Origin: Bacteroidota bacterium
GTDB lineage: Bacteria > Bacteroidota > Bacteroidia > Bacteroidales > ML635J-15
DNA length: 64,000 bases
Direction of reading: 5' to 3'
NCBI GenBank assembly: GCA_029558535.1
Contig: JAKQEK010000372.1
Location: 1 to 64,000 of the forward strand
Made by a program: the position numbers and the translations under genes. The notes beneath the pieces are model-generated. The model was not told the origin of the DNA and made no database searches. It saw nothing but the letters and a program-made list of their open reading frames with translations. This document shows positions 1 to 64,000 of the stretch, in pieces. Numbering within the stretch: the stretch's first letter is position 1; every line of letters begins with the position of its first letter.

Positions 1-87
1 TTCCAGTTTATTATCTTGTCCAAAAACAGCCAACTGTATTGCTTGTCCCCATTCGGTAACGTAATGTATTCGGAAATTTAATTTCAT
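1..87 (-). CDS. probable 4-alpha-glucanotransferase, N-terminal fragment
   Basis: Only the first 29 codons lie in the window; the gene runs off the left edge. The visible peptide starts MKLNFRIHYVTEWGQ and continues into a short beta-strand-like stretch. This resembles the N-terminal starch-binding (CBM20-type) domain that begins the long 4-alpha-glucanotransferases of Bacteroidota, which act in glycogen and maltodextrin metabolism. The identification rests on these few residues only. Another protein with a CBM20 start is possible. The ATG at 85-87 is the only plausible start seen. Confidence 0.5.
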   Translation of the reverse strand, partial: MKLNFRIHYVTEWGQAIQLAVFGQDNKLE

Positions 88-294
88 TGGTGATTAGTAT
101 TATTTTGAAGATAATTTTTTACATTTTTCAGAATCAAATAAGATTCTATAATTCAACTGATTAATTATTTCAGATTATAATTGCAAATAATTTGCAAAGT
201 TAAAAAAATATACCAAAGAAAATCAGCGCCCTTCATCGAAATTGCGTTTCAAGGAAAATAAAAAACCTTTGATGTAAATTCACGAAAAATAAGA

Positions 295-328
295 AACGCC
301 GACAATCTTTCATTTGATTATCGGCGTT
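295..328 (-). terminator. rho-independent terminator of tRNA-Cys
   Basis: On the minus strand, starting 6 bases past the tRNA 3' end, the arms AACGCCGA and TCGGCGTT pair perfectly. An inner AATC/GATT extends the stem after a single mismatch, and the loop is 8 nt. The stem is followed on the minus strand by CTTATTTTTC. Its position directly after the tRNA makes its role clear. The sequence between this hairpin and the upstream partial gene (88-294) shows nothing else recognisable. Confidence 0.85.
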
Positions 329-334
329 ATAATG

Positions 335-405
335 AGGTTCGTGGCGGATTCGAACCGCCGTCAACGGTTTTGCAGACCGGTGCCTAGCCACTCGGCTAAG
401 GTACC
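335..405 (-). tRNA. tRNA-Cys (GCA)
   Basis: The minus strand folds as a 71-nt tRNA without encoded CCA. The D stem is GCC/GGC. The anticodon loop CTGCAAA gives anticodon GCA. The T arm GGCGG-TTCGAAT-CCGCC is perfect. The discriminator base is U73, the universal cysteine identity base. The acceptor stem is odd: GGTACCT against ACGAACC leaves A4-A69 and C6-C67 unpaired, and the outermost anticodon-stem pair is also C-U. A strong promoter lies just upstream and a terminator just downstream, so it looks like a functional single-gene unit despite the mismatches. Confidence 0.9.
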
Positions 406-416
406 AAAATGGATTG

Positions 417-446
417 CAAATATAGTTTATTTTTATTATCAGACAA
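417..446 (-). promoter_or_regulatory. Bacteroidota-type promoter for tRNA-Cys
   Basis: Read on the minus strand, TTG (444-446) is followed after exactly 19 nt by TATATTTG (417-424). This is a full match to the Bacteroidota primary sigma-factor pattern (-33 TTG, -7 TAnnTTTG). The -7 box lies 11 nt before the mature tRNA 5' end, so the primary transcript would have almost no leader. Confidence 0.8.
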
Positions 447-459
447 AATTTAAATTAAA

Positions 460-1362
460 TTACGTTTCCTTCTTTCTCGTTTTGCCTAATTGAGATAGCA
501 CCACCCCTGAAATTACTATTATTATTCCGATAATTTTCTTTATTCCAATCTGTTCGTCAAGAAATAAATAAGAAATAATGATAGTGAAAATAGGAATAAC
601 ATTGGTAAAGACATTTACCTTGGTTATTGGCATAAACTTAAGGCCATACATATAAAATAAAAATGCAACTGTGGAGGCTAATATACCAAGTTCGACTATT
701 GCCCAAAATCCTCTGCTGACAAAACCTATTGTAAGAATCTCTCCCGTTGAATAAATTAATGCTATTGGAAGAAAATACAACATGCCAATTACATTTTGCC
801 AGAAAATAACTGTTAAAACAGAATATTCATCAGGAATTTTTTTAATCATTACACTATAACCATTAGCAGCTACAATAGCAAGGAAAAGAAGCAATAAACC
901 ATTTACTGAAACTTCCAGACTCATGTCCTTCCCGAACACCAAGACAACAATTCCTGTAATTGATATGACAATACCGATCAAATTAAGAACGGATATCTTT
1001 TCCCTCAGAAAATAAAATGCGACAATAGGAGTAAATAGAGGGATTACAGAAATAATCACTGAAGCCATAGATGGTTCAACGTATGCCAAACCGTTTGTCT
1101 CACCAAGAAAATATAAAAAAGGCTCAAATAACGCCAGTAGCAAAAATAAATGCAAATGCTTTCTTCGCGGAAGTACAAATTTTCGGGCTATAAGTAATAC
1201 CGGGACGAGAAAAATAACAGAAATAACAAGTCTGAAAAAAATAACAGTTATAGCATTATAATATTCTAGTGCAATTTTCCCCCAAACAAATGACGTCCCC
1301 CACAATATCATGGATATTATTAGAAGAGAATAAACTAATAATAGTTGTTTTCTTTTGTCCAT
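460..1362 (-). CDS. EamA/DMT-family transporter
   Basis: A 300-residue integral membrane protein of the drug/metabolite transporter superfamily. Ten hydrophobic segments form two EamA repeats (about residues 10-145 and 155-290). The first repeat opens with the typical WGTSFVWGK and ends with the segment GIVVLVFGKD. The C-terminus is short and basic (GKTRKK). Such proteins export or import small metabolites, and the substrate cannot be read from the sequence. The start lies 18 bases after the glyQS stop, so it probably ends the leftward transcript from 5.3 kb. A second, different EamA gene lies at 19.0 kb. Confidence 0.85.
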   Translation of the reverse strand: MDKRKQLLLVYSLLIISMILWGTSFVWGKIALEYYNAITVIFFRLVISVIFLVPVLLIARKFVLPRRKHLHLFLLLALFEPFLYFLGETNGLAYVEPSMASVIISVIPLFTPIVAFYFLREKISVLNLIGIVISITGIVVLVFGKDMSLEVSVNGLLLLFLAIVAANGYSVMIKKIPDEYSVLTVIFWQNVIGMLYFLPIALIYSTGEILTIGFVSRGFWAIVELGILASTVAFLFYMYGLKFMPITKVNVFTNVIPIFTIIISYLFLDEQIGIKKIIGIIIVISGVVLSQLGKTRKKET

Positions 1363-1380
1363 TTTAGTCGAAAAGTAGGA

Positions 1381-2916
1381 TTAAAGTTTCTTTAAAAGAT
1401 TCTTTATATCAGTTTTTTCTTTAACGATACCTGACAATTTATCAGCAGGTATTCTCTCCTGTATCATTGTATCACGATATCTTATCGTCACAGTATTGTC
1501 TTCCAGGGACTGATGATCAACAGTTATACAGAAAGGTGTCCCAATTGCATCCTGACGACGATAGCGTTTTCCTATAGAATCTTTTTCTTCGTACATGCAA
1601 TTAATGTCAAATTTAAGATCGTTCATTATTGTACGGGCAAACTCAGGCAATCCGTCTTTTTTTACCAATGGCAGAATTGCAACCTTAATTGGAGCCAGAC
1701 ATTCCGGGAGATTAAGTACAACACGGGTTTCTTCTCCCACTTGTTCTTCTTGATAGCATGCAGATAATAATGAAAGAAAAGTTCTGTCTAAACCAATTGA
1801 AGTTTCAACCACATAAGGAACATAACTTTCTTCTGTTTCGTTATCGTAAAATTGTATCTTTTTGCCTGAAAAAATCTGATGCTGATTCAAATCATAATCA
1901 GTACGAGAGTGAATGCCCTCGAGTTCTTTAAATCCAAATGGGAATTCAAATTCAATATCAAATGCTGCATTTGCATAGTGAGCAAGTTTATCATGTTTAT
2001 GCCAGCGATATTTTTCAGGATTAATGCCCATTGCTAAATGCCAATTCATTCTTTTTTCTTTCCAGGTATCGAACCACTTAAGCTCTTCGCCCGGTTTAAC
2101 GAAATACTGCATTTCCATTTGTTCAAATTCACGCATGCGGAAAATAAATTGACGGGCTACAATTTCGTTTCGAAAAGCTTTTCCAATTTGAGCAATGCCG
2201 AATGGAATTTTCATGCGACCTGTTTTTTGGACATTCAGATAATTGACAAAAATTCCCTGTGCAGTTTCCGGACGTAAATAAACGGTATTAGCTCCTTCAC
2301 TTACAGAGCCTAATTTTGTCTCAAACATTAAATTGAACTGTCTGACTTCTGTCCAGTTGCGACTTCCCGAAACAGGACAAACAATACCTTCATCAATAAT
2401 TATCTGACGAACTTTTTCCAAATCATTAGCATCCAGTGCTGCAACAAAATTCGCTTTAATAGATTCTATTTTAGCAGCATATTCGAGTACTCTGGCGTTG
2501 GTTGTGCGGAATTGATTTTCATCAAAAGTGTCACCAAAGCGTTTTGCAGCCTTTTCAACTTCTTTATTTATTTTATCATTTATCTTTTCAAGATAATCTT
2601 CAATCAGTACATCAGCACGATATCTTTTCTTAGAATCTTTATTGTCAATAAGAGGGTCATTAAAAGCGTCAACATGTCCGGAAGCTTTCCAGATAGTTGG
2701 GTGCATAAATATAGCCGAATCAATTCCAACAACTTCTTCATTCAACTGAGTCATTGCTTTCCACCAGTATTCCTTAATGTTGTTCTTTAGTTCAACTCCG
2801 TTCTGTCCATAATCATACACTGCACTAAGTCCATCGTATAATTCCGAAGATTGAAAAATAAAACCATATTCTTTGCAATGAGCAATAATTTTTTTGAAAA
2901 GATCTTCTTGTATCAT
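1381..2916 (-). CDS. glyQS: glycine-tRNA ligase, single-chain alpha2 type
   Basis: Charges tRNA-Gly with glycine in the cytoplasm. At 511 residues it is the eukaryote-like homodimeric class II enzyme, not the alpha/beta tetramer of Proteobacteria. The N-terminal motif YGFIFQSSELYDGL, motif 2 (RNEIVARQFIFRMREFEQME) and the motif 3 region (ETSIGLDRTFLSLL) are visible. They are followed by an anticodon-binding domain (about residues 410-505). It starts 5 bases after the stop-side end of the unrelated 192-aa gene upstream and shares its transcript. Confidence 0.97.
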   Translation of the reverse strand: MIQEDLFKKIIAHCKEYGFIFQSSELYDGLSAVYDYGQNGVELKNNIKEYWWKAMTQLNEEVVGIDSAIFMHPTIWKASGHVDAFNDPLIDNKDSKKRYRADVLIEDYLEKINDKINKEVEKAAKRFGDTFDENQFRTTNARVLEYAAKIESIKANFVAALDANDLEKVRQIIIDEGIVCPVSGSRNWTEVRQFNLMFETKLGSVSEGANTVYLRPETAQGIFVNYLNVQKTGRMKIPFGIAQIGKAFRNEIVARQFIFRMREFEQMEMQYFVKPGEELKWFDTWKEKRMNWHLAMGINPEKYRWHKHDKLAHYANAAFDIEFEFPFGFKELEGIHSRTDYDLNQHQIFSGKKIQFYDNETEESYVPYVVETSIGLDRTFLSLLSACYQEEQVGEETRVVLNLPECLAPIKVAILPLVKKDGLPEFARTIMNDLKFDINCMYEEKDSIGKRYRRQDAIGTPFCITVDHQSLEDNTVTIRYRDTMIQERIPADKLSGIVKEKTDIKNLLKKL

Positions 2917-2920
2917 ACTT

Positions 2921-3499
2921 TTATCTGTTAAATAAAATTCCTATTTGAAAAACGGGGCAAAAATACAAATCATTTTTATTATAGAATGCCCCTAAACAAA
3001 TTAGTTGCGAAGTTAAAGCAATTTTCTCTGTCATCAGATAATCAAAACTAAATATCGGATATCCAACCCAAGCTTTGTAACTGTAATAATCGGCATCTGA
3101 AAGTAATACTCCGTTCTGCGACTGTATATGTAAATTTTTTATTTTACCCTTACCAACGCTTAGTGCTGCACAAAAACGAAATTTATTTTTCGAATATGTA
3201 TAACCCAACATAGGTCCTCCATAGCCTAAAGTAATGTAAGAATTGTCTGACTCAAGGGATTTGTAATTTGTTTTTTGATTGCCACCAATAATTCCCAAAC
3301 AAATGTGGTCTTTTATGTAAAATCTTAAAATTCCTCCTATACCAAATCCTAAAGTTTCAATTTTTTGATGAGGATTCTGAGCAATTGTAAATCCCGGTTG
3401 CAAAAACAACATGCCACCGCTGTACATTGGTTTTCTATCCTGAGAAAAGCAGAATAAGTTTAAATAGATTAAAATTGAAAACAGAATAAGTTTTTTCAT
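2921..3499 (-). CDS. secreted envelope protein, probable outer-membrane beta-barrel
   Basis: The family is not recognised. A clear signal peptide (MKKLILFSILIYLNLFCFSQ, cleavage probably after CFS) precedes about 170 residues of short alternating strands rich in Gly, Tyr and Phe. These end in the hydrophobic strand FCPVFQIGILFNR, which is a beta-barrel-like C-terminus. That suggests a small eight-stranded outer-membrane protein. Its ATG overlaps the stop of the MORN-repeat gene by one base (TAATG), so the two are translationally coupled and may act together at the cell surface. Confidence 0.6.
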   Translation of the reverse strand: MKKLILFSILIYLNLFCFSQDRKPMYSGGMLFLQPGFTIAQNPHQKIETLGFGIGGILRFYIKDHICLGIIGGNQKTNYKSLESDNSYITLGYGGPMLGYTYSKNKFRFCAALSVGKGKIKNLHIQSQNGVLLSDADYYSYKAWVGYPIFSFDYLMTEKIALTSQLICLGAFYNKNDLYFCPVFQIGILFNR

Positions 3500-5292
3500 T
3501 ATCTGCTTCCACTTTTATTTTGAGGAAGATTTGGGTTGCTGTCAATTAGAATATCAGTTTGTCTTCCACCATGAAACATTGCCTGAAAAGTAATGCCTCC
3601 TTTTTGGTCGTAATATGTTGATTTTCCTTCTTTAACACCGTTTTTATAATTTACTTCCGATTCAATAGGACCAAAATCATAATATGTTTGCCACTTTCCG
3701 TCAGGTTTATCCATTTTGTAATTTTCTACTTTTACAATGTCTCCATTGGTATTTCTGTAAACAAATTTACCGTTACGTTTACCTTCGTAATATACCCCCG
3801 ATATAATTTCAGTTCCTTTTATGCTGTAGGTTTTGTATGAGCCGTGTAGTGTTGAAGTTAATTTGTTTTTGATGCTAAAGTCATCATCTGATTTTACTTC
3901 GATGAGTTTATAAGATTCTTCTAGTTGCTTCTTTCCGTTAGGATACCAGAAATAATTTTTGCCAGCAATAAGTCCGTCTTTATAATCAATTACAGACTTC
4001 TTTTGTCCATTTTCATGAAATGTCGTCCATGTCCCGGTCATTACACCTAAATCATAAGTCCCTTGCATTGCTAACGTTCCATCTTCATACCACTCTTTCC
4101 ATTCGCCTACTTCAAAATCATTTTCAAAATTTCCTTCTCTGAATTTATTGCCGTTTTCATAAAAAACATTCCATACGCCATCCTTTAATCCTTTTGTATA
4201 GTCAACTTCTTTCCAGACTTTTCCGTTCGAATACCAAAAAGTCCATCTTCCTTCCATTTTACCTTTTATATAATTACCTTCATTACCTTTTGTTCCGTCA
4301 CTACGCCAATATGTCCAAAATCCATCCTGTAAATCATTTAAAAAATTCCCGTCAATATCTTTTTTCCCATCTTCAAACCAAAAGTGAGCTTCTCCATTTA
4401 GTTTCCCTTCCAAATAATTTAGTTCTGATTGCTTATTGCCATTTTCGTAGTATTTGGTTTGTAGACCATGCCTCAGATCGTTTAAATAGTTATGAGTACT
4501 TCTAATCTGACCCGATGGATACCAGTATGTCCAAACCTCTTCTCGTTTTCCGTCAATTATTTTCCCTTCCATCTCTTTATTGCCTTCAGCAGTCCAGAAA
4601 ATATTCATTCCGGTTTCAAAACTTATTTCACTTTTTTTGTTTCCGTTCTCATACCATTCGTGCCAAATACCAATCCTTTCTCCATTATTGTAATTCCCTT
4701 CAGAAGCTTTTTTACCATTTTCATGATAATAAACCCATAAACCTTGCTCTAAACCATTTTCTAACTTTCCTTCTGATTTTTTTTGCAGATTATCATAATA
4801 TGAAATCATTTCGCCCTTGCCATCTGTTACAGTTTGCTTACCTGTGGCTGTATAGAATGAGTTTATTCTTTGGAGAATTCCTTTTTTATAAATTACTTCA
4901 GATTGTAATTGTCCGTTCTCATAGTAGTGCTGCCAAACACTATCTTTATAATTACTATGGTAATATCCTTTAATTGAAGGATTTCCGTTTTTATAGTTTT
5001 CTACAAAAGCTCCATGTCTTTCGTTTCCCCAGTAATTATATTCTTCTTTAATTTTACCATCAGGATAATAAACTTTATTAGTTCCATGTAGCACATCTTT
5101 ATAAAACTCTATTTCAGCCATAATCTTTCCATCAGGGGACCAGTATTTCCAGGTTCCGGATTTTTGTCCCATATGCAGCGTTCCTTCTTCTTTTATATTA
5201 CCGTTTTGATAATATATTTTTTCCGTTGTATATTCCTGAGAAATTGTATAACAACTTATTAAGATAAATAAGAAAAAAATATTTCTTTTCAT
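3499..5292 (-). CDS. secreted MORN-repeat protein
   Basis: A 597-residue protein with a signal peptide (MKRNIFFLFILISCYTIS) followed by an almost unbroken array of about 22-24-residue repeats. The repeats have the consensus G.W..WYENG.K..E..Y..G, as in YYENGNKQSELNYLEGK and WYSNGKVWKEVDYTKG. These are MORN-type repeats of the MORN_2 variant common in Bacteroidota secreted proteins. The repeats run from about residue 25 to 575 and form an extended beta-hairpin stack. The molecular role is unknown; binding to the envelope or to a partner protein is likely. It is the first gene of the leftward cluster and is coupled to the small barrel-like protein downstream. Confidence 0.85.
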   Translation of the reverse strand: MKRNIFFLFILISCYTISQEYTTEKIYYQNGNIKEEGTLHMGQKSGTWKYWSPDGKIMAEIEFYKDVLHGTNKVYYPDGKIKEEYNYWGNERHGAFVENYKNGNPSIKGYYHSNYKDSVWQHYYENGQLQSEVIYKKGILQRINSFYTATGKQTVTDGKGEMISYYDNLQKKSEGKLENGLEQGLWVYYHENGKKASEGNYNNGERIGIWHEWYENGNKKSEISFETGMNIFWTAEGNKEMEGKIIDGKREEVWTYWYPSGQIRSTHNYLNDLRHGLQTKYYENGNKQSELNYLEGKLNGEAHFWFEDGKKDIDGNFLNDLQDGFWTYWRSDGTKGNEGNYIKGKMEGRWTFWYSNGKVWKEVDYTKGLKDGVWNVFYENGNKFREGNFENDFEVGEWKEWYEDGTLAMQGTYDLGVMTGTWTTFHENGQKKSVIDYKDGLIAGKNYFWYPNGKKQLEESYKLIEVKSDDDFSIKNKLTSTLHGSYKTYSIKGTEIISGVYYEGKRNGKFVYRNTNGDIVKVENYKMDKPDGKWQTYYDFGPIESEVNYKNGVKEGKSTYYDQKGGITFQAMFHGGRQTDILIDSNPNLPQNKSGSR

Positions 5293-5469
5293 TTATGGCA
5301 TGTTTTTTATTATCACACAAAAATAGTATTTGTATAACAATAATTTGGATGAGATTATTTTATCTTACAAACAAAAAAATTAACAATGACTAATGAGTTG
5401 AATATCAAAGATTTGTTGTGAAGGTTTGTAGTAAATATTGTGTTTTTAATATAGAATTAGAAAAAAAAA

Positions 5470-5500
5470 TTGGTAAAACATAAATTCTGTATTAAATTTG
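5470..5500 (+). promoter_or_regulatory. Bacteroidota-type promoter
   Basis: TTG (5470-5472), a 20-nt spacer, then TAAATTTG (5493-5500). The match to the -33/-7 pattern is full and leaves a leader of about 24 nt before the ATG at 5531. The rest of the 5293-5530 gap is AT-rich and shows no further feature, apart from a short repeated TTGATAA next to the promoter. Confidence 0.65.
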
Positions 5501-5530
5501 TTGATAATTTGTTGATAAAAAAACAAAGTA

Positions 5531-6331
5531 ATGAAAATTTATACTTCTATAATTATCGTGATGTTAATATTAATAACTGGGACAAAAGCAGTTTCCAGTG
5601 ACATGATATTGAAGGGTATATATCAGGGAAAAGATTTGTATATTATGAATCCTATGCTTGATGCAGGTGAGGAATATTGCGTTTACGAAGTTTTGATAAA
5701 TAACGAAAAATACAATGAGGTTATAAATTCCAGTGCATTCCGTATAAGTTTGGATTATGCCGGTTTACAATTTGGACAAGAGTATGTAGTTACTATCAGA
5801 CATCATGAGTTTTGTACACCAAAACTGGTTAACCCGGAAGTGCTTAAACCTCTGTGTACTTATGAAATTATTTCTCATGAGCTGGGCTACGATAATGTAT
5901 TAAGATTTATTACCGCTAATGAGTCCGGTAAACTGACTTTTTATGTTGAAGAGTTTAGATGGGGCAAGTGGCTCGAAATTGGTCAGTTGCCTGGTGAAGG
6001 TGGTCCCGGAAACAGATCATATTCAATAAAAACATATCCTTTTAACGGAGAAAATAGATTTAGAATTTATCAAATAGACCATTTAAAAAGAAAATTCTAT
6101 TCAGATGAAATAGTATATAAGGTTAATAAAGAACCTATTAGAATTATGACAAAACTAAGCAGTGTTTCTAAAGAAATAGTTTTTAGTGAAAATACAAGTT
6201 ATGAAGTCATTAATGAGTTTGGTGAAGAAATGATTACAGGAGTAGGAAATGTTGTTAATGTGTCAAAACTTAATAAAGGTCAATATTTCCTTAATTATGA
6301 GAATGAATATACCCTGTTTATTAAGCGTTAA
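5531..6331 (+). CDS. small secreted protein with a T9SS-like C-terminal tail
   Basis: A 266-residue protein of unrecognised family. It starts with a signal peptide (about residues 1-22, ITGTKAVSS). The middle has a beta-rich region with a conserved-looking pair of cysteines (HEFCTPK and PLCTYE). The last 50 residues read like a minimal type IX sorting domain: a strand with a Gly turn (VINEFGEEMITG), then NVSKLNKGQYFLNYEN and a final basic end FIKR. That matches the usual pattern of a strand, L..G.Yfl, then K/R at the C-terminus. It has its own promoter and a strong terminator, so it is a single-gene unit. Confidence 0.6.
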   Translation: MKIYTSIIIVMLILITGTKAVSSDMILKGIYQGKDLYIMNPMLDAGEEYCVYEVLINNEKYNEVINSSAFRISLDYAGLQFGQEYVVTIRHHEFCTPKLVNPEVLKPLCTYEIISHELGYDNVLRFITANESGKLTFYVEEFRWGKWLEIGQLPGEGGPGNRSYSIKTYPFNGENRFRIYQIDHLKRKFYSDEIVYKVNKEPIRIMTKLSSVSKEIVFSENTSYEVINEFGEEMITGVGNVVNVSKLNKGQYFLNYENEYTLFIKR

Positions 6332-6350
6332 ATTAAATTGATATATATTT

Positions 6351-6377
6351 AAGAGGTATATTTTATACCTCTTTTTT
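6351..6377 (+). terminator. rho-independent terminator
   Basis: The arms AAGAGGTATA (6351-6360) and TATACCTCTT (6364-6373) pair perfectly around a 3-nt loop and are followed by TTTT. It ends the transcript of the small secreted protein. It lies only 7 bases before the next ATG, so the LuxE-like gene needs its own transcription start or read-through. Confidence 0.85.
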
Positions 6378-6383
6378 GTTTAT

Positions 6384-7382
6384 ATGAAAATGAAAAAAAT
6401 GGATTTTGCAAAATATAAGACGGAGATTTTTAATGATATTTCAAATGAGAAGTTCGAACAACTTTCAATTTTTGCTTTTAAACATCAATTTGAAAATAAT
6501 TTAATTTATAGGCAATTTTGTGATTGTCTAAATGTTATTCCTGAGAAAATAATAAAAATAAAGGATATCCCATTTTTGCCAATATCATTTTTTAAAACAC
6601 AAAAAGTCGTTTCAGGAGATTTTAACAATTTTACAATTTTTAAATCCAGTACGACTACAGGGACAACTTCTTCTTCACATTATGTCGGAGATGTTGAATT
6701 ATATGTTAAATCATTTACTGAAGCCTTCAATTATTTTTATGGTAATCCCGAAAAATTTGTAATACTTGCATTACTCCCTTCATATATTGAGAGGCAGGAT
6801 TCGAGTCTTGTTTATATGGTAAATGGGTTTTTGAAACAAACCAATGCTGATGGTGGATTTTTTCTTAATGATTATGAAAATCTTTTTAATCAAATTACCA
6901 AACTTGAAGAACAGGAGAGAAAATATATCTTATTGGGAGTTAGCTTTGCTTTATTGGATTTTGCATTGAAATATAATGTGACTTGCAATAATGGAATAAT
7001 AATGGAAACAGGAGGCATGAAAGGGCGCAGGAAAGAACTGACGAGAACTGAACTACATAATATTTTATGTAAATCTTTTGGCGTTTCAAAAATTCATTCA
7101 GAATTTGGAATGACAGAATTACTATCACAGGCATATTCACAAGCTGATGGAATGTTTAATTGTCCTCCATGGATGAGAGTATATATTAGGGAAACATCAG
7201 ATCCACTCACAATTAGCGATGCCGGTAATGGAGCATTAAATATTATTGATCTCGCAAATATTAATTCTTGTTGTTTTATCGAGACATCTGATCTTGGCAC
7301 AGTTTCTACTGATGGTACGTTTACTGTTACAGGTCGTTTCGATCAGGCAGAGGTAAGAGGCTGTAATCTTATGGCAATTTAA
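6384..7382 (+). CDS. LuxE-like acyl-protein synthetase
   Basis: A 332-residue member of the LuxE/PaaK branch of the adenylate-forming superfamily. LuxE-type enzymes activate a fatty acid with ATP and hold it on a cysteine near the C-terminus. The nucleotide-binding loop FKSSTTTGTTSSSH (about residues 90-104) and the later motif SEFGMTELLSQAYS (about 238-251) are typical. Cys327, in RGCNLM just 5 residues from the C-terminus, is placed like the acyl-accepting cysteine of LuxE. No luxC reductase or luciferase lies nearby, so the acyl acceptor is unknown and bioluminescence is not implied. Starts at the second or third Met (6390, 6399) are also possible. Confidence 0.8.
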   Translation: MKMKKMDFAKYKTEIFNDISNEKFEQLSIFAFKHQFENNLIYRQFCDCLNVIPEKIIKIKDIPFLPISFFKTQKVVSGDFNNFTIFKSSTTTGTTSSSHYVGDVELYVKSFTEAFNYFYGNPEKFVILALLPSYIERQDSSLVYMVNGFLKQTNADGGFFLNDYENLFNQITKLEEQERKYILLGVSFALLDFALKYNVTCNNGIIMETGGMKGRRKELTRTELHNILCKSFGVSKIHSEFGMTELLSQAYSQADGMFNCPPWMRVYIRETSDPLTISDAGNGALNIIDLANINSCCFIETSDLGTVSTDGTFTVTGRFDQAEVRGCNLMAI

Positions 7383-7501
7383 GGTTTGATAGTTATGGGT
7401 CAAGTTAAAATAACAGAACCCAAAACTCAACCAGCAAACCCAAAAAGCAAGAAAATATCTGAAGCAATTACAAAAAGTTATTTCAAATCCCTTTTCATAA
7501 T

Positions 7502-7942
7502 TTATTTCGAGGCGATAGGGATTTTATTTATTCTGTTTATATGCCTTCCTCCTTCGAATTTTGTATTGAGAAATTTGTCAACTATTATAACAGCGTCCTC
7601 ATTTGTTAAAAACCGAGCAGGTAAAGCGCAAATATTTGCATCATTGTGTAAACGTGCTAGCTCAGAAATTTCCGGATTCCAACATAATGCACTACGAATG
7701 CCAGAATGTTTGTTTACAGTCATATTAATACCATTACCGCTTCCGCAAATAGAAATGCCTAAATCACAGGTTTTATTCTCAACAGCTTCTGCAAGTGGGT
7801 GTGCAAAGTCCGGATAATCGCAACTTTCTTCAGAATCAGTCCCAAAATTTATAGCTATATACCCTTTTGAGTTTAGATATTCAATCAAATGGTTTTTTAA
7901 TTTAAAACCTGCGTGATCACATGCAAATCCAATAGTTTTCAT
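7502..7942 (-). CDS. rpiB: ribose-5-phosphate isomerase B
   Basis: Interconverts ribose 5-phosphate and ribulose 5-phosphate in the pentose phosphate pathway. The 146-residue protein has the family's usual length. It shows the N-terminal FACDHAGFKLK, the region NFGTDSEESCDYPDFA, the active-site loop ICGSGNGINMT with its catalytic Cys, and the C-terminal FEGGRHINRINKI. It overlaps the upstream membrane-protein gene by 4 bases (ATGA), so the two are translationally coupled. The 119 bases between its stop and the convergent LuxE-like gene show no clear terminator. Confidence 0.96.
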   Translation of the reverse strand: MKTIGFACDHAGFKLKNHLIEYLNSKGYIAINFGTDSEESCDYPDFAHPLAEAVENKTCDLGISICGSGNGINMTVNKHSGIRSALCWNPEISELARLHNDANICALPARFLTNEDAVIIVDKFLNTKFEGGRHINRINKIPIASK

Positions 7943-9018
7943 TTTCGAGATTTTTTAAAATTATTTTTAAGCCAACCAGGAGTAATTATTGCTCCAATTA
8001 TTAAATAAGGGTAATATGTAACTAATCTCCATATTAACGCCATAATTACGACAAAACCTGCAACAGGAACAAAATCAGCCATATATGTTGTAAAAACTGT
8101 TTCAACAAAGCCACTTCCACCTGGTGTAGGCATAACTAACATTAGTATCCACATTACTAATTGTCTGGCAAAAATGAGAAAATGTTCAAAAACGTTTATA
8201 GTTTGATCTCCCGATTCTATTGAAACCATCATTGCCAGTAAAAGAAAATTAAGAACACAATATCTTGCTGTCCACGAAATAAATGTTGAAAATACTGATT
8301 TTAGCCAAAAACTGAAATGTTTCTTTTTCAGTTCTTTATTTGCAATAAAGAAATCTTTTGCCATTTGATCTGCTCCCTGACTCCATTTTCTTAAAAAACG
8401 AAGTTTAAAAATGGCTTTCACTAGTTTAGTAAAAAACTTTGGATTTATAAACAGAGAATATGCCATCAGCAAAGTCCAGCTTAATTTTAAGCTATATCCA
8501 ATAATAGCAAAAGACAACAGATGATTGTAAACATAGCCACTATCTCCCGATGGGAATAGCTGGGAAGAAGAAAACAGCAGGATTATTGACGGGAACATTA
8601 TTGTAAAATACAACTCGTCTAAAAAAGAAGTTGCCATCACAATCGAAGTGCTTTTTCCAATACTTAATCCTTCCTTCCATAAAAAGATTGTTGCTATAGC
8701 TGTTCCCCCAATTGCTGACGGAGTAATTGCTGATCCAAATTCCCACAAAAAGACAATCTTTATACACTGTACCCATGTCAATTCTCCGCCTGATAATATT
8801 CTCATTCTTAGAACGTAACCAAAGTCACGGAAAAACAACATCCCAAAAGCGCATATAAAAAAAATAAAACTTAACTGAGTTATAGCAAACAATGAAAAAT
8901 CGATTTTATTAAAATCTCGATAAACAAACCATGCAATAATTCCTAGCCCAATTACGATTGGTAATATTACTTTGCTAGATTTAAAACTATTTAATGATGT
9001 TTTATCAAATTTTCGCAT
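7939..9018 (-). CDS. lysylphosphatidylglycerol synthase TM-domain family protein
   Basis: A 359-residue polytopic membrane protein of the flippase-like LPG_synthase_TM family (formerly UPF0104). About eight to nine hydrophobic segments are visible. Family landmarks include LFFRDFGYVLRMRIL, FLWEFGSAITPSAIGG and, late, LMLVMPTPGGSGFVETVF. Only the membrane part is present and there is no C-terminal aminoacyl-transferase domain. A lipid- or glycolipid-translocation role is therefore more likely than lysyl transfer. It is coupled to rpiB by a 4-base overlap, and it diverges from kdsB, the LPS-sugar gene. Confidence 0.8.
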   Translation of the reverse strand: MRKFDKTSLNSFKSSKVILPIVIGLGIIAWFVYRDFNKIDFSLFAITQLSFIFFICAFGMLFFRDFGYVLRMRILSGGELTWVQCIKIVFLWEFGSAITPSAIGGTAIATIFLWKEGLSIGKSTSIVMATSFLDELYFTIMFPSIILLFSSSQLFPSGDSGYVYNHLLSFAIIGYSLKLSWTLLMAYSLFINPKFFTKLVKAIFKLRFLRKWSQGADQMAKDFFIANKELKKKHFSFWLKSVFSTFISWTARYCVLNFLLLAMMVSIESGDQTINVFEHFLIFARQLVMWILMLVMPTPGGSGFVETVFTTYMADFVPVAGFVVIMALIWRLVTYYPYLIIGAIITPGWLKNNFKKSRK

Positions 9019-9091
9019 AAATACAAAATAAAACTATTTATTACGATTATCAATAATAAAAGATTAAAATTGATTATTTTTAAGGCAAAAT

Positions 9092-9847
9092 TTGATTATG
9101 GATTTTATTGCGATTATACCTGCAAGATATGCATCAACTCGTTTTCCGGGGAAACCATTGATAAATATTAACGGTAAAACAATGGTGCATAATGTTTATA
9201 TTCAGGCAAAAAAAGTTTTTAATGATGTTTATGTCGCGACTGATGATGATAGAATTTATAATGCTGTTGTCGATTTTGGAGGAAAGGTTGTGATGACAAA
9301 ACGAAAACATAAAAGTGGCACTGACAGATGTTCTGAAGCAATTGAAAAAATAGAAGAATTAGAAGGCAGAAGTTGGGATGTGATAGTTAACATTCAAGGA
9401 GACGAACCATTTATAAAAACGGAGCAACTTACTGAAATAAAGAAATGTTTTAAGCAGAAGAAAAATCAGATAGCAACTTTAGTCAAACCTATCAACAACA
9501 AAGATGATATTTTCAATCCAAACAAACCAAAAGTAGTTATTAATAATAAAAATGAGGCAATATACTTTAGCAGATCTCCCATACCTTATCTTCGTGGAAT
9601 AAATGAAAACAAATGGATTTCAAAGCACTTGTATTACAAACATATTGGGCTGTATGCATATCGTAAAGAAGTACTGAAGGAAATTACCTGTTTAAAACCT
9701 TCATTACTTGAATTGGCAGAAAGTTTGGAACAACTAAGATGGATAGAAAACGGATATAAAATTAAAGTCTCATTTACGGAACATGAGAGCATATCAATTG
9801 ATACCCCGAAAGATTTAGAAAAAATTAAACAAGTAGGATTGTTGTAA
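9092..9847 (+). CDS. kdsB: 3-deoxy-manno-octulosonate cytidylyltransferase
   Basis: Activates KDO as CMP-KDO for lipopolysaccharide inner-core synthesis. The 251-residue protein has the usual length. It begins with the nucleotide-binding signature AIIPARYASTRFPGKPL, followed by VATDDDRI, the metal-binding NIQGDEPFI and, later, FSRSPIPYLR. The C-terminal ESISIDTPKDLEK is also typical. Its stop overlaps the start of the next gene by one base (TAATG), which puts KDO activation and a glycosyltransferase in the same operon. Confidence 0.97.
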   Translation: MIMDFIAIIPARYASTRFPGKPLININGKTMVHNVYIQAKKVFNDVYVATDDDRIYNAVVDFGGKVVMTKRKHKSGTDRCSEAIEKIEELEGRSWDVIVNIQGDEPFIKTEQLTEIKKCFKQKKNQIATLVKPINNKDDIFNPNKPKVVINNKNEAIYFSRSPIPYLRGINENKWISKHLYYKHIGLYAYRKEVLKEITCLKPSLLELAESLEQLRWIENGYKIKVSFTEHESISIDTPKDLEKIKQVGLL

Positions 9848-10974
9848 TGAATATTGCGGTAAATGCCAGGTTATTACTTAAGAATAAACTCGAAGGAATC
9901 GGGTGGTTTAGTTATGAAACCCTGAAAAGAATAACCAAAGAACATCCCGAGCATAAATTCTTTTTCATTTTTGATAGACAATATAGCCCTGAATTTATTT
10001 TTTCTGAAAATGTAATCCCTATTGTTGCCGGACCTCCAACACGACATCCTGTTTTATGGTATATTTGGTTTGAATATGTAGTACCGAGAGTTTTAAAAAG
10101 AATAAATGCGGATATTTTTGTTTCTACAGATGGTTTCATTTCGCTAAAAGCAAAGATTCCTCAGGTTAGTATTATTCATGATATAAATTTTGTTCATAAT
10201 CCTGAACAATTGCCATATTTTGTTCGCAAGTATTATAATTATTTTTTTCCAAAATATGCCAAAAAAGCTGCAAGCATAGGAACGGTTTCCGAATATTCGA
10301 AAAGAGATATCTGTGAAACATTTAACGTTAATCCGGATTTGATTACAGTTTGTTACAATGGTTCCAATTCGGTTTATACACCTTTGGCAGATGTCGAAAA
10401 AAATGAGGTAAAAACTGCATATACAAGTGGGCAGGATTATTTCATTTTCGTTGGTGCTTTTACACCAAGAAAGAACATTCCGGGATTATTAAAATCATTT
10501 GAGATTTATAAATCATCAGGGAGCTATACTCAAAAACTTGTGATTGTTGGATCCGAATTGCATAAAATGGTGGATATTAGAAAAACACTGGATACCATGG
10601 TGTATAAGGATGATGTAATATTCACCGGAAGGCTTGATTTAGAATCTTTGCATAAGTATCTTGGGTCAGCCTTGGCTTTGGTTTATATCCCATTTTTTGA
10701 AGGATTTGGCATCCCATTAGTCGAAGCAATGTATTGTGAAGTCCCTATAATATCTGGCGACAGAACATCTCTTCCTGAAGTAGTTGGAGAAGCAGCTTTA
10801 ATTTGTTCACCTGAAGATCATAAAAAAGTCGCTTATTATATGGCAGAATTAGTTAATAATCCAAAGTTAAGAGATTCTCTAATCGAAAAAGCCAAAGTAC
10901 AAAGAGAAATGTTTTCTTGGGATAAGTCAGCACAAAGGTTATGGCAGTGTATCGAAAAAGTAATACAATCCTAG
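9847..10974 (+). CDS. glycosyltransferase family 4 (GT-B fold)
   Basis: A 375-residue GT4-type glycosyltransferase. The N-terminal half carries the acceptor domain, with the basic RKYYNYFFPKYAKKA and the interdomain SEYSKRDICE. The C-terminal half shows the donor-sugar domain with FVGAFTPRKNIPGLL and the E-x7-E region FEGFGIPLVEAMYCEVPII (about residues 280-300). It probably adds a sugar to LPS or another surface glycan, since it is translationally coupled to kdsB. Donor and acceptor cannot be told from the sequence. Confidence 0.88.
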   Translation: MNIAVNARLLLKNKLEGIGWFSYETLKRITKEHPEHKFFFIFDRQYSPEFIFSENVIPIVAGPPTRHPVLWYIWFEYVVPRVLKRINADIFVSTDGFISLKAKIPQVSIIHDINFVHNPEQLPYFVRKYYNYFFPKYAKKAASIGTVSEYSKRDICETFNVNPDLITVCYNGSNSVYTPLADVEKNEVKTAYTSGQDYFIFVGAFTPRKNIPGLLKSFEIYKSSGSYTQKLVIVGSELHKMVDIRKTLDTMVYKDDVIFTGRLDLESLHKYLGSALALVYIPFFEGFGIPLVEAMYCEVPIISGDRTSLPEVVGEAALICSPEDHKKVAYYMAELVNNPKLRDSLIEKAKVQREMFSWDKSAQRLWQCIEKVIQS

Positions 10975-10977
10975 TTA

Positions 10978-11574
10978 ATGCTGAAACCATTTTTTGATAA
11001 AACCAAAATTGAAGCTGGTTGCGATGAGGCAGGAAGAGGTTGTCTTGCCGGCCCTGTTTATGCTGCAGCAGTTATTTTACCACACGATTATACAAATAAA
11101 TTACTAAACGACTCGAAACAATTGACCGAAAAGCAAAGGGATAAACTTAGACCGGAAATCGAAAAAGATGCAATAGCCTGGGCGGTTGCCTATATTGATA
11201 ATAAAGAGATAGACAAAATAAACATTTTGACTGCTTCAATATGTGCAATGCACAAGGCAGTTGACCAGTTGGGGAAAAAACCGGAGTTATTATTAATTGA
11301 TGGCAACCGCTTCAAACCATATAAAGATATATGTCACAAATGTATCATTAAGGGAGACTCTTTGTTTATGTCAATAGCAGCAGCTTCGGTACTAGCTAAA
11401 ACATATAGAGATGAATATATGTATAAAATTCATTTAGAACATCCTGAATATGGATGGGATAAAAACAAAGCTTATCCGACAAAATTTCATCGAAATGCCA
11501 TATTAAAATATGGCATTACAAAATATCACAGGCTCAGTTACAAGCTAACCGACACCCAGCTGAAATTGTTTTAA
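10978..11574 (+). CDS. rnhB: ribonuclease HII
   Basis: Removes RNA from RNA-DNA hybrids and single ribonucleotides from DNA. The 198-residue protein opens with the diagnostic AGCDEAGRGCLAGPVYAAAV, which holds the first catalytic Asp-Glu pair. It continues with LLNDSKQLTEKQR, the third acidic residue in LLIDGNRF and a fourth in AKTYRDEYM. The start lies 3 bases after the glycosyltransferase stop. It ends the rightward operon, convergent with the small lipoprotein gene 11 bases further on. Confidence 0.97.
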   Translation: MLKPFFDKTKIEAGCDEAGRGCLAGPVYAAAVILPHDYTNKLLNDSKQLTEKQRDKLRPEIEKDAIAWAVAYIDNKEIDKINILTASICAMHKAVDQLGKKPELLLIDGNRFKPYKDICHKCIIKGDSLFMSIAAASVLAKTYRDEYMYKIHLEHPEYGWDKNKAYPTKFHRNAILKYGITKYHRLSYKLTDTQLKLF

Positions 11575-11585
11575 AAGTTTTATTA

Positions 11586-12011
11586 TTATTGTGGAGCTGT
11601 TTCTAATAAGTCGGTGTCAGTTTTTTCATAAATCCTTTCATAATTAGGAGCTGTTTCCGAATATAAAATAAATTCTTTTCGTTTATAAGTGGTTATTTCA
11701 TTGGCATAATTTGTAAAATCGTTATATGACCTAAGATAACCTTCAGTAATTTCAAAAGAACCCTCATACATTATAATCGTATCGGTTGATGTTAGCTTTA
11801 GAATTACAAAGGCATCAGTCGCTGAAGCGTTTGTATAAATACTGTTATTCTCCATGAATAACATTATTCTTGTATCCTCAGTGTCATAAACAGATTTCCA
11901 CGCGCCATAAAAATTTGATGCAGTTAGTTTTTCAACATTCTTTTCACAACTTGTAAAAATCGTAGTTAAAACAACGATAGTTAAAACACTTACTAAATAG
12001 ATTTTTTTCAT
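11586..12011 (-). CDS. small lipoprotein, lipocalin-like size
   Basis: A 141-residue protein with a lipoprotein signal (MKKIYLVSVLTIVVLTTIFTSC, lipobox TSC with Cys22). It is followed by a beta-rich region in which GAWKS, a polar strand and a repeated ITTYKR/FILYSE pattern suggest a small lipocalin-like barrel. The exact family is not recognised. It lies downstream of another lipoprotein gene but is separated from it by a strong bidirectional hairpin, so it probably has its own transcript or is expressed by read-through. Confidence 0.65.
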   Translation of the reverse strand: MKKIYLVSVLTIVVLTTIFTSCEKNVEKLTASNFYGAWKSVYDTEDTRIMLFMENNSIYTNASATDAFVILKLTSTDTIIMYEGSFEITEGYLRSYNDFTNYANEITTYKRKEFILYSETAPNYERIYEKTDTDLLETAPQ

Positions 12012-12042
12012 AGTTAATTAATTTTAAATTTGTAAGCATAAA

Positions 12043-12069
12043 AAAAAGAGGCAGATAATGCCTCTTTTT
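12043..12069 (-). terminator. terminator between two lipoprotein genes
   Basis: The arms AAAAAGAGGC and GCCTCTTTTT pair perfectly over 10 bp with a 7-nt loop. The minus-strand product ends in a T run, so it ends the transcript of the 196-aa lipoprotein. The symmetric A/T flanks would also let it work in the other direction. Confidence 0.85.
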
Positions 12070-12082
12070 ATCTTGTTGTATT

Positions 12083-12673
12083 TTAATATCCACCTTCTTT
12101 TTCAAGCTTGTCCATCTCTTCGTTGAAAATTTGCTCGAATTTCATTTTGTCGTAATCAACTCTCAATTTTTGATCTTTAGTTAAACTATTGTTGATTCCG
12201 TTTAGCATAGCATCTTTGCTAACCTCAATTGCAACATAGGTAGTGTATTTGCCGGTTGCTTCCTGATAGTTCTTTTCGCAGATTATTGCTACGTCAACTA
12301 AAGTTTGATTTACAACTTCTCTTGTAAGGTTTTCAAACTTCTGCTCAAAATCTGAATTTTGACCAACTTCTGTTTCGTTTACATAACGATCAGTAACAGA
12401 TTTAATTTTGGTGTTAATTAATCCGGCAAGCTTTCCTTTTGCTGCAGATAAAGCCTTTTCTCTTGATAAGCTCATATCTTGAGAAGTTGCACTAGCGTCA
12501 GCTCTGAAATAATTCTTGTCTGAACGACCTTCATCTTTACATGGGATTGTTATTTCGGTTGGTTTTTTTCCAGCACCACCGACATTTTTCTTTCCTTTAC
12601 ATGATGAAAAAGCAAATACGGTTCCTAAAACTCCTATTGCTAAAATAATTGTTCTTAATGTAGTTGTCTTCAT
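12083..12673 (-). CDS. LPP20-like lipoprotein
   Basis: A 196-residue lipoprotein. The signal peptide ends in the lipobox FSSC (Cys25), followed by a Gly/Lys linker (KGKKNVGGAGKK). The rest resembles the LPP20 / FlgO-like domain: RADASATSQDMSLSREKALSAA, a helix, then ITNTK-like segments and TTYVAIEVSK with a Glu/Lys-rich C-terminal helix. Such proteins sit at the inner face of the outer membrane or the periplasmic membrane face. A minus-strand TTG and a TATTTTTA box lie upstream near 12720. The function is unknown. Confidence 0.75.
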   Translation of the reverse strand: MKTTTLRTIILAIGVLGTVFAFSSCKGKKNVGGAGKKPTEITIPCKDEGRSDKNYFRADASATSQDMSLSREKALSAAKGKLAGLINTKIKSVTDRYVNETEVGQNSDFEQKFENLTREVVNQTLVDVAIICEKNYQEATGKYTTYVAIEVSKDAMLNGINNSLTKDQKLRVDYDKMKFEQIFNEEMDKLEKEGGY

Positions 12674-12789
12674 GGTAATAAAATTTAATTTGGTTACTAA
12701 TTTAAAATTTTGGTTAAAAATACAATTTTTTATTTATATTCAACAATTTTTAATTTATTATTTACAGGTTTTGCAAACTTAATGCCAAA

Positions 12790-14943
12790 ATGAAAAATAC
12801 AAATCGCAAGAAAGCTAATGGGTTGTCAACAAGTGGATTGAACAAAAAAACTCTTACATCCGAAATATTAAATATTTTTTCAAAGAGCCCTAAAAAGGAG
12901 TTAAATTATAAACAAATTGCTTCGATATTAAATATCAGTAGTACAAATGATAGAACACTAATAGTAAAAATATTAGAAGAGCTTAGTGTTTCGGGAAATG
13001 TGAAAGAAACTTCAAAGGGGAAATATAAATTAAATTCAAAGACCGGCTATATTATTGGAGAAATTGACATGAATAAAGCAGGGAATGCTTTTGTTATCAG
13101 TCCTGATATTTCAGATGATATTTATGTTCCTTTTGCCAATCTGAATTCTGCTATGCATGGAGACACTGTTAAAGTCAGCCTTTATGCTTGTAGAAAAGGG
13201 AATAGAATAGAAGGTGAGGTTATTGAAGTCCTTAAAAGGGCAAACAAACAATTCGTTGGTACAATTGAAAAGTCGGGATCATATGGATTTTTGGTGCCGG
13301 ATAATCCAAAAATGGTTTATGATATTTTTATTCCTGCTGATAATTTAAATGGTGCACGAGATGGTGAAAAAGTGATTGTCGAGATTATCGAATGGAATAG
13401 AAAAAGTAAAAATCCGACAGGTACTGTGGTTGAGGTTTTAGGCAAATCGGGAGATAACGAAGTCGAAATGCATGCGATACTTGCTGAATTTGGTCTTCCG
13501 TACAATTTTACTAGTGATATAGAGCATGAAGCTGCTAAAATAAGTGATAGAATTACTCAATATGATTATGAAATTCGGGATGATTTTAGAAATGTTCCGA
13601 CTTTTACTATAGATCCGGAAGATGCAAAAGATTTTGACGATGCGTTGTCATTGGTTAAGTTGGAAAATGGAAATTATCAAATCGGTGTACATATAGCAGA
13701 TGTGTCAAACTATATTGTAGAAAACAGTGAATTGGATAAAGAAGCTTATAGTAGAGCAACATCTGTATATCTTGTCGATAGGGTTGTTCCAATGCTTCCT
13801 GAAAAGCTGTCTAATTTCCTTTGTTCGTTACGCCCAAATGAGGATAAATTATGTTTTTCAGTGATATTAGAGATGAACGAAAAAGCCGAATTGGTTGATT
13901 ACAGGATTGCTAAGACAATTATTAATTCTGATAAAAGATTTTCATACGAACAGGCACAAGAAATTCTTGATAATGGAAAAGGGGATTTCTATGAAGAGCT
14001 TAGTAGCTTGAACAAATTGGCTAAATTATTAAGATCTAACCGTTTTCGGACAGGAGCTTTTAACTTCGAACACTTCGAAATAAAATTTAAGCTTGATAAT
14101 AATGCGATACCAACCGGGGTATATTTTAAAAAGTCGCTTGAATCAAATTATTTAATAGAAGAATTCATGCTTTTGGCAAATAGAACAGTAGCGGAAACAA
14201 TCGGGAAGTTAAAAAAGAATTTTGAATTTGTGTATCGAGTACATGCGAAACCTAATGAAGACAAACTTTTTAGTTTTTCAGGTTTCATAAAAAGGTTTGG
14301 ATATGATTTGGACTTATCTAATAACATTAAGTTGGCTAAGTCGATGAATAAATTAATTTCTGAAGTTGTTGGAAAGCCTGAACAAAATATAATTGAAAAT
14401 CTTGCGATTCGTGCGATGAGCAAAGCAATATATACGACAAAAAATATAGGCCATTATGGTTTGGCTTTCGATTATTATACACATTTTACTTCGCCAATAA
14501 GACGTTATCCTGATGTTTTAGTTCACAGATTATTATTTGATTATATAAGGAATAAAAACTCTAACATATCTGCCCTTGAAGAAAAAACCAAGCATTGTTC
14601 TTATATGGAGCAACAAGCAAGTCTTGCAGAACGTGCTTCAATCAAATATAAACAAGCAGAATTTATGATTGATAAAGTAGGACAAATATTTGAAGGGGTA
14701 ATATCCGGTGTAACAGAATGGGGCTTTTTTGTTCAGTTAAAAGAAAATGCTTGTGAAGGATTAGTTCACATGAGGACACTTAACGACGATTTTTATACTT
14801 ATGATGCTGAAAACTACTGTATCAACGGAACTTATACTAAAAAATGTTATCAATTAGGCTCGGTTGTTAGTGTGAAAATAATAAATGTAAACTTACAAAA
14901 GAAACAAATTGATTTTGAACTATCATATCTGGAGTTGAAATAG
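12790..14943 (+). CDS. rnr: ribonuclease R
   Basis: A 717-residue 3'-5' exoribonuclease that degrades structured RNA processively. Domains in order are an N-terminal winged-helix region (about 25-85), cold-shock domains (about 85-250, with KSGSYGFLVPDN), the RNB catalytic domain (about 255-590) and a C-terminal S1 domain (about 635-715, with GVISGVTEWGFFVQL). The catalytic aspartates lie in TIDPEDAKDFDDALSL (about residue 275). FTSPIRRYPDVLVHRLL is the conserved RNB end. The lysine-rich N-terminus MKNTNRKKANG is unremarkable. It is followed after 53 bases by alanine dehydrogenase, which has its own promoter. Confidence 0.96.
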   Translation: MKNTNRKKANGLSTSGLNKKTLTSEILNIFSKSPKKELNYKQIASILNISSTNDRTLIVKILEELSVSGNVKETSKGKYKLNSKTGYIIGEIDMNKAGNAFVISPDISDDIYVPFANLNSAMHGDTVKVSLYACRKGNRIEGEVIEVLKRANKQFVGTIEKSGSYGFLVPDNPKMVYDIFIPADNLNGARDGEKVIVEIIEWNRKSKNPTGTVVEVLGKSGDNEVEMHAILAEFGLPYNFTSDIEHEAAKISDRITQYDYEIRDDFRNVPTFTIDPEDAKDFDDALSLVKLENGNYQIGVHIADVSNYIVENSELDKEAYSRATSVYLVDRVVPMLPEKLSNFLCSLRPNEDKLCFSVILEMNEKAELVDYRIAKTIINSDKRFSYEQAQEILDNGKGDFYEELSSLNKLAKLLRSNRFRTGAFNFEHFEIKFKLDNNAIPTGVYFKKSLESNYLIEEFMLLANRTVAETIGKLKKNFEFVYRVHAKPNEDKLFSFSGFIKRFGYDLDLSNNIKLAKSMNKLISEVVGKPEQNIIENLAIRAMSKAIYTTKNIGHYGLAFDYYTHFTSPIRRYPDVLVHRLLFDYIRNKNSNISALEEKTKHCSYMEQQASLAERASIKYKQAEFMIDKVGQIFEGVISGVTEWGFFVQLKENACEGLVHMRTLNDDFYTYDAENYCINGTYTKKCYQLGSVVSVKIINVNLQKKQIDFELSYLELK

Positions 14944-14953
14944 AAAATAATTT

Positions 14954-14983
14954 TTGAATTTGTATTGAAATTTGATATCTTTA
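14954..14983 (+). promoter_or_regulatory. probable promoter of alanine dehydrogenase
   Basis: TTG (14954-14956), a 19-nt spacer, then TATCTTTA (14976-14983), which has one mismatch to TAnnTTTG. It would give a leader of only about 8 nt before the ATG at 14997, typical of this phylum's short leaders. Confidence 0.5.
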
Positions 14984-14996
14984 TAAGCAAAAAATT

Positions 14997-16217
14997 ATGG
15001 CTTCAACTCATAAATCAGATTCCACTTTTATTCATGGCTCAGTATTAATGCCTCAAGAAGAAATGTTGGAAGTAATAACGGAAAAGAAATCTATGAAAAT
15101 AGGAATTCCTGCAGATTGTAGTGGGATTGAACATAGAATTCCTTTAGCTCCTCTTGCTGTTGAGCAATTAGTGAAAGAAGGTTTTAAAATTTTTATTCAG
15201 GAAGGAGCCGGTAAAGGGGCAAATTTTACTGATGTTCAGTATGCCGATTATGGCGCAACTATTACAAAAAGCCTTTCAGACATTTTTAGTTGCGACATTA
15301 TTCTTAAAATTTTTCCGTTGACTATTGAAGAGATTGATATGTTAAAAGGCAATCAATTAGTTATTTCTTCATTACATTCAAATTGTCAGGATAAGGAGTA
15401 TTTTGTGAAATTGATGCAAAAGCGAATTACTGCTTTGGCTTTTGATACAATGCAGGATAGTAAAGGACGTAATCCTATTGTAAAGTCTATGAGTGAAATT
15501 GCAGGAAGGTCATCGGTTCTGATTGCCTCGGAATATTTAAGTAATATTCATAAAGGTAAGGGTGAAATGTTTGGTGGTGTAACGGGAGTCTCACCAACAG
15601 AAGTAGTAATAATTGGAGCAGGGACAGCAGGAACTTATGCAGCACAAACAGCTCATTCAATGGGAGCGATGGTAAAAGTATTTGATAATTCCGTTTCTAA
15701 GCTCGATAATTTGCAACAACACATTGGAAATAAAGTATTTACAAGTACAATTCATTCTAAAGTATTACTTTCGGCGATAAAAACTGCAGATGTAATAATT
15801 GGAGCTCTGAAAATTTACAATAAGCGATCTAATATTGTAATTACTGAGGAAATGGTAATGCAAATGAAGAAAAATTCTGTTATTGTTGATATTAGCATTG
15901 ATCAGGGGGGCATTTTTGAAACAGGCAAACCAACTACTCATAAAAATCCGGTATTTTTAAAGCATGGAGTAATTCATTATTGCGTTCCTAATATTGCATC
16001 AAGGGTAGCAAGAACGGCTTCCTATGCAATTAGTAATGTAATCGCAGGAGAATTAATGAATATGCAACAGTATGGTAATATAACACAGTACCTTAAGATT
16101 AATCCGGGAACTAGAAAAGGTGTTTATCTATACAATGGAATTCTTACTGACGAAAACATCGGCGTGATTCATGGTATATTTTCTAAAGATTTAGATTTAT
16201 TATTAGCTGCTATGTAA
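14997..16217 (+). CDS. ald: alanine dehydrogenase
   Basis: Oxidises L-alanine to pyruvate and ammonia with NAD, or the reverse, linking alanine to central metabolism. The 406-residue protein has the AlaDh/PNT N-terminal domain (IPADCSGIEHRIPLAPLAVEQL, with GAGKGANF) and the Rossmann domain with VVIIGAGTAGTYA (about 200-212). The catalytic region holds SMSEIAGRSS. An N-terminal extension of about 30 residues precedes the domain, as is common in Bacteroidota. The PntA subunit of a transhydrogenase was considered, but no pntB follows and the length and single-chain end fit alanine dehydrogenase better. Confidence 0.88.
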   Translation: MASTHKSDSTFIHGSVLMPQEEMLEVITEKKSMKIGIPADCSGIEHRIPLAPLAVEQLVKEGFKIFIQEGAGKGANFTDVQYADYGATITKSLSDIFSCDIILKIFPLTIEEIDMLKGNQLVISSLHSNCQDKEYFVKLMQKRITALAFDTMQDSKGRNPIVKSMSEIAGRSSVLIASEYLSNIHKGKGEMFGGVTGVSPTEVVIIGAGTAGTYAAQTAHSMGAMVKVFDNSVSKLDNLQQHIGNKVFTSTIHSKVLLSAIKTADVIIGALKIYNKRSNIVITEEMVMQMKKNSVIVDISIDQGGIFETGKPTTHKNPVFLKHGVIHYCVPNIASRVARTASYAISNVIAGELMNMQQYGNITQYLKINPGTRKGVYLYNGILTDENIGVIHGIFSKDLDLLLAAM

Positions 16218-16249
16218 AAAAAAGCCGGTTTTTTAACCGGCTTTTTTTT
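16216..16249. terminator. bidirectional terminator
   Basis: The arms AAAAGCCGGTT (16220-16230) and AACCGGCTTTT (16235-16245) pair perfectly around a 4-nt loop, with A runs on the left and T runs on the right. It serves both the alanine dehydrogenase and the convergent secreted-protein gene. The stop codon of the latter (16248-16250) lies within the T tract. Confidence 0.9.
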
Positions 16250-17804
16250 ATTTACCTGTAAACATTGCAAACTTTATTTTTGCTCCGCTTTGAGACATGA
16301 GATAATATCTGTAATCATATTCTTTAAATAATTCAGGAACAATCCTGTATTTTTTATTCTTTTTATTAAACATTGCTGTTCCGTGTACTTTACCGTCAGA
16401 GAAGATTGATACAACAGTAGCAACACCCTTCCTGTCAGGACCAACAATTTCTTTGTATAAGTTACCATCGAGATTTTGTTGTTCGAGCATTTTGTGATTT
16501 TTCGGATTATCATTGTAGAATAAAAAGACCTTTTCTCCAACAGCAAACGCAGCAACAGATGAGAATTTACCAAGGTCATTAAAACTATACTGAGCTTTTG
16601 GTATTCTCGTCATCCATTCCATAGCATTTTCAGGACTGCAGTAAGCAACTAAAACATCATTAAAGCGGTAGTAATCATTATATATTATCTCTTTTGAGCC
16701 GGGAACAATTATTGAGTCTGACCAATAGTTATAATGCTCAGAGATTACCACAGATCCACCATTTGACAAATATAAAACATCGAGAAGTTTGTAATTATAC
16801 ATATCTGTATAAACTTTCATTAATCTGTCAGCACGAAATTCGGGAATTTCAGTTTTTGAGAAAATATAATCTGCCTTTTTTGCATCACCTGCAACGAATT
16901 GTTTAAGTTTTGTATCATATCTTTGGTGAAAAATACCTTCATAATTGTCTTTTCCCTTTCTAACCATAAACCCGAAAATATCAACATTTTCATTCTCATC
17001 AACTCCAAAAATAGCATCCACTAAAATGAACTTTTTACCTTTTATTTCAACGTCTGTAACAATTCCAGTTGCAACTTCAAAAATTAAAAGTTTATAATCG
17101 TAAATAATGGTCTTCATTCTTTTTAGCTGACGTGGATCGGGACTAATTCTTGCTAACATAAATACATTCCCACTATTTGCAATTTCAATTTGATCAATTT
17201 CAAAAGCATCACCAACCAAAGGAAGTTTTACCTGATGGTTATAAATTTCTTTCAAATCAGCATTATAGACCTTAAAAAAGAATGGCTCCTCGTTATAGGT
17301 TTGAAAAGGACGATTGTAATAGACAAATATGTTTTGTTGATTTGGTGTAAGTACCACGTTGAAATTAACAGCAATGTTTTGATTAGTCAGCTTTCCAATT
17401 ATTATTGGTTCACCTATTATCTGACCACTTTTATTTACATGTTGAATATATAAAGATTTTTCCTTTACTGTATTGTTTATTACCTGAGTAAATAAAACAA
17501 GTTTTCCGTCAAGATAAAACATTTCAAGATATTCTGACTGTATGCCTTCAATCATTGGTAAAATTAATTGATTGGTAGATTCTCTAGTCATGGAATGTCC
17601 ATTGAAAAAGTCAAGGTACAGCTCGTCCCTTTCATTAATTCTTAAAGCATAAAAACCGTCAGAATCAGCACCGAACAATCTGACATAGTCATTTAATTTG
17701 TCCAGAACAATTTCTTTATCGTATCCGAAACTAGTTGATGATTGTGCGTTAACAATTACACTGCAAATGATTGCTAAATAAATCAATAATATTATTTTCT
17801 TCAT
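16248..17804 (-). CDS. secreted protein of unknown function
   Basis: A 518-residue protein not recognised as a known family. It has a signal peptide (MKKIILLIYLAIICSVIVNAQ, cleavage after NAQ). A long, mostly beta sequence follows with repeated tracts of aromatic and acidic residues (LYLDFFNGHS, NIFVYYNRP, VVISEHYNYWSD, KVFLFYNDN). The regular spacing of short strands suggests a beta-propeller-like or WD-type envelope protein. No T9SS tail or lipobox is visible at the ends. It stands alone, between a shared terminator and rlmN. Confidence 0.55.
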   Translation of the reverse strand: MKKIILLIYLAIICSVIVNAQSSTSFGYDKEIVLDKLNDYVRLFGADSDGFYALRINERDELYLDFFNGHSMTRESTNQLILPMIEGIQSEYLEMFYLDGKLVLFTQVINNTVKEKSLYIQHVNKSGQIIGEPIIIGKLTNQNIAVNFNVVLTPNQQNIFVYYNRPFQTYNEEPFFFKVYNADLKEIYNHQVKLPLVGDAFEIDQIEIANSGNVFMLARISPDPRQLKRMKTIIYDYKLLIFEVATGIVTDVEIKGKKFILVDAIFGVDENENVDIFGFMVRKGKDNYEGIFHQRYDTKLKQFVAGDAKKADYIFSKTEIPEFRADRLMKVYTDMYNYKLLDVLYLSNGGSVVISEHYNYWSDSIIVPGSKEIIYNDYYRFNDVLVAYCSPENAMEWMTRIPKAQYSFNDLGKFSSVAAFAVGEKVFLFYNDNPKNHKMLEQQNLDGNLYKEIVGPDRKGVATVVSIFSDGKVHGTAMFNKKNKKYRIVPELFKEYDYRYYLMSQSGAKIKFAMFTGK

Positions 17805-17861
17805 AATTCTTGGTTTTCTAATTGTGTGCTAATATAGATATTTTTCTTTAAATACTAAAAA

Positions 17862-18905
17862 TTAATGTTTTTTATTTGCTAATTGTCCGCAAGCTGCATG
17901 TATGTCCTGACCTTTTGATTTCCTTATTGTTACAACAAGGTTTTTTGATTTAATATAGTCTTCAAATTGTATAACTTTTTCTTTTTTTGAGGGTTTATAA
18001 ATATCATTTTCAGTCGGATTATATTCTATAAGATTTATTTTGCAGGCGGATATTTTTGTGAATTCTGTTAGGGCGACAGCGTCTTCATGGGAGTCGTTTA
18101 TATCGCCTAAAAGCAGATATTCATATGTTATTCTTTTTTCAGTTTTTTGATAATAATATTTTATCGCCGCTGATAATAATTCTAGATTATATTTTTTATT
18201 GACCGGCATTAAAATATTTCTTTTAGAATCAAGAGCCGAATGCAACGAAACTGACAAATTAATTTTTATTTTTTCATTTGCGAGGTCCATTATGCCTTGG
18301 GGAATTCCTGCTGTTGATAAAGTAATACGTTGGGGAGAGATTCCTAAACCATCTTTTGATATTAAAAGATTAATCGTTCTAATTGTATTATCGTAATTTA
18401 GCAGAGGTTCTCCCATTCCCATAATTACAATATTTGACAGTTTACGTTTAAATTTATTTTCACTTAATTTATTTAATTCGAAAACCTGATCAAATATCTC
18501 TCCCATGGTTAAATTGCGAATGTATTTTATTTTACCGGTTGCACAAAAACTGCACTTAAGAGGACAGCCAACTTGTGTTGATATACAAGCGGTAACCCTA
18601 TCTCTATCTGGAATCAATACGCCTTCGAAGTATAGATTATCTAAAGTGATAAACAGCACTTTTATAGTCTTGTCCTTGCTTGTGAATTTTTCAGCAGTTT
18701 TTATTTTATCAATATAAAAACTAGCGCTTAGCTTTTCCCTTAAAGATTCAGACAGGTTGTTCATTTCATTAAAATCTGAAACGCCCTTTTGCCATAACCA
18801 TTTTATTATTTGGTCTTTTCTGAATGGTTTATCTCCTTGCTTTATAAGAAAACATTCAATCTCTTGACTGGTCAAATTTCGTATATTAATTTTGTCATTA
18901 ACCAT
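17862..18905 (-). CDS. rlmN: dual-specificity RNA methyltransferase RlmN
   Basis: A radical SAM enzyme that makes 2-methyladenosine at A2503 of 23S rRNA and position 37 of some tRNAs. The 347-residue protein shows the N-terminal QEIECFLIKQGDKPFRKDQI and the catalytic QVGCPLKCSFCATGK (CxxxCxxC, about residues 110-125). It also shows GMGEPLLNYDN and the C-terminal DIHAACGQL, which carries the second catalytic cysteine. The length is usual. It diverges from the second EamA gene, with a 98-base spacer. Confidence 0.96.
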   Translation of the reverse strand: MVNDKINIRNLTSQEIECFLIKQGDKPFRKDQIIKWLWQKGVSDFNEMNNLSESLREKLSASFYIDKIKTAEKFTSKDKTIKVLFITLDNLYFEGVLIPDRDRVTACISTQVGCPLKCSFCATGKIKYIRNLTMGEIFDQVFELNKLSENKFKRKLSNIVIMGMGEPLLNYDNTIRTINLLISKDGLGISPQRITLSTAGIPQGIMDLANEKIKINLSVSLHSALDSKRNILMPVNKKYNLELLSAAIKYYYQKTEKRITYEYLLLGDINDSHEDAVALTEFTKISACKINLIEYNPTENDIYKPSKKEKVIQFEDYIKSKNLVVTIRKSKGQDIHAACGQLANKKH

Positions 18906-18998
18906 AATACAAAACTATATAAAATTACAACTAATCATCATGTGAATTAAAATTTATATATAGTAATAAATAATAGATTTTCGGAATACTTTATAATA

Positions 18999-19006
18999 TA
19001 TATTTG
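18999..19006 (+). promoter_or_regulatory. candidate -7 box before the second EamA gene
   Basis: TATATTTG at 18999-19006 fits the TAnnTTTG box. No good TTG lies at the expected -33 distance. If it is used, transcription would start near 19013, and the TTG start codon at 19004 could not be used. Confidence 0.4.
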
Positions 19007-19927
19007 CTAAAAATTTGTGATAAATTGAGTAACTATCAAGGCGAAATATTTGCAATAATAACATCAGTATGTTGGACAATTAGTGCACTGTCCTACGAGT
19101 CTGCAGGGAAGAAGATTGGTTCTGTTCCGATGAATCTGATAAGGATGTTAATGGCTCTTATTTATATGAGTTTATATACGTTGATTTTCAGAGGTCTAAT
19201 TCTTCCTTTTGATGCTGATTCTCAAACATGGTTTTGGTTATTAATATCCGGATTTGTTGGATTTGTTATTGGGGATATAATGCTTTTTCAGTCTTTTGTT
19301 GTTATTGGAGCAAGAATTTCTATGTTGGTCATGTCTTTAGTCCCGCCCATTACGGCGATTTTGGGATGGATAATATTAGGTGAAACAATGACCGGTAAAC
19401 AAATTTTTGCAATGTTTGTTACTGTTTCCGGAATTGCACTAGTCTTGCTTGGAAGAAGAAAGAATAATTCATCGAATAAATCGAAAAAAATATCTGTTAC
19501 TCTGATTGGTTTGTTGCTTGCATTAGGTGGGGCATTTGGTCAAGCTGGCGGATTGGTTTTAAGTAAAAAAGGAATGGGAAATTATGATGCCTTTGCAGCA
19601 AGTCAGATACGAATTATTGCAGGGGTTGTAGGATATGTAATAATAATAAGTTTTGCCGGTTTGTGGAAAAAGACTTTTGCCGGGATAAAAAATGTTTCAG
19701 CTATGAAGGCCGTATCTTTGGGCTCTTTTGTCGGTCCCTTTCTTGGTGTTTCATTGTCTTTATTGGCAATTAAATACACAACAACAGGAATAGCTGCTAC
19801 CCTTACTTCACTTGCACCGGTAATTATTATTTTACCTTCTGTAATGATAAATAAAGAGAAAGTTAGGTTGTTAGAAGTTTTAGGAGCCGTTATTTCAATT
19901 GTAGGCGTTGCAATGTTTTTTCTGTAA
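19004..19927 (+). CDS. EamA/DMT-family transporter
   Basis: A membrane protein of up to 307 residues with two EamA repeats (about 12-150 and 165-305). It shows the repeat motifs SVCWTISALSYES, VGFVIGDIMLFQSF, GIALVLLGRRK and, in the second half, LGSFVGPFLGVSLSLLAIK. The substrate is unknown. No ATG exists near the 5' end. TTG at 19004 or TTG at 19025 could start the gene, and 19025 fits the -7 box at 18999-19006 better. A later internal Met (about residue 38) would remove the first transmembrane segment and is unlikely. Confidence 0.8.
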   Translation: MLKICDKLSNYQGEIFAIITSVCWTISALSYESAGKKIGSVPMNLIRMLMALIYMSLYTLIFRGLILPFDADSQTWFWLLISGFVGFVIGDIMLFQSFVVIGARISMLVMSLVPPITAILGWIILGETMTGKQIFAMFVTVSGIALVLLGRRKNNSSNKSKKISVTLIGLLLALGGAFGQAGGLVLSKKGMGNYDAFAASQIRIIAGVVGYVIIISFAGLWKKTFAGIKNVSAMKAVSLGSFVGPFLGVSLSLLAIKYTTTGIAATLTSLAPVIIILPSVMINKEKVRLLEVLGAVISIVGVAMFFL

Positions 19928-19933
19928 ATAGTT

Positions 19934-20623
19934 TTAATTACTTAAAACAAATTTTATCGGAATTATATAGGAAACCGGTACAGATTTACCTCTTTGTTTT
20001 CCGGGGGTCCATGCGGGAAGACTTGTTACAACTCTTAAGGCTTCCTCATCCAGATATTTATCTACTCCTTTAGCGATACTTACATTTGAAACGACACCAT
20101 CAGTTCCAATAATAAATTGTACAAAAACCTTCCCTTGTATTCCGTTTTCTCTGCATATTTCAGGATATTTTGTGTGTTCACTTATGTATTTTAATAAACC
20201 GGCTTCACCTCCTGGAAATGCGGGCTTTACTTCAACTTTTACCCAGTCAATTATTTCAACAGGGTCATCAGGAATATCATCAGGAATGTAAGGGGTTATT
20301 ATTATTGGAGATACAGGACCAACGGGATCTGTTATTAAATCATCAGTATCATCGTCAGTTTCTTTGTCGGTAATTAGTAATATTTCCGGGATGACAGAAG
20401 ATTGCGGAGGAATAATTACCGGAGGAGGAGTTTGAATAGTAATTTGGATATCTTCATCAAACGAGTTAATCTGTGATAAATTTCCCAGATCAGATTTTGA
20501 AAGATCTTCGGAAGGCCATTCAAATGCTACTAAACATAAACCTAGTGAAAGTATAAATCCCAATTCTAAAAAGATTATTCTTTTTTTTTCGAGATTTGCC
20601 TGAGGTGATTTTTTCGTTTTCAT
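19934..20623 (-). CDS. TonB-family energy transducer
   Basis: A 229-residue protein with a single N-terminal membrane segment (about 14-28). A long acidic/proline-rich periplasmic spacer (about 60-130, many Pro, Asp and Ile) follows. The TonB C-terminal domain (about 140-227) carries AFPGGEAGLLKYISEHTKYP, QGKVFVQFIIGTDG and LPAWTPGKQRGKSVPVSY. It would transfer energy from an ExbBD-type motor to outer-membrane receptors, but no exbBD lies nearby. It is convergent with the EamA gene 6 bases away. An inverted repeat lies upstream. Confidence 0.88.
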   Translation of the reverse strand: MKTKKSPQANLEKKRIIFLELGFILSLGLCLVAFEWPSEDLSKSDLGNLSQINSFDEDIQITIQTPPPVIIPPQSSVIPEILLITDKETDDDTDDLITDPVGPVSPIIITPYIPDDIPDDPVEIIDWVKVEVKPAFPGGEAGLLKYISEHTKYPEICRENGIQGKVFVQFIIGTDGVVSNVSIAKGVDKYLDEEALRVVTSLPAWTPGKQRGKSVPVSYIIPIKFVLSN

Positions 20624-20654
20624 ATCTGTATTTTTTTGTTATTTTTCAAGGAGA

Positions 20655-20685
20655 TTCTAATTGGAATATAATTCCATAATTAGAA
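20655..20685 (-). repeat. inverted repeat upstream of the TonB-like gene
   Basis: The arms TTCTAATT (20655-20662) and AATTAGAA (20678-20685) flank an inner GGAA/TTCC, with a 2-nt bulge and a 5-nt loop. The repeat lies 32 bases upstream of the TonB-family start codon, so it could be an operator or an mRNA leader hairpin. No homologue can be checked here. The rest of the 20624-20783 gap is AT-rich and shows nothing else. Confidence 0.45.
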
Positions 20686-20783
20686 CCTTTAATATTAAAA
20701 CGAAAAATGTTTGAAATAAGATATGTATAGAACACTTAATTTTGATGAAATGATAAAAACAATTATAGTTTTCGCAAAAAAGT

Positions 20784-21128
20784 CTACTCTTCGGCTGATA
20801 ATTCTTGCCAATATTCCAAAGCTCTTCGAGTATGAGGGATTACAATTGTACCTCCAACAACATTAGCAACTCCAAAAATATCTAATATTTCTTCGGTCGT
20901 TACACCAAGTTTATAACAGGTTTCCAGGTGATATTTTACACAATCGTCACACCTGAGTACCATTGAAGCTACCAAACCTAGCATTTCTTTAGTTTTGGAG
21001 TCCAAAGCCGAGTCTTGATATGTCAGTGTGTCAATGCCATAAAGTCTTTTTATTACTTTGTGATTTGTATTTAAAAGTTTTTCATTCATTTTAGAACGAT
21101 AATCACGAAATTCTTGAATTTTACTCAT
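20784..21128 (-). CDS. carboxymuconolactone decarboxylase (AhpD-like) family protein
   Basis: A 114-residue all-helical protein with the AhpD-type redox motif CDDCVKYHLETC (CxxC followed by a His, about residues 52-63). Family members act as alkylhydroperoxidases or unknown thiol enzymes and are usually cytoplasmic. The C-terminal GVANVVGGTIVIPHTRRALEYW is also typical. It starts 9 bases after the miaB stop and probably shares its transcript. Confidence 0.85.
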   Translation of the reverse strand: MSKIQEFRDYRSKMNEKLLNTNHKVIKRLYGIDTLTYQDSALDSKTKEMLGLVASMVLRCDDCVKYHLETCYKLGVTTEEILDIFGVANVVGGTIVIPHTRRALEYWQELSAEE

Positions 21129-21137
21129 ATCCTTTTA

Positions 21138-22463
21138 TTATGAATTAGTAATTTCTCCTTTTAATGTTGCAGAGCTTGCATCTTTAATTGTAATCATAAC
21201 AGTATCTCCTTGTTTTTTATTTAAACTTGGAAATACCACTACTTTGTTTTGTTCTGTTCGGCCAAATAGCATTTCTTTAGAACGTTTTGAAAACCCCTCA
21301 ACCAGTACTTCAAAGGTTTTGCCAATATCTGCTTTGTTCTTTTTTAGCGAAATTTTATTTTGAAGATGAATCATCCTATTTAGTCTTTCTTTTTTTACAT
21401 CTTCAGGCACATCATCAATAAGACTTTTTGCTGCATAAGTTCCCGGTCTTTCAGAATATTTAAACATAAATGCCATATCATAGCAAACCTCTTCCATCAA
21501 GCTTAAAGTTTGTTGAAAATCTTCTTCAGTTTCACCCGAAAATCCACAAAAAATATCGCTTGAAAGCCCAATATCGGGAATTTTTGACTTGATAACATTG
21601 ATACGATTGAGATACCATTCGCGAGTATATTTTCTATTCATTCTTTCAAGAATTTTATTACTTCCTGATTGTACCGGTAAGTGAATATGATTACAAATAT
21701 TTTTATTTCTAGCTATTACATCAATTAGTTCATCTGATAAATCTTTAGGATGTGAGGTCGTAAAACGTATTCTCATTTCAGGAGCATTTTTAGCAACCAT
21801 TTCGATAAGAGAAGGAAAGTTTACTTTATTAAGATTGTCTTCGAAGTAATATGAATTTACATTTTGTCCAAGTAGGGTTAATTCTTTAAATTTATTTTCT
21901 TGGAGTTTTTTAACTTCATTAATTATATCATTATAATTTGCGCTACGTTCACGTCCTCGTGTATAAGGGACAATACAATAAGAACAGAAATTATTGCATC
22001 CTCTTGTTATAGCAATGAAACCGGACATGTTTTCATTATCCTTCTTTTTTTGTAGTATTCCTGAATATGTTTCGTTAATATTAAAATCTGTATTGCAAAA
22101 TTTGTTATTTAAATATGAGTTGCTAATTAGTTCAGGCAAATAACGATAAGCATCTGGCCCTGCAACAAAATCCACTATCGGATGTTCAAGCATTTTTTCT
22201 CCAATTCTTTGTGCCATACAACCAATTATTCCGACTATGAGATTTTTGTTTTTTCGTTTAATACTTTTTATAAAATCTAAACGACTCCAAATTTTTTTTT
22301 CGGCATTATCTCTTACCGAGCAAGTGTTAATGATTATTACATCTGCATTGTTAATCTCTGATGCAATTTTGTAATTATTTACATCCAGTATGCTTGCAAC
22401 AGTTTCAGAATCTGCCACATTCATCTGACATCCATAGGTCTCTATATAGATTTTATTATTCAC
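21138..22463 (-). CDS. miaB: tRNA-2-methylthio-N6-dimethylallyladenosine synthase MiaB
   Basis: A radical SAM methylthiotransferase that modifies A37 of tRNAs reading UNN codons. The 441-residue protein has the N-terminal UPF0004 domain with three cluster-binding cysteines (ETYGCQMNVADSE, INTCSVR, GIIGCMAQR). The radical SAM domain follows with GCNNFCSYCIVPYTRGRERS. The C-terminal TRAM domain has VLVEGFSKRSKEMLFGRTEQN. The length is usual. It lies downstream of the tsf terminator, so it has an independent start, and is followed by the AhpD-like gene. Confidence 0.96.
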   Translation of the reverse strand: MNNKIYIETYGCQMNVADSETVASILDVNNYKIASEINNADVIIINTCSVRDNAEKKIWSRLDFIKSIKRKNKNLIVGIIGCMAQRIGEKMLEHPIVDFVAGPDAYRYLPELISNSYLNNKFCNTDFNINETYSGILQKKKDNENMSGFIAITRGCNNFCSYCIVPYTRGRERSANYNDIINEVKKLQENKFKELTLLGQNVNSYYFEDNLNKVNFPSLIEMVAKNAPEMRIRFTTSHPKDLSDELIDVIARNKNICNHIHLPVQSGSNKILERMNRKYTREWYLNRINVIKSKIPDIGLSSDIFCGFSGETEEDFQQTLSLMEEVCYDMAFMFKYSERPGTYAAKSLIDDVPEDVKKERLNRMIHLQNKISLKKNKADIGKTFEVLVEGFSKRSKEMLFGRTEQNKVVVFPSLNKKQGDTVMITIKDASSATLKGEITNS

Positions 22464-22525
22464 TCCGACTGATTTATTTATACAAAAATAGTATTTTGAA
22501 AATGTAATCTTGAAATAATATCAAT

Positions 22526-22554
22526 AAAAAAGCTGTCTTTTGGACAGCTTTTTT
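22526..22554 (-). terminator. terminator after tsf
   Basis: AAAAAAGCTGTC (22526-22537) and GACAGCTTTTTT (22543-22554) pair around a 5-nt loop, with a T run on the minus strand. It closes the rplM-rpsI-rpsB-tsf operon just after the tsf stop at 22573. Confidence 0.88.
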
Positions 22555-22572
22555 AAATTTATAAAATAAGTT

Positions 22573-23400
22573 TTAATTTGATAATCCGTATCTCTTGAAT
22601 GAGGTTACAGTAAGTTCTTTATCTGTTTTTTGTAAGTACTCTTTCACAGAAATTTTACCTTCCTGAACAAATTCTTGATTTAAAAGTGTAGATTCTTTAA
22701 AGAATTTCTGAAGTTTCCCTTGAGCTATTTTATCAAGTAATTCTTCTGCTTTTCCTTCAAGACGAGCTTGTTCACGACCTATTTCGAGTTCTTTATCAAT
22801 AACAGATTGAGGAACAGAGTCTTTATCAATAGAAACAGGATTCATAGCTGCAATTTGCATTGCTACATTAAACCCAATTGAAGAATCAACAACTTTATTA
22901 AGTCCAACAAGAGTTGCTAATTTGTTACCCATGTGGATATATGAACTAACCAGTGGAGCTTCAACTTTATCATAATAAGCCAACTCCATTTTTTCACCTG
23001 TTACGCCACTTCTCTCCGAAATGATGTCAGCAATGGTTATTCCATTTATTTTACATAATTTCAGGGAATCTATATTTGCAGGTAACTCTTCTGCTGCAAC
23101 ATCAAGAATTGATTTTGCCATTGCAACGAAATCTTCATTCTTTGCAACAAAGTCAGTTTCACAATTTACAGCAATCATTACCCCAATAGTGTTATTCTTA
23201 GTTGTTTTAGCCAGAACTGCACCTTCTGATGCGTCTCTGTCAGCTCTCTTGTTTGCTATTGCAAGACCTCTTTCGCGAATTAGTTCTTTTGCCCTTTCAA
23301 AATCGCCGTCAGCTTCAACCAAAGCTTTTTTGCAATCCATCATGCCGGCGCCTGTCATTTGTCTTAATTTGCTAACATCAGCTGCTGTTATATTTGCCAT
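22573..23400 (-). CDS. tsf: translation elongation factor Ts
   Basis: Catalyses GDP/GTP exchange on EF-Tu. The 275-residue protein has the N-terminal UBA-like domain MANITAADVSKLRQMTGAGMM and DCKKALVEADGDFERAKELIRERG. The central EF-Tu-contacting VNCETDFVAKNEDFVAM and the dimerisation region complete it. It follows rpsB by 24 bases in the conserved operon and is ended by a strong hairpin. Confidence 0.97.
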   Translation of the reverse strand: MANITAADVSKLRQMTGAGMMDCKKALVEADGDFERAKELIRERGLAIANKRADRDASEGAVLAKTTKNNTIGVMIAVNCETDFVAKNEDFVAMAKSILDVAAEELPANIDSLKLCKINGITIADIISERSGVTGEKMELAYYDKVEAPLVSSYIHMGNKLATLVGLNKVVDSSIGFNVAMQIAAMNPVSIDKDSVPQSVIDKELEIGREQARLEGKAEELLDKIAQGKLQKFFKESTLLNQEFVQEGKISVKEYLQKTDKELTVTSFKRYGLSN

Positions 23401-23424
23401 TACTTTAAATTTAAAAATTAATAA

Positions 23425-24273
23425 TTATTCGTCATCTTCATCATCTGAAATATCAACGCTTTTAACACTAGGTTTTATCAACTCTTTTTTAGCTCTGGTT
23501 CTAGTGCGCATTGATTTTTTCTTTTCATCTACTTCTATATTTTCATCGTTTTCATCAGATGCTTTGACATTATTTTCCTTTTCCACGCTTCTTTCACTCA
23601 ATCCTTCCTTGATAGCCTGACACATCAAACTTACAACTAGTTGAATTGATTTTGAAGCATCATCATTTGCAGGAATCGGGAAGTCAATTGGTTTAGGATC
23701 AGAATTTGTATCTACCATTGCAAATACCGGAATTCCAAGTCTAATAGCTTCATGAACTGCGATTTTTTCTTTTAAAACATCAACAACGAATAAGGCGGCA
23801 GGTAATCTTGACAAATCTGAAATAGAACCTAAGTTCTTCTCTAGCTTGGCACGTTGACGAGTAACCTGTAATCTTTCACGTTTTGACAATGTCTCAAAAG
23901 TTCCATCAGTATGCATTTTGTCGATTGAGGACATTTTCTTAACTGCTTTACGAATAGTCGGAAAATTGGTAAGCATACCACCCGGCCAACGTTCAGTTAC
24001 ATAAGGCATGTTGATTTTGGTTACTTCTTCAGCAACAATGTCTTTGGCTTGTTTTTTTGTTGCAACAAACAGTACTTTTCTTCCTGATTTTGCAATGTTT
24101 TTCATGGCATTTGCAGCTTCATCAATTTTAATGGCTGTTTTATGCAAATCAATAATGTGAATACCATTACGTTCCATAAAAATGTATGGAGCCATAGATG
24201 GATTCCATTTACGCTTCAAGTGTCCAAAATGAACACCAGCGTCAAGTAATTGTTCAAAACTTACTATTGGCAT
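23425..24273 (-). CDS. rpsB: 30S ribosomal protein S2
   Basis: A component of the small ribosomal subunit. The 282-residue protein begins MPIVSFEQLLDAGVHFGH, continues with TERWPGGMLTNF and ends the conserved part at PIPANDDASKSIQLVVSLM. An upstream in-frame Met at 24309 would add 12 residues unlike S2, so 24273 is taken as the start. Beyond residue about 230 a charged tail, strongly acidic at its end (SDDEDDE), extends the usual length by about 50 residues. This is known in Bacteroidota S2 proteins. Confidence 0.96.
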   Translation of the reverse strand: MPIVSFEQLLDAGVHFGHLKRKWNPSMAPYIFMERNGIHIIDLHKTAIKIDEAANAMKNIAKSGRKVLFVATKKQAKDIVAEEVTKINMPYVTERWPGGMLTNFPTIRKAVKKMSSIDKMHTDGTFETLSKRERLQVTRQRAKLEKNLGSISDLSRLPAALFVVDVLKEKIAVHEAIRLGIPVFAMVDTNSDPKPIDFPIPANDDASKSIQLVVSLMCQAIKEGLSERSVEKENNVKASDENDENIEVDEKKKSMRTRTRAKKELIKPSVKSVDISDDEDDE

Positions 24274-24384
24274 TTTTTTTAATTTTAAGTTTACATTCTG
24301 TAGTAACAATTGCTCGGTAGAATTTCATAAATAATTAATCCGAGTAATTTAGATACTAAACTTGATTTATACTCACTAAAAGGA

Positions 24385-24771
24385 TTAACGTTTACTGAAC
24401 TGGAATCTTTTACGAGCTTTCTTCTGTCCAGGTTTTTTGCGTTCAACAACTCTTGGATCACGAGTGAGAAATCCCATAGGTTTTAGGCTGGCACGGTATT
24501 CTGCGTCAACTTTTAACAAAGCCCTTGAAATTCCTAGTCTTAAAGCTTCTGCCTGGCCTTTGATACCACCACCATCAATGTTTGCTTTAACATCGTAACA
24601 ATCAATTTTATCAAGTGTTAAAAAAGGTTGTTTTACAATGTATTGCAATTGCATTAACGGAAAATATTCTTCCAGTTTTTTATCATTAATTGAAAAATTC
24701 CCTTTGCCTTCGCTAAGATAAACTCTTGCTATGGCAGCTTTTCTACGTCCTATTGCATTAAAAACTTCCAT
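24385..24771 (-). CDS. rpsI: 30S ribosomal protein S9
   Basis: A component of the small subunit whose basic C-terminal tail reaches the P-site tRNA. The 128-residue protein has the typical start NAIGRRKAAIARVYL, the middle NIDGGGIKGQAEALRLGI and the tail KKPGQKKARKRFQFSKR. It follows rplM by 5 bases, the near-universal L13-S9 pairing. Confidence 0.98.
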   Translation of the reverse strand: MEVFNAIGRRKAAIARVYLSEGKGNFSINDKKLEEYFPLMQLQYIVKQPFLTLDKIDCYDVKANIDGGGIKGQAEALRLGISRALLKVDAEYRASLKPMGFLTRDPRVVERKKPGQKKARKRFQFSKR

Positions 24772-24776
24772 AATGC

Positions 24777-25232
24777 TTATTTAATTGTATTTAAGTCCAA
24801 CTTTGCCGGTTTTTGAGCTTCTTGCTTGTGCTCAGCACCGACGTAAATATATAAATTCCTAAATAATTGATCACCTAAACTATTTTTAGGCAACATTCCT
24901 TTGATAGCTTTTTCTAAAACTCGTTCCGGATTTTTTTCTAAAACTTTTTTTATCGGAATAGTTTTTTGACCACCAGGATAACCGGAGTGACTAATATAAA
25001 CTTTATCATCAAGTTTGTTTCCTGTTAGTTGAATTTTTTCTGCATTGATGATAATAACATTATCACCACAATCAACGTGAGGAGTGTAATCAGTCTTGTG
25101 TTTTCCGCGAAGGACAAGAGCTACTTTTGCAGCCAAGCGTCCGAGAATTTCACCTTCAGCATCTACAACAAACCACTGCTTGTTGACGGTTTCCCTATTT
25201 GCTGATATCGTTTTGTACTTCAATGTTTTCAC
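24777..25232 (-). CDS. rplM: 50S ribosomal protein L13
   Basis: An early-assembly protein of the large subunit. The 151-residue protein shows [39 protein letters not shown] and [19 protein letters not shown], all typical. It is the first gene of the L13-S9-S2-EF-Ts operon. A Bacteroidota-type promoter and a GC-richer leader segment lie directly upstream (25267-25324), which suggests ribosomal-protein autoregulation. Confidence 0.98.
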
Positions 25233-25266
25233 TACTAATAAAATTTAATAAATAATAAAATATTTA

Positions 25267-25292
25267 CTCCATAGGCTGGATGACCAAACGGA
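25267..25292 (-). promoter_or_regulatory. candidate ribosomal-protein leader of rplM
   Basis: Immediately after the promoter, the otherwise very AT-rich leader holds a GC-richer island. On the minus strand it reads as GTCCGTTTGGTCATCC, then AGCCTATGGAG, in which the outer TCC/GGA and an inner CCA/TGG can pair. In r-protein operons such a segment often binds the encoded protein, and a leader for L13 in Bacteroidia is known as a class. Its identity with that class cannot be checked here. Confidence 0.4.
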
Positions 25293-25295
25293 CTG

Positions 25296-25324
25296 CAAAA
25301 ATAATATATTTTTCTTTATCACAA
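25296..25324 (-). promoter_or_regulatory. promoter of the rplM-rpsI-rpsB-tsf operon
   Basis: On the minus strand TTG (25322-25324), an 18-nt spacer and TATTTTTG (25296-25303) match the Bacteroidota -33/-7 pattern. It lies about 60 nt before the rplM start codon. The remaining part of the gap up to 25498 is AT-rich with no further feature seen. Confidence 0.7.
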
Positions 25325-25498
25325 TATTTTTTCAACAATTAATTTGCATTTATCTAAAAACTGTTAAAATATTGTATTATCAAAGCCTACATTAAATTGA
25401 ATTTTTAAATATTTGTTGAAAAAATGAAGTTTTATTTTAGGATATAATCAAATCTAACTCTATTATAGAATAAAAAGACTAAAATTTATTATTACTAA

Positions 25499-26515
25499 TT
25501 ATTTAAAAAAACTAACAATAGGATCAACAGATTTATTATTCATACCTATTTGCTCTGAGGCTGCTCTGCAACCGCCTCGGCAGATAGGCCATAATTTGCA
25601 GTTTTTGCAATATTCCGGAATATTTATATTCCATGATTTTACGTATGTAGAATTTAAAATTTCGTCAAAATTATTTTTAAAAATATTTCCGGCAATAATT
25701 GGGCTATGATTACATACTCTTACATTTCCTGATATATCGAGTGTTAGTGGAAAGTGTAATGGGTTTTCGGGGCAATTTCCAAAGCGTATAAAAGGAAAGT
25801 GGGCAGGGTTTATTACACAATGAGGTGTGCAGACATTTGAAGTAACATTAAGTTTTAAATCACGTGCTATATTATTAATTAATAAGTATGAATTTTTTAA
25901 ATTATTTAATTCAGGTAAAATTTGATTAGCCGAATTTTTATTTTTGCCTCCTATATTGTAGCGATCAACGGATATTTGCTTAATTCCTAAATTAACAATA
26001 AAATTAATGGTTTCTGAAATAGTTTGCGAGTTTAAAGATGTTAATACAATTACAGCAACAACATTTGATCCGTGAGATTTTAAAATCTTAATTGCGTTTA
26101 CAGATTTTTCATGAGAACCCTCTAGGCATGTCATTTTATCATGAATTATTTCTGAATGTGAATGAATTGGAAGTTGAAAAAGATCATTTTTTACAAGTAA
26201 CAAATCATTAATTTTTTGTTCCGAGAATAGTGTTCCGTTTGAAATTATAGTTGTAAGTGAATTTTTCATCTTTGCATATAAAACCATCTCGGGAATGCGA
26301 TCTTCAAGTAACGGTTCTCCTCCTGTAAAAGTTATCGAATTTATTTCGGCATGAGAATATGCTTGTTTTAGTACTTTCTTAAGTAACTGAAAATTGCTTT
26401 TATTTTCTATTTTTTGATGTGGGATATGATTATAGCAAAAAATACAATTCTGATTACAGGAATTGTTAACTTCAAGAGCAATATGCGGGATTGATATTTT
26501 TTGTTTTTTTCCCAA
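25499..26515 (-). CDS. radical SAM / SPASM-domain protein
   Basis: A 338-residue radical SAM enzyme of unknown substrate. The N-terminal CNQNCIFCYNH (CxxxCxxC, about residues 20-30) binds the catalytic cluster, and TFTGGEPLLEDR is the SAM-binding motif. The C-terminal part carries a SPASM-like cysteine set: NVRVCNHSP, then YCKNCKLWPICRGGCRAAS. That set suggests auxiliary iron-sulfur clusters, as in peptide- or cofactor-modifying enzymes. The start is TTG at 26515 and no in-frame ATG lies upstream. No precursor peptide gene is obvious beside it. Confidence 0.82.
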   Translation of the reverse strand: MGKKQKISIPHIALEVNNSCNQNCIFCYNHIPHQKIENKSNFQLLKKVLKQAYSHAEINSITFTGGEPLLEDRIPEMVLYAKMKNSLTTIISNGTLFSEQKINDLLLVKNDLFQLPIHSHSEIIHDKMTCLEGSHEKSVNAIKILKSHGSNVVAVIVLTSLNSQTISETINFIVNLGIKQISVDRYNIGGKNKNSANQILPELNNLKNSYLLINNIARDLKLNVTSNVCTPHCVINPAHFPFIRFGNCPENPLHFPLTLDISGNVRVCNHSPIIAGNIFKNNFDEILNSTYVKSWNINIPEYCKNCKLWPICRGGCRAASEQIGMNNKSVDPIVSFFK

Positions 26516-26684
26516 TGGATTAAGCTTAATATTTCTTAAGTGGTAAAATTAGAAATATTTTTTGATTGAGAATAATTTTAGGTTTGGATGTAACAAAACA
26601 GGGATAATTTGTATAAATTTCTGATTTTTAAGATATTTTAATGCAATTTTTTATTTCAGTTAAATATAAATGATACAATTATTA

Positions 26685-26692
26685 TATATTTG
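26685..26692 (+). promoter_or_regulatory. candidate -7 box of the bactofilin gene
   Basis: TATATTTG at 26685-26692 lies 21 bases before the ATG at 26714. No convincing TTG lies 18-20 nt further upstream. The remaining 26516-26684 segment is AT-rich and shows no other feature. Confidence 0.45.
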
Positions 26693-26713
26693 TAAAAGAA
26701 AATTTAAGATATT

Positions 26714-27094
26714 ATGGCAAGAAGTTACGAAGAAGAACAAAACAACCTTAACATTATCGGTAATGGCACTTCGATAAACGGAGATGTTTCATCAAATGGA
26801 GATTTACGTATTGACGGTAATTTGACCGGAAATCTTAACACAAAAGCAAAGCTGGTATTGGGGTCTACCGGTAAAATATTGGGCGAAATATTTTGTAAAA
26901 ACTCTGAAATTTCAGGTCAAATTGATGGTAAAATTACTGTTGAAGAGTTATTAATATTGAAATCTTCAGCTAGAATTAATGGAGATATTGTTACCTCCAG
27001 ACTATCTGTTGAACCTGGAGCAATATTTACAGGTACGTGTAATATGGGAGGAAATCTCCGTTCGGAAGATCCGACCGAAGAAACAGATGTCTAG
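26714..27094 (+). CDS. bactofilin (polymer-forming cytoskeletal protein)
   Basis: A 126-residue protein with the bactofilin beta-helix core (about residues 15-115). It shows SINGDVSSNGDLRIDGNLTG, LVLGSTGKILGEIFCKNSEI and LKSSARINGDIVT. Short disordered ends flank the core, with an acidic end (DPTEETDV). Bactofilins form filaments that organise envelope and cell shape. Its last 8 bases overlap the start of atpZ, so it is coupled to the ATP synthase cluster, as in other Bacteroidota. Confidence 0.92.
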   Translation: MARSYEEEQNNLNIIGNGTSINGDVSSNGDLRIDGNLTGNLNTKAKLVLGSTGKILGEIFCKNSEISGQIDGKITVEELLILKSSARINGDIVTSRLSVEPGAIFTGTCNMGGNLRSEDPTEETDV

Positions 27095-27326
27095 TACCGG
27101 GACCGAAGATAAATCAGGAAACAATAAACAGGGATTGAATAATATTATTAAATTCTCTTCTCTGGCATTTGAAATGGGAATCATGATTTTTATTGGAGCT
27201 TTTGGTGGAGATTGGCTAGACGATTATTTCGAAAATGATAAACCTTGGTTTACAATTGCCCTTTCATTATTATCTGTTATCGGATCTATTTACTTGGTAA
27301 TAAAAAGACTGATGAATGATAAGTAA
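27087..27326 (+). CDS. atpZ: ATP synthase-associated AtpZ/AtpI-like protein
   Basis: A 79-residue membrane protein with two hydrophobic segments (about 30-47 and 55-72) separated by a Gly/acidic turn (GAFGGDWLDDYFEND). That is the AtpZ/AtpI-type family found before the F0 genes, where it may help Mg2+ uptake or c-ring assembly. The start at 27087 overlaps the end of the bactofilin gene by 8 bases. A longer reading from 26979 would overlap bactofilin without reason. Confidence 0.8.
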   Translation: MSSTGTEDKSGNNKQGLNNIIKFSSLAFEMGIMIFIGAFGGDWLDDYFENDKPWFTIALSLLSVIGSIYLVIKRLMNDK

Positions 27327-27705
27327 ACAAGAATTCAGAGCTTTTATAAATTTTAGTTTTTTGGCAATTATTGTTTTTGCCGCTCATTATCTTTTATTAT
27401 ACAGGTTTCGAATAAATTTATATGCTCCTGATGTTCTTTATGTTCATCCTTTTTTGTTTATAATTACTCTTGCAACAATAATTGCGGTTAAAATTATTTT
27501 TAAAAAAACAAGATTAAATTTACTAGGATATGTTTATCTTGGAGTTAGTCTTGTGAAAATGCTTGCAGCAGTTTTGTTCCTGATGCCGAAGTTGTTAAGT
27601 GACAGCATGTTTCGAAAAGAGTATGTCTTGCAATTTTTTATGATTTATTTTATATATCTTACATTCGAAGTATTTTATCTTGTGAGACAATTTAAAAATG
27701 AGTGA
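27316..27705 (+). CDS. small membrane protein of the ATP synthase cluster
   Basis: A 129-residue protein with four hydrophobic segments (about 10-28, 42-60, 68-88 and 100-120) and a charged C-terminus (RQFKNE). It is of unknown function. It starts 11 bases before the end of atpZ and is followed by the atpB promoter. Its place, between AtpZ and subunit a, suggests an assembly factor. A distant AtpI relation is possible but not shown by a clear motif. Confidence 0.7.
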   Translation: MISKQEFRAFINFSFLAIIVFAAHYLLLYRFRINLYAPDVLYVHPFLFIITLATIIAVKIIFKKTRLNLLGYVYLGVSLVKMLAAVLFLMPKLLSDSMFRKEYVLQFFMIYFIYLTFEVFYLVRQFKNE

Positions 27706-27747
27706 AAAAATATTTTAGATTTTGTTAGATTATTTAAATTGAAAATG

Positions 27748-27755
27748 TAAATTTG
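27748..27755 (+). promoter_or_regulatory. candidate -7 box of the atpB operon
   Basis: TAAATTTG at 27748-27755 lies 31 bases before the atpB ATG. The nearest upstream TTG (27722-27724) is 23 nt away, longer than the usual spacing, so the -33 part is weak. Confidence 0.45.
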
Positions 27756-27786
27756 TAGTGCCACATAAATAAGGTATAGTATTATT

Positions 27787-28872
27787 ATGAAGTACATATT
27801 TTTATTAGTCAGTATATTTTGTCTTTTTGGTTTTGGAAACATTGCAAAGGCTTCGGGGCATGGAGAGGAAGAAGCTGAAGAGAAGGGTTTTAATGTTATA
27901 GATTTAATAATGCATCACATTAAAGATGCACATGAATGGCATATTCTTGATTATAAAAAGTCGGATGGAACTGAAAAATCAGTTTCTGTTCCATTACCTA
28001 TAATTGTTTATTATGATGGTCAACTTGATATCTTTTTATCATCAGCGTTTGAGCACGGGCATAAAACTGTTGAAAAAGGTGGAAATAAATACATATTGCA
28101 TCACGAAAGAATATACATTGCAGATGAAAACGGAGAGTTAAAACTTGAAGAAAAAGATGGAGACCATGTTGTTTTAAATGAAAAGCCTTTAGACTTCTCT
28201 ATTACAAAGAATGTTTTTTCGATGATGATTGTTTCATTGCTGTTGATTTGGATATTTGTAAGTGTTGCAAGGGCGTATAAAAAGCATCCGGGGCGGCCTT
28301 ATGGATTGCAGGCTTTGATGGAAATGCTAATAATGTTCGTTAAAGACGAAATCGTTTATCCTAATTTAGGTAAGAAAACAGATAAGTTTTTGCCGTTTTT
28401 GTTGACTATATTCTTTTTTATTTTGTTGAACAATCTGATGGGAATCATTCCAATATTTCCTGGTGGTGCAAACGCTACCGGTAATATTGCAGTAACTATG
28501 ACATTAGCATTATTTACATTTTTTGCAATAAATTTAAATGGCAATAAACATTATTGGAAGCATACATTATGGATGCCGGGAGTTCCGGTTTTTGTAAGAC
28601 CGATTTTAGCCGTGGTTGAAATTATGGGAATGATTGTAAAGCCTGTTGCGTTAACAATCCGTCTTTTTGCAAACATTACTGCAGGACATATTATTATTCT
28701 AAGTCTTGTATCACTTATATTTATTTTCGAATCATTTACAATGTCTCCGGTATCATTCATATTTGTTCTGTTTATGAACTGTCTTGAATTACTGGTCGCA
28801 TTTTTACAAGCATATATTTTTACAATGTTGTCATCTCTGTTCATTGGAATGGCAGTTGAAGAACATCATTAA
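27787..28872 (+). CDS. atpB: ATP synthase F0 subunit a
   Basis: Forms the proton half-channels of the F0 motor in the inner membrane. The 361-residue protein is long for subunit a. A signal-peptide-like start (about 1-20) precedes a periplasmic, His/Glu/Lys-rich region (to about 145) before the conserved membrane part. The key arginine lies in ALTIRLFANITAGHII (R292). The C-terminal helices end MAVEEHH. It is the first gene of atpBEFHAG and probably has its own promoter. Confidence 0.95.
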   Translation: MKYIFLLVSIFCLFGFGNIAKASGHGEEEAEEKGFNVIDLIMHHIKDAHEWHILDYKKSDGTEKSVSVPLPIIVYYDGQLDIFLSSAFEHGHKTVEKGGNKYILHHERIYIADENGELKLEEKDGDHVVLNEKPLDFSITKNVFSMMIVSLLLIWIFVSVARAYKKHPGRPYGLQALMEMLIMFVKDEIVYPNLGKKTDKFLPFLLTIFFFILLNNLMGIIPIFPGGANATGNIAVTMTLALFTFFAINLNGNKHYWKHTLWMPGVPVFVRPILAVVEIMGMIVKPVALTIRLFANITAGHIIILSLVSLIFIFESFTMSPVSFIFVLFMNCLELLVAFLQAYIFTMLSSLFIGMAVEEHH

Positions 28873-28919
28873 AATTATAAAGTAGAGTTTTTTATGTTTA
28901 ATTTAAATTATATACAGTT

Positions 28920-29123
28920 ATGACAGGAATTCCGGCAATTGGCGCTGCATTAGCAGTAATTGGTGCCAGCTATGGTATTGGAAAAATTGGTGGCGCTGCA
29001 ATGGACGCTATCGCAAGACAACCCGAAGCTGCAAAAAACATTCAAATGTCAATGATCATCGCTGCTGCTTTGGTCGAAGGGGTAGCTTTATTTGGTGTTG
29101 TTGTTGCTTTGTTGCAAAGCTAA
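28920..29123 (+). CDS. atpE: ATP synthase F0 subunit c
   Basis: The 67-residue rotor-ring hairpin. Helix 1 contains GIGKIGGAAMDA, the polar loop is RQPEA (R33-A37), and helix 2 carries the proton-binding glutamate E53 in ALVEGVALFG. The residue after E53 is Gly, not the Ser/Thr typical of Na+-binding rings, so a proton-driven enzyme is inferred. A large intercistronic hairpin follows the stop codon. Confidence 0.97.
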   Translation: MTGIPAIGAALAVIGASYGIGKIGGAAMDAIARQPEAAKNIQMSMIIAAALVEGVALFGVVVALLQS

Positions 29124-29133
29124 AAACAAAATT

Positions 29134-29168
29134 ACATTTCCCGCTGAGCGATTGGCTCCGGGAAATGT
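29134..29168 (+). promoter_or_regulatory. intercistronic hairpin between atpE and atpF
   Basis: ACATTTCCCG (29134-29143) pairs perfectly with CGGGAAATGT (29159-29168). Inside it, GAGC (29146-29149) pairs with GCTC (29155-29158) around a GATTG loop, with a 2-nt bulge. TTTTAAAAAAG follows. It lies 10 bases after the atpE stop and 31 bases before the atpF ATG. It could be a leaky terminator or an mRNA 3'-end stabiliser that raises subunit c output over the downstream genes. Confidence 0.7.
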
Positions 29169-29199
29169 TTTAAAAAAGAAAAATTTAAAACAAAATATT

Positions 29200-29694
29200 A
29201 TGGATCTTGTAACACCTGGTATTGGGCTTATATTTTGGACTGGAATTATTTTTGCATTTTTGTTGTTTATACTGACAAAATTTGCTTGGAAACCAATAAA
29301 TAAAATGATTTCTGCGCGTAGTCAAAGTATTGAAGATGCTTTAAATCAAGCCGAAAAAGCACGTGAGGAAATGAAGCAACTTCAGGCTGGTAATGAAAAA
29401 ATTATTGCAGAAGCTCGTCTAGAAAGAGATAAAATGATGCGAGAAGCCAAAGAGCTTAAAGATCAAATAGTTGCTGAAGCTAAATCTGAAGCCCAGAGAG
29501 AAGTTGAAAAATTGAAAAAATCGGCAGCATTAGAAATTACTGCACAGAAATCGGCAGCAATGGAAGAAATGCGAAATCAGGTTTTAGATTTATCAGTAAT
29601 TGTTGCAGAAAAAGTGCTACGAAGAGAACTTAAATCTAAACCTGACAATGAAAAGTTGGTAGATGAATTGCTTAAAGATGTAAAGTTTAACTGA
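29200..29694 (+). CDS. atpF: ATP synthase F0 subunit b
   Basis: The peripheral stalk of ATP synthase. The 164-residue protein has one membrane segment (about 8-28, IGLIFWTGIIFAFLLFIL). A long charged, Ala/Glu/Lys-rich helix follows that forms the coiled coil. The start at 29200 (MDLVTPGIG) is taken because the reading from 29092 would add 36 residues that cover the hairpin. It follows atpE by 76 bases. Confidence 0.94.
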   Translation: MDLVTPGIGLIFWTGIIFAFLLFILTKFAWKPINKMISARSQSIEDALNQAEKAREEMKQLQAGNEKIIAEARLERDKMMREAKELKDQIVAEAKSEAQREVEKLKKSAALEITAQKSAAMEEMRNQVLDLSVIVAEKVLRRELKSKPDNEKLVDELLKDVKFN

Positions 29695-29696
29695 TT

Positions 29697-30254
29697 ATGA
29701 ATCAAAGTAAAATCTCGGTAAGATATGCGAAAGCGATTTTCGAAGCTGCCGGAGAAAAAAATGTACAGAAAGAAGTGTTTACTGATTTTGTTTTAATCAG
29801 TGAAGCGATCTCAGAAAATGTTGAATTTTATGAGGTAATCTCAAGTCCGATTATCAAGCCTTCTGAAAAATCTTTGTTGTTAACTAATGTTTTCAAGTCT
29901 TCAATAAATTCATTAACAATGAAATTTTTAGAGATGATTGTTAACAATAGTCGTGAAAAGTATATTATTGATATTGCAAGAGTATATTCAGATTTGTATC
30001 GCAAAGGACATAATGTTAAAGAAGTAGTTCTTACTACTCCATATGGTATTGACGATAATACTAAAGAAAGTCTGATTAAGACAGTTTCTGAATCTTTTAA
30101 TTCAGGAGTGGAAATAAAAGAAAAGATAAAATCTGAAATGATAGGCGGGGTGATAATCAGAATTGATAATATGCAACTGGATTTGAGTGTTGCGACGCAG
30201 CTAAAAGAGATTAGGAAATCTCTAAAAACAGACGAATACGAACGTAAATTATAA
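29697..30254 (+). CDS. atpH: ATP synthase F1 subunit delta
   Basis: The 185-residue subunit joins the F1 head to the b stalk. It starts [19 protein letters not shown], continues with [20 protein letters not shown] and ends with [24 protein letters not shown], the conserved C-terminal signature. It begins 2 bases after the atpF stop. Confidence 0.95.
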
Positions 30255-30274
30255 AACAAAATAAGTTATTAATT

Positions 30275-31855
30275 ATGGCAGATATTAAACCATCGGAAGT
30301 TTCAAGGATTTTAAAACAGCAGTTGGAAGGATTGGCTTCAAAAACGAGTCTCGAAGAAGTTGGGACAGTTTTACAGGTCGGAGACGGTATAGCCCGTATT
30401 CATGGATTAGACAATGTGCAGTCCAATGAGCTTATTGAGTTCGAAAATGGAGTAAAAGGGATAGTATTGAACTTGGAAGAAGACAACGTTGGAGCTGTGC
30501 TTTTAGGACCGAGTGACGAAATCAAAGAAGGGAATGTTGTTAAAAGATTAAGGCGTATTGCCTCCATAATGGTTGGAGAACAATTATTGGGCAGAGTAAT
30601 CAATACAATTGGGGACCCATTGGATGGAAAAGGTCCTATTGGAGGGGAACTTTTTGAAATGCCTCTTGAAAGAGTTGCGCCATGGGTTATATTCCGTCAA
30701 CCGGTTAATGAACCTTTACAAACTGGAATAAAAGCTATTGACTCAATGATTCCTATTGGAAGAGGACAACGCGAACTTATTATTGGTGACCGTCAGACTG
30801 GCAAAACTGCTATTGTAGTTGATACTATTATAAATCAAAAACAATATTATGATAAAGGTGAGCCTGTTTATTGTATTTATGTAGCAATAGGTCAAAAAGG
30901 CTCAACAGTTGCAAGTATTGCAAAAACATTGGATGAAGCAGGGGCGATGGATTATACTGTTATTGTTACTGCATCTGCGTCTGATCCTGCTGCTATGCAG
31001 TTTTATGCTCCGTTTGCCGGTTGCGCTATTGGAGAATATTTCCGTGATACAGGTCGTCCTGCATTGATAATTTATGATGATTTATCTAAGCAGGCGGTTT
31101 CTTATCGTGAAGTTTCTTTATTGTTGAGAAGACCTCCGGGACGTGAAGCTTATCCGGGTGATGTGTTTTATTTGCACTCAAGATTATTGGAGAGAGCAGC
31201 TAAAATTATTAAATCGGATGAAATTGCTGCAAAAATGAACGATTTACCAGAATGCTTAAAAGATAAAGTTAAAGGAGGCGGCTCACTTACTGCTTTACCA
31301 ATTATTGAAACACAGGCCGGTGATATATCAGCCTATATACCAACTAATGTTATTTCTATTACTGATGGACAGATTTTTCTAGAGTCAGGATTGTTTAATG
31401 CAGGTGTTCGTCCGGCTATCAACGTTGGTATTTCTGTTTCGCGTGTTGGAGGAAACGCACAAATTAAGTGTATGAAAAAAATCGCAGGTACATTAAAAAT
31501 TGATCAGGCTCAGTTCAGAGAACTGGAAGCATTTTCAAAATTTGGTTCGGACCTAGATGCTGTTACTTTGTCAGTAATTGATAAAGGACGTAAGAATGTT
31601 GAAATTCTGAAACAAGGAGAACATTGTCCTGTAAAGGTTGCCGATCAGGCGGCAATTATTTATTGCGGAACTAATGCTTTGTTAAAAGACGTTCCGGTTA
31701 ATAAAATAAGAGATTTTGAAGAAGAATATATTAATTTCTTAAATGCAAGTCACAAGGACATTATGGATAAGCTTGGAAAAGGAGAATTGAGTGATGAAAT
31801 TACAGATGTTCTTACTAAAGTTGCTAAAGAATTCTCTTCTAAATATATAAAATAA
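30275..31855 (+). CDS. atpA: ATP synthase F1 subunit alpha
   Basis: The non-catalytic, nucleotide-binding subunit of the F1 head. The 526-residue protein has the Walker A motif GDRQTGKT (171-178), [13 protein letters not shown] and the [20 protein letters not shown] signature. The N-terminal beta-barrel and the C-terminal helical domain are complete. The length is normal. Confidence 0.98.
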
Positions 31856-31863
31856 TTTGGATA

Positions 31864-32739
31864 ATGGCGGGACTTAAAGATATAAGAAACAGAATAACTT
31901 CGGTAAAATCAACCCGACAGATAACTTCTGCCATGAAAATGGTATCAGCAGCTAAATTAAAAAAGGCTCAGGATAGAGTTATACAGATTCGCCCTTATGC
32001 AACGAAATTAAAGGAGGTTTTAACAGAGGTAAGTTCAAGCCTGGATAAAAACCATGCAGGCATTTTTAACGAAAATCGTAAAACCGAAAATGTCCTTATA
32101 GTATTGATGGCTTCGAATAGAGGATTGTGTGGAGCATTTAACTCAAATATCTGCAAAAAATCAATACAGCACATTAAAGATAATTATTCTGCCCTGGCTG
32201 AAAATAATAAAGTTAAATTTTATTGTATTGGGAAAAAGGCTGTTGATTTTATTAAGAAAACAGAATTTGAAATTATTGATACAGGAAACGAAATTTTTGA
32301 TGATTTGAAGTTTGCCAATACAAATATTATTGCGGGTAAATTAATGAAGCATTTTAAAGATAAAACTTTTGATAAAATAGATATTGTTTATAATAGTTTT
32401 AAAAATGCTGCAGTGCACGATCAAAAAGTAGAAACTTTTCTTCCAATGTCGCTGGAAATAGAAGAGAGGGCTAATCCTTCCGAATATATTTTTGAACCGG
32501 GTGTGGATAAAATAATCGAAGAAATGATTCCAAAATCCTTAAAAATTCAATTATTCAGATCTATACTTGACAGTAATGCAGCAGAACATGGAGCCAGAAT
32601 GACGGCAATGCATCAGGCAACAGATAATGCTTCAGAACTTATAAAAGACCTTACTTTAATGTACAATAAAGCCCGTCAGGCTGCAATTACAAGCGAGATT
32701 CTTGAAATTACCAGTGGAGCAGAGGCTCTTAAAGGATAA
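31864..32739 (+). CDS. atpG: ATP synthase F1 subunit gamma
   Basis: The 291-residue central rotor shaft. It shows the N-terminal helix GLKDIRNRITSVKSTRQITSAM, the middle SNRGLCGAFNSN and the C-terminal AEHGARMTAMHQATDNASEL. It is the last gene of the plus-strand ATP synthase cluster, followed directly by a terminator. Confidence 0.97.
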   Translation: MAGLKDIRNRITSVKSTRQITSAMKMVSAAKLKKAQDRVIQIRPYATKLKEVLTEVSSSLDKNHAGIFNENRKTENVLIVLMASNRGLCGAFNSNICKKSIQHIKDNYSALAENNKVKFYCIGKKAVDFIKKTEFEIIDTGNEIFDDLKFANTNIIAGKLMKHFKDKTFDKIDIVYNSFKNAAVHDQKVETFLPMSLEIEERANPSEYIFEPGVDKIIEEMIPKSLKIQLFRSILDSNAAEHGARMTAMHQATDNASELIKDLTLMYNKARQAAITSEILEITSGAEALKG

Positions 32740-32745
32740 AAAATT

Positions 32746-32770
32746 AAAACCGGCTGAGTCCGGTTTTTTT
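32746..32770 (+). terminator. terminator of the atpBEFHAG operon
   Basis: AAAACCGG (32746-32753) pairs with CCGGTTTT around a 6-nt loop, followed by a T run. It lies 7 bases after the atpG stop. Confidence 0.88.
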
Positions 32771-32892
32771 ATTTAAACTAATTAACTCCGTATTCATAAA
32801 ATAAATGTGATACAACGAAATAAGTTTTATTATTGTCTGAAGGTTGTATTCCGATTTGATAATTTTCTTTGAACTAAATAAAACAATTTGCC

Positions 32893-34542
32893 ATGAAAAA
32901 GATTTTAATAGTATCAGTTTTAGTAATATATTGTTGTCTGAACGTGTTCGGACAGTGTTCTAACCCTGATTGCGGAGAAGATTTAGACGTGTGCGGACAA
33001 ACCGCTGATTTGACTGTAATTAGTGCAACCACAGGATTTTGGTCAGCCTATTTAGATGGAACTCCTGCCACAGTTTCATTTATACCTGACAATACCAGTA
33101 CTTCAGTTGAAATTACTATTGGAGAGTTTACAGAGCCATTGTTACAGTTAGAATTTGTATGGATAGACCAAAGCGGTCCATGTACAGATACAGTTTTAGT
33201 GAATTTTTATCAAAAACCTGAAGCTTTTGCAGGTGAAGATGATGCTGTTTGTGGGAATCATTATGTATTTGGGGCGGAATTCAGCATACCCGAATCGGAA
33301 AATTATATTCCATCAGGAGTATGGTCTTATGGATCAGGTCCTGTTGGGGATATGTGTGATATAAGTGCTCCTGATAGTAATAATTCTGGGGTGCTTGTCT
33401 CAGGTGTCGGGATATGGAGTTTTTGCAGGATAGAAACGAATAGTATGTTACCGTCTTGTTATTCCATAGATACCGTTCAGGTAGAATTTGTCGAAATACC
33501 GGTTGTATATGCGGGAAACGACAAGGATGTTTGCGGACCTTGTGCACAGCTAGAAGGTGTTAGTGCCGGATTTGTAGGATCATGGATGCCAAATGGGGCG
33601 GCTTATGATGATTATTCTGACCAAAATACAGAGGCATGCGTAAGTGTTTACGGGTCAAAATCATTTATCTGGCTCGAATCAAACAGTGCGTTGACTAGTT
33701 CATTAGGTTGTTCAGATTTAGACACGGTAGTAATTACTTTTTGGAGAATACCGACTGCCAATATTTTAACTGATGAAGCAGATTCTACAGTTTGTGGATT
33801 GACATTTGATCATCTTAGGGCAGAAAACCCTGGAACTGGCATTTATGGTCATTGGTGGAATGAGAATCCAGCAGTCATTTTTACACCATTGAATTTAGAA
33901 ACCTCCGTTACAGTTCCAAGTTATGGATATCACGACTTTTACTGGATTGAGGAATCCCGACCTGAATACATGCCAAATGGATGGTGTGCTGACACCGCCG
34001 GTCCTTTAACTATTCACTTTCTTAACGAGCATCCAATACATGCAGGGTTTGATCATGATGTTTTTGGATTTGAAGGCGAATTAACTGGCTCTTCAATAAC
34101 TGAAACAGACCATTATGCCGATTGTAATTACTTATGGATTTGCAATGATGCGGATATTGAATCAAATACTTCACTGCAGACTAGCGTCATAGTTGGCGGA
34201 TATGGAATATATGAATTTATTCTAGTTTCGCAGTATGTAAATATGTATAGTTGTACAGATGCAGACACTGTTAAAATAAACTTCAGGGATCCGATATACA
34301 TTGGGGTTATTGAAATGGGGAAAGGTGATTTCGATGTTTTTCCAAATCCTGCAGATAATTATATCACAATCTTGTCGGACAAAATTATTAATTCAGTTCA
34401 AATATTCGATATCAATGGTAAATTACTGAAATCTGTATCAGATAACTATGAGGATATTGATATTTCCGATTTTGGACAGGGGATGTATTTTATCTTGATT
34501 AATACTGATGATGAGGTTTTAAAGAGAAAGTTTGTGAGATAG
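32893..34542 (+). CDS. secreted multi-module protein with T9SS sorting domain
   Basis: A 549-residue protein with a signal peptide (MKKILIVSVLVIYCCLNVFG). Five related modules of about 90 residues begin near residues 27, 113, 206, 294 and 383. The first four open with a motif like AGxDxxVCG, and the modules continue with a strand pattern containing W/F and end in a short C.D.DTV..F strand. They look like Ig-like or PKD-like domains stabilised by cysteines; the fifth lacks the C of VCG. The last about 75 residues form a type A T9SS tail (VFPNPADNY...SVQIFDINGKLLKS...DISDFGQGMYFILI). It is a large adhesin-like surface or extracellular protein. Confidence 0.75.
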   Translation: MKKILIVSVLVIYCCLNVFGQCSNPDCGEDLDVCGQTADLTVISATTGFWSAYLDGTPATVSFIPDNTSTSVEITIGEFTEPLLQLEFVWIDQSGPCTDTVLVNFYQKPEAFAGEDDAVCGNHYVFGAEFSIPESENYIPSGVWSYGSGPVGDMCDISAPDSNNSGVLVSGVGIWSFCRIETNSMLPSCYSIDTVQVEFVEIPVVYAGNDKDVCGPCAQLEGVSAGFVGSWMPNGAAYDDYSDQNTEACVSVYGSKSFIWLESNSALTSSLGCSDLDTVVITFWRIPTANILTDEADSTVCGLTFDHLRAENPGTGIYGHWWNENPAVIFTPLNLETSVTVPSYGYHDFYWIEESRPEYMPNGWCADTAGPLTIHFLNEHPIHAGFDHDVFGFEGELTGSSITETDHYADCNYLWICNDADIESNTSLQTSVIVGGYGIYEFILVSQYVNMYSCTDADTVKINFRDPIYIGVIEMGKGDFDVFPNPADNYITILSDKIINSVQIFDINGKLLKSVSDNYEDIDISDFGQGMYFILINTDDEVLKRKFVR

Positions 34543-34624
34543 TCAAGTCGAAATGGATTGTTTTAGAATCCAGTTTCTATAATTTGAGTAAGCTTGAGCC
34601 TTTTTGAAGTTGAGAAAACTTAAT

Positions 34625-34688
34625 AATCCTAATAGAACTTTCTAAAACCAATAATTTTTCTCACTTCTTTCAGCGTTTTTGAGGCACT
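34625..34688 (-). repeat. 64-bp direct repeat, left copy, of the trpS 3' end
   Basis: This 64-base segment matches 36331-36394 (the 3' end of the intact trpS) at 61 of 64 positions, with all three differences being transitions. The match begins just past the TAG stop on the 3' side and breaks off abruptly after the codons for SASKTL. Two of the three differences are silent and one changes Glu to Lys. The two copies are in the same orientation and bracket the AAA-ATPase gene. Confidence 0.9.
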
Positions 34689-34733
34689 TGCGTAAGTATT
34701 CTTATTGCCAAGTTTCATAGCTTTACTGAGCAT
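34629..34733 (-). pseudogene. remnant of a trpS 3' end
   Basis: Read in the trpS frame the left repeat encodes ASASKTLKEVRKIIGFRKFY and a TAG stop, almost the same C-terminus as the intact TrpS. The upstream 14 codons, from the ATG at 34733 (MLSKAMKLGN), do not match the intact trpS. The short reading frame has no promoter or obvious function. It is best read as a leftover C-terminal fragment joined to unrelated sequence. The rest of 34543-34889 (a 347-base gap) is AT-rich and holds only this remnant and a -7 box at 34860-34867. Confidence 0.8.
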
Positions 34734-34859
34734 GTGTTGTTTGTAAATTATTGTTTTTTTGAGATGCTTTATTAAACAATTAGCAGCTGTCCAGAAAAGA
34801 AAAGTCAATGTAAATCATGAAATGTGTAAATTTATATCATGCGATAAGATAAAAATATG

Positions 34860-34867
34860 TATATTTG
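34860..34867 (+). promoter_or_regulatory. candidate -7 box of the ATPase gene
   Basis: TATATTTG lies 23 bases before the ATG of the AAA-ATPase gene. No TTG sits at the usual -33 distance. Confidence 0.4.
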
Positions 34868-34889
34868 TAGCGAAATATAAATCTGTGTT

Positions 34890-36302
34890 ATGAATAAAAT
34901 AATTGGAAGAGAAGTCGAAAAGGAAGAACTGCTTTCCTGTTATAATTCTGATAATTCAGAATTTTTGGCAGTTTACGGAAGGCGAAGAGTTGGCAAAACC
35001 TATTTAATAAATACATTCTTTAAGGATAAATTTGATTTTCAACTAACCGGTTTGGCTAATGCAAGTTTTAAAGAGCAGTTGAAAAACTTTAATTTTGCTA
35101 TAAACAAATATTCCGGTGTTGAAAACAATCTGGCAGAATCGTGGTATGATGCGTTTTCTCAACTAATCAAACTGCTTGAAAAGAAGAAAAGTAAGAAAAA
35201 AGTAATATTTATTGATGAATTACCGTGGTTGGATACAAGAAAGTCAGGATTTTTAACTGCATTTGAGCATTTCTGGAATGGTTGGGCAGCAAGCCGCAAT
35301 GATATTTTGTTAATAGTTTGCGGATCGGCAACATCCTGGATGATAACCAGATTAATTAATAATAGAGGAGGTTTACATAATCGAATCACAAGAAGAATAA
35401 AATTATTGCCATTTAACTTGAAAGAAACTGAAGAGTACTTAAATTATAATGGTATCAAATGGAATCGTCATCAAATAATCGAAAGTTATATGATTTTTGG
35501 TGGGATACCTTATTATTTAAGTCTGATAAAGAAGGGGAAAAGCCTATCACAAACCGTAGATGATTTGTTTTTTAAGCAAAATGGAATATTGCGAGATGAG
35601 TACAAAAATCTTTACTCATCACTTTTTACAAATTATGAAAGTTACGAGAAAATTGTTGAAGCTTTAGGGAAAAAATCGAAAGGGTTGTCGCGTGAAGAAA
35701 TATTAAATCATACTGGTTTATCTGATGGTGGAGGTTTTTCAAAAATGCTTGAAGAATTGGAGCAATGTGACTTTATTCGAAAATACAATGCGATAGATAA
35801 AAAGCTAAGAGAAGGGTTATATCAATTGACAGACTTTTACACATTATTTTACTTCAAATTTGTTTTGCAAAATAGTTTCAAAGAAGAAAATTTCTGGACT
35901 ACTTCCATAGATTCCTCTCAGCACAGAGCGTGGACGGGTTATGCTTTTGAGCAGGTATGTATGGCACATGTCCACCAAATTAGAAAAAAGCTTGGGATAT
36001 CAGGTGTTCAGTGTAAAATTGCATCGTGGAGAAGTAAAAGCAGTTCACCTAATGTTCAGATTGATTTAGTAATTGAACGAAAAGACCAAGTGATAAATAT
36101 ATGCGAGATGAAATTTTCTCTGAATGAATTTGAAATTAATAAGAGTTACAGTAATTCACTCATTAATAAATTAAGTTCATTCAGAAATGAAACTGGAACA
36201 AAAAGCGCAGTACACCTTACGATGATAACTACTTATGGAGTTAAGCATAACGAATACTATGATATTGTTCAAAGTGAAGTTGTTGCTGCTGATCTATTCT
36301 AA
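34890..36302 (+). CDS. AAA ATPase with C-terminal nuclease-fold domain (DUF234 type)
   Basis: A 470-residue protein of the ATPase family that is often amplified in Bacteroidota and archaea. The N-terminal ATPase part carries Walker A GRRRVGKT (30-37), Walker B VIFIDELPWLD (about 104-114) and a sensor-like IVCGSATSWM. A winged-helix-like middle (about 255-310) follows. The C-terminal region has a PD-(D/E)xK-like pattern, with an Asp in QIDLVIER and the E-x-K of CEMKFS (about residues 390-410). No integrase, toxin or target-recognition partner lies beside it. The function is unknown. The gene sits between two direct repeats of the trpS 3' end. Confidence 0.85.
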   Translation: MNKIIGREVEKEELLSCYNSDNSEFLAVYGRRRVGKTYLINTFFKDKFDFQLTGLANASFKEQLKNFNFAINKYSGVENNLAESWYDAFSQLIKLLEKKKSKKKVIFIDELPWLDTRKSGFLTAFEHFWNGWAASRNDILLIVCGSATSWMITRLINNRGGLHNRITRRIKLLPFNLKETEEYLNYNGIKWNRHQIIESYMIFGGIPYYLSLIKKGKSLSQTVDDLFFKQNGILRDEYKNLYSSLFTNYESYEKIVEALGKKSKGLSREEILNHTGLSDGGGFSKMLEELEQCDFIRKYNAIDKKLREGLYQLTDFYTLFYFKFVLQNSFKEENFWTTSIDSSQHRAWTGYAFEQVCMAHVHQIRKKLGISGVQCKIASWRSKSSSPNVQIDLVIERKDQVINICEMKFSLNEFEINKSYSNSLINKLSSFRNETGTKSAVHLTMITTYGVKHNEYYDIVQSEVVAADLF

Positions 36303-36330
36303 GGATATTCGAAATTGAGATTAATTTCTG

Positions 36331-36394
36331 AATCCTAATAGAACTTTCTAAAACCAATAATTTCTCTTACTTCTTTCAGTGTTTTTGAGGCACT
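36331..36394 (-). repeat. 64-bp direct repeat, right copy, at the trpS 3' end
   Basis: The right member of the repeat pair, 1,706 bases from the left copy. It includes the authentic trpS stop codon (36335-36337) and the last 19 codons. The ATPase stop lies 28 bases before the repeat, so the space between the repeats is almost filled by the one gene. Confidence 0.9.
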
Positions 36395-37327
36395 CTCTCT
36401 GGCTTTTTCGGCTCCTTGTTTTGCCACTTTTGCTAAAAACTTATTATCCGAATCAATCTCTTTAATTTTTTTGCTTATCGGGGCAATCATTTTAATAACA
36501 TCTTCGGCAAGTTGCTTTTTTAGGTCTCCATAGCGGATTTCACAACTTGCATACTTTTCTCTGAAAAATTTAACAGTATCAGGAGTAGAAACAATATCCA
36601 TAATTGTAAACAGATTGGAGATAACTTCCGGCATTTGAGAATTTGGTTCGGTTGGTCCGGCATCTGTTACTGCTTTCATTATTTTTTTACGGATTACAGA
36701 TTCGTCATCAGCTAAAAATATTCCATTTCCTTCTGATTTTCCCATTTTGCCAGTTCCGTCGAGTCCGGGAATTTTTACAAGTTCTTTACCGAAATTATAT
36801 GCAACAGGTTCTTTGAAATATTCGACACTGTACATATTATTGAAACGGCGTGCAAATTTTCGTGCCATTTCGAGATTTTGCTCCTGGTCTTTTCCGACAG
36901 GTACTTTATCAGCATGATGTATTATAATGTCAGCAGCCATTAAAACCGGATAAGTAAGAAGTCCTGCATTTACATTTTCGGGTTGTTTTCTTGCTTTATC
37001 TTTAAATGAGGTTGTGCGTTCCAATTCGCCCAAATAGGCATTCATGTTAAGTAAAAGATACAATTCAGCTATTTCGGGAACATCACTTTGAATATACAAT
37101 GTTGATTTTTCAGGATCAATTCCCGCAGCGAGATATTCAACCAGTACTTGTCGAACCGATTTATGAAGGTCTTCCGGATGAGGATGTGTTGTTAGGGAAT
37201 GAAAATCTGCAATAAAAAAGAAACATTTGTTGTTTTGCTGCATTTTTACAAAATTCTGCACAGCACCCAAATAGTTGCCTAAATGTAAATTGCCTGTTGA
37301 TCTTATTCCACTTAATACTGTTTCCAT
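36335..37327 (-). CDS. trpS: tryptophan-tRNA ligase
   Basis: Charges tRNA-Trp. The 330-residue class I synthetase has the start METVLSGIRSTGNLHLGNYL, which holds the HIGH-type motif GNLHLGN, then FFIADFHSLTTHP. The KMSKS-type motif is KMGKSEGNGIF, and the conserved C-terminus is TLKEVREIIGFRKFY. A 21-residue longer reading from 37390 is rejected, because a -7 promoter box (37348-37355) lies inside it. Its 3' end is the source or target of the 64-bp duplication beyond the ATPase gene. Confidence 0.96.
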   Translation of the reverse strand: METVLSGIRSTGNLHLGNYLGAVQNFVKMQQNNKCFFFIADFHSLTTHPHPEDLHKSVRQVLVEYLAAGIDPEKSTLYIQSDVPEIAELYLLLNMNAYLGELERTTSFKDKARKQPENVNAGLLTYPVLMAADIIIHHADKVPVGKDQEQNLEMARKFARRFNNMYSVEYFKEPVAYNFGKELVKIPGLDGTGKMGKSEGNGIFLADDESVIRKKIMKAVTDAGPTEPNSQMPEVISNLFTIMDIVSTPDTVKFFREKYASCEIRYGDLKKQLAEDVIKMIAPISKKIKEIDSDNKFLAKVAKQGAEKARESASKTLKEVREIIGFRKFY

Positions 37328-37347
37328 AACTAATGTTTTAATAGTCG

Positions 37348-37355
37348 CAAAGATA
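37348..37355 (-). promoter_or_regulatory. candidate -7 box of trpS
   Basis: On the minus strand TATCTTTG at 37348-37355 lies 20 bases before the trpS start. The -33 region is weak, with TTTAG instead of TTG at about the right place. Confidence 0.5.
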
Positions 37356-37380
37356 GAGAAAAAAAAGTGTCTAAAGTTCC

Positions 37381-37414
37381 GAAGAATCAAAAATCTAGAT
37401 TTTTGTTATTCTTC
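37381..37414. repeat. 34-bp inverted repeat upstream of trpS
   Basis: A perfect 18-base palindrome (CAAAAATC-TAGA centre) is flanked by GAAGAAT on the left and ATTCTTC on the right, with a 2-nt bulge. It lies about 26 bases upstream of the trpS -7 box. It could be a regulator's operator or a small hairpin. Two further copies of AACGAGGGTTTA (37425-37436 and 37484-37495) lie next to it, one of them able to pair with AAATCCTCG (37440-37448). Nothing else is seen in the 37328-37586 gap. Confidence 0.6.
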
Positions 37415-37586
37415 GCGCCCCGTAAACGAGGGTTTAGAAAAATCCTCGAAAAAATATAAAATTGCTGTGTCGCGATTATATTTAACGAGGGTTTAAAAAG
37501 AAAAAATTAGAATTTGCTTTCTTTGATTAAGCAATTTCTGTTTTTTCGGGATGCCTAAAGTGTACTAAAATGCCTAAAGTTGTTTG

Positions 37587-38453
37587 TTACTGTTTTATTA
37601 ATCTTACAAAATAGCCGTGGTCTATTACATTTCCTGAGCTTGACTGACCGAAAACTTTTTCGCAGAAGTCGAATTTGTGTTTGGGGAAATAGGTGAGTAA
37701 CAATCGGTGAATGTATTTATCGTTTATGGAGTGGGAGTATAGGTTCATTATTATAAATGAATTGGATTTCAGGATGATAGCAACATTCTTTAATAAATCG
37801 TCAATCATTTCGTCAAACATCCACTTTTCATTTTTCGCACCGACACCAATTGCCGGAGGATCTAAGATAATCCCGTCATATTTATTGTTACGTTTGATTT
37901 CTCTCAAAACAAATTTTTGAGCATCTTCAACTATGCAGCGGATATTTGTCAAACCTGAATTGTCGGCATTTCGTCTTGTCCAGTCAACAACTTTTTTAAT
38001 TGAATCTATATGTGTGACGGTTTTTGCATAAGCAGCAGCAGCAACACTTGTCAGTCCTGTATAGCCAAACAGATTTAGAATTTCCATTTCAGAAGAACCC
38101 TTAAATTGATTTTCAATGAATTTCCAGTTTAAAACCTGCTCGGGAAATACACCAATATGTTTGGAGTTAGTAAGTGATAATTCGGCAACAATATTGATTT
38201 GCGAAGAGTTATAATTAATAAACCATTTGTCAGGGACATTCTGAAAAAATTTCCATTCGCCAGAATTTTTTGTTTTTTCAATAAATTCGGCATGAGCCAT
38301 CGTATACCATTCACTTTCTGGTATAATCTGATTTGAGTCTGAAGTAATTTCTGGTCTGATAAGAATAATATCTCCAAATCTTTCAAGTTTGCGAAAATTT
38401 CCGCAATCAATAAGTTCGTATTCCGGCCAAATATTGTTGATATTAACTTTCAT
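37587..38453 (-). CDS. class I SAM-dependent methyltransferase, RlmI/RlmK-like
   Basis: A 288-residue methyltransferase. The SAM-binding motif I lies in ILNLFGYTGLTSVAAAAYA. The acidic motif is THIDSIKKVVDWTRRN, and DGIILDPPAIGVG is the DPPA-type motif IV of base methyltransferases. This fits the RlmI-like 23S rRNA cytosine methyltransferase group, but the PUA domain at the N-terminus is not clear. The start at 38453 (MKVNINN) is favoured over 38483 and overlaps the end of the YhbP-like gene by 11 bases. Confidence 0.82.
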   Translation of the reverse strand: MKVNINNIWPEYELIDCGNFRKLERFGDIILIRPEITSDSNQIIPESEWYTMAHAEFIEKTKNSGEWKFFQNVPDKWFINYNSSQINIVAELSLTNSKHIGVFPEQVLNWKFIENQFKGSSEMEILNLFGYTGLTSVAAAAYAKTVTHIDSIKKVVDWTRRNADNSGLTNIRCIVEDAQKFVLREIKRNNKYDGIILDPPAIGVGAKNEKWMFDEMIDDLLKNVAIILKSNSFIIMNLYSHSINDKYIHRLLLTYFPKHKFDFCEKVFGQSSSGNVIDHGYFVRLIKQ

Positions 38454-38880
38454 AGTCTGCTTGCCACCGTAATTTTTTACCAAAACCGAGTCTATTATCA
38501 GTCATTTTTATACTTTCAAGTTTTATGAGCCACAATTCAGTTTTTACAACAACTGCAAAAGGAAATCTTTTTAAATAATGGAGTTTGTATTTTTTATAGT
38601 CTTCATCTGTCACTTTATTTAATCTGCCTGTAAATTGAATTCCCTGAATATTTCCAATGATTTTGGTTTCTAAAACTATTGAACCTGAAACTACAGGGTT
38701 AAGTGTTCCCATATCAATATGTTTTGTGTTGTTTTCAGAAGTAAAAAGTAGTGAAACTTCATCTTCAATAAACACATAAAAGCAGTTGCAACACCACGAT
38801 TCCTCAGCAACACAAGTTGCAAGGGTAAGAACGTGATGTTTTTTTATGAATTTCGTTATACGGCTTGAGGGCAAATTCAT
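38443..38880 (-). CDS. UPF0306/YhbP-like protein (FMN-binding split-barrel fold)
   Basis: A 145-residue protein with the pyridoxamine-phosphate-oxidase-like fold, close in pattern to E. coli YhbP. It has a short N-terminal helix, LTLATCVAEESWCCNCFYVF, then SENNTKHIDM, NIQGIQFTGRL, the RFPFAVV loop and the C-terminal MTDNRLGFGKKL. The role is not known, and a flavin-binding or oxidative-stress role is only a fold-based guess. The start at 38880 follows the U32 stop by 37 bases. A longer reading from 38964 overlaps the U32 gene. Confidence 0.85.
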   Translation of the reverse strand: MNLPSSRITKFIKKHHVLTLATCVAEESWCCNCFYVFIEDEVSLLFTSENNTKHIDMGTLNPVVSGSIVLETKIIGNIQGIQFTGRLNKVTDEDYKKYKLHYLKRFPFAVVVKTELWLIKLESIKMTDNRLGFGKKLRWQADYES

Positions 38881-38917
38881 AATTAGTATTTCTTTTTGTG
38901 CTTTGTTTTTAACATTT

Positions 38918-40195
38918 TTATATGCTATTTTCTCTCTTCTTTTTCTTGAGTTCTTCAGTATCAACTAGTTTATATAGCTTGTCTCCACGGCGAACCAACT
39001 CATTAGTAGTCATCGAAAATAATACACCTTGTTCAACTTTTTCAACCTGAATCAAATCTTTTCGCAGTTCTTTTACGAATTGTTGAACTACACCGGTTGT
39101 TGGTCCTAAAAATAATATTTCTTCACCAACCGACAAATCTTCACCTGTATCAATTCGTAATTCAGCGACACCAAGTTTGTTATAATAATTGAGCACTTTT
39201 CCGAGATATACTTTTGTTTGAGTTGCGCGTGATCCATATACTTTTGACCATTCACCCAGTTTTTGTCCCAGATAATAGCCGTCCCAGAACCCGCGATTAA
39301 ACACAGTGCTCAGACGGGCTATCCAGTTATTAATCTTTTCTCGTGAGTATGAACCATCCAAACACGAATTTATAGCTTCGTTATAACATTCAACGACGGT
39401 TTTTACATATTCGCCTGATCTGGCTCTACCTTCAATTTTGAGAACACTTACACCGGCATCAATAATTTTGTCAATAAAACCAATTGTGCAAAGGTCTTTT
39501 GGAGACATCAGATATTCGTTGTCAACTTCTATTTCGGCACCGGTTTCTTTATCTGTTAAGATGTATGGACGGCGACAATTTTGAAGGCAAGAACCTCTAT
39601 TTGCAGAATGGTAATATTCATGCAGACTAAGATGACATTTCCCAGAAACTGCCATACACAATGCTCCGTGACAAAAGACTTCAATCTGTACAAGTTTTCC
39701 TGACGGACCGGTAATATTTCGTTTTTTTATAAGATGGACAATATCAGCAACCTGATCCAGTGTTAATTCGCGGGCAGTAACTATTACATCGCAAAACCTG
39801 GAATAAAATTCAACAGCTTCGATATTTGAAATGTTGAGTTGTGTGGATGCATGAATTTCTACTTTTTTACTGAAAGCGTATTGCATTACGGCAATATCTG
39901 AGGCTATTATAGCAGTAACTTTCGATTCTGCTGCAGCGTCAATAACCTGACGCATTTTTTCGAGTTCGTAGTCGTAAATAATTGTGTTAACCGTAAGATA
40001 TGTTTTTACAGCTGCTTCGTTGCAAATATTTACAATATTTTTAAGATCATCAAAAGTGAAATTATTCGAAGACCGTGCACGCATATTCAATTTCTCAATT
40101 CCGAAATAAACAGAATTTGCTCCTGCCTGTATTGCTGCCATCAGCGATTCGTAGGAACCTACAGGAGCCATTAAATCTATGTTTTTGCGTTGCAT
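38918..40195 (-). CDS. peptidase U32 family protein, TrhP-like
   Basis: A 425-residue protein of the U32 collagenase-like family. It shows DLMAPVGSYESLMAAIQAGANSVYFG at the N-terminus and the central EVFCHGALCMAVSGKCHLS. The cysteine cluster continues with ANRGSCLQNCRRPY. A C-terminal region of about 100 residues completes it. Several members of this family act in tRNA uridine hydroxylation (TrhP) or rRNA hydroxylation rather than as proteases, which fits the nearby RNA-methyltransferase gene. It is the first gene of the three-gene leftward unit with the YhbP-like and methyltransferase genes. Confidence 0.85.
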   Translation of the reverse strand: MQRKNIDLMAPVGSYESLMAAIQAGANSVYFGIEKLNMRARSSNNFTFDDLKNIVNICNEAAVKTYLTVNTIIYDYELEKMRQVIDAAAESKVTAIIASDIAVMQYAFSKKVEIHASTQLNISNIEAVEFYSRFCDVIVTARELTLDQVADIVHLIKKRNITGPSGKLVQIEVFCHGALCMAVSGKCHLSLHEYYHSANRGSCLQNCRRPYILTDKETGAEIEVDNEYLMSPKDLCTIGFIDKIIDAGVSVLKIEGRARSGEYVKTVVECYNEAINSCLDGSYSREKINNWIARLSTVFNRGFWDGYYLGQKLGEWSKVYGSRATQTKVYLGKVLNYYNKLGVAELRIDTGEDLSVGEEILFLGPTTGVVQQFVKELRKDLIQVEKVEQGVLFSMTTNELVRRGDKLYKLVDTEELKKKKRENSI

Positions 40196-40257
40196 GATTG
40201 TATAATCATTAAAATTAGCAATAATTTTCTCTGCTTATGATTAAGTTAAATTTATTA

Positions 40258-42708
40258 CTACTCAATCTTTTTAGCATTTCTCACTTTTTGTTTAAGAAGA
40301 GCAATATCCAGGACATCAGAAATTGTTGATACATAATTAAATTTAAGTCCTTTAATATAAATTTCTTTAATTTCAGAAATGTCTTTTTTATTTTCTTTTG
40401 AAATTATAATTTCCTTAATACCAGCTCTTTTTGCTGCTAGTATTTTTTCTTTAATTCCACCTACAGGGAGAACTTTTCCACGTAGAGTTATTTCTCCTGT
40501 CATTGCTATGTTCTTTTTAACTTTTCTCTGAGTTAGTGCTGAAGCTATTGCCGTTGCCATAGTTATCCCGGCCGAAGGTCCGTCTTTTGGAATTGCTCCT
40601 TCGGGAACATGAAGATGGATATTCCAGTTCTCGTAGATTTTGTTTTCAATTGAGAGTTCGTCAGAATGAGATTTAATATACTCAAGTGCAATAGTAGCCG
40701 ATTCTTTCATAACATCGCCTAGATTTCCGGTAATTGTAAGATTTCCTTTACCTTTTGACAAACTTGTTTCGATATATAAAATATCTCCTCCTGTCGAAGT
40801 CCATGCAAGTCCTGTAACCACACCGGCTATTTCGTCATCGTGATATTCTTCTTTAAGGAATTTTTCCTGACCTAAATAATTCTGAATATCCTCAGCTTTA
40901 ATTAGCGAAGGTAGTTCTTCTCCCAAGCCTACTTTTTTAGCGATTTGCCTGAAAAGCTTTGCAATATTTTTGTCAAGACCTCTAACCCCTGATTCTCTGG
41001 TATAGGCTTCAATTATTTTAACAATTGCTTTATCTTCTATTTTAAATTTAACATTTTTTAATCCGTGATTATCGAGTTGTTTTGGGATAAGATGCCTTTT
41101 AGCAATTTGCACTTTTTCTTCGACAATGTATCCGCTGACATCAATCATTTCCATTCTGTCGCGAAGAGCTGGATTGATTGATGAAATATTGTTTGCTGTA
41201 GCAATAAACATTACTTTCGAAAGATCATATTCGATTTCAAGAAAATTATCGTGAAATTCATAGTTTTGTTCAGGGTCAAGAACTTCGAGCAAAGCAGAAG
41301 ATGGATCACCATGGAAGTCATTTCCAACCTTATCAATTTCGTCTAAAACAAATACCGGATTTGACGATTTTGCTTTTTTGATATTTTGAATAATTCGACC
41401 CGGCATTGCTCCGATATAAGTTTTACGATGTCCACGAATTTCTGACTCGTCATGAAGTCCGCCAAGTGACATTCTGACATATTTTCTTTCCAATGCTCTT
41501 GCAATGCTTTTACCCAAAGATGTTTTTCCCACACCGGGAGGTCCGTAAAGACATAAAATCGGAGATTTTAAGTCTCCCTTTAATTTAAGAACAGCAAGAT
41601 GTTCCAGGATTCTTTCTTTTACAATGTCAAGTCCAAAATGATCTTCGTTAAGAATTTTCTGAGCTCTTTTTAAATCAAAATTATCAGTTGTGTATTCTCC
41701 CCAGGGTAGATCAAGCAATGTGTGTAAATAATTCAATTGAACCGAAAATTCTGCCGAAGCTACATTAAGATGTTGCAATTTGTGCAGTTCTTTTTCAAAA
41801 AGGTGGGCAGTTTCTTTGGTCCATTTTTTTTCTTTCGCTTTTGATTCAAGTTCTTTGATTTCTTGTTCTGCTGGACCACCACCAAGTTCTTGCTGAATAG
41901 TTTTCATTTGCTGGTGAAGCAAATATTCTTTTTGTTGTTTATCTAATTCTTTTTTTACTTTAATCTGAATTTCATTCTTTAATTCGAGCATTTGTACTTG
42001 GTTGGTAAGAATCACAAGTAGTTTTTCGGCTCTTTTGTAAATGTCGTCTATTTCGAGTAATGATTGTTTTTCTCCGGGATCAATGTCCGAATTAGAGCAA
42101 ATGAAATTTATTAAGAATGACGAATTATCAATATTTTTAATTGCAAACGAAACCTCGTGAGGTATGGTAGCACTTAATTTAACTATTTTTAATGATAAGT
42201 CTTTAAGTGAAGAAACTATTGCTTGGAAATTTCTGTCTTTATTGTCAGCAATTATTTCGGGAACATAGCTAACAGAAGCAATATAATATGGATCGTCGGT
42301 AGTAAATTGGTTAATTTCAAAACGTCTTTTACCTTGAATAATTACCGAAACAGTATCGTCAGGCATTTCGATGACTTTTAAAATTTCGGCTACTGTCCCA
42401 ATTTTAAACAAGTCTTCAGGTTTTGGATCCTCAACTTCTGCAGCTTTTTGAGAAACGGCACCAAAATATTTGGTTGAATTTTGAATATCTTTAATGAGTT
42501 TAAAAGATTTGCTTCTACCAATTGTCAAAGGAATTACTACTCCCGGAAAGAGGACAGTATTTCTCAAAGGTAATATTGGTAATATTTCGGGATATATTTT
42601 TTGATTATTATCTTCGAAAGCATCTGCAACTATTGGGATTATGTCTGAATTTCCGTCATCATTTCCCATTAGCATTTTTAATAAGTTAATATTTGTGTTT
42701 TTAGTCAT
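40258..42708 (-). CDS. lon: ATP-dependent protease Lon
   Basis: An 816-residue LonA protease that degrades damaged and regulatory proteins in the cytoplasm. The N-terminal Lon substrate-binding domain starts [17 protein letters not shown]. The AAA module has Walker [12 protein letters not shown] (about 389-398) and Walker [10 protein letters not shown] (about 452). The protease domain carries the catalytic Ser in PKDGPSAG (about 710) and the catalytic Lys in GGIKEK (about 753). The length is typical. It starts 93 bases after the stop of the alternative glmU. Confidence 0.97.
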
Positions 42709-42801
42709 AATCTGTCAATCTGTCATTAGATCAGTTAAATTTTTAAAAATATAAGTATTGTCAATACCTATGCCATCTAAACATTAAATATTGACTATTG
42801 T

Positions 42802-43965
42802 TTAAAAATTGCGGTATTTAGCTGAGAAATGAAATATATTTTTAAAAATATTTTTATCTATGTCGGTCAGCGTAAGATTTCTGCGTTCCATAACTTTAGT
42901 CATCACTTCATAAGCAGTATCAATATTATATTCAGTCATTCCGGCATGTCCTCCCCATGAAAATGAAGGAATAAAGTTTCGTGGGAATCCGGCACCAAAA
43001 ATATTTGCCGACACTCCGATAACAGTACCTGTATTAAACATTGTGTTTATTCCACATTTTGAATGATCTCCCATAATTAAACCACAAAATTGTAAGCCTG
43101 TACTAATGAACTTTTCTTTTTCATAGTCCCACAATTTTACTATAGCATAGTTGTTTTTTAGATTTGAATTATTGCTATCGGCACCAATATTACACCATTC
43201 GCCAATAACAGCCTGACCTAAAAATCCATCATGAGCTTTGTTTGAATATGAAAAGAAAACGGAGTTATTTATTTCGCCACCTACTTTACAATAAGGACCA
43301 ATAGTGGTAGGCCCATAAATTTTTGCTCCCATTTTTACTTCAGCATTCTCGCATATTGCAAAAGGACCTCTGATATTTGCCCCCTCCATTATTTTTACAT
43401 TGTCTCCAATATAAACAGGACCATCTGAAGTGTTTATTGTAGTACACTCAATAAAACAGTTATTTCCGACAAATATCGGATTTTTACCAAAAACGGTGTT
43501 TGTTTTACTGATAGTTGCAGATTTTAATTCTGATGTTAGAAGTGAAAAATCTTTTTCGATACAGATCCCATTTAGGGTAAAAATATCTGTATTACTTTTT
43601 AACATGATTATATCAGCATTATATTCAACCGATTTTTCCGGGACATTATCAATATCTGCGCCTGTATTATAAGCAATAAGTTCATTGTTTTTTATAAGTT
43701 TCGAATGATTTAGTGATAATATTGCTTCAACAAGTTTTTCGTCTGGAATAATTGCAGAATATATTACGGTATTTGAATTTTCTACATTTAATAAGTATTT
43801 AGGTTGTAAATAATCTTCAGTTTTGATGCAAACATTCGAGTTAAAATATTTTTCCCATTTTTCTTTTACAGTCAGAATACCAACTCTGAATTCTGCAATT
43901 GAACGAGTATAACTCAGAGGTAAAAATTTTTTGTGGGCGGATAAATCAGAAAGAATTATATTCAT
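42802..43965 (-). CDS. alternative GlmU (UDP-N-acetylglucosamine diphosphorylase family)
   Basis: A 387-residue protein of the Bacteroidota-specific alternative GlmU group. The N-terminal part (about 1-150) lacks the GxGTRM signature of classical GlmU nucleotidyltransferases and starts NIILSDLSAHKKFLPLSYTR. The C-terminal half is a left-handed beta-helix built of hexapeptides, such as GDNVKIMEGANIRGPFAI and AKIYGPTTIGPYCKVGGE. It probably supplies UDP-GlcNAc for peptidoglycan and LPS. A terminator separates it from rpmE. Confidence 0.82.
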   Translation of the reverse strand: MNIILSDLSAHKKFLPLSYTRSIAEFRVGILTVKEKWEKYFNSNVCIKTEDYLQPKYLLNVENSNTVIYSAIIPDEKLVEAILSLNHSKLIKNNELIAYNTGADIDNVPEKSVEYNADIIMLKSNTDIFTLNGICIEKDFSLLTSELKSATISKTNTVFGKNPIFVGNNCFIECTTINTSDGPVYIGDNVKIMEGANIRGPFAICENAEVKMGAKIYGPTTIGPYCKVGGEINNSVFFSYSNKAHDGFLGQAVIGEWCNIGADSNNSNLKNNYAIVKLWDYEKEKFISTGLQFCGLIMGDHSKCGINTMFNTGTVIGVSANIFGAGFPRNFIPSFSWGGHAGMTEYNIDTAYEVMTKVMERRNLTLTDIDKNIFKNIFHFSAKYRNF

Positions 43966-43991
43966 AATTTTTATTTTGATTTTTGTAAAGA

Positions 43992-44018
43992 TAAAAAAAG
44001 CCCCGTTAAAACGAGGCT
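43992..44018 (-). terminator. terminator of rpmE
   Basis: On the minus strand AGCCTCGT and ACGGGGCT (43999-44018) pair with one mismatch around a TTTA loop. They are followed by a run of seven T. It lies 23 bases after the rpmE stop. Confidence 0.82.
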
Positions 44019-44041
44019 ATAAATCATATAAATTTAATTTA

Positions 44042-44314
44042 TTAATTTTTATTTTGATTTCTTTGATCAAGATGTTTTTGATAACGATTTCGGAATTTAT
44101 CAACGCGACCTGCTGTGTCAACAAGTTTCATCTTACCTGTATAGAAAGGATGAGAGGTGTTTGAAATTTCCAATTTATAGAGAGGATATTCTGTGCCGTC
44201 TATTTCAATTGTTTCTTTTGTATTTGCAGCAGATTTTGTAATAAATACATGTTCATTTGACATATCTTTGAATGCCACCAGACGATAATTTTCAGGATGT
44301 ATACCTTTTTTCAT
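44042..44314 (-). CDS. rpmE2: 50S ribosomal protein L31, type B
   Basis: The 90-residue ribosomal protein L31 without the zinc-binding CxxC pair, hence type B. It starts MKKGIHPENYRLVAFKDMS and shows EISNTSHPFYTGKMKLVDTAGRVDKF. It is a single gene with its own terminator. Type B copies often replace type A when zinc is scarce; no Zur site is recognised here. Confidence 0.95.
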   Translation of the reverse strand: MKKGIHPENYRLVAFKDMSNEHVFITKSAANTKETIEIDGTEYPLYKLEISNTSHPFYTGKMKLVDTAGRVDKFRNRYQKHLDQRNQNKN

Positions 44315-44456
44315 TTCAATTATTTTTTATAAAAATCTTAATTTGGGCTGCAAAGATAAGCATGTAATTTCAAATTACAAAATAAAAATAAAATATTTTT
44401 TTTATTGCCGTATTTACCACAAATTTAATGAGTTAAACAGAGCTAAAATCATAAAA

Positions 44457-46916
44457 TTATATTCCATCATCTTCACCATAATCTTCTTTCTGCTCCAATC
44501 CTTTTTCTTTTCTTGTTTTAAAATCATTTAATTTATATGTCACAGAAAATGATACTATTGGCATTTTTGGTTGTCTTATGCTATATAAGTAAAAACTTTC
44601 AGTTTCTTGGACACTTTCGTGTTTCATAGTAAAAAACGCATTTCTAACATTAATGCTTAAAGAAAGTTTTCTGTCTAATAAATCTTGTTTTACTCCTACA
44701 TTACCCATAAAGAATCCGAAATCCTTTCCTTGGGCGCTTATTTGTGGGCCATTATAATTAGCCCCTATTTGAATGCTCGTACCAGATTTTTTAAGTCTAA
44801 AAGTATTATTCAGTCTTGCTCTCCACGAAAATGTTGTTCCGGAATTATAATTAGAAGAGATCAATTCATAATAATAACCTGTTCCACTAATATTTAAATT
44901 ATACCATTTGGCAAGATTTAGATTTGTCATTAATTCACTACCAATTGAAATATCTTCGCCTATATTGTCAAATGTCATAATGAAAATGCCAGGATTATCA
45001 GGATTAATAACCGTAATTCGAGAAATCTTGCTATTGGTTTGTCTTAGATATGCCTCAAGGGAAACGAAATTTGGTCCGAATTTTTTTTGCAGACTTAAAT
45101 CATATGAATTTGTATATTCAGGAGTTAAATTTGGATTTCCCTGTCTGATATTATTGGGGTCAACGACTTCGACAAATGGATCTAGATACCAATCACGAGG
45201 TCTTTCTAACCGGCGACTGTAACTGGCAAGTAATTGCATATCGGCAGGTAACTGATATGAAATGTGAACGGACGGGAAAAAGTCGAACTTATTATACTCC
45301 CATTTTTGATCACTTATTGTTTGATGAAAAAGTCTGTCGGTATATTCTGTTCTTAAACCTACTTGATAGCCAAATTTATTCAAGAAATTTGCAAACAATA
45401 GATATCCAGATTGTATGTTCATCGAAAACAAATAAGGATTAACACGCGTTGAATCGTCTGTCCAAATTTCTGATATTAAAGTTTGATATCTGTAATCATT
45501 ATCATTAAGAGAATATTTAATTTGATATCCGGCCTCAATTTTACCTTTTGTAAAAATAGGTAATACATAATCAATTTTTCCAGTAATAGTGTTGCCGGAA
45601 CCTTTTTCAATAGTCCTGTATTTTGATAAAATATCGCCAACTGAATCTCTCATGTAATCTGATTCTATTTCGTCGTAAATATTTTCTTCATTGTCGAAGT
45701 CTTCAGCAAAGCTTCCATAAACTTGTAATTCGTGACCATCTTTATTGAACTTTTTCATGTAATTTAAATCGCCTGAAAAATAACCACGATTAGCACTCAT
45801 ATTATTACGAGTCCAATAGTAATAAAAGTCATCATAAATTCCCGAATAATCATAATAGCTCCCTGCCCAAGTTTCGGAGCCCATTGCATGTCCTCTTAAT
45901 CCATATTTACCCGAGAAAGTAATGATTTCTTTATCGTTTATATAATAATCAAGTCCTAATCGGAAACTACCGGATTTAAAATTTCGATAATTTGACGAAT
46001 ATGTATTTAAAAAATATGTAGAATCATCAGCAAAATAGCTTTCTCTCAAAGACTGTCCATCGCCTTTAAATTTTCTGTCGGAATAATTTCCTCCTATAAA
46101 AAAATTAATCTTTTCAGTTCTTAAATTAAAAAGTGCATCAACGCCAAATGTATTAAATGTTCCATAATTGGCAGAGATTTGACCATTATATCCTTGTCTT
46201 TTATCCTTTTTAAGATTGACATTTATTATCCCACCCACTCCATCTGAATCGTATTTTGCGGACGGATTTGTGATAATTTCAATAGATTCAATTGTGCTGG
46301 CAGGGATTTGCTGCAAAGCTTCGCTTCCTTGAATCGGATATGGGCGACCATCAACTAGCACAAGAAAACTTTCTGTACCCCTCAATGATACGTTTCCATC
46401 AATATCAGTTGTGATAGAAGGCACATTTTCAAGAGCTTCTACGGCTGTTGCCCCTGATGACATGATGTCTTGATTTACATTTATTACTTTCCTGTCGAGT
46501 TTATACTCAACCTGGTTAACTTCAGCTTCTATACTCACTTCTGAGAGTATTTCAGCGTTAATGACCATATATATTTTGCCTAGATTTATATTTTTATTAT
46601 CAGGCTTGATTGATATTTGTGGAATAGTATGTTTCCCATAACCTATAAAAACTATTTCAACGAAAAACTTACCATATCTTATTTGATCAATATTAAAATA
46701 GCCATTTTTATCAGTTATGCCACCGGTAACAATACTTGAATCTCTCAAGCTGTATATAACAATATTTGCGTATTCAATTGGATGTCCACTTTCTTTTTCA
46801 TAAACATAACCGCTAATTATACCTTCTGCCGGCATGTCTCCGCCCATGTTGTTGTGTTGTGCACTTAAACTATTTATCGTGAAAAGTACACAAAAAACCA
46901 TTAAAAGTAATTTCAT
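44457..46916 (-). CDS. TonB-dependent receptor-like outer-membrane protein
   Basis: An 819-residue protein with a signal peptide (about 1-19, ending SLSA). A carboxypeptidase-regulatory-like domain follows (about 30-110, with GYVYEKESGHPIEYANIVIY). A plug domain has SIEIITNPSAKYDSDGVGGIIN. The large C-terminal beta-barrel is of the OMP_b-brl type (many aromatic strands). The C-terminus is charged and ends in DYGEDDGI. The substrate is unknown and no SusD-like lipoprotein follows. It lies 59 bases after atpC, with a weak hairpin (46954-46963) between. Confidence 0.88.
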   Translation of the reverse strand: MKLLLMVFCVLFTINSLSAQHNNMGGDMPAEGIISGYVYEKESGHPIEYANIVIYSLRDSSIVTGGITDKNGYFNIDQIRYGKFFVEIVFIGYGKHTIPQISIKPDNKNINLGKIYMVINAEILSEVSIEAEVNQVEYKLDRKVINVNQDIMSSGATAVEALENVPSITTDIDGNVSLRGTESFLVLVDGRPYPIQGSEALQQIPASTIESIEIITNPSAKYDSDGVGGIINVNLKKDKRQGYNGQISANYGTFNTFGVDALFNLRTEKINFFIGGNYSDRKFKGDGQSLRESYFADDSTYFLNTYSSNYRNFKSGSFRLGLDYYINDKEIITFSGKYGLRGHAMGSETWAGSYYDYSGIYDDFYYYWTRNNMSANRGYFSGDLNYMKKFNKDGHELQVYGSFAEDFDNEENIYDEIESDYMRDSVGDILSKYRTIEKGSGNTITGKIDYVLPIFTKGKIEAGYQIKYSLNDNDYRYQTLISEIWTDDSTRVNPYLFSMNIQSGYLLFANFLNKFGYQVGLRTEYTDRLFHQTISDQKWEYNKFDFFPSVHISYQLPADMQLLASYSRRLERPRDWYLDPFVEVVDPNNIRQGNPNLTPEYTNSYDLSLQKKFGPNFVSLEAYLRQTNSKISRITVINPDNPGIFIMTFDNIGEDISIGSELMTNLNLAKWYNLNISGTGYYYELISSNYNSGTTFSWRARLNNTFRLKKSGTSIQIGANYNGPQISAQGKDFGFFMGNVGVKQDLLDRKLSLSINVRNAFFTMKHESVQETESFYLYSIRQPKMPIVSFSVTYKLNDFKTRKEKGLEQKEDYGEDDGI

Positions 46917-46975
46917 ATATAAAATATTTTTCAGATAGGTAAGACAAAAAAATCCTTAAAAGGTTTAAAAAAAGA

Positions 46976-47212
46976 TTATTCAACTAAAATAACAATCTTA
47001 TTTTTTTTACATTCAATCAAACCACTAGTGATATCGAATGATAACTCTTCACCTTCTGGTTTACGAACAGTAATTATACCTTTTTCAAGCGTAGAAACTA
47101 TAGGTGCGTGATTATTGAGTATTTGGAATGAACCCATTGTTCCGGGAACTCTAATCATTGTAGCTTCACCGCCAAACAGTTTTTTCTCGGGTGTAATTAT
47201 TTCTACTATCAT
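46976..47212 (-). CDS. atpC: ATP synthase F1 subunit epsilon, short form
   Basis: A 78-residue epsilon, about 55 residues shorter than the E. coli type. It has the N-terminal beta-sandwich (MIVEIITPEKKLFGGEATMI, RVPGTMGSFQILNNHAPIV) but lacks the C-terminal two-helix inhibitory domain. The ORF ends naturally with a stop, so it is a short form and not a broken gene. It starts 2 bases after the atpD stop. Confidence 0.95.
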   Translation of the reverse strand: MIVEIITPEKKLFGGEATMIRVPGTMGSFQILNNHAPIVSTLEKGIITVRKPEGEELSFDITSGLIECKKNKIVILVE

Positions 47213-47214
47213 AA

Positions 47215-48726
<1,512 letters not shown>

Positions 48727-48814
48727 TTAATGATATTTTATTTTGCTAACAAAATTATAAATTTAATTGGAAAATAAAAATAACATTGAGCTATTTCGTT
48801 ATTTTTTTTTAAAA

Positions 48815-49783
48815 TTAAAATACTCTGTATCTCAACGACTTATAAAAATTTTCTAAAACATTTTTTCGATCAGCAAGAACATTGATTGAATCCAAAGCTC
48901 TTTCTGCCTTTAAGAAATAGTTTTTGATTAGATTTTTAGAGATTTCGGCAATTGCTAGGTTATCATAAATATTTCGAATTGCTGAAATTTTTTCCTCCTT
49001 ATTGAATTTTTTAAGTTCTAACCAAAAATCAATTGAGTTAACCATTTCATCATTTGCCAATTCCAAAGCTTTAATTAACAAGAATGTTTTTTTGTTTGCC
49101 ACAATATCTCCACCTATAGGTTTGCCAAATTTTTCTATATCTCCATAGGTATCAAGGTAGTCATCCTGTAATTGAAAAGCCATACCAAGATTTATTCCGA
49201 ATTCATAAATGTTATTTTGATCTTCTTTTGAGGCATTTGCAGTTATTGCTCCGATAACAAGACTTGCGGCAATAAGGACTGCAGTTTTGAGTTCAATCAT
49301 TTTTAAATATTGTTCTACGGAAACATTATCTGTTTTTTCGAAATCCATGTCGTACTGTTGGCCTTCACAAATTTTTAATGCAGTGTCTGAAAACACATTC
49401 AGGATTCCTTTCAAATTTTTTGATTCGGCAATATATTTATAAGCAATTACAGACATTGCGTCTCCTGATAATAGGGCAATATTTTCGTTCCACTGACAAT
49501 GAACAGAAGGTTTTCCTCTTCTCATATCAGCTTTGTCCATTATATCGTCGTGCAGAAGAGTGAAGTTATGAAAGATTTCAATTCCTATTGCTGCATTGAG
49601 TGCTTCCTGATAATTCGCTTCAAATAGCTCTGTTGCCATCAAACACAGTATAGGTCTTATTCTTTTCCCACCAATCTCTATTGTATATTTTATTGGAGCA
49701 TACAGATTATCTGGTTGGTTATCAAGGGATAATTTTTCAAGAGCTTGGTTTATTATTATTTGAAATTCTTTATCGTTGTGCAT
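48815..49783 (-). CDS. trans-prenyl (polyprenyl) diphosphate synthase
   Basis: A 322-residue isoprenyl synthase that builds chains for quinones or lipid carriers. The first aspartate-rich motif lies in LLHDDIMDKADMRRG and the second in FQLQDDYLDTYGD. KYTIEIGGKRIRPIL is also typical. The start at 49783 (MHNDKEF) is chosen; a reading from 49828 would add 15 residues across the end of the upstream gene. It follows the epimerase by one base, so the two are coupled. The chain length cannot be read from the sequence. Confidence 0.92.
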   Translation of the reverse strand: MHNDKEFQIIINQALEKLSLDNQPDNLYAPIKYTIEIGGKRIRPILCLMATELFEANYQEALNAAIGIEIFHNFTLLHDDIMDKADMRRGKPSVHCQWNENIALLSGDAMSVIAYKYIAESKNLKGILNVFSDTALKICEGQQYDMDFEKTDNVSVEQYLKMIELKTAVLIAASLVIGAITANASKEDQNNIYEFGINLGMAFQLQDDYLDTYGDIEKFGKPIGGDIVANKKTFLLIKALELANDEMVNSIDFWLELKKFNKEEKISAIRNIYDNLAIAEISKNLIKNYFLKAERALDSINVLADRKNVLENFYKSLRYRVF

Positions 49784-49784
49784 A

Positions 49785-50765
49785 TTAGACCGATGTTTGA
49801 TTGATGTAATCAAAAAATCCGTTTTCAATTATTCTTTTAATTCCGTCTTCGAGTTTAATAAGAGGACGATTAAGAACTTTAAGCATTAGAGAATTATCAG
49901 GGCATCTACGCATCATATCACCTTCCGGAAGCGGGGCAACAAAATTGATTTTTGACTTTGATCCGGTAATATCAATAATCATTTTTGCCAAATCAATAAT
50001 TGGAGTTTCGACAGAATTGCCAATGTTAATGACATCATTTATAAAAAGGTCTTTATAAGCAATTTCTATTGTAGCATCAATGTTATCATCAATATAACAA
50101 AATGTTCTCGTTTGAGATCCATCTCCATAAATTGTTATGTCTTCATTTTTAAGTGCTGCCAATAAGAATTTGCTAATTACAAAATCTTTGCTTTGTTTTG
50201 GCCCGTATGTGTTGAAAAATCTAAAAATCGTGAAATTTAAATTAAACTCTTTATTGTACGAGCGGAGGTAAGCTTCTCCAAGATTTTTAACAATTGCATA
50301 AGGCAACCTCGAATTCAAAGGTGTTGTGTGAGCATTTTGCGGAAATTCAACAGGCTCTCCGTAAACTTCAGAAGAAGAAGAATAAAATACGCGTCTAACA
50401 TCTGTTGTTTTACTAATTCGACAAATGTGTTCCAGCCCCCTTATGTCTTTTAATACAGCAACAGGATGGTCTTGAGTTCTCTTAACCCCCACCATTGCGG
50501 CATAATGAAAAACATAATGGAATTGGAAAGAGAGCATAACTTCGACAATTTCTTTGTAATCATTAACATCGCCTTTGACAAATCTTAAATTATCAGAGAG
50601 AGGAGGCAGTTTGCCAATGTCCCCTGTAGATAAATTGTCCATTAAAATAACAAGATTATCGGGATCTTGAGCTAGTCTTTCTGCGAGTGCACTTGCAATA
50701 AAACCTGCTCCTCCGGTAACCAAAATTTTTCTTTTATATGAATGCCTTGAGGTTAGTGTTTTCAT
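49785..50765 (-). CDS. NAD-dependent epimerase/dehydratase (nucleotide-sugar type)
   Basis: A 326-residue extended short-chain dehydrogenase. The nucleotide-binding motif is TGGAGFIASAL, with Ala in place of the usual last Gly of GxxGxxG. The catalytic YAIVK, the SSSSEVYGEP region and the C-terminal GDGSQTRTFCYIDDNIDATI are typical. This pattern is close to UDP-glucuronate decarboxylase or UDP-glucose epimerase. The exact substrate is unknown. It sits between an RND transporter and a prenyl synthase, which hints at glycolipid or surface-glycan work. Confidence 0.85.
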   Translation of the reverse strand: MKTLTSRHSYKRKILVTGGAGFIASALAERLAQDPDNLVILMDNLSTGDIGKLPPLSDNLRFVKGDVNDYKEIVEVMLSFQFHYVFHYAAMVGVKRTQDHPVAVLKDIRGLEHICRISKTTDVRRVFYSSSSEVYGEPVEFPQNAHTTPLNSRLPYAIVKNLGEAYLRSYNKEFNLNFTIFRFFNTYGPKQSKDFVISKFLLAALKNEDITIYGDGSQTRTFCYIDDNIDATIEIAYKDLFINDVINIGNSVETPIIDLAKMIIDITGSKSKINFVAPLPEGDMMRRCPDNSLMLKVLNRPLIKLEDGIKRIIENGFFDYINQTSV

Positions 50766-50766
50766 A

Positions 50767-53172
50767 TTATTTTTCTATATTATTTTTTTCAAGCGTTACC
50801 TCATCTTCTTCGTAATCAGAGATTTCTATTGCAGGCTCGGGAAACTCTTTTTTATTTAGGTGTTTCTCCATAGCTAATAGCAAGGAAGGTAAAAATATCA
50901 GATTACATAACATCGCCACCAAAAGGGTTGTGGAGATAAGCGTTCCTAATGCAGCGGTACCTCCGAAAGCAGATAGTGTAAAAATCAAAAATCCGAAAAA
51001 TAGAATAAATGATGTATACATCATGCTAGTCCCTGTTTCCTTAAGGGCTTTGCCTACCGCCAAACTCATATTCCAACCATTTAGGGATAACTCTTGTCTG
51101 TATTTGGTCAAATAATGAATTGCCCCGTCAACTGAAATTCCCAACGCGATGTTAAATACAAGAATTGTTGATGGTTTAATAGGGATTCCGAAGTATCCCA
51201 TAAGCGCAGCAGTTACAAGCATTGGAATTAGATTTGGGATAAAAGCAATTAATACCATTTTGGGCGAACGTTGTAAGCCTAACATTAACAATCCAATTAC
51301 TAAAATTGCTAATGATAGACTTATAAATAAATTATTGATTAGATAAGTGGTCCCGGTAAAATACATAACAGTAGAACCAGTAACCAAAGTATTATAGTCT
51401 TTCTCCGGAAAGATATCATCAATGTCTTTATTTATTTTTGATAATAAATCTGCCATTTGATTTGTCCCGATATCTGCAATATTTAAACTTATTCGTGTAA
51501 TAGTTTTTGTACTGTCAATAAATGCCTTAGCAAGTTTTTGATCTAAACCGTTCGGCAATCTGTTAAAAATAATTTCGTATGTTTTAGGGTCGGGAGGTAA
51601 TTTGTAATTTTCAATTTTTCCTTTACTATATGATTGATATAGGAATTTAATGGCATCAGCAACAGACATAGATCTTGATAATTCAGGATATGCTTTTAAT
51701 TTTTCTTGTAAAGAATCGATTTTCTGAATCTGACATATCATATCAAGTCCTTTTATTGAGTCTTTAGCTTCAATAGCTATTTCTATTGGACTAACACCAT
51801 TAAATTTCTTTTCAAGAAATTTTAAATCCACAGAAACAGGATCGTCTTCGGGTACATCATCAAGTAAATATCCTGATTTTTTGATTAAAGTTACTCCAAA
51901 AGCAGAAACAACAACAATAACTGTAATTGTTATAAAAACTTTAGGACGATGATTTATTACAATATTGCTAATAAAATCAACAAGTTTAATCATCAATTTA
52001 CTTTGAAGATGCTTAGTATATTTATTTGAGGGGGGTTGCAAAAAGCTGAAAATAGATGGAATAATTATCATTGCAGTGATAAAAGTAAACATTATACCAC
52101 AGGATGCAATAATTCCAAATTGAGTTAGAATAGAAGAACTGGTTATCATAAATGTAGCAAAGCCAACAGCAGTCGTTAAGTTACTAAGAAAAACTGCATT
52201 TCCCACTTTTGAGATGACTCTTTGTAATGCTAGAATTTTATTACCGTGAGAGACTGTTTCATAATGATATTTATTCAATAAAAATATAGTATTCGGGATA
52301 CCTATTACTATTAATAAAGGGGGTATCATACTTGATAATACAGTTATTTTAAAGCCACACAACCCCATTAGCCCAACAGCCCAAAGAACGCTCACACCCA
52401 CAACAACCATCGCTACGCCAATAACTTTAAAAGATCTGAAAAATATGTACAAAAATATAATACAAATAATTATCGCTAGAAGTACAAAAATTTTCACTTC
52501 TTCTCTAACCAAGAACATCATTTTTGTTCTGATAAAAGGTAATCCGGAGATGTATACTTCAACATTTTGATTTTCAGAATATTCACGAACGACTCGTTCT
52601 ATTTCATCAACTACTGGAATACGTTCTTTGCTATCTAAAATTTCTTTGTTAATATTAACACTCATCAGGAACACTTCTGCATTTTTACTATAAAGAAGGT
52701 TTTCATAGAAAGGTAAAGAGAAAAAAACTGATTTTAAGCTATCGAGTTGTTGTTGAGAGTTAACTTTTTCGGGGAAGATACTGTAGGTTTCAAATTGTCT
52801 TTTTTTTACGCCAAATTCATCTTCTACCGTAACTTGTTTTATGTTTACAGCTTGTGATACAGTTAAAACTCCAGAAACATTTTTTATTTTCTTTAAATCG
52901 GAGCAAAGCTTTTGTAATGCGTTAAAATTATCAACAGTAAATAAATCGTTATCAACAATACCTATTACAATGCCATTTGCTTCTTCACCAAATGTTTTTT
53001 TAAATTTTAAATTATCTTTATAGACAGAATTGTTTTTTGATAATAAATTAGCAAAATGATAATCCATTTCGATGAAAGTGGCTTGATAACCCATAAATAC
53101 TGTAATAACTCCTAAGATAATTAAGAGAGTTATTCTGTTTCTTAATATTGTGCCTGCAATTTTATGCCACAT
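50767..53172 (-). CDS. RND-superfamily transporter, MMPL-like
   Basis: An 801-residue transporter of the RND/MMPL type with twelve hydrophobic segments: one near residues 12-30, groups of five near 225-380 and again near 620-775, and one near 400-425. Two large periplasmic loops are present. Motifs include TAVGFATFMITSSSILTQFG and the later GISVDGAIHYLTKYR. No separate membrane-fusion or TolC partner lies nearby. Such proteins often export lipids, hopanoids or polyketides. It starts the operon with the epimerase and the polyprenyl synthase. Confidence 0.88.
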   Translation of the reverse strand: MWHKIAGTILRNRITLLIILGVITVFMGYQATFIEMDYHFANLLSKNNSVYKDNLKFKKTFGEEANGIVIGIVDNDLFTVDNFNALQKLCSDLKKIKNVSGVLTVSQAVNIKQVTVEDEFGVKKRQFETYSIFPEKVNSQQQLDSLKSVFFSLPFYENLLYSKNAEVFLMSVNINKEILDSKERIPVVDEIERVVREYSENQNVEVYISGLPFIRTKMMFLVREEVKIFVLLAIIICIIFLYIFFRSFKVIGVAMVVVGVSVLWAVGLMGLCGFKITVLSSMIPPLLIVIGIPNTIFLLNKYHYETVSHGNKILALQRVISKVGNAVFLSNLTTAVGFATFMITSSSILTQFGIIASCGIMFTFITAMIIIPSIFSFLQPPSNKYTKHLQSKLMIKLVDFISNIVINHRPKVFITITVIVVVSAFGVTLIKKSGYLLDDVPEDDPVSVDLKFLEKKFNGVSPIEIAIEAKDSIKGLDMICQIQKIDSLQEKLKAYPELSRSMSVADAIKFLYQSYSKGKIENYKLPPDPKTYEIIFNRLPNGLDQKLAKAFIDSTKTITRISLNIADIGTNQMADLLSKINKDIDDIFPEKDYNTLVTGSTVMYFTGTTYLINNLFISLSLAILVIGLLMLGLQRSPKMVLIAFIPNLIPMLVTAALMGYFGIPIKPSTILVFNIALGISVDGAIHYLTKYRQELSLNGWNMSLAVGKALKETGTSMMYTSFILFFGFLIFTLSAFGGTAALGTLISTTLLVAMLCNLIFLPSLLLAMEKHLNKKEFPEPAIEISDYEEDEVTLEKNNIEK

Positions 53173-53439
53173 TCTGATGAAATTTCAGACTACAAAAATA
53201 TATTAATGGAACAAGAATACAATTTTTATTGTATAAATTATAGTTAATAAATTGAATATTATAATTACGCAATAAACTTTATTAGAAAATCGAATTGTAT
53301 TGAAGTTGCTTTATATAAATAGATTTTGTAAAAGTTAATGAAAAATTAAATTACTAGATAAACTTTACAATTTCTTAACACTCAAAATTTACTCATTACA
53401 TCTTAAAGTTATAAAATTGCAAAATAATAATTATAGTAT

Positions 53440-55170
53440 ATGGAATACGGATTAATGGATATTTTGACACTGATAGGTTCTTTAGTATTGTTCCTATATG
53501 GGATGAAATTAATGAGCGAAGCTTTACAGAAAGTAGCCGGAAGTAATTTGAGAAAAATACTTTCTGCAATGACCTCAAACAGATTTTTAGGAGTACTGAC
53601 TGGAGTTTTAATTACCGCTGTAATTCAGTCATCTTCGGCGACTACTGTTATGGTAGTTAGCTTTGTAAATGCAGGGCTACTTTCATTAACAGAATCAATA
53701 GGTGTTATAATGGGGGCCAATATAGGGACAACAGTTACGGCCTGGTTGATATCACTAATTGGATTTAAAGTCAAAATAAGTGCTTTAGCATTACCTTTAA
53801 TTGGTATTGGGTTTCCATTAATATTTTCGAGTAAAAGCATTCGTAAATCGTGGGGTGAAGTTTTAATGGGGTTTGCTCTTTTATTTATGGGGTTGGATTT
53901 ATTAAAAAACTCAGTTCCTGATATTAACAGTAATCCTGAGATACTAATATTTCTTCAATCCTATACGGACTTTGGATTTTGGAGCATATTAATATTTCTT
54001 GGTATCGGAACACTGCTAACTGTTGTAATACAATCTTCAAGTGCAACAATGGCATTAACACTTGTTATGTGTTATAATGGTTGGATAAGCTTTGAAATGG
54101 CTGTAGCCATGGTATTAGGTGAAAATATAGGGACTACAATTACTGCAAATATTGCCGCAATTATTGCAAATACTACTGCTAAAAGAGCAGCCCTAGCTCA
54201 TACTGTTTTTAATGTAATTGGGGTAACATGGGTATTGATACTATACAGACCAATTGTGAAGATTATTGCAGGTGTTGCAGAAGGAATGGAAGGTATTTCT
54301 CCACTAACAGATCCGGTTGCTATTCCTATAGCATTATCTTTATTCCATACAGGATTTAATATCTCGAATGTATTATTGCAGGTTTGGTTTGTTAAATATA
54401 TCGAAAAGGCAGTAACTTTTGTTATTCGTAAAAAGAAAGAAGAAGAAGAAGAATTCGGGTTAAAGTTTATTCACACAGGTATGCTTTCCACATCTGAGTT
54501 GTCAATACTTCAAGCTAGAAAAGAAATAACAGAATATACGAAGAAAGCTTGTAAGATGTTTAGTCAGGTGAAAAAGTTATTTGCCGAAACTGATGATAAA
54601 AAGTGTAAAAAAATTGCTGAAAAGATTGCTAAAAATGAAATTGCAATGGATCAATTTGAAGCAGATATTGCCAATTATTTAACCAAGATCTCGGAGGGTG
54701 AATTAAGTATTATGGGTGCCAGAAGGGTTAGGACGTTGTTAAAGATTAGTGATAATATTGAGAGTTTGGCAGATGGTAGTTATAATATTTCTGTGTCATT
54801 ATCAAGAAAGGCAAAAAAGAAAATCTGGTTTACTCCGGATCAAAGAAATAATATTAACGAAATGTTTATGTTAGTTGATAAAAGCTTTGCAATTACTATT
54901 TCTAATCTTGAGGATTTTGATAAATCAAAACCGGATCTGACTGTAATTCGCGAAAATGAAAAAAGAATAAATGAATTGCGAAATGAACTTAAAAAGCAAA
55001 ATGCTTCTGACATCGAAAATAATAAATATACATATAAGTCAGGTGTTATATATATTGATATTATTACTATTTGTGAAGACATTGGGGATCATTTGATAAA
55101 TATTAACGAAGCTTTAAGTTTTCAGAAACAAGAACTATTAAGCGGTCATGGACATCAGGATAGAGACTAA
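53440..55170 (+). CDS. Na/Pi cotransporter II-related protein
   Basis: A 576-residue membrane protein with two PNaS repeats, seen as VIQSSSATTVMVVSFVNAG (first half, about 60-80) and VIQSSSATMALTLVM (second half, about 200-215). The membrane part ends near residue 320. The C-terminal part (about 345-565) is a helical PhoU-like domain. It probably imports phosphate with sodium. It is convergent with the Ppx/GppA gene. A 267-base gap lies before it and shows no feature beyond AT-rich sequence. Confidence 0.9.
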   Translation: MEYGLMDILTLIGSLVLFLYGMKLMSEALQKVAGSNLRKILSAMTSNRFLGVLTGVLITAVIQSSSATTVMVVSFVNAGLLSLTESIGVIMGANIGTTVTAWLISLIGFKVKISALALPLIGIGFPLIFSSKSIRKSWGEVLMGFALLFMGLDLLKNSVPDINSNPEILIFLQSYTDFGFWSILIFLGIGTLLTVVIQSSSATMALTLVMCYNGWISFEMAVAMVLGENIGTTITANIAAIIANTTAKRAALAHTVFNVIGVTWVLILYRPIVKIIAGVAEGMEGISPLTDPVAIPIALSLFHTGFNISNVLLQVWFVKYIEKAVTFVIRKKKEEEEEFGLKFIHTGMLSTSELSILQARKEITEYTKKACKMFSQVKKLFAETDDKKCKKIAEKIAKNEIAMDQFEADIANYLTKISEGELSIMGARRVRTLLKISDNIESLADGSYNISVSLSRKAKKKIWFTPDQRNNINEMFMLVDKSFAITISNLEDFDKSKPDLTVIRENEKRINELRNELKKQNASDIENNKYTYKSGVIYIDIITICEDIGDHLININEALSFQKQELLSGHGHQDRD

Positions 55171-55188
55171 TTTCAAATGTTGAAATTA
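55168..55188. repeat. 21-bp palindrome joining two convergent stop codons
   Basis: TAATTTCAA and TTGAAATTA pair perfectly around ATG. The TAA that ends the cotransporter gene (55168-55170) and the complementary stop of the Ppx/GppA gene (55186-55188) form its two ends. It may be a weak bidirectional terminator or a chance palindrome; there is no T tract. Confidence 0.5.
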
Positions 55189-56133
55189 CTTATAATCTGT
55201 ATCGTCAAATTTATCAATATAATCAAATAGAGTTCCTTCTTTTATCGAAAAGTTGGATTGGATAAAAGTCTTGATATTCAGTTTTTCAAGTAAAAACTTT
55301 GTAATTACTGCAGCAACCGGAATCATTTTCACCCTAATAATTTCCATTCCGGGCATTTGTGTCCTTTCAGATTCATTGTACGAGATTAGTTTATTGTATA
55401 TATGTAAGAAATTTTCTATATTTAAATTGTTGGCAGATTCAGAATCAGAAATATTACATACGGGAAATTCATGTTTTATTAAATTCGCAAATGTTTCGTA
55501 AGAACCTGAAGAACCAATAAGTGTTTCAACGTTGAGTTTCTTACAATCAATAAGCAATTCGTTCAATTCATTATTCAGAAGCAGAGAAATATTTTCAATA
55601 TTTTCTTTGCTTAAAGGATCTGAATATTTGTGTTTTACAATAAGTCTTGCTACTCCAATATTATAACTAGATTTTCGAATAATTCCCAAATCGTTACAGA
55701 TTACGAATTCAATGCTACCTCCACCTATATCAATTATTAGTACAGGATTTGAATATAACTTAACTGCGTTTTTTACACCTTTCCAAACAAGTTCTGCTTC
55801 TTTGTTTCCATCAATTACTTCTACATTTAATCCACTTTTAGATTTTATAGCATTAATAATATACTCTTTGTTTGAGGAAGATCTGATACCACTTGTAGCA
55901 GTTGCTACAATATGTTCAGTTTTGTGAGTTGAAATAGTTATTTTATAGGAATTTAGAACGTTAATTAAATTAGAAGTTGATTCCTCCGAAATAAGATCGC
56001 AGTGATAATCTTTATTAATTAATGTAATAGCTCTCTTTTCTTTATGTAAAAACTTCAATGGAGAATTTTTTGTATATTCTGCTATTAACAAATTACAAGT
56101 GTTGGTACCTATATCAATTGAGGCAATTCTCAT
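55186..56133 (-). CDS. Ppx/GppA phosphatase-family protein
   Basis: A 315-residue protein of the exopolyphosphatase / guanosine pentaphosphate phosphatase family. It shows the ASKHA nucleotide-binding motifs ASIDIGTNTCNLLIAEY and VLIIDIGGGSIEFVICN, and SSGSYETFANL. It has only the two-domain core and no C-terminal HD domain, so it is at the short end of the family. Its gene is convergent with a phosphate transporter and 1 base downstream of an ABC exporter permease. A role in phosphate or stringent-response metabolism is likely. Confidence 0.9.
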   Translation of the reverse strand: MRIASIDIGTNTCNLLIAEYTKNSPLKFLHKEKRAITLINKDYHCDLISEESTSNLINVLNSYKITISTHKTEHIVATATSGIRSSSNKEYIINAIKSKSGLNVEVIDGNKEAELVWKGVKNAVKLYSNPVLIIDIGGGSIEFVICNDLGIIRKSSYNIGVARLIVKHKYSDPLSKENIENISLLLNNELNELLIDCKKLNVETLIGSSGSYETFANLIKHEFPVCNISDSESANNLNIENFLHIYNKLISYNESERTQMPGMEIIRVKMIPVAAVITKFLLEKLNIKTFIQSNFSIKEGTLFDYIDKFDDTDYK

Positions 56134-56134
56134 A

Positions 56135-57520
56135 TTAGTTTTTATATTTGAACCACTTCCAAAGTTCTTTATAATTTACTTTTTTCCCGTACATTAGTAT
56201 TCCTACTCTGTATATTTTTGCAGCAAACCATGTCATGAAAATAAATGTTAATACTAAAAGAGACATCGAAATTACTAAATCTATAATGGGGACACCAAAT
56301 GGAACTCTAACCATCATAACAATTGGAGATGTAAATGGAATTATAGAAAACCAATACGAGAGTGATCCCGATGGGTTGTTAATGGCAGAGACCATAACTA
56401 TGATACCCAAAATAAGCGGAATAGTAATAGGCAGCATGAATTGTTGTGTGTCAGTTTCATTATCAACAGCAGAACCCACTATGGCAAACATTGCTGCATA
56501 TAGCAAATAACCTCCAATGAAGTAAAATAAGAATAATATTATGATCTGGAAATAATTAACAGCAAAAACAGCTTTAAATATTTCTTCAAATTTCATAGCT
56601 TCTTCGTCGGGAGTGGGCATGTTTTCATCAAGGTTTGAACCTAAAGTTACTGTTTGTGGGCTCATCTTACTTGTATCATAATCTTTAAGTAAAACAGATT
56701 GTGCTCCTGTTACAATAGCAATGGTAAGGACAACCCATAATACAAATTGAGTCAATCCAACCAAAGCAACTCCGATAATTTTTCCCATCATGAGTTGAAA
56801 TGGCTTTACTGAAGAAACGATTACTTCAATAATTCTACTGGTTTTTTCCTCAATAACACCTCTCATAACCTGTGATCCGTACATAAATACAAACATATAA
56901 ATCAAAAATCCACATATATAACCTATAATCATTGCAACTTCGGTTGACGATTCTTTTTCTCCCCCATCCTCATCAAGTGTCGAAGTGACGATGTCAATGT
57001 TTGTATTCACAACATTAAGAATTTCAGTTACTTCTTCTTCTGTAATTCCTAATTCACCGGCCTTAATGCTTAATTTGATGTCTTCAATTCGTTTTTCAAT
57101 TCCATTAGCAATATGCATTTTTAAACCTACATTTGGTTGTTGGTAAGAATATAACACAACAGAACCTTTTACTCCCTGCACAGCAGTATGCGGAATGTAT
57201 AATAAAGCATAATACTCGGAGTCTTTTAACTTCTGTTTGGCTAATGTAATATTATATGAAACGGTTGCAGGATCGTAATATTCAGCAGAGACATCATTAA
57301 ATTCTATGTATTTTGTGTTTTTTAATGATTCTTGAAACATTCCCGACTCGTCAATTATAGCGATCTTTTTAAATTCATCGTCTTCTAGTTGCATAAGAAT
57401 AACAGGAGCTATCATCATTGCCGCGAATAATAATGGACCAATAATCGTCATAATAATAAACGATTTCTTTTTAACTCTTGTACTGTATTCACGTTTTATT
57501 ATCAATCCTACTTTACTCAT
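56135..57520 (-). CDS. ABC-2 type exporter permease (NatB-like)
   Basis: A 461-residue membrane protein of the ABC-2 family. It has an N-terminal membrane segment (about 20-45), a long extracytoplasmic domain (about 46-190) and then five or six membrane segments. EEKTSRIIEVIVSSVKPFQLMMGKI is the conserved NatB-type motif. It partners the ATPase just upstream. By analogy with NatAB it may export Na+ or an antimicrobial or lipid; the substrate cannot be read here. Confidence 0.88.
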   Translation of the reverse strand: MSKVGLIIKREYSTRVKKKSFIIMTIIGPLLFAAMMIAPVILMQLEDDEFKKIAIIDESGMFQESLKNTKYIEFNDVSAEYYDPATVSYNITLAKQKLKDSEYYALLYIPHTAVQGVKGSVVLYSYQQPNVGLKMHIANGIEKRIEDIKLSIKAGELGITEEEVTEILNVVNTNIDIVTSTLDEDGGEKESSTEVAMIIGYICGFLIYMFVFMYGSQVMRGVIEEKTSRIIEVIVSSVKPFQLMMGKIIGVALVGLTQFVLWVVLTIAIVTGAQSVLLKDYDTSKMSPQTVTLGSNLDENMPTPDEEAMKFEEIFKAVFAVNYFQIIILFLFYFIGGYLLYAAMFAIVGSAVDNETDTQQFMLPITIPLILGIIVMVSAINNPSGSLSYWFSIIPFTSPIVMMVRVPFGVPIIDLVISMSLLVLTFIFMTWFAAKIYRVGILMYGKKVNYKELWKWFKYKN

Positions 57521-57530
57521 AATAATTATA

Positions 57531-58463
57531 TTATTCGGTTATTGAATTAGTTTCATTCACTAGTTTGATAAAAATATCATTCATGCTTGGTAAATGTTTT
57601 TGAAATAAAGAAATACTTCCAAATTGTGTCATTCGGTTTAGTAAATCATTACTTTTCATTTCCTTGTTTAGGACTTCGACTTTCATTTTAGCACCATGAG
57701 AATTCTCAATAACTTCGGCAATTTTGTAATCAGAAGTCAAAGTAGATTCGAGTTTGTTGAAATATCCGTCGAAATTTATTTCAAAAATATCGGAAGCATA
57801 AGTATTACGTATATAGTTTATATCTCCATCGAGTATTTTTTTCGATTTATTTATCAAAGCAATATGATCGCAAATTTCTTCGACAGAAGCCATGTTGTGG
57901 GTTGAAAATATAATTGTTGCTCCGTTTTTACGCAGTTCCAATATTTCTTCTTTTAAGATGTTTGTATTTATAGGATCAAAACCACTAAAGGGCTCATCAA
58001 AAATCAGTATTTCGGGCTTATGCAGAATTGTTATAATAAACTGAATTTTCTGTTGCATACCTTTTGAAAGTTCTTCAACTTTTTTATCCCACCATGTCTG
58101 GATTTCAAATTTTTCGAACCATTTCTTCAGACTCTTTAATGCATCAGATTTGGACATCCCTTTAAGTTGACAAAGGTATAAGGCCTGTTCGCCCACTTTC
58201 ATTTTTTTATAGAGGCCTCGTTCTTCAGGAAGATATCCGATTTTAGAAATGTGTTTTGAGCTAATCTTTTCGCCATTAATAAAAACATTGCCTTTGTCGG
58301 GGGCGGTTATTTGATTAATAATTCTGATTAATGTCGTTTTACCGGCACCATTTGGCCCCAATAAGCCAAAAATGCTTCCCTGTGGCACTTCAATTGAAAC
58401 ATCATCCAAGGCAAGATGATTGGCAAATTTTTTTTCTATATTTTCTGTTACTAGTGCGTTCAT
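57531..58463 (-). CDS. ABC transporter ATP-binding protein (NatA-like)
   Basis: A 310-residue ATPase with Walker A GLLGPNGAGKTTL (about 33-45), the signature ELSKGMQQKIQF, Walker B ILIFDEPFSGFDP and the switch STHNMASV. The C-terminal 80 residues are the usual extension of this subfamily. It lies 10 bases upstream of the permease gene, and the two form the exporter. Confidence 0.94.
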   Translation of the reverse strand: MNALVTENIEKKFANHLALDDVSIEVPQGSIFGLLGPNGAGKTTLIRIINQITAPDKGNVFINGEKISSKHISKIGYLPEERGLYKKMKVGEQALYLCQLKGMSKSDALKSLKKWFEKFEIQTWWDKKVEELSKGMQQKIQFIITILHKPEILIFDEPFSGFDPINTNILKEEILELRKNGATIIFSTHNMASVEEICDHIALINKSKKILDGDINYIRNTYASDIFEINFDGYFNKLESTLTSDYKIAEVIENSHGAKMKVEVLNKEMKSNDLLNRMTQFGSISLFQKHLPSMNDIFIKLVNETNSITE

Positions 58464-58532
58464 TATTTGTGTGATTTTTTTTGTTAAAAATATAATTTTA
58501 ATCAGAGCTGAAATGTTAAAAAATAATAAAAT

Positions 58533-59273
58533 TTATCTACCCTCTGCTTCAAGTACTTTTGTGAATTTTTTTAGAATTTTTAAAGTCCCAAATATTAAAA
58601 ATCCACACGAAAAAATAATAATCCATGATATATCAAGAAAGAATCTTGAATCAACAATATAATATGCCAAAATCCTGAAAGATGTCATTATAGCAATCAT
58701 ATTGAAAAAGCCATTGTATTCTCGTTTTAATACATTCCGTACTGAAAAAGTCAAAACAGATTTCTTGTAATTTGAAAAATTTGGAATAAATGCGGGAGTC
58801 TTTTCTGCCCAAATCATATATTGGTCTCCAAACTTTTTTCTCAAAAAGCCTTCTTCGGCAAACATTATTCTTTCATAATATATCCAATAAAATGCACAGA
58901 AAAATAATGTAAACCATAAATCCGATATCATTAAAACCGGAGCTAACCACATAAAGAAATTTCCTAAATATAGCGGATGTCTGACCATAGAATAGATGCC
59001 AGATGTATTTAAAGTTTCTGCTACTTGTCCTGCTGTTGTATTTCTTCCACTTGTCCCTTTTGGCGTAAATCCTACAGTAAAAATTCGTATTCCTAAACCA
59101 ATAAATCCAATAACCAAAAAAATCAAATCAAGCCACCATGGATTGATAAAACCACGTTCAATAATTCGATAGATAAACCAACTTAATCTGGGTATAAGTA
59201 TTAAAAGAGGTAAAAAACTGCGATATTTGAATAACCAATTCCCTTGTTTTTCAATACTTTCCTGTAATGCCAT
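58533..59273 (-). CDS. isoprenylcysteine carboxyl methyltransferase-like membrane protein
   Basis: A 246-residue membrane protein of the ICMT/phospholipid methyltransferase fold. Four or more hydrophobic segments are followed by GIYSMVRHPLYLGNFF, the conserved SAM-binding region, and FAEEGFLRKKFGDQY, another shared motif. In bacteria the substrate is often unknown. A well-placed promoter lies upstream on the minus strand. It is separated from the ABC-transporter genes by 69 bases. Confidence 0.85.
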   Translation of the reverse strand: MALQESIEKQGNWLFKYRSFLPLLILIPRLSWFIYRIIERGFINPWWLDLIFLVIGFIGLGIRIFTVGFTPKGTSGRNTTAGQVAETLNTSGIYSMVRHPLYLGNFFMWLAPVLMISDLWFTLFFCAFYWIYYERIMFAEEGFLRKKFGDQYMIWAEKTPAFIPNFSNYKKSVLTFSVRNVLKREYNGFFNMIAIMTSFRILAYYIVDSRFFLDISWIIIFSCGFLIFGTLKILKKFTKVLEAEGR

Positions 59274-59292
59274 AAAAATAACTTTTGGTTGA

Positions 59293-59321
59293 CAAATTTA
59301 TGCTTTTCATTTGATAATCAA
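59293..59321 (-). promoter_or_regulatory. promoter of the ICMT-like gene
   Basis: On the minus strand TTG (59319-59321), an 18-nt spacer and TAAATTTG (59293-59300) match the Bacteroidota pattern. The start codon of the ICMT-like gene lies 19 bases further down. Confidence 0.7.
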
Positions 59322-59376
59322 TAAAAAGAACACAAAAATTATTTTTAAAATATCGAAACAGAGGAATAAAAAACAC

Positions 59377-59384
59377 TAAATTTG
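59377..59384 (+). promoter_or_regulatory. candidate -7 box of the exchanger gene
   Basis: TAAATTTG lies 11 bases before the start at 59396, so the leader would be only a few nucleotides long. No TTG is found at the usual distance upstream. Confidence 0.4.
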
Positions 59385-59395
59385 CAAAAAATATT

Positions 59396-60337
59396 TTGAT
59401 GGACTATCTATTTTTAATTTCCGGAATTGTAATATTATTGTTGTCCGGTAATTGGTTGGTTAAATCCGGAGCTGAATTGGCCTCTCATTTTAAAATTCCT
59501 CCTTTTATTATTGGTGTGACCGTTATTTCTATGGGAACATCAGCACCAGAATTATTTGTGAGTTTGAATGCATCTTATAATGGGTATGCTGATGTTGCGA
59601 TTGGAAATATTGTTGGCAGTAATATTGCAAATATAGGCCTTGTTCTTGCTATTAGTGCTGTTATAATTGCAATCCCGATTCAAAAGGCGACTATTAAACT
59701 CGATTTTCCGGTTCTTATGCTTGCAACTGTATTGTTGTTTGTTTTTATGCTGGATTTAAAAATAACAAGGATCGAAGGCTCAATAATGATTGTAGTAATG
59801 ATTGCCTATGTTTATTGGATTATTAGAAAATTACGAAAGGATAAAATTAAAGGTATTGTTATTGAAGAAAATTTGAGTAAAAAGCGAAGCCCGGTTTTAT
59901 TAGGTATAATATTTATAACAAGTTGTGTTGGATTGGTAATTGGATCAAATTTGTTAGTTGAGGGAGCCGTAGGAATTGCTAAAGTTATCGGTATTAGTGA
60001 GAGAATAGTATCTATTACTGTTATTGCAATAGGAACAAGTTTGCCGGAATTAACTACATCAATTATTGCAGCGGTTAAAAAGAATCTGGATATTTCGGCG
60101 GGTAATGTAATAGGATCGAATATTTTTAACATCTTGGTTATTGGAGGAATGAGTTCAGTAATTAAACCATTAAATGTTAATCCGGCTATTTTACATTTGG
60201 ATATTTATTTTATGCTTGGGTTTTCAATTTTGCTGGGTTTGTTTTTTCTACCATTGAAGACTCACAGGATAAGTAAATTAGAAGGCTTGTTTTTTGTGAT
60301 GGCGTACATTGGTTATTACGTTGTACTATTCATTTAA
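59396..60337 (+). CDS. Na+/Ca2+ exchanger-family transporter (CaCA/YrbG-like)
   Basis: A 313-residue membrane protein with ten hydrophobic segments and the two alpha-repeats of the CaCA family. The first has SMGTSAPELFVSLNA and GNIVGSNIANI, the second AIGTSLPELTTSIIA and GNVIGSNIFNI. Each repeat has the essential acidic residue. It exchanges calcium for sodium or protons. It is followed by a strong terminator shared with the protease gene. Confidence 0.93.
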   Translation: MMDYLFLISGIVILLLSGNWLVKSGAELASHFKIPPFIIGVTVISMGTSAPELFVSLNASYNGYADVAIGNIVGSNIANIGLVLAISAVIIAIPIQKATIKLDFPVLMLATVLLFVFMLDLKITRIEGSIMIVVMIAYVYWIIRKLRKDKIKGIVIEENLSKKRSPVLLGIIFITSCVGLVIGSNLLVEGAVGIAKVIGISERIVSITVIAIGTSLPELTTSIIAAVKKNLDISAGNVIGSNIFNILVIGGMSSVIKPLNVNPAILHLDIYFMLGFSILLGLFFLPLKTHRISKLEGLFFVMAYIGYYVVLFI

Positions 60338-60350
60338 AATACCGGGTATA

Positions 60351-60383
60351 AAAAAAGTATCAGTTTTTTGCTGATACTTTTTT
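60351..60383. terminator. bidirectional terminator
   Basis: AAAAAAGTATCAG (60351-60363) and CTGATACTTTTTT (60371-60383) pair perfectly over 13 bp around a 7-nt loop. It lies between the exchanger and the convergent protease gene and has T runs in both directions. Confidence 0.92.
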
Positions 60384-60404
60384 ATTTGCTTTTATCTGAT
60401 AGTT

Positions 60405-62540
60405 TTACAGAACTACAAATTTTTGAGTTCTGATTTCATTTCCTGAATCAACATTAATAAAATAAATACCACTTTCAGGTTGAGATTTGAATAATTCTCC
60501 TATAGAAAATTCGTGAACGCCTTCAATAAGACTATATTCTTTTGTAGCAATAATTTCACCTAAAATATTTGTTATATAAATTTTTGTTTCAGAGTTCTGA
60601 GTCAAAGTGAAAATAAGTCTCGAATCTATATTGCCGGGATTTGGCATAACACTCATGTTTGACATTACCAAATTTGAAGAAACATCACTTGTAGAAGAAG
60701 TATAGTGTAAACTCCATCCGTTAGCAACAGTATTTGCATCGGCAAAGAACTGAACAACAGCAACTCCGCTTGGGACATTTATCGGACCTGTTGGCCCTGA
60801 AGAAGGAGTAAAGGTCGCAATAACATTAGCTGTTAGTTGTTGGTCTTTATAGATTTTTACAAATTCAGCATTTCCAGCAATATCAAATTCGTCAAATGTA
60901 ATGGTAATATATGATGCTCCTTCTGGTTGAATAATCCATGAACAAACAGTTGAATTAGAATATTGACATGTTCCACTACCATCATCAAAACTACCAGTAG
61001 GGTCTGTGTAGCTCATATTTGTTTTACAATTTTTAACAGAATAACTTAAATTCCAACCATCAGCTTGAGATGTTGCGTTTGTGTTGAAACGAACAGTTAA
61101 GGCTCCGTTTGTTCCTGAAGTAATATCACTACCGGGAGTATTATTAGCATCGTATGTTACTAATAGAACATTTGAAGTTTGATCACCATCATAAATTTGA
61201 ACAACATCACCGTCCCCAAGTTCAAAATCATTAAAACTAATATTTACGACAGCACCGCAAGTGGGATTAATTACATATACACAAGAAGAGTTTGGCTGAT
61301 AATCACCTGCTGAACTTCCGTCATCAAAAGCACCTTCGGTACCGGTAATTGTTTTTGTTCCTGTACAATATGCAGGGAAGCTCTCGCGAGGATAGATGTT
61401 TATAACCATATCTTGTCCCTGATTAAAATTGTTTTCCGGTCCACCGGGAGTGGCTGTAGAAGTAAGGTTGTCTAAAGTGTAATAACCGTTACCGGCACCA
61501 CCCCAGCCCCAATTCATATGGAAAGTTTCATCCTGATAACCGTCGCAATTCCAGGCATGGCCGGTTGTTGTTGACGAACCCGAATAAACCAAAGGTTTTC
61601 CTGCATCAATCTGAGCTTTAATTAGATTCTTCCAATTCGTCTCGGTATAACTTGACTTAGAAACATATTGGCATGCGGTTGAATATTTAAAATAAGTTTC
61701 CAATGCAGTAACAATTTTATCTGTTGTGCTAGCTGAACCGTCAGGACCCCAGTACATCGAAACACCAACTCCGGCATGAAAGTTTATTTTACCTAATTCA
61801 GTATTTACTTGTGTTGAAGCCGAATTTGGCATTGAGAACCAATCGTAAGTCTGTTGAGCAAAGTTTATTGTAATATTTCCGTAGCCACCGTTAAACCAAC
61901 TATTGTGTGTTTTAGAGCCTTCGCCACTAGGAGGCCAGTTATAATACTTCATAACTTGAAGCATAGCAGTAGCAACACAACCAACAGGAACGTGTCCGTT
62001 AATTCCATCAGGGTCTTCCGGACATTGTGCATTGTAAGGCCAGGTTTGGTTCCAATTGATATTTTTTAATAAATTCGGGGAGGTAACTTTTTGTTTATAA
62101 TCTGTCCCAGGAGCAAAACTAAGTAAGTTTTCCCATTCTTCAGCAACTTTATTGTTTATTGGCATTATGTTTTCTGAAGCATAAGCAATACAGTCATCAA
62201 AATATTTTAAAAATTCTGCTTGAGAAGGAGCCATATTATTGTAATTAAATCCACCTTCAAAGGAATATGCAAGTACTGGTTTTATTTGGTCATCAGATGA
62301 AACAATAATATATCCTTCATCTCCATTAACATTGAAAACATAAAAATTATAGATATCATCAACAGATGGATCAAATACACAACTGGTTTTAATATCTTCC
62401 CATTCTATACTTTTAATGCTGCCAATACTTTGATAATAATGATTTTTAGCAACTTTTTCAGCTTCTTTTTTAGGAACAAATCCTGCAAACAGACTGATAG
62501 ATATCAGAGAAACAATTAATAGTAAAAATAAATTTTTCAT
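60405..62540 (-). CDS. secreted C10-family cysteine protease with CUB-like domains and T9SS tail
   Basis: A 711-residue protein: a signal peptide (about 1-19), a pro-domain (about 20-150) and a C10 (streptopain/interpain-like) protease. Catalytic Cys188 lies in PVGCVATAML and His328 in TTGHAWNCDGY; FHMNWGWGG follows. Two CUB-like domains come next (about 388-500 and 505-620), each opening with a FDDGS motif. The last about 85 residues are a T9SS tail (VMPNPGN, ITNILGEII, SGIYFINV). It is an extracellular protease, possibly for nutrient scavenging or interaction with other cells. Confidence 0.9.
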   Translation of the reverse strand: MKNLFLLLIVSLISISLFAGFVPKKEAEKVAKNHYYQSIGSIKSIEWEDIKTSCVFDPSVDDIYNFYVFNVNGDEGYIIVSSDDQIKPVLAYSFEGGFNYNNMAPSQAEFLKYFDDCIAYASENIMPINNKVAEEWENLLSFAPGTDYKQKVTSPNLLKNINWNQTWPYNAQCPEDPDGINGHVPVGCVATAMLQVMKYYNWPPSGEGSKTHNSWFNGGYGNITINFAQQTYDWFSMPNSASTQVNTELGKINFHAGVGVSMYWGPDGSASTTDKIVTALETYFKYSTACQYVSKSSYTETNWKNLIKAQIDAGKPLVYSGSSTTTGHAWNCDGYQDETFHMNWGWGGAGNGYYTLDNLTSTATPGGPENNFNQGQDMVINIYPRESFPAYCTGTKTITGTEGAFDDGSSAGDYQPNSSCVYVINPTCGAVVNISFNDFELGDGDVVQIYDGDQTSNVLLVTYDANNTPGSDITSGTNGALTVRFNTNATSQADGWNLSYSVKNCKTNMSYTDPTGSFDDGSGTCQYSNSTVCSWIIQPEGASYITITFDEFDIAGNAEFVKIYKDQQLTANVIATFTPSSGPTGPINVPSGVAVVQFFADANTVANGWSLHYTSSTSDVSSNLVMSNMSVMPNPGNIDSRLIFTLTQNSETKIYITNILGEIIATKEYSLIEGVHEFSIGELFKSQPESGIYFINVDSGNEIRTQKFVVL

Positions 62541-62618
62541 AACAATTTGTAAATATTTAAAGGTTTATAAAGCAAAGTAAATAAAATAATTTAATAAATC
62601 AATGATAAGACTCAAAAT

Positions 62619-64000
62619 TTATACTTTTGGCTGCATTGTATCTAATAAATCTGAATTATAATGCAATCCGATTGATTCACGACGATCTTTAGCCATTTTA
62701 ATTATCAGATAACCCACATTGATAATATTTCGTAATTCACAAATACTGACAGTAATTTTAGAAGACTTAAATAAGTCTTCAGTTTCTCTGTAAATTATTT
62801 CTAATCTGTCTAATGCTCTTTGTAATCTTATGTCGCTTCTTACAATACCGACATAATTACTCATAATTTGTTGTACTTCTTTTCGGGAGTGAGATATTAA
62901 AACAAGTTCTTCGTTTTTAATAGTTCCCTCATCATTCCAGTCGGGGATTTTGTTAGTGATTTCGGAATTAGGAGTATTTACATTTGCTGCATTTTCTGCG
63001 GCTCTATGTGCAAATACTACTGCTTCGAGCAATGAGTTTGACGCCAGTCTGTTAGCTCCATGTAATCCGGTTGAAGCAACTTCTCCTGCAGCATATAAAT
63101 TAATAATACTCGATCTGCCGAATTCATCTGTTTTAATTCCTCCACACATATAATGCGCTGCCGGAGTTACCGGTATTAGATCTTTAGTAATATTTATACC
63201 TATATCCATACATTTTGCATAAATTGTAGGAAAGTGATCTAATATTTTTTCTTTGGCAATATGACGGGCATCAAGAAAAACGAAATCTTCTCCTGATAAT
63301 TTCATTTCGGTATCTATTGCACGTGCAACAATATCTCTGGGAGCCAGAGAACCCCGACTGTCATATTTTATACAGAAATCTTCCATTTTGTGATTTTTCA
63401 AAATGGCACCAGCTCCTCGTAAGGCTTCTGTTATTAAAAATGCTGGTTTTTCGTTTGGATTGTATAATGCAGTTGGGTGAAACTGAACAAATTCCATATT
63501 TTCAGCTATACCCTTTGCTCTATAAACCATAGCTATACCGTCACCTGTTATGCCTACGGGGTTTGTGGTGTTAAGATAAGCATTACCACAACCTCCTGTT
63601 GCAATCAATGTAGCTTTAGCGATAAATGTCATGACTTGTTTAGATTCCTGATCAAAAATGTAAGCTCCATAACAGGTTATGTCGGGCGTAGATTTTCTGA
63701 TTAATTTTCCTAAATGATGCTGAGTGATGATTTCAACTGCGAAATGGTTTTCATATATATCTATTTTAGAATTATTGCGTACAGCTTTTATGAGTGCACG
63801 CTGAATTTCTTCTCCTGTTTTATCTTTAAAATGTAAAACTCGGTTTTCAGAATGCCCACCTTCTTTATTTAAGTCATAATACCCATCGCTTCCTTTATCA
63901 AAATGTGTCCCGATGTTAATTAAGTCATGAATTCTAACAGGACCTTCTTTAACAACAATTTCAACAATTTCTTTATTATTTAGTCCTGCTCCTGCATTTA
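62619..64000 (-). CDS. nadB: L-aspartate oxidase, 5'-truncated by the window
   Basis: FAD enzyme that starts NAD synthesis by oxidising L-aspartate to iminoaspartate. The reading frame is open to the right edge, so the N-terminal FAD-binding part lies outside and about 459 residues are visible. The SDR-like GGHSENRV, ATGGCGNAYLNTTNP, MEFVQFHPTALY and AAHYMCGGIKTDEFGRSSI motifs are typical. The C-terminal helical domain is complete. An internal Met at 63632 is not the start. Confidence 0.94.
   Translation of the reverse strand, partial: NAGAGLNNKEIVEIVVKEGPVRIHDLINIGTHFDKGSDGYYDLNKEGGHSENRVLHFKDKTGEEIQRALIKAVRNNSKIDIYENHFAVEIITQHHLGKLIRKSTPDITCYGAYIFDQESKQVMTFIAKATLIATGGCGNAYLNTTNPVGITGDGIAMVYRAKGIAENMEFVQFHPTALYNPNEKPAFLITEALRGAGAILKNHKMEDFCIKYDSRGSLAPRDIVARAIDTEMKLSGEDFVFLDARHIAKEKILDHFPTIYAKCMDIGINITKDLIPVTPAAHYMCGGIKTDEFGRSSIINLYAAGEVASTGLHGANRLASNSLLEAVVFAHRAAENAANVNTPNSEITNKIPDWNDEGTIKNEELVLISHSRKEVQQIMSNYVGIVRSDIRLQRALDRLEIIYRETEDLFKSSKITVSICELRNIINVGYLIIKMAKDRRESIGLHYNSDLLDTMQPKV

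Follow-up and report, generated by a model that had tools for sequence, protein, structure and literature searches.

Why does the 3' end of trpS occur on both sides of a single ATPase gene? The question is posed by a locus in the window, as we call the whole 64,000-nt stretch of contig C214, from a Bacteroidota bacterium, that was analysed. The initial annotation had seen in it the footprint of targeted integration at a gene's 3' end, with a 64-base repeat of the end of trpS enclosing 1.6 kb that hold only one ATPase gene. In our reading, to which we assign a probability of roughly 0.68, the 1.6-kb stretch is a recombinase-less mobile cassette that carries one PDC-S27 ATPase/PD-(D/E)XK gene and was inserted between atpG and trpS (Table 1). 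On this reading trpS stayed intact because the insertion left its 3' end on both sides. The name atpG is one that we assume from operon context.

Table 1. Features of the trpS locus, in coordinates of the window.
Feature	Position	Strand	Basis
atpG (ATP synthase gamma subunit)	31864..32739	+	ORF; tblastx to L032, 75.5%
Gene for a 549-aa protein with a Por secretion tail	32893..34542	+	ORF, domain match
Left repeat: trpS 3' end, displaced or duplicated (the 19 final codons, the stop and 4 nt)	34625..34688	-	Repeat comparison
Left repeat, probable full extent including 3' UTR	34603..34688	-	Gapped alignment
Extension of the left copy with weak TrpS likeness, or end sequence of the cassette	34689..34757	-	Profile and register tests
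Upstream region: degenerate palindrome (34816-34841) and TATATTTG promoter-like sequence	34816..34889	+	By eye
PDC-S27 ATPase, C-terminal PD-(D/E)XK motif	34890..36302	+	ORF, Pfam, PADLOC, alignment
Right repeat = intact trpS 3' end	36331..36394	-	Repeat comparison
trpS, intact, convergent with the ATPase gene, 32 bp between stop codons	36335..37330	-	ORF, family match

Repeat comparison placed the two 64-nt copies (D1) where the initial annotation had put them, in the same orientation and identical at 61 of 64 positions. With one gap allowed, the alignment grows to 87 columns, 76 of them identical, and runs into the trpS 3' UTR, so that the right copy starts about 5 bp past the stop codon of the ATPase gene. 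Searching the 5.8-Mb genome with the DNA of the repeat, a check that had been proposed, returned only the two places in the window (E 4.5e-27 and 3.7e-23), and the pair therefore cannot be attributed to chance. A 37-bp match to the trpS repeat in G009:C29 lies inside another ORF and was taken as chance.

The left copy can indeed still be read in the trpS frame up to a stop codon (...SASKTLKEVRKIIGFRKFY-stop), giving the last 19 TrpS residues with one replacement (E to K) relative to the intact end. Because the nearest relative (G003) has the state of the right copy at all three differing sites, the drift has taken place in the left copy; among nine relatives, its state recurs at one site in one genome. 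The idea that the right copy is foreign donor DNA is unsupported for the window, the derived bases being in the left copy. Outside the 64-nt repeat, the left copy has almost nothing in common with trpS apart from a weak TrpS-like trace up to about position 34757 (profile shuffle P 0.006). Similarity steps from near identity across the last 60 bases to 27 of 69 nt matching in register, a score that 8 of 286 other registers also reach. Between the copies there is one convincing gene, as had been claimed, and the GC content of the insert (0.30-0.34) is unremarkable. No Rfam match was obtained in 32700-37600. By eye, the region upstream of the gene is about where members of group B carry a conserved palindrome.

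The ATPase itself is a full-length match to PADLOC PDC-S27 (PDLC04984, 688 bits, E 1.3e-207, residues 1-470) and passes Pfam ATPase_2 (PF01637; 52.6 bits against a gathering score of 33.2). In an alignment of 41 sequences, composed of the window protein and 40 relatives chosen among 80 loci, the Walker A (G30-T37, G30RRRVGKT37) and Walker B (F107-D109-E110) residues are invariant. Also invariant are D392, E406 and K408, which we take to be the PD-(D/E)XK signature, and the window ATPase carries these predicted nuclease residues. At E 0.01, sequence comparison found no relative in the PDB. The gene is present once in the window's genome, and at least one match at E 0.001 was obtained in 40 of 100 relatives, several of which have 10 to at least 16 matches when distant homologues are counted. 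A mainly viral or plasmid-borne family was considered and rejected: IMG/VR gave one relative in a scan for close relatives, and tblastn matched 8 phage and 138 plasmid records, the best places all being below 60% identity. PDC-S27 is a single-gene phage defence candidate of PADLOC-DB, an ATPase fused to PD-(D/E)XK, and the available text of the source describes most such candidates (PDCs) as lacking experimental validation (PMC12988326). Two recent surveys of prokaryotic immunity count PDC genes among their most frequent entries, as far as the available text of both goes (PMC12988326, PMC13356809). Our sequence data neither support nor exclude a defence role, and PDC-S27 is a candidate only.

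An empty trpS site, which the initial annotation had proposed to look for in relatives, was found in one genome. In G003 (TrpS 92% identical), trpS and atpG are convergent with 54 bp between their stop codons (L348: trpS 8547-9539, atpG 9594-10469), and this gap holds neither the ATPase gene nor an extra copy of the trpS end; in the window, the two genes are 3.6 kb apart. By eye, atpG is followed in both genomes by a hairpin that resembles a terminator. No atpG was seen within the available stretch at the other 28 trpS loci compared, some of them cut short, so the ATPase-free site is an observation from G003 only. The gene for the 549-aa protein is also missing between atpG and trpS in G003 and is probably a separate insertion. 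Its product has 47 matches in the window's genome and 25-57 per genome in 25 genus mates, some of which reflect the shared tail domain only. Separately, G019:C283 (L347 4404-4748) has, besides the full gene, a separate 114-codon in-frame 3' fragment of trpS that directly follows another ORF; no ATPase was found among the ORFs of the 5.3 kb read there, in a genome estimated to be 8% contaminated.

The absence of an integrase also agrees with the earlier observation, in that there is one gene between the repeats and neither tyrosine recombinase (PF00589) nor Y1 transposase (PF01797) matches were found on C214. Elsewhere in the window's genome (G000) these families match at 10 and 5 places, respectively. 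The proposal of targeted insertion is supported in part, by the gene end on both sides, the intact gene, the one-gene unit, the lack of an integrase match, the empty site in G003 and the other cargo at a second gene end described below; an integrase-type mechanism like that at tRNA genes is plausible.

The same picture is presented by a second gene end, where a gene for a 115-aa cupin takes the role of trpS in the family of G037. In G122, a cupin 3' fragment, a PDC-S27-like ATPase gene (product 42% identical to the window ATPase) and the intact cupin gene follow one another, the last two convergent with 8 bp between their stops; G112 has the same ATPase-cupin side as far as the contig end. Other cargo between the same repeats, which had been suggested as a check, turned up at the cupin gene and not at trpS. 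The examples are a DUF4143 ATPase with cupin fragments on both sides (G101 and G109), HicAB (G108), HicAB-like and Phd/YoeB-like pairs (G104) or ORF6N (G101) between a fragment and the intact gene, and Phd/YoeB plus an ATPase enclosed by two fragments (G037), with each cargo family at this site tested on one example. The cupin gene is intact in 16 of 28 genomes. Neither a cupin fragment nor an ATPase was found among the ORFs of the stretches fetched in G126, G124, G119, G120, G117, G118 and G121, where the cupin gene is intact, and no fragment in those from G103, G110 (ended by the contig end) and G125.

Two of these cupin loci have additional features. In L374 (reverse complement 335-1489, G109:C50), direct repeats of 124 columns and 94% identity bracket a DUF4143-type ATPase and overlap the cupin 3' fragments. 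G037 has an 11-kb stretch (L330 5287-16472) in which other genes separate three cupin 3' fragments and the intact cupin gene, an arrangement that looks like stacked insertions at one site.

Most cupin fragments share a breakpoint. Ten of the 11 in the alignment start at one nucleotide, the exception being one of those in G109, and the sequence that precedes them differs. With G112:C725 added, the shared start is seen by eye in 11 of 12 placeable fragments, the start in G122 being too decayed to place. A block test found a step at the breakpoint in 6 of the 9 fragments listed (L336 and L332 are out of register and G122 is decayed). Part of this agreement can be put down to descent of the fragments from a common ancestor. 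By eye, an end sequence near TTTATsTTTCA precedes the fragments beside Phd/YoeB (G037), ORF6N (G101) and the ATPase (G122), and a similar end precedes two fragments beside other genes. The two cupin copies of G122 are sisters in a tree (support 0.999), the free copy being on the longer branch; their final 110 bases have 107 matches and the 61 before them have 40 (P 2.4e-8), a less sharp step than at trpS. Trees of the cupin 5' and 3' parts differ, both built from short sequences.

Presence and absence can also be compared at sites of other kinds. An ATPase gene of G014 (L193) is bracketed by a palindromic sequence whose two copies are identical over 60 bp, and the same junction in G021 has one copy of the palindrome and no ATPase. 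A further similar palindrome, 91% identical over 67 bp, lies directly upstream of the L193 gene, and G018, G023 and G005 are without the stretch that carries this gene in G014. Likewise, a 1.83-kb repeat-ATPase-repeat unit of G018 (L163) is missing from G007, which keeps about 10-20 bp of repeat-like sequence and no whole copy. These pairs do not set the direction of change, and G021, G007 or G003 could have lost the unit.

Flanking repeats are common across the ATPase family. The comparison covered 161 distinct copies whose flanks both exceed 300 bp. Direct repeats scoring above 35 bits in 1200-bp flanks were found in 86 of them, compared with 9 of 482 mismatched left/right flank pairs; the other 75 copies had no repeat above this threshold. 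When 400-bp flanks were used and other genes in the same loci served as controls, repeats above 35 bits bracketed 62/85 ATPases versus 4/189 other genes in the relatives' genomes, and 17/73 versus 5/201 in GTDB contigs. Above 80 bits, the counts were 35/85 and 7/73 for ATPases versus 2/189 and 2/201 for controls, respectively. Where several genomes have a copy at the same site, each copy was counted, so the counts are not independent events. Among the nine control genes with repeats, those in L189, L170 and L097 adjoin an ATPase unit, and the one in L130, which is in the ATPase size class, is probably a second ATPase. These results suggest that a very common candidate anti-phage gene moves as a tiny cassette without an integrase of its own.

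What had seemed to be a second cassette behind the ATPase of L189 and L170 is really a secreted-protein gene fused to an apparent relic of an ATPase start. Proteins of 698 and 689 aa (L276 4590-6686, L277 1825-3894) have in their N-terminus an apparent ATPase-start relic (MENMIGRKAE) behind the same palindromes, and their genes look like a decayed ATPase fused to another gene.

The repeats differ between loci. Most are palindromes, many of them hairpins specific to a subfamily, and some are gene ends or terminators. The upstream hairpin often lies at a promoter-like sequence of the Bacteroidetes type. Repeats formed by the ends of neighbouring ORFs or by terminators were recognised in few of the 161 copies, namely in the window, L078 (the end of an 872-aa ORF plus terminator), L097, L110, L117 and L218. 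The right copy often begins less than 30 bp from the ATPase stop codon, and repeat length varies widely. One group of 15 ATPases has a conserved unit of palindrome, promoter and gene, with repeats above 35 bits only in L078 and L097. Close relatives among the ATPases often stand at places with no shared flanks detected (L107/L108, 97%; L115/L122, 98%; L139/L145, 99%). No overall preference for gene 3' ends or convergent neighbours is evident from the 153 copies with both neighbours (++ 51, +- 38, -+ 35, -- 29). Since most repeats are palindromic and the neighbours stand in all orientations, the 3' end of a gene is just one of several kinds of target, and the notion of trpS as the unit's own special site is not supported.

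REP-like dispersal of the palindromes was also rejected. The palindrome of L107 was found in two of four genomes, once in each and both times beside an ATPase. Another repeat, unit S (L193, L280), has several copies in each locus, and stretches of L193 and L163 are matched at many sites across the genus, yet other genes in the ATPase loci are rarely bracketed. A short repeat with the inner palindrome CTTTCGGATTnCAAATCCGAAAG (L193 5749-5803, with copies in L280 and L281) lies at cassette borders, several per locus, and is possibly a REP-like repeat of the genus.

Among the genes listed of two other families, with few copies and with subjects that included protein alignment rows, repeats above 35 bits flank 1 of 2 DUF4143 and 2 of 7 YhcG genes. 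One YhcG/DUF1016-like nuclease gene (L280), whose homologue in L193 is PDC-S02, lies between 186-column palindromic direct repeats, 88% identical (1952-2137 and 3108-3289), in a hot spot that also holds an ATPase.

How might such a unit move? We propose that the cassette carries a copy of its target sequence, which may be a gene 3' end, a terminator or a palindrome, and that recombination between the carried and the resident copy moves it. Because these two copies recombine, integration would leave two copies of the target, and the original state would return on excision across the repeats. The near-identical block in the window and in G122 would be the segment swapped with the host gene during integration or later, whereas the diverged part of the copy may be an older piece carried by the cassette. 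Recombination could be performed by a factor acting in trans or by host machinery, possibly stimulated by nuclease cutting. Either is likelier than a dedicated recombinase within the cassette because other small cargos use the cupin site, and both are favoured by the single-gene unit and by the lack of a Phage_integrase or Y1 match on C214.

As a special case of this explanation, an enzyme encoded elsewhere, either a site-specific recombinase or a Y1 (REP-type) transposase, might mobilise the cassette in trans; we regard this as possible, with the odds somewhat against it. Different cargos share the cupin breakpoint, Phd/YoeB, ORF6N and the ATPase have a similar TTTATsTTTCA-like end beside them, many repeats are palindromic, and candidate enzymes are at hand (Y1_Tnp in 11/11 genomes searched, Phage_integrase in 8/8). 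However, these families are so widespread that PF00589 was also found in 14/14 control genomes, the cupin fragments may share their breakpoint by descent, and of 61 integrase places found, the 30 whose loci were fetched contain no cupin fragment.

Alternatively, the ATPase-nuclease may transpose itself by making widely staggered cuts in element and target, whose repair would leave target-site duplications of about 40-240 bp. This scheme overlaps with the cassette reading except for the enzyme, and a transposition-like target duplication fits several of the data as well as an integrase-type mechanism does. Such data include the many units that are just the ATPase gene, the right copies within 30 bp of its stop codon, the target that occurs once in G021 and as two identical flanking copies in G014, the sister cupin copies of G122, and the catalytic residues that are invariant in 41 sequences. 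We nevertheless judge it unlikely. Cargos without the ATPase gene have the same cupin breakpoint, and repeat length varies widely. Furthermore, duplication followed by decay would not give the patchy identity of the repeats in G122 (107/110 and then 40/61) and in the window (about 60 nt and then 27/69).

That same patchiness resembles a crossover or gene-conversion tract and speaks for plain homologous (RecA) recombination: a gene 3' end joined to ATPase DNA, arriving by natural transfer and integrating by single crossover, with no dedicated mobility. This account seems to us more doubtful still, since it leaves unexplained the excess of repeats around the ATPase family, the palindromic targets and the shared breakpoint. 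Finally, the trpS 3' end could have been duplicated locally, followed by insertion or decay, and the ATPase would be a bystander. This would suit the derived state of the left copy at 3/3 sites relative to G003 and the second trpS 3' fragment (114 codons) of G019 with no ATPase among the ORFs of 5.3 kb, but it is very improbable given the same arrangement at the cupin gene of G122 and the family-wide repeat counts.

Returning to the cassette reading, a broader and more tentative proposal is that PDC-S27 genes as a whole form a class of minimal mobile cassettes, each a gene with its carried target and no recombinase. They might share one common trans-acting mechanism with DUF4143 ATPases, YhcG nucleases and toxin-antitoxin pairs, and their abundance might come from mobility and not only from defence. 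If PDC-S27 is a mobile cassette, both its abundance and its multi-copy state reflect mobility too, and counts of defence systems need care. The trpS site, the cupin gene and the palindrome of G014 and G021 are concrete sites at which one-gene insertion without an integrase can be followed, and they prompt one to ask how toxin-antitoxin pairs and nucleases can spread when such an enzyme is missing. In the open-licence literature, searched by titles and the beginnings of abstracts, we found no report of integrase-free mobility for PDC-S27, DUF234, PF01637 or DUF4143, or of integration at trpS.

Integrative elements that insert at gene 3' ends, such as those at tRNA genes, orfX/rlmH and others, are well established. 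Like the units of the window and G122, they are bounded by direct repeats, one copy of which is the intact end of the host gene. The units described here differ in having one 1.4-kb gene, no integrase found and no conjugation or phage genes, and in a target that varies by copy. REP/RAYT and IS200/IS605-type elements consist of a single gene bracketed by hairpins, and the ATPase unit is likewise one gene between hairpins, but the gene is not a Y1 transposase. Integron cassettes are small genes separated by direct, often palindromic sites. A likeness to them is found in the stacked stretches L280 and L330, although here the genes have their own promoter-like sequences and the sites are many.

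The pdif/dif modules of Acinetobacter are also small and recombinase-less, some carry toxin-antitoxin genes, and the available text of two accounts attributes their movement to host XerC/XerD (PMC6449649, PMC12907356). Cassettes of the window type share the small size and the lack of a recombinase, whereas their repeats are gene 3' ends and long palindromes. A domain make-up similar to that of the window ATPase, compared by description only, is that of arCOG03166, an AAA+ ATPase fused to HTH and a RecB nuclease, which is a common island gene 'likely involved in defense (or some plasmid gene)' according to the available text of its source (PMC4158269). Accounts of PDC-S27 itself, in the available text of PMC12988326, do not mention flanking repeats or one-gene mobility, whereas many of the members compared here look cassette-like.
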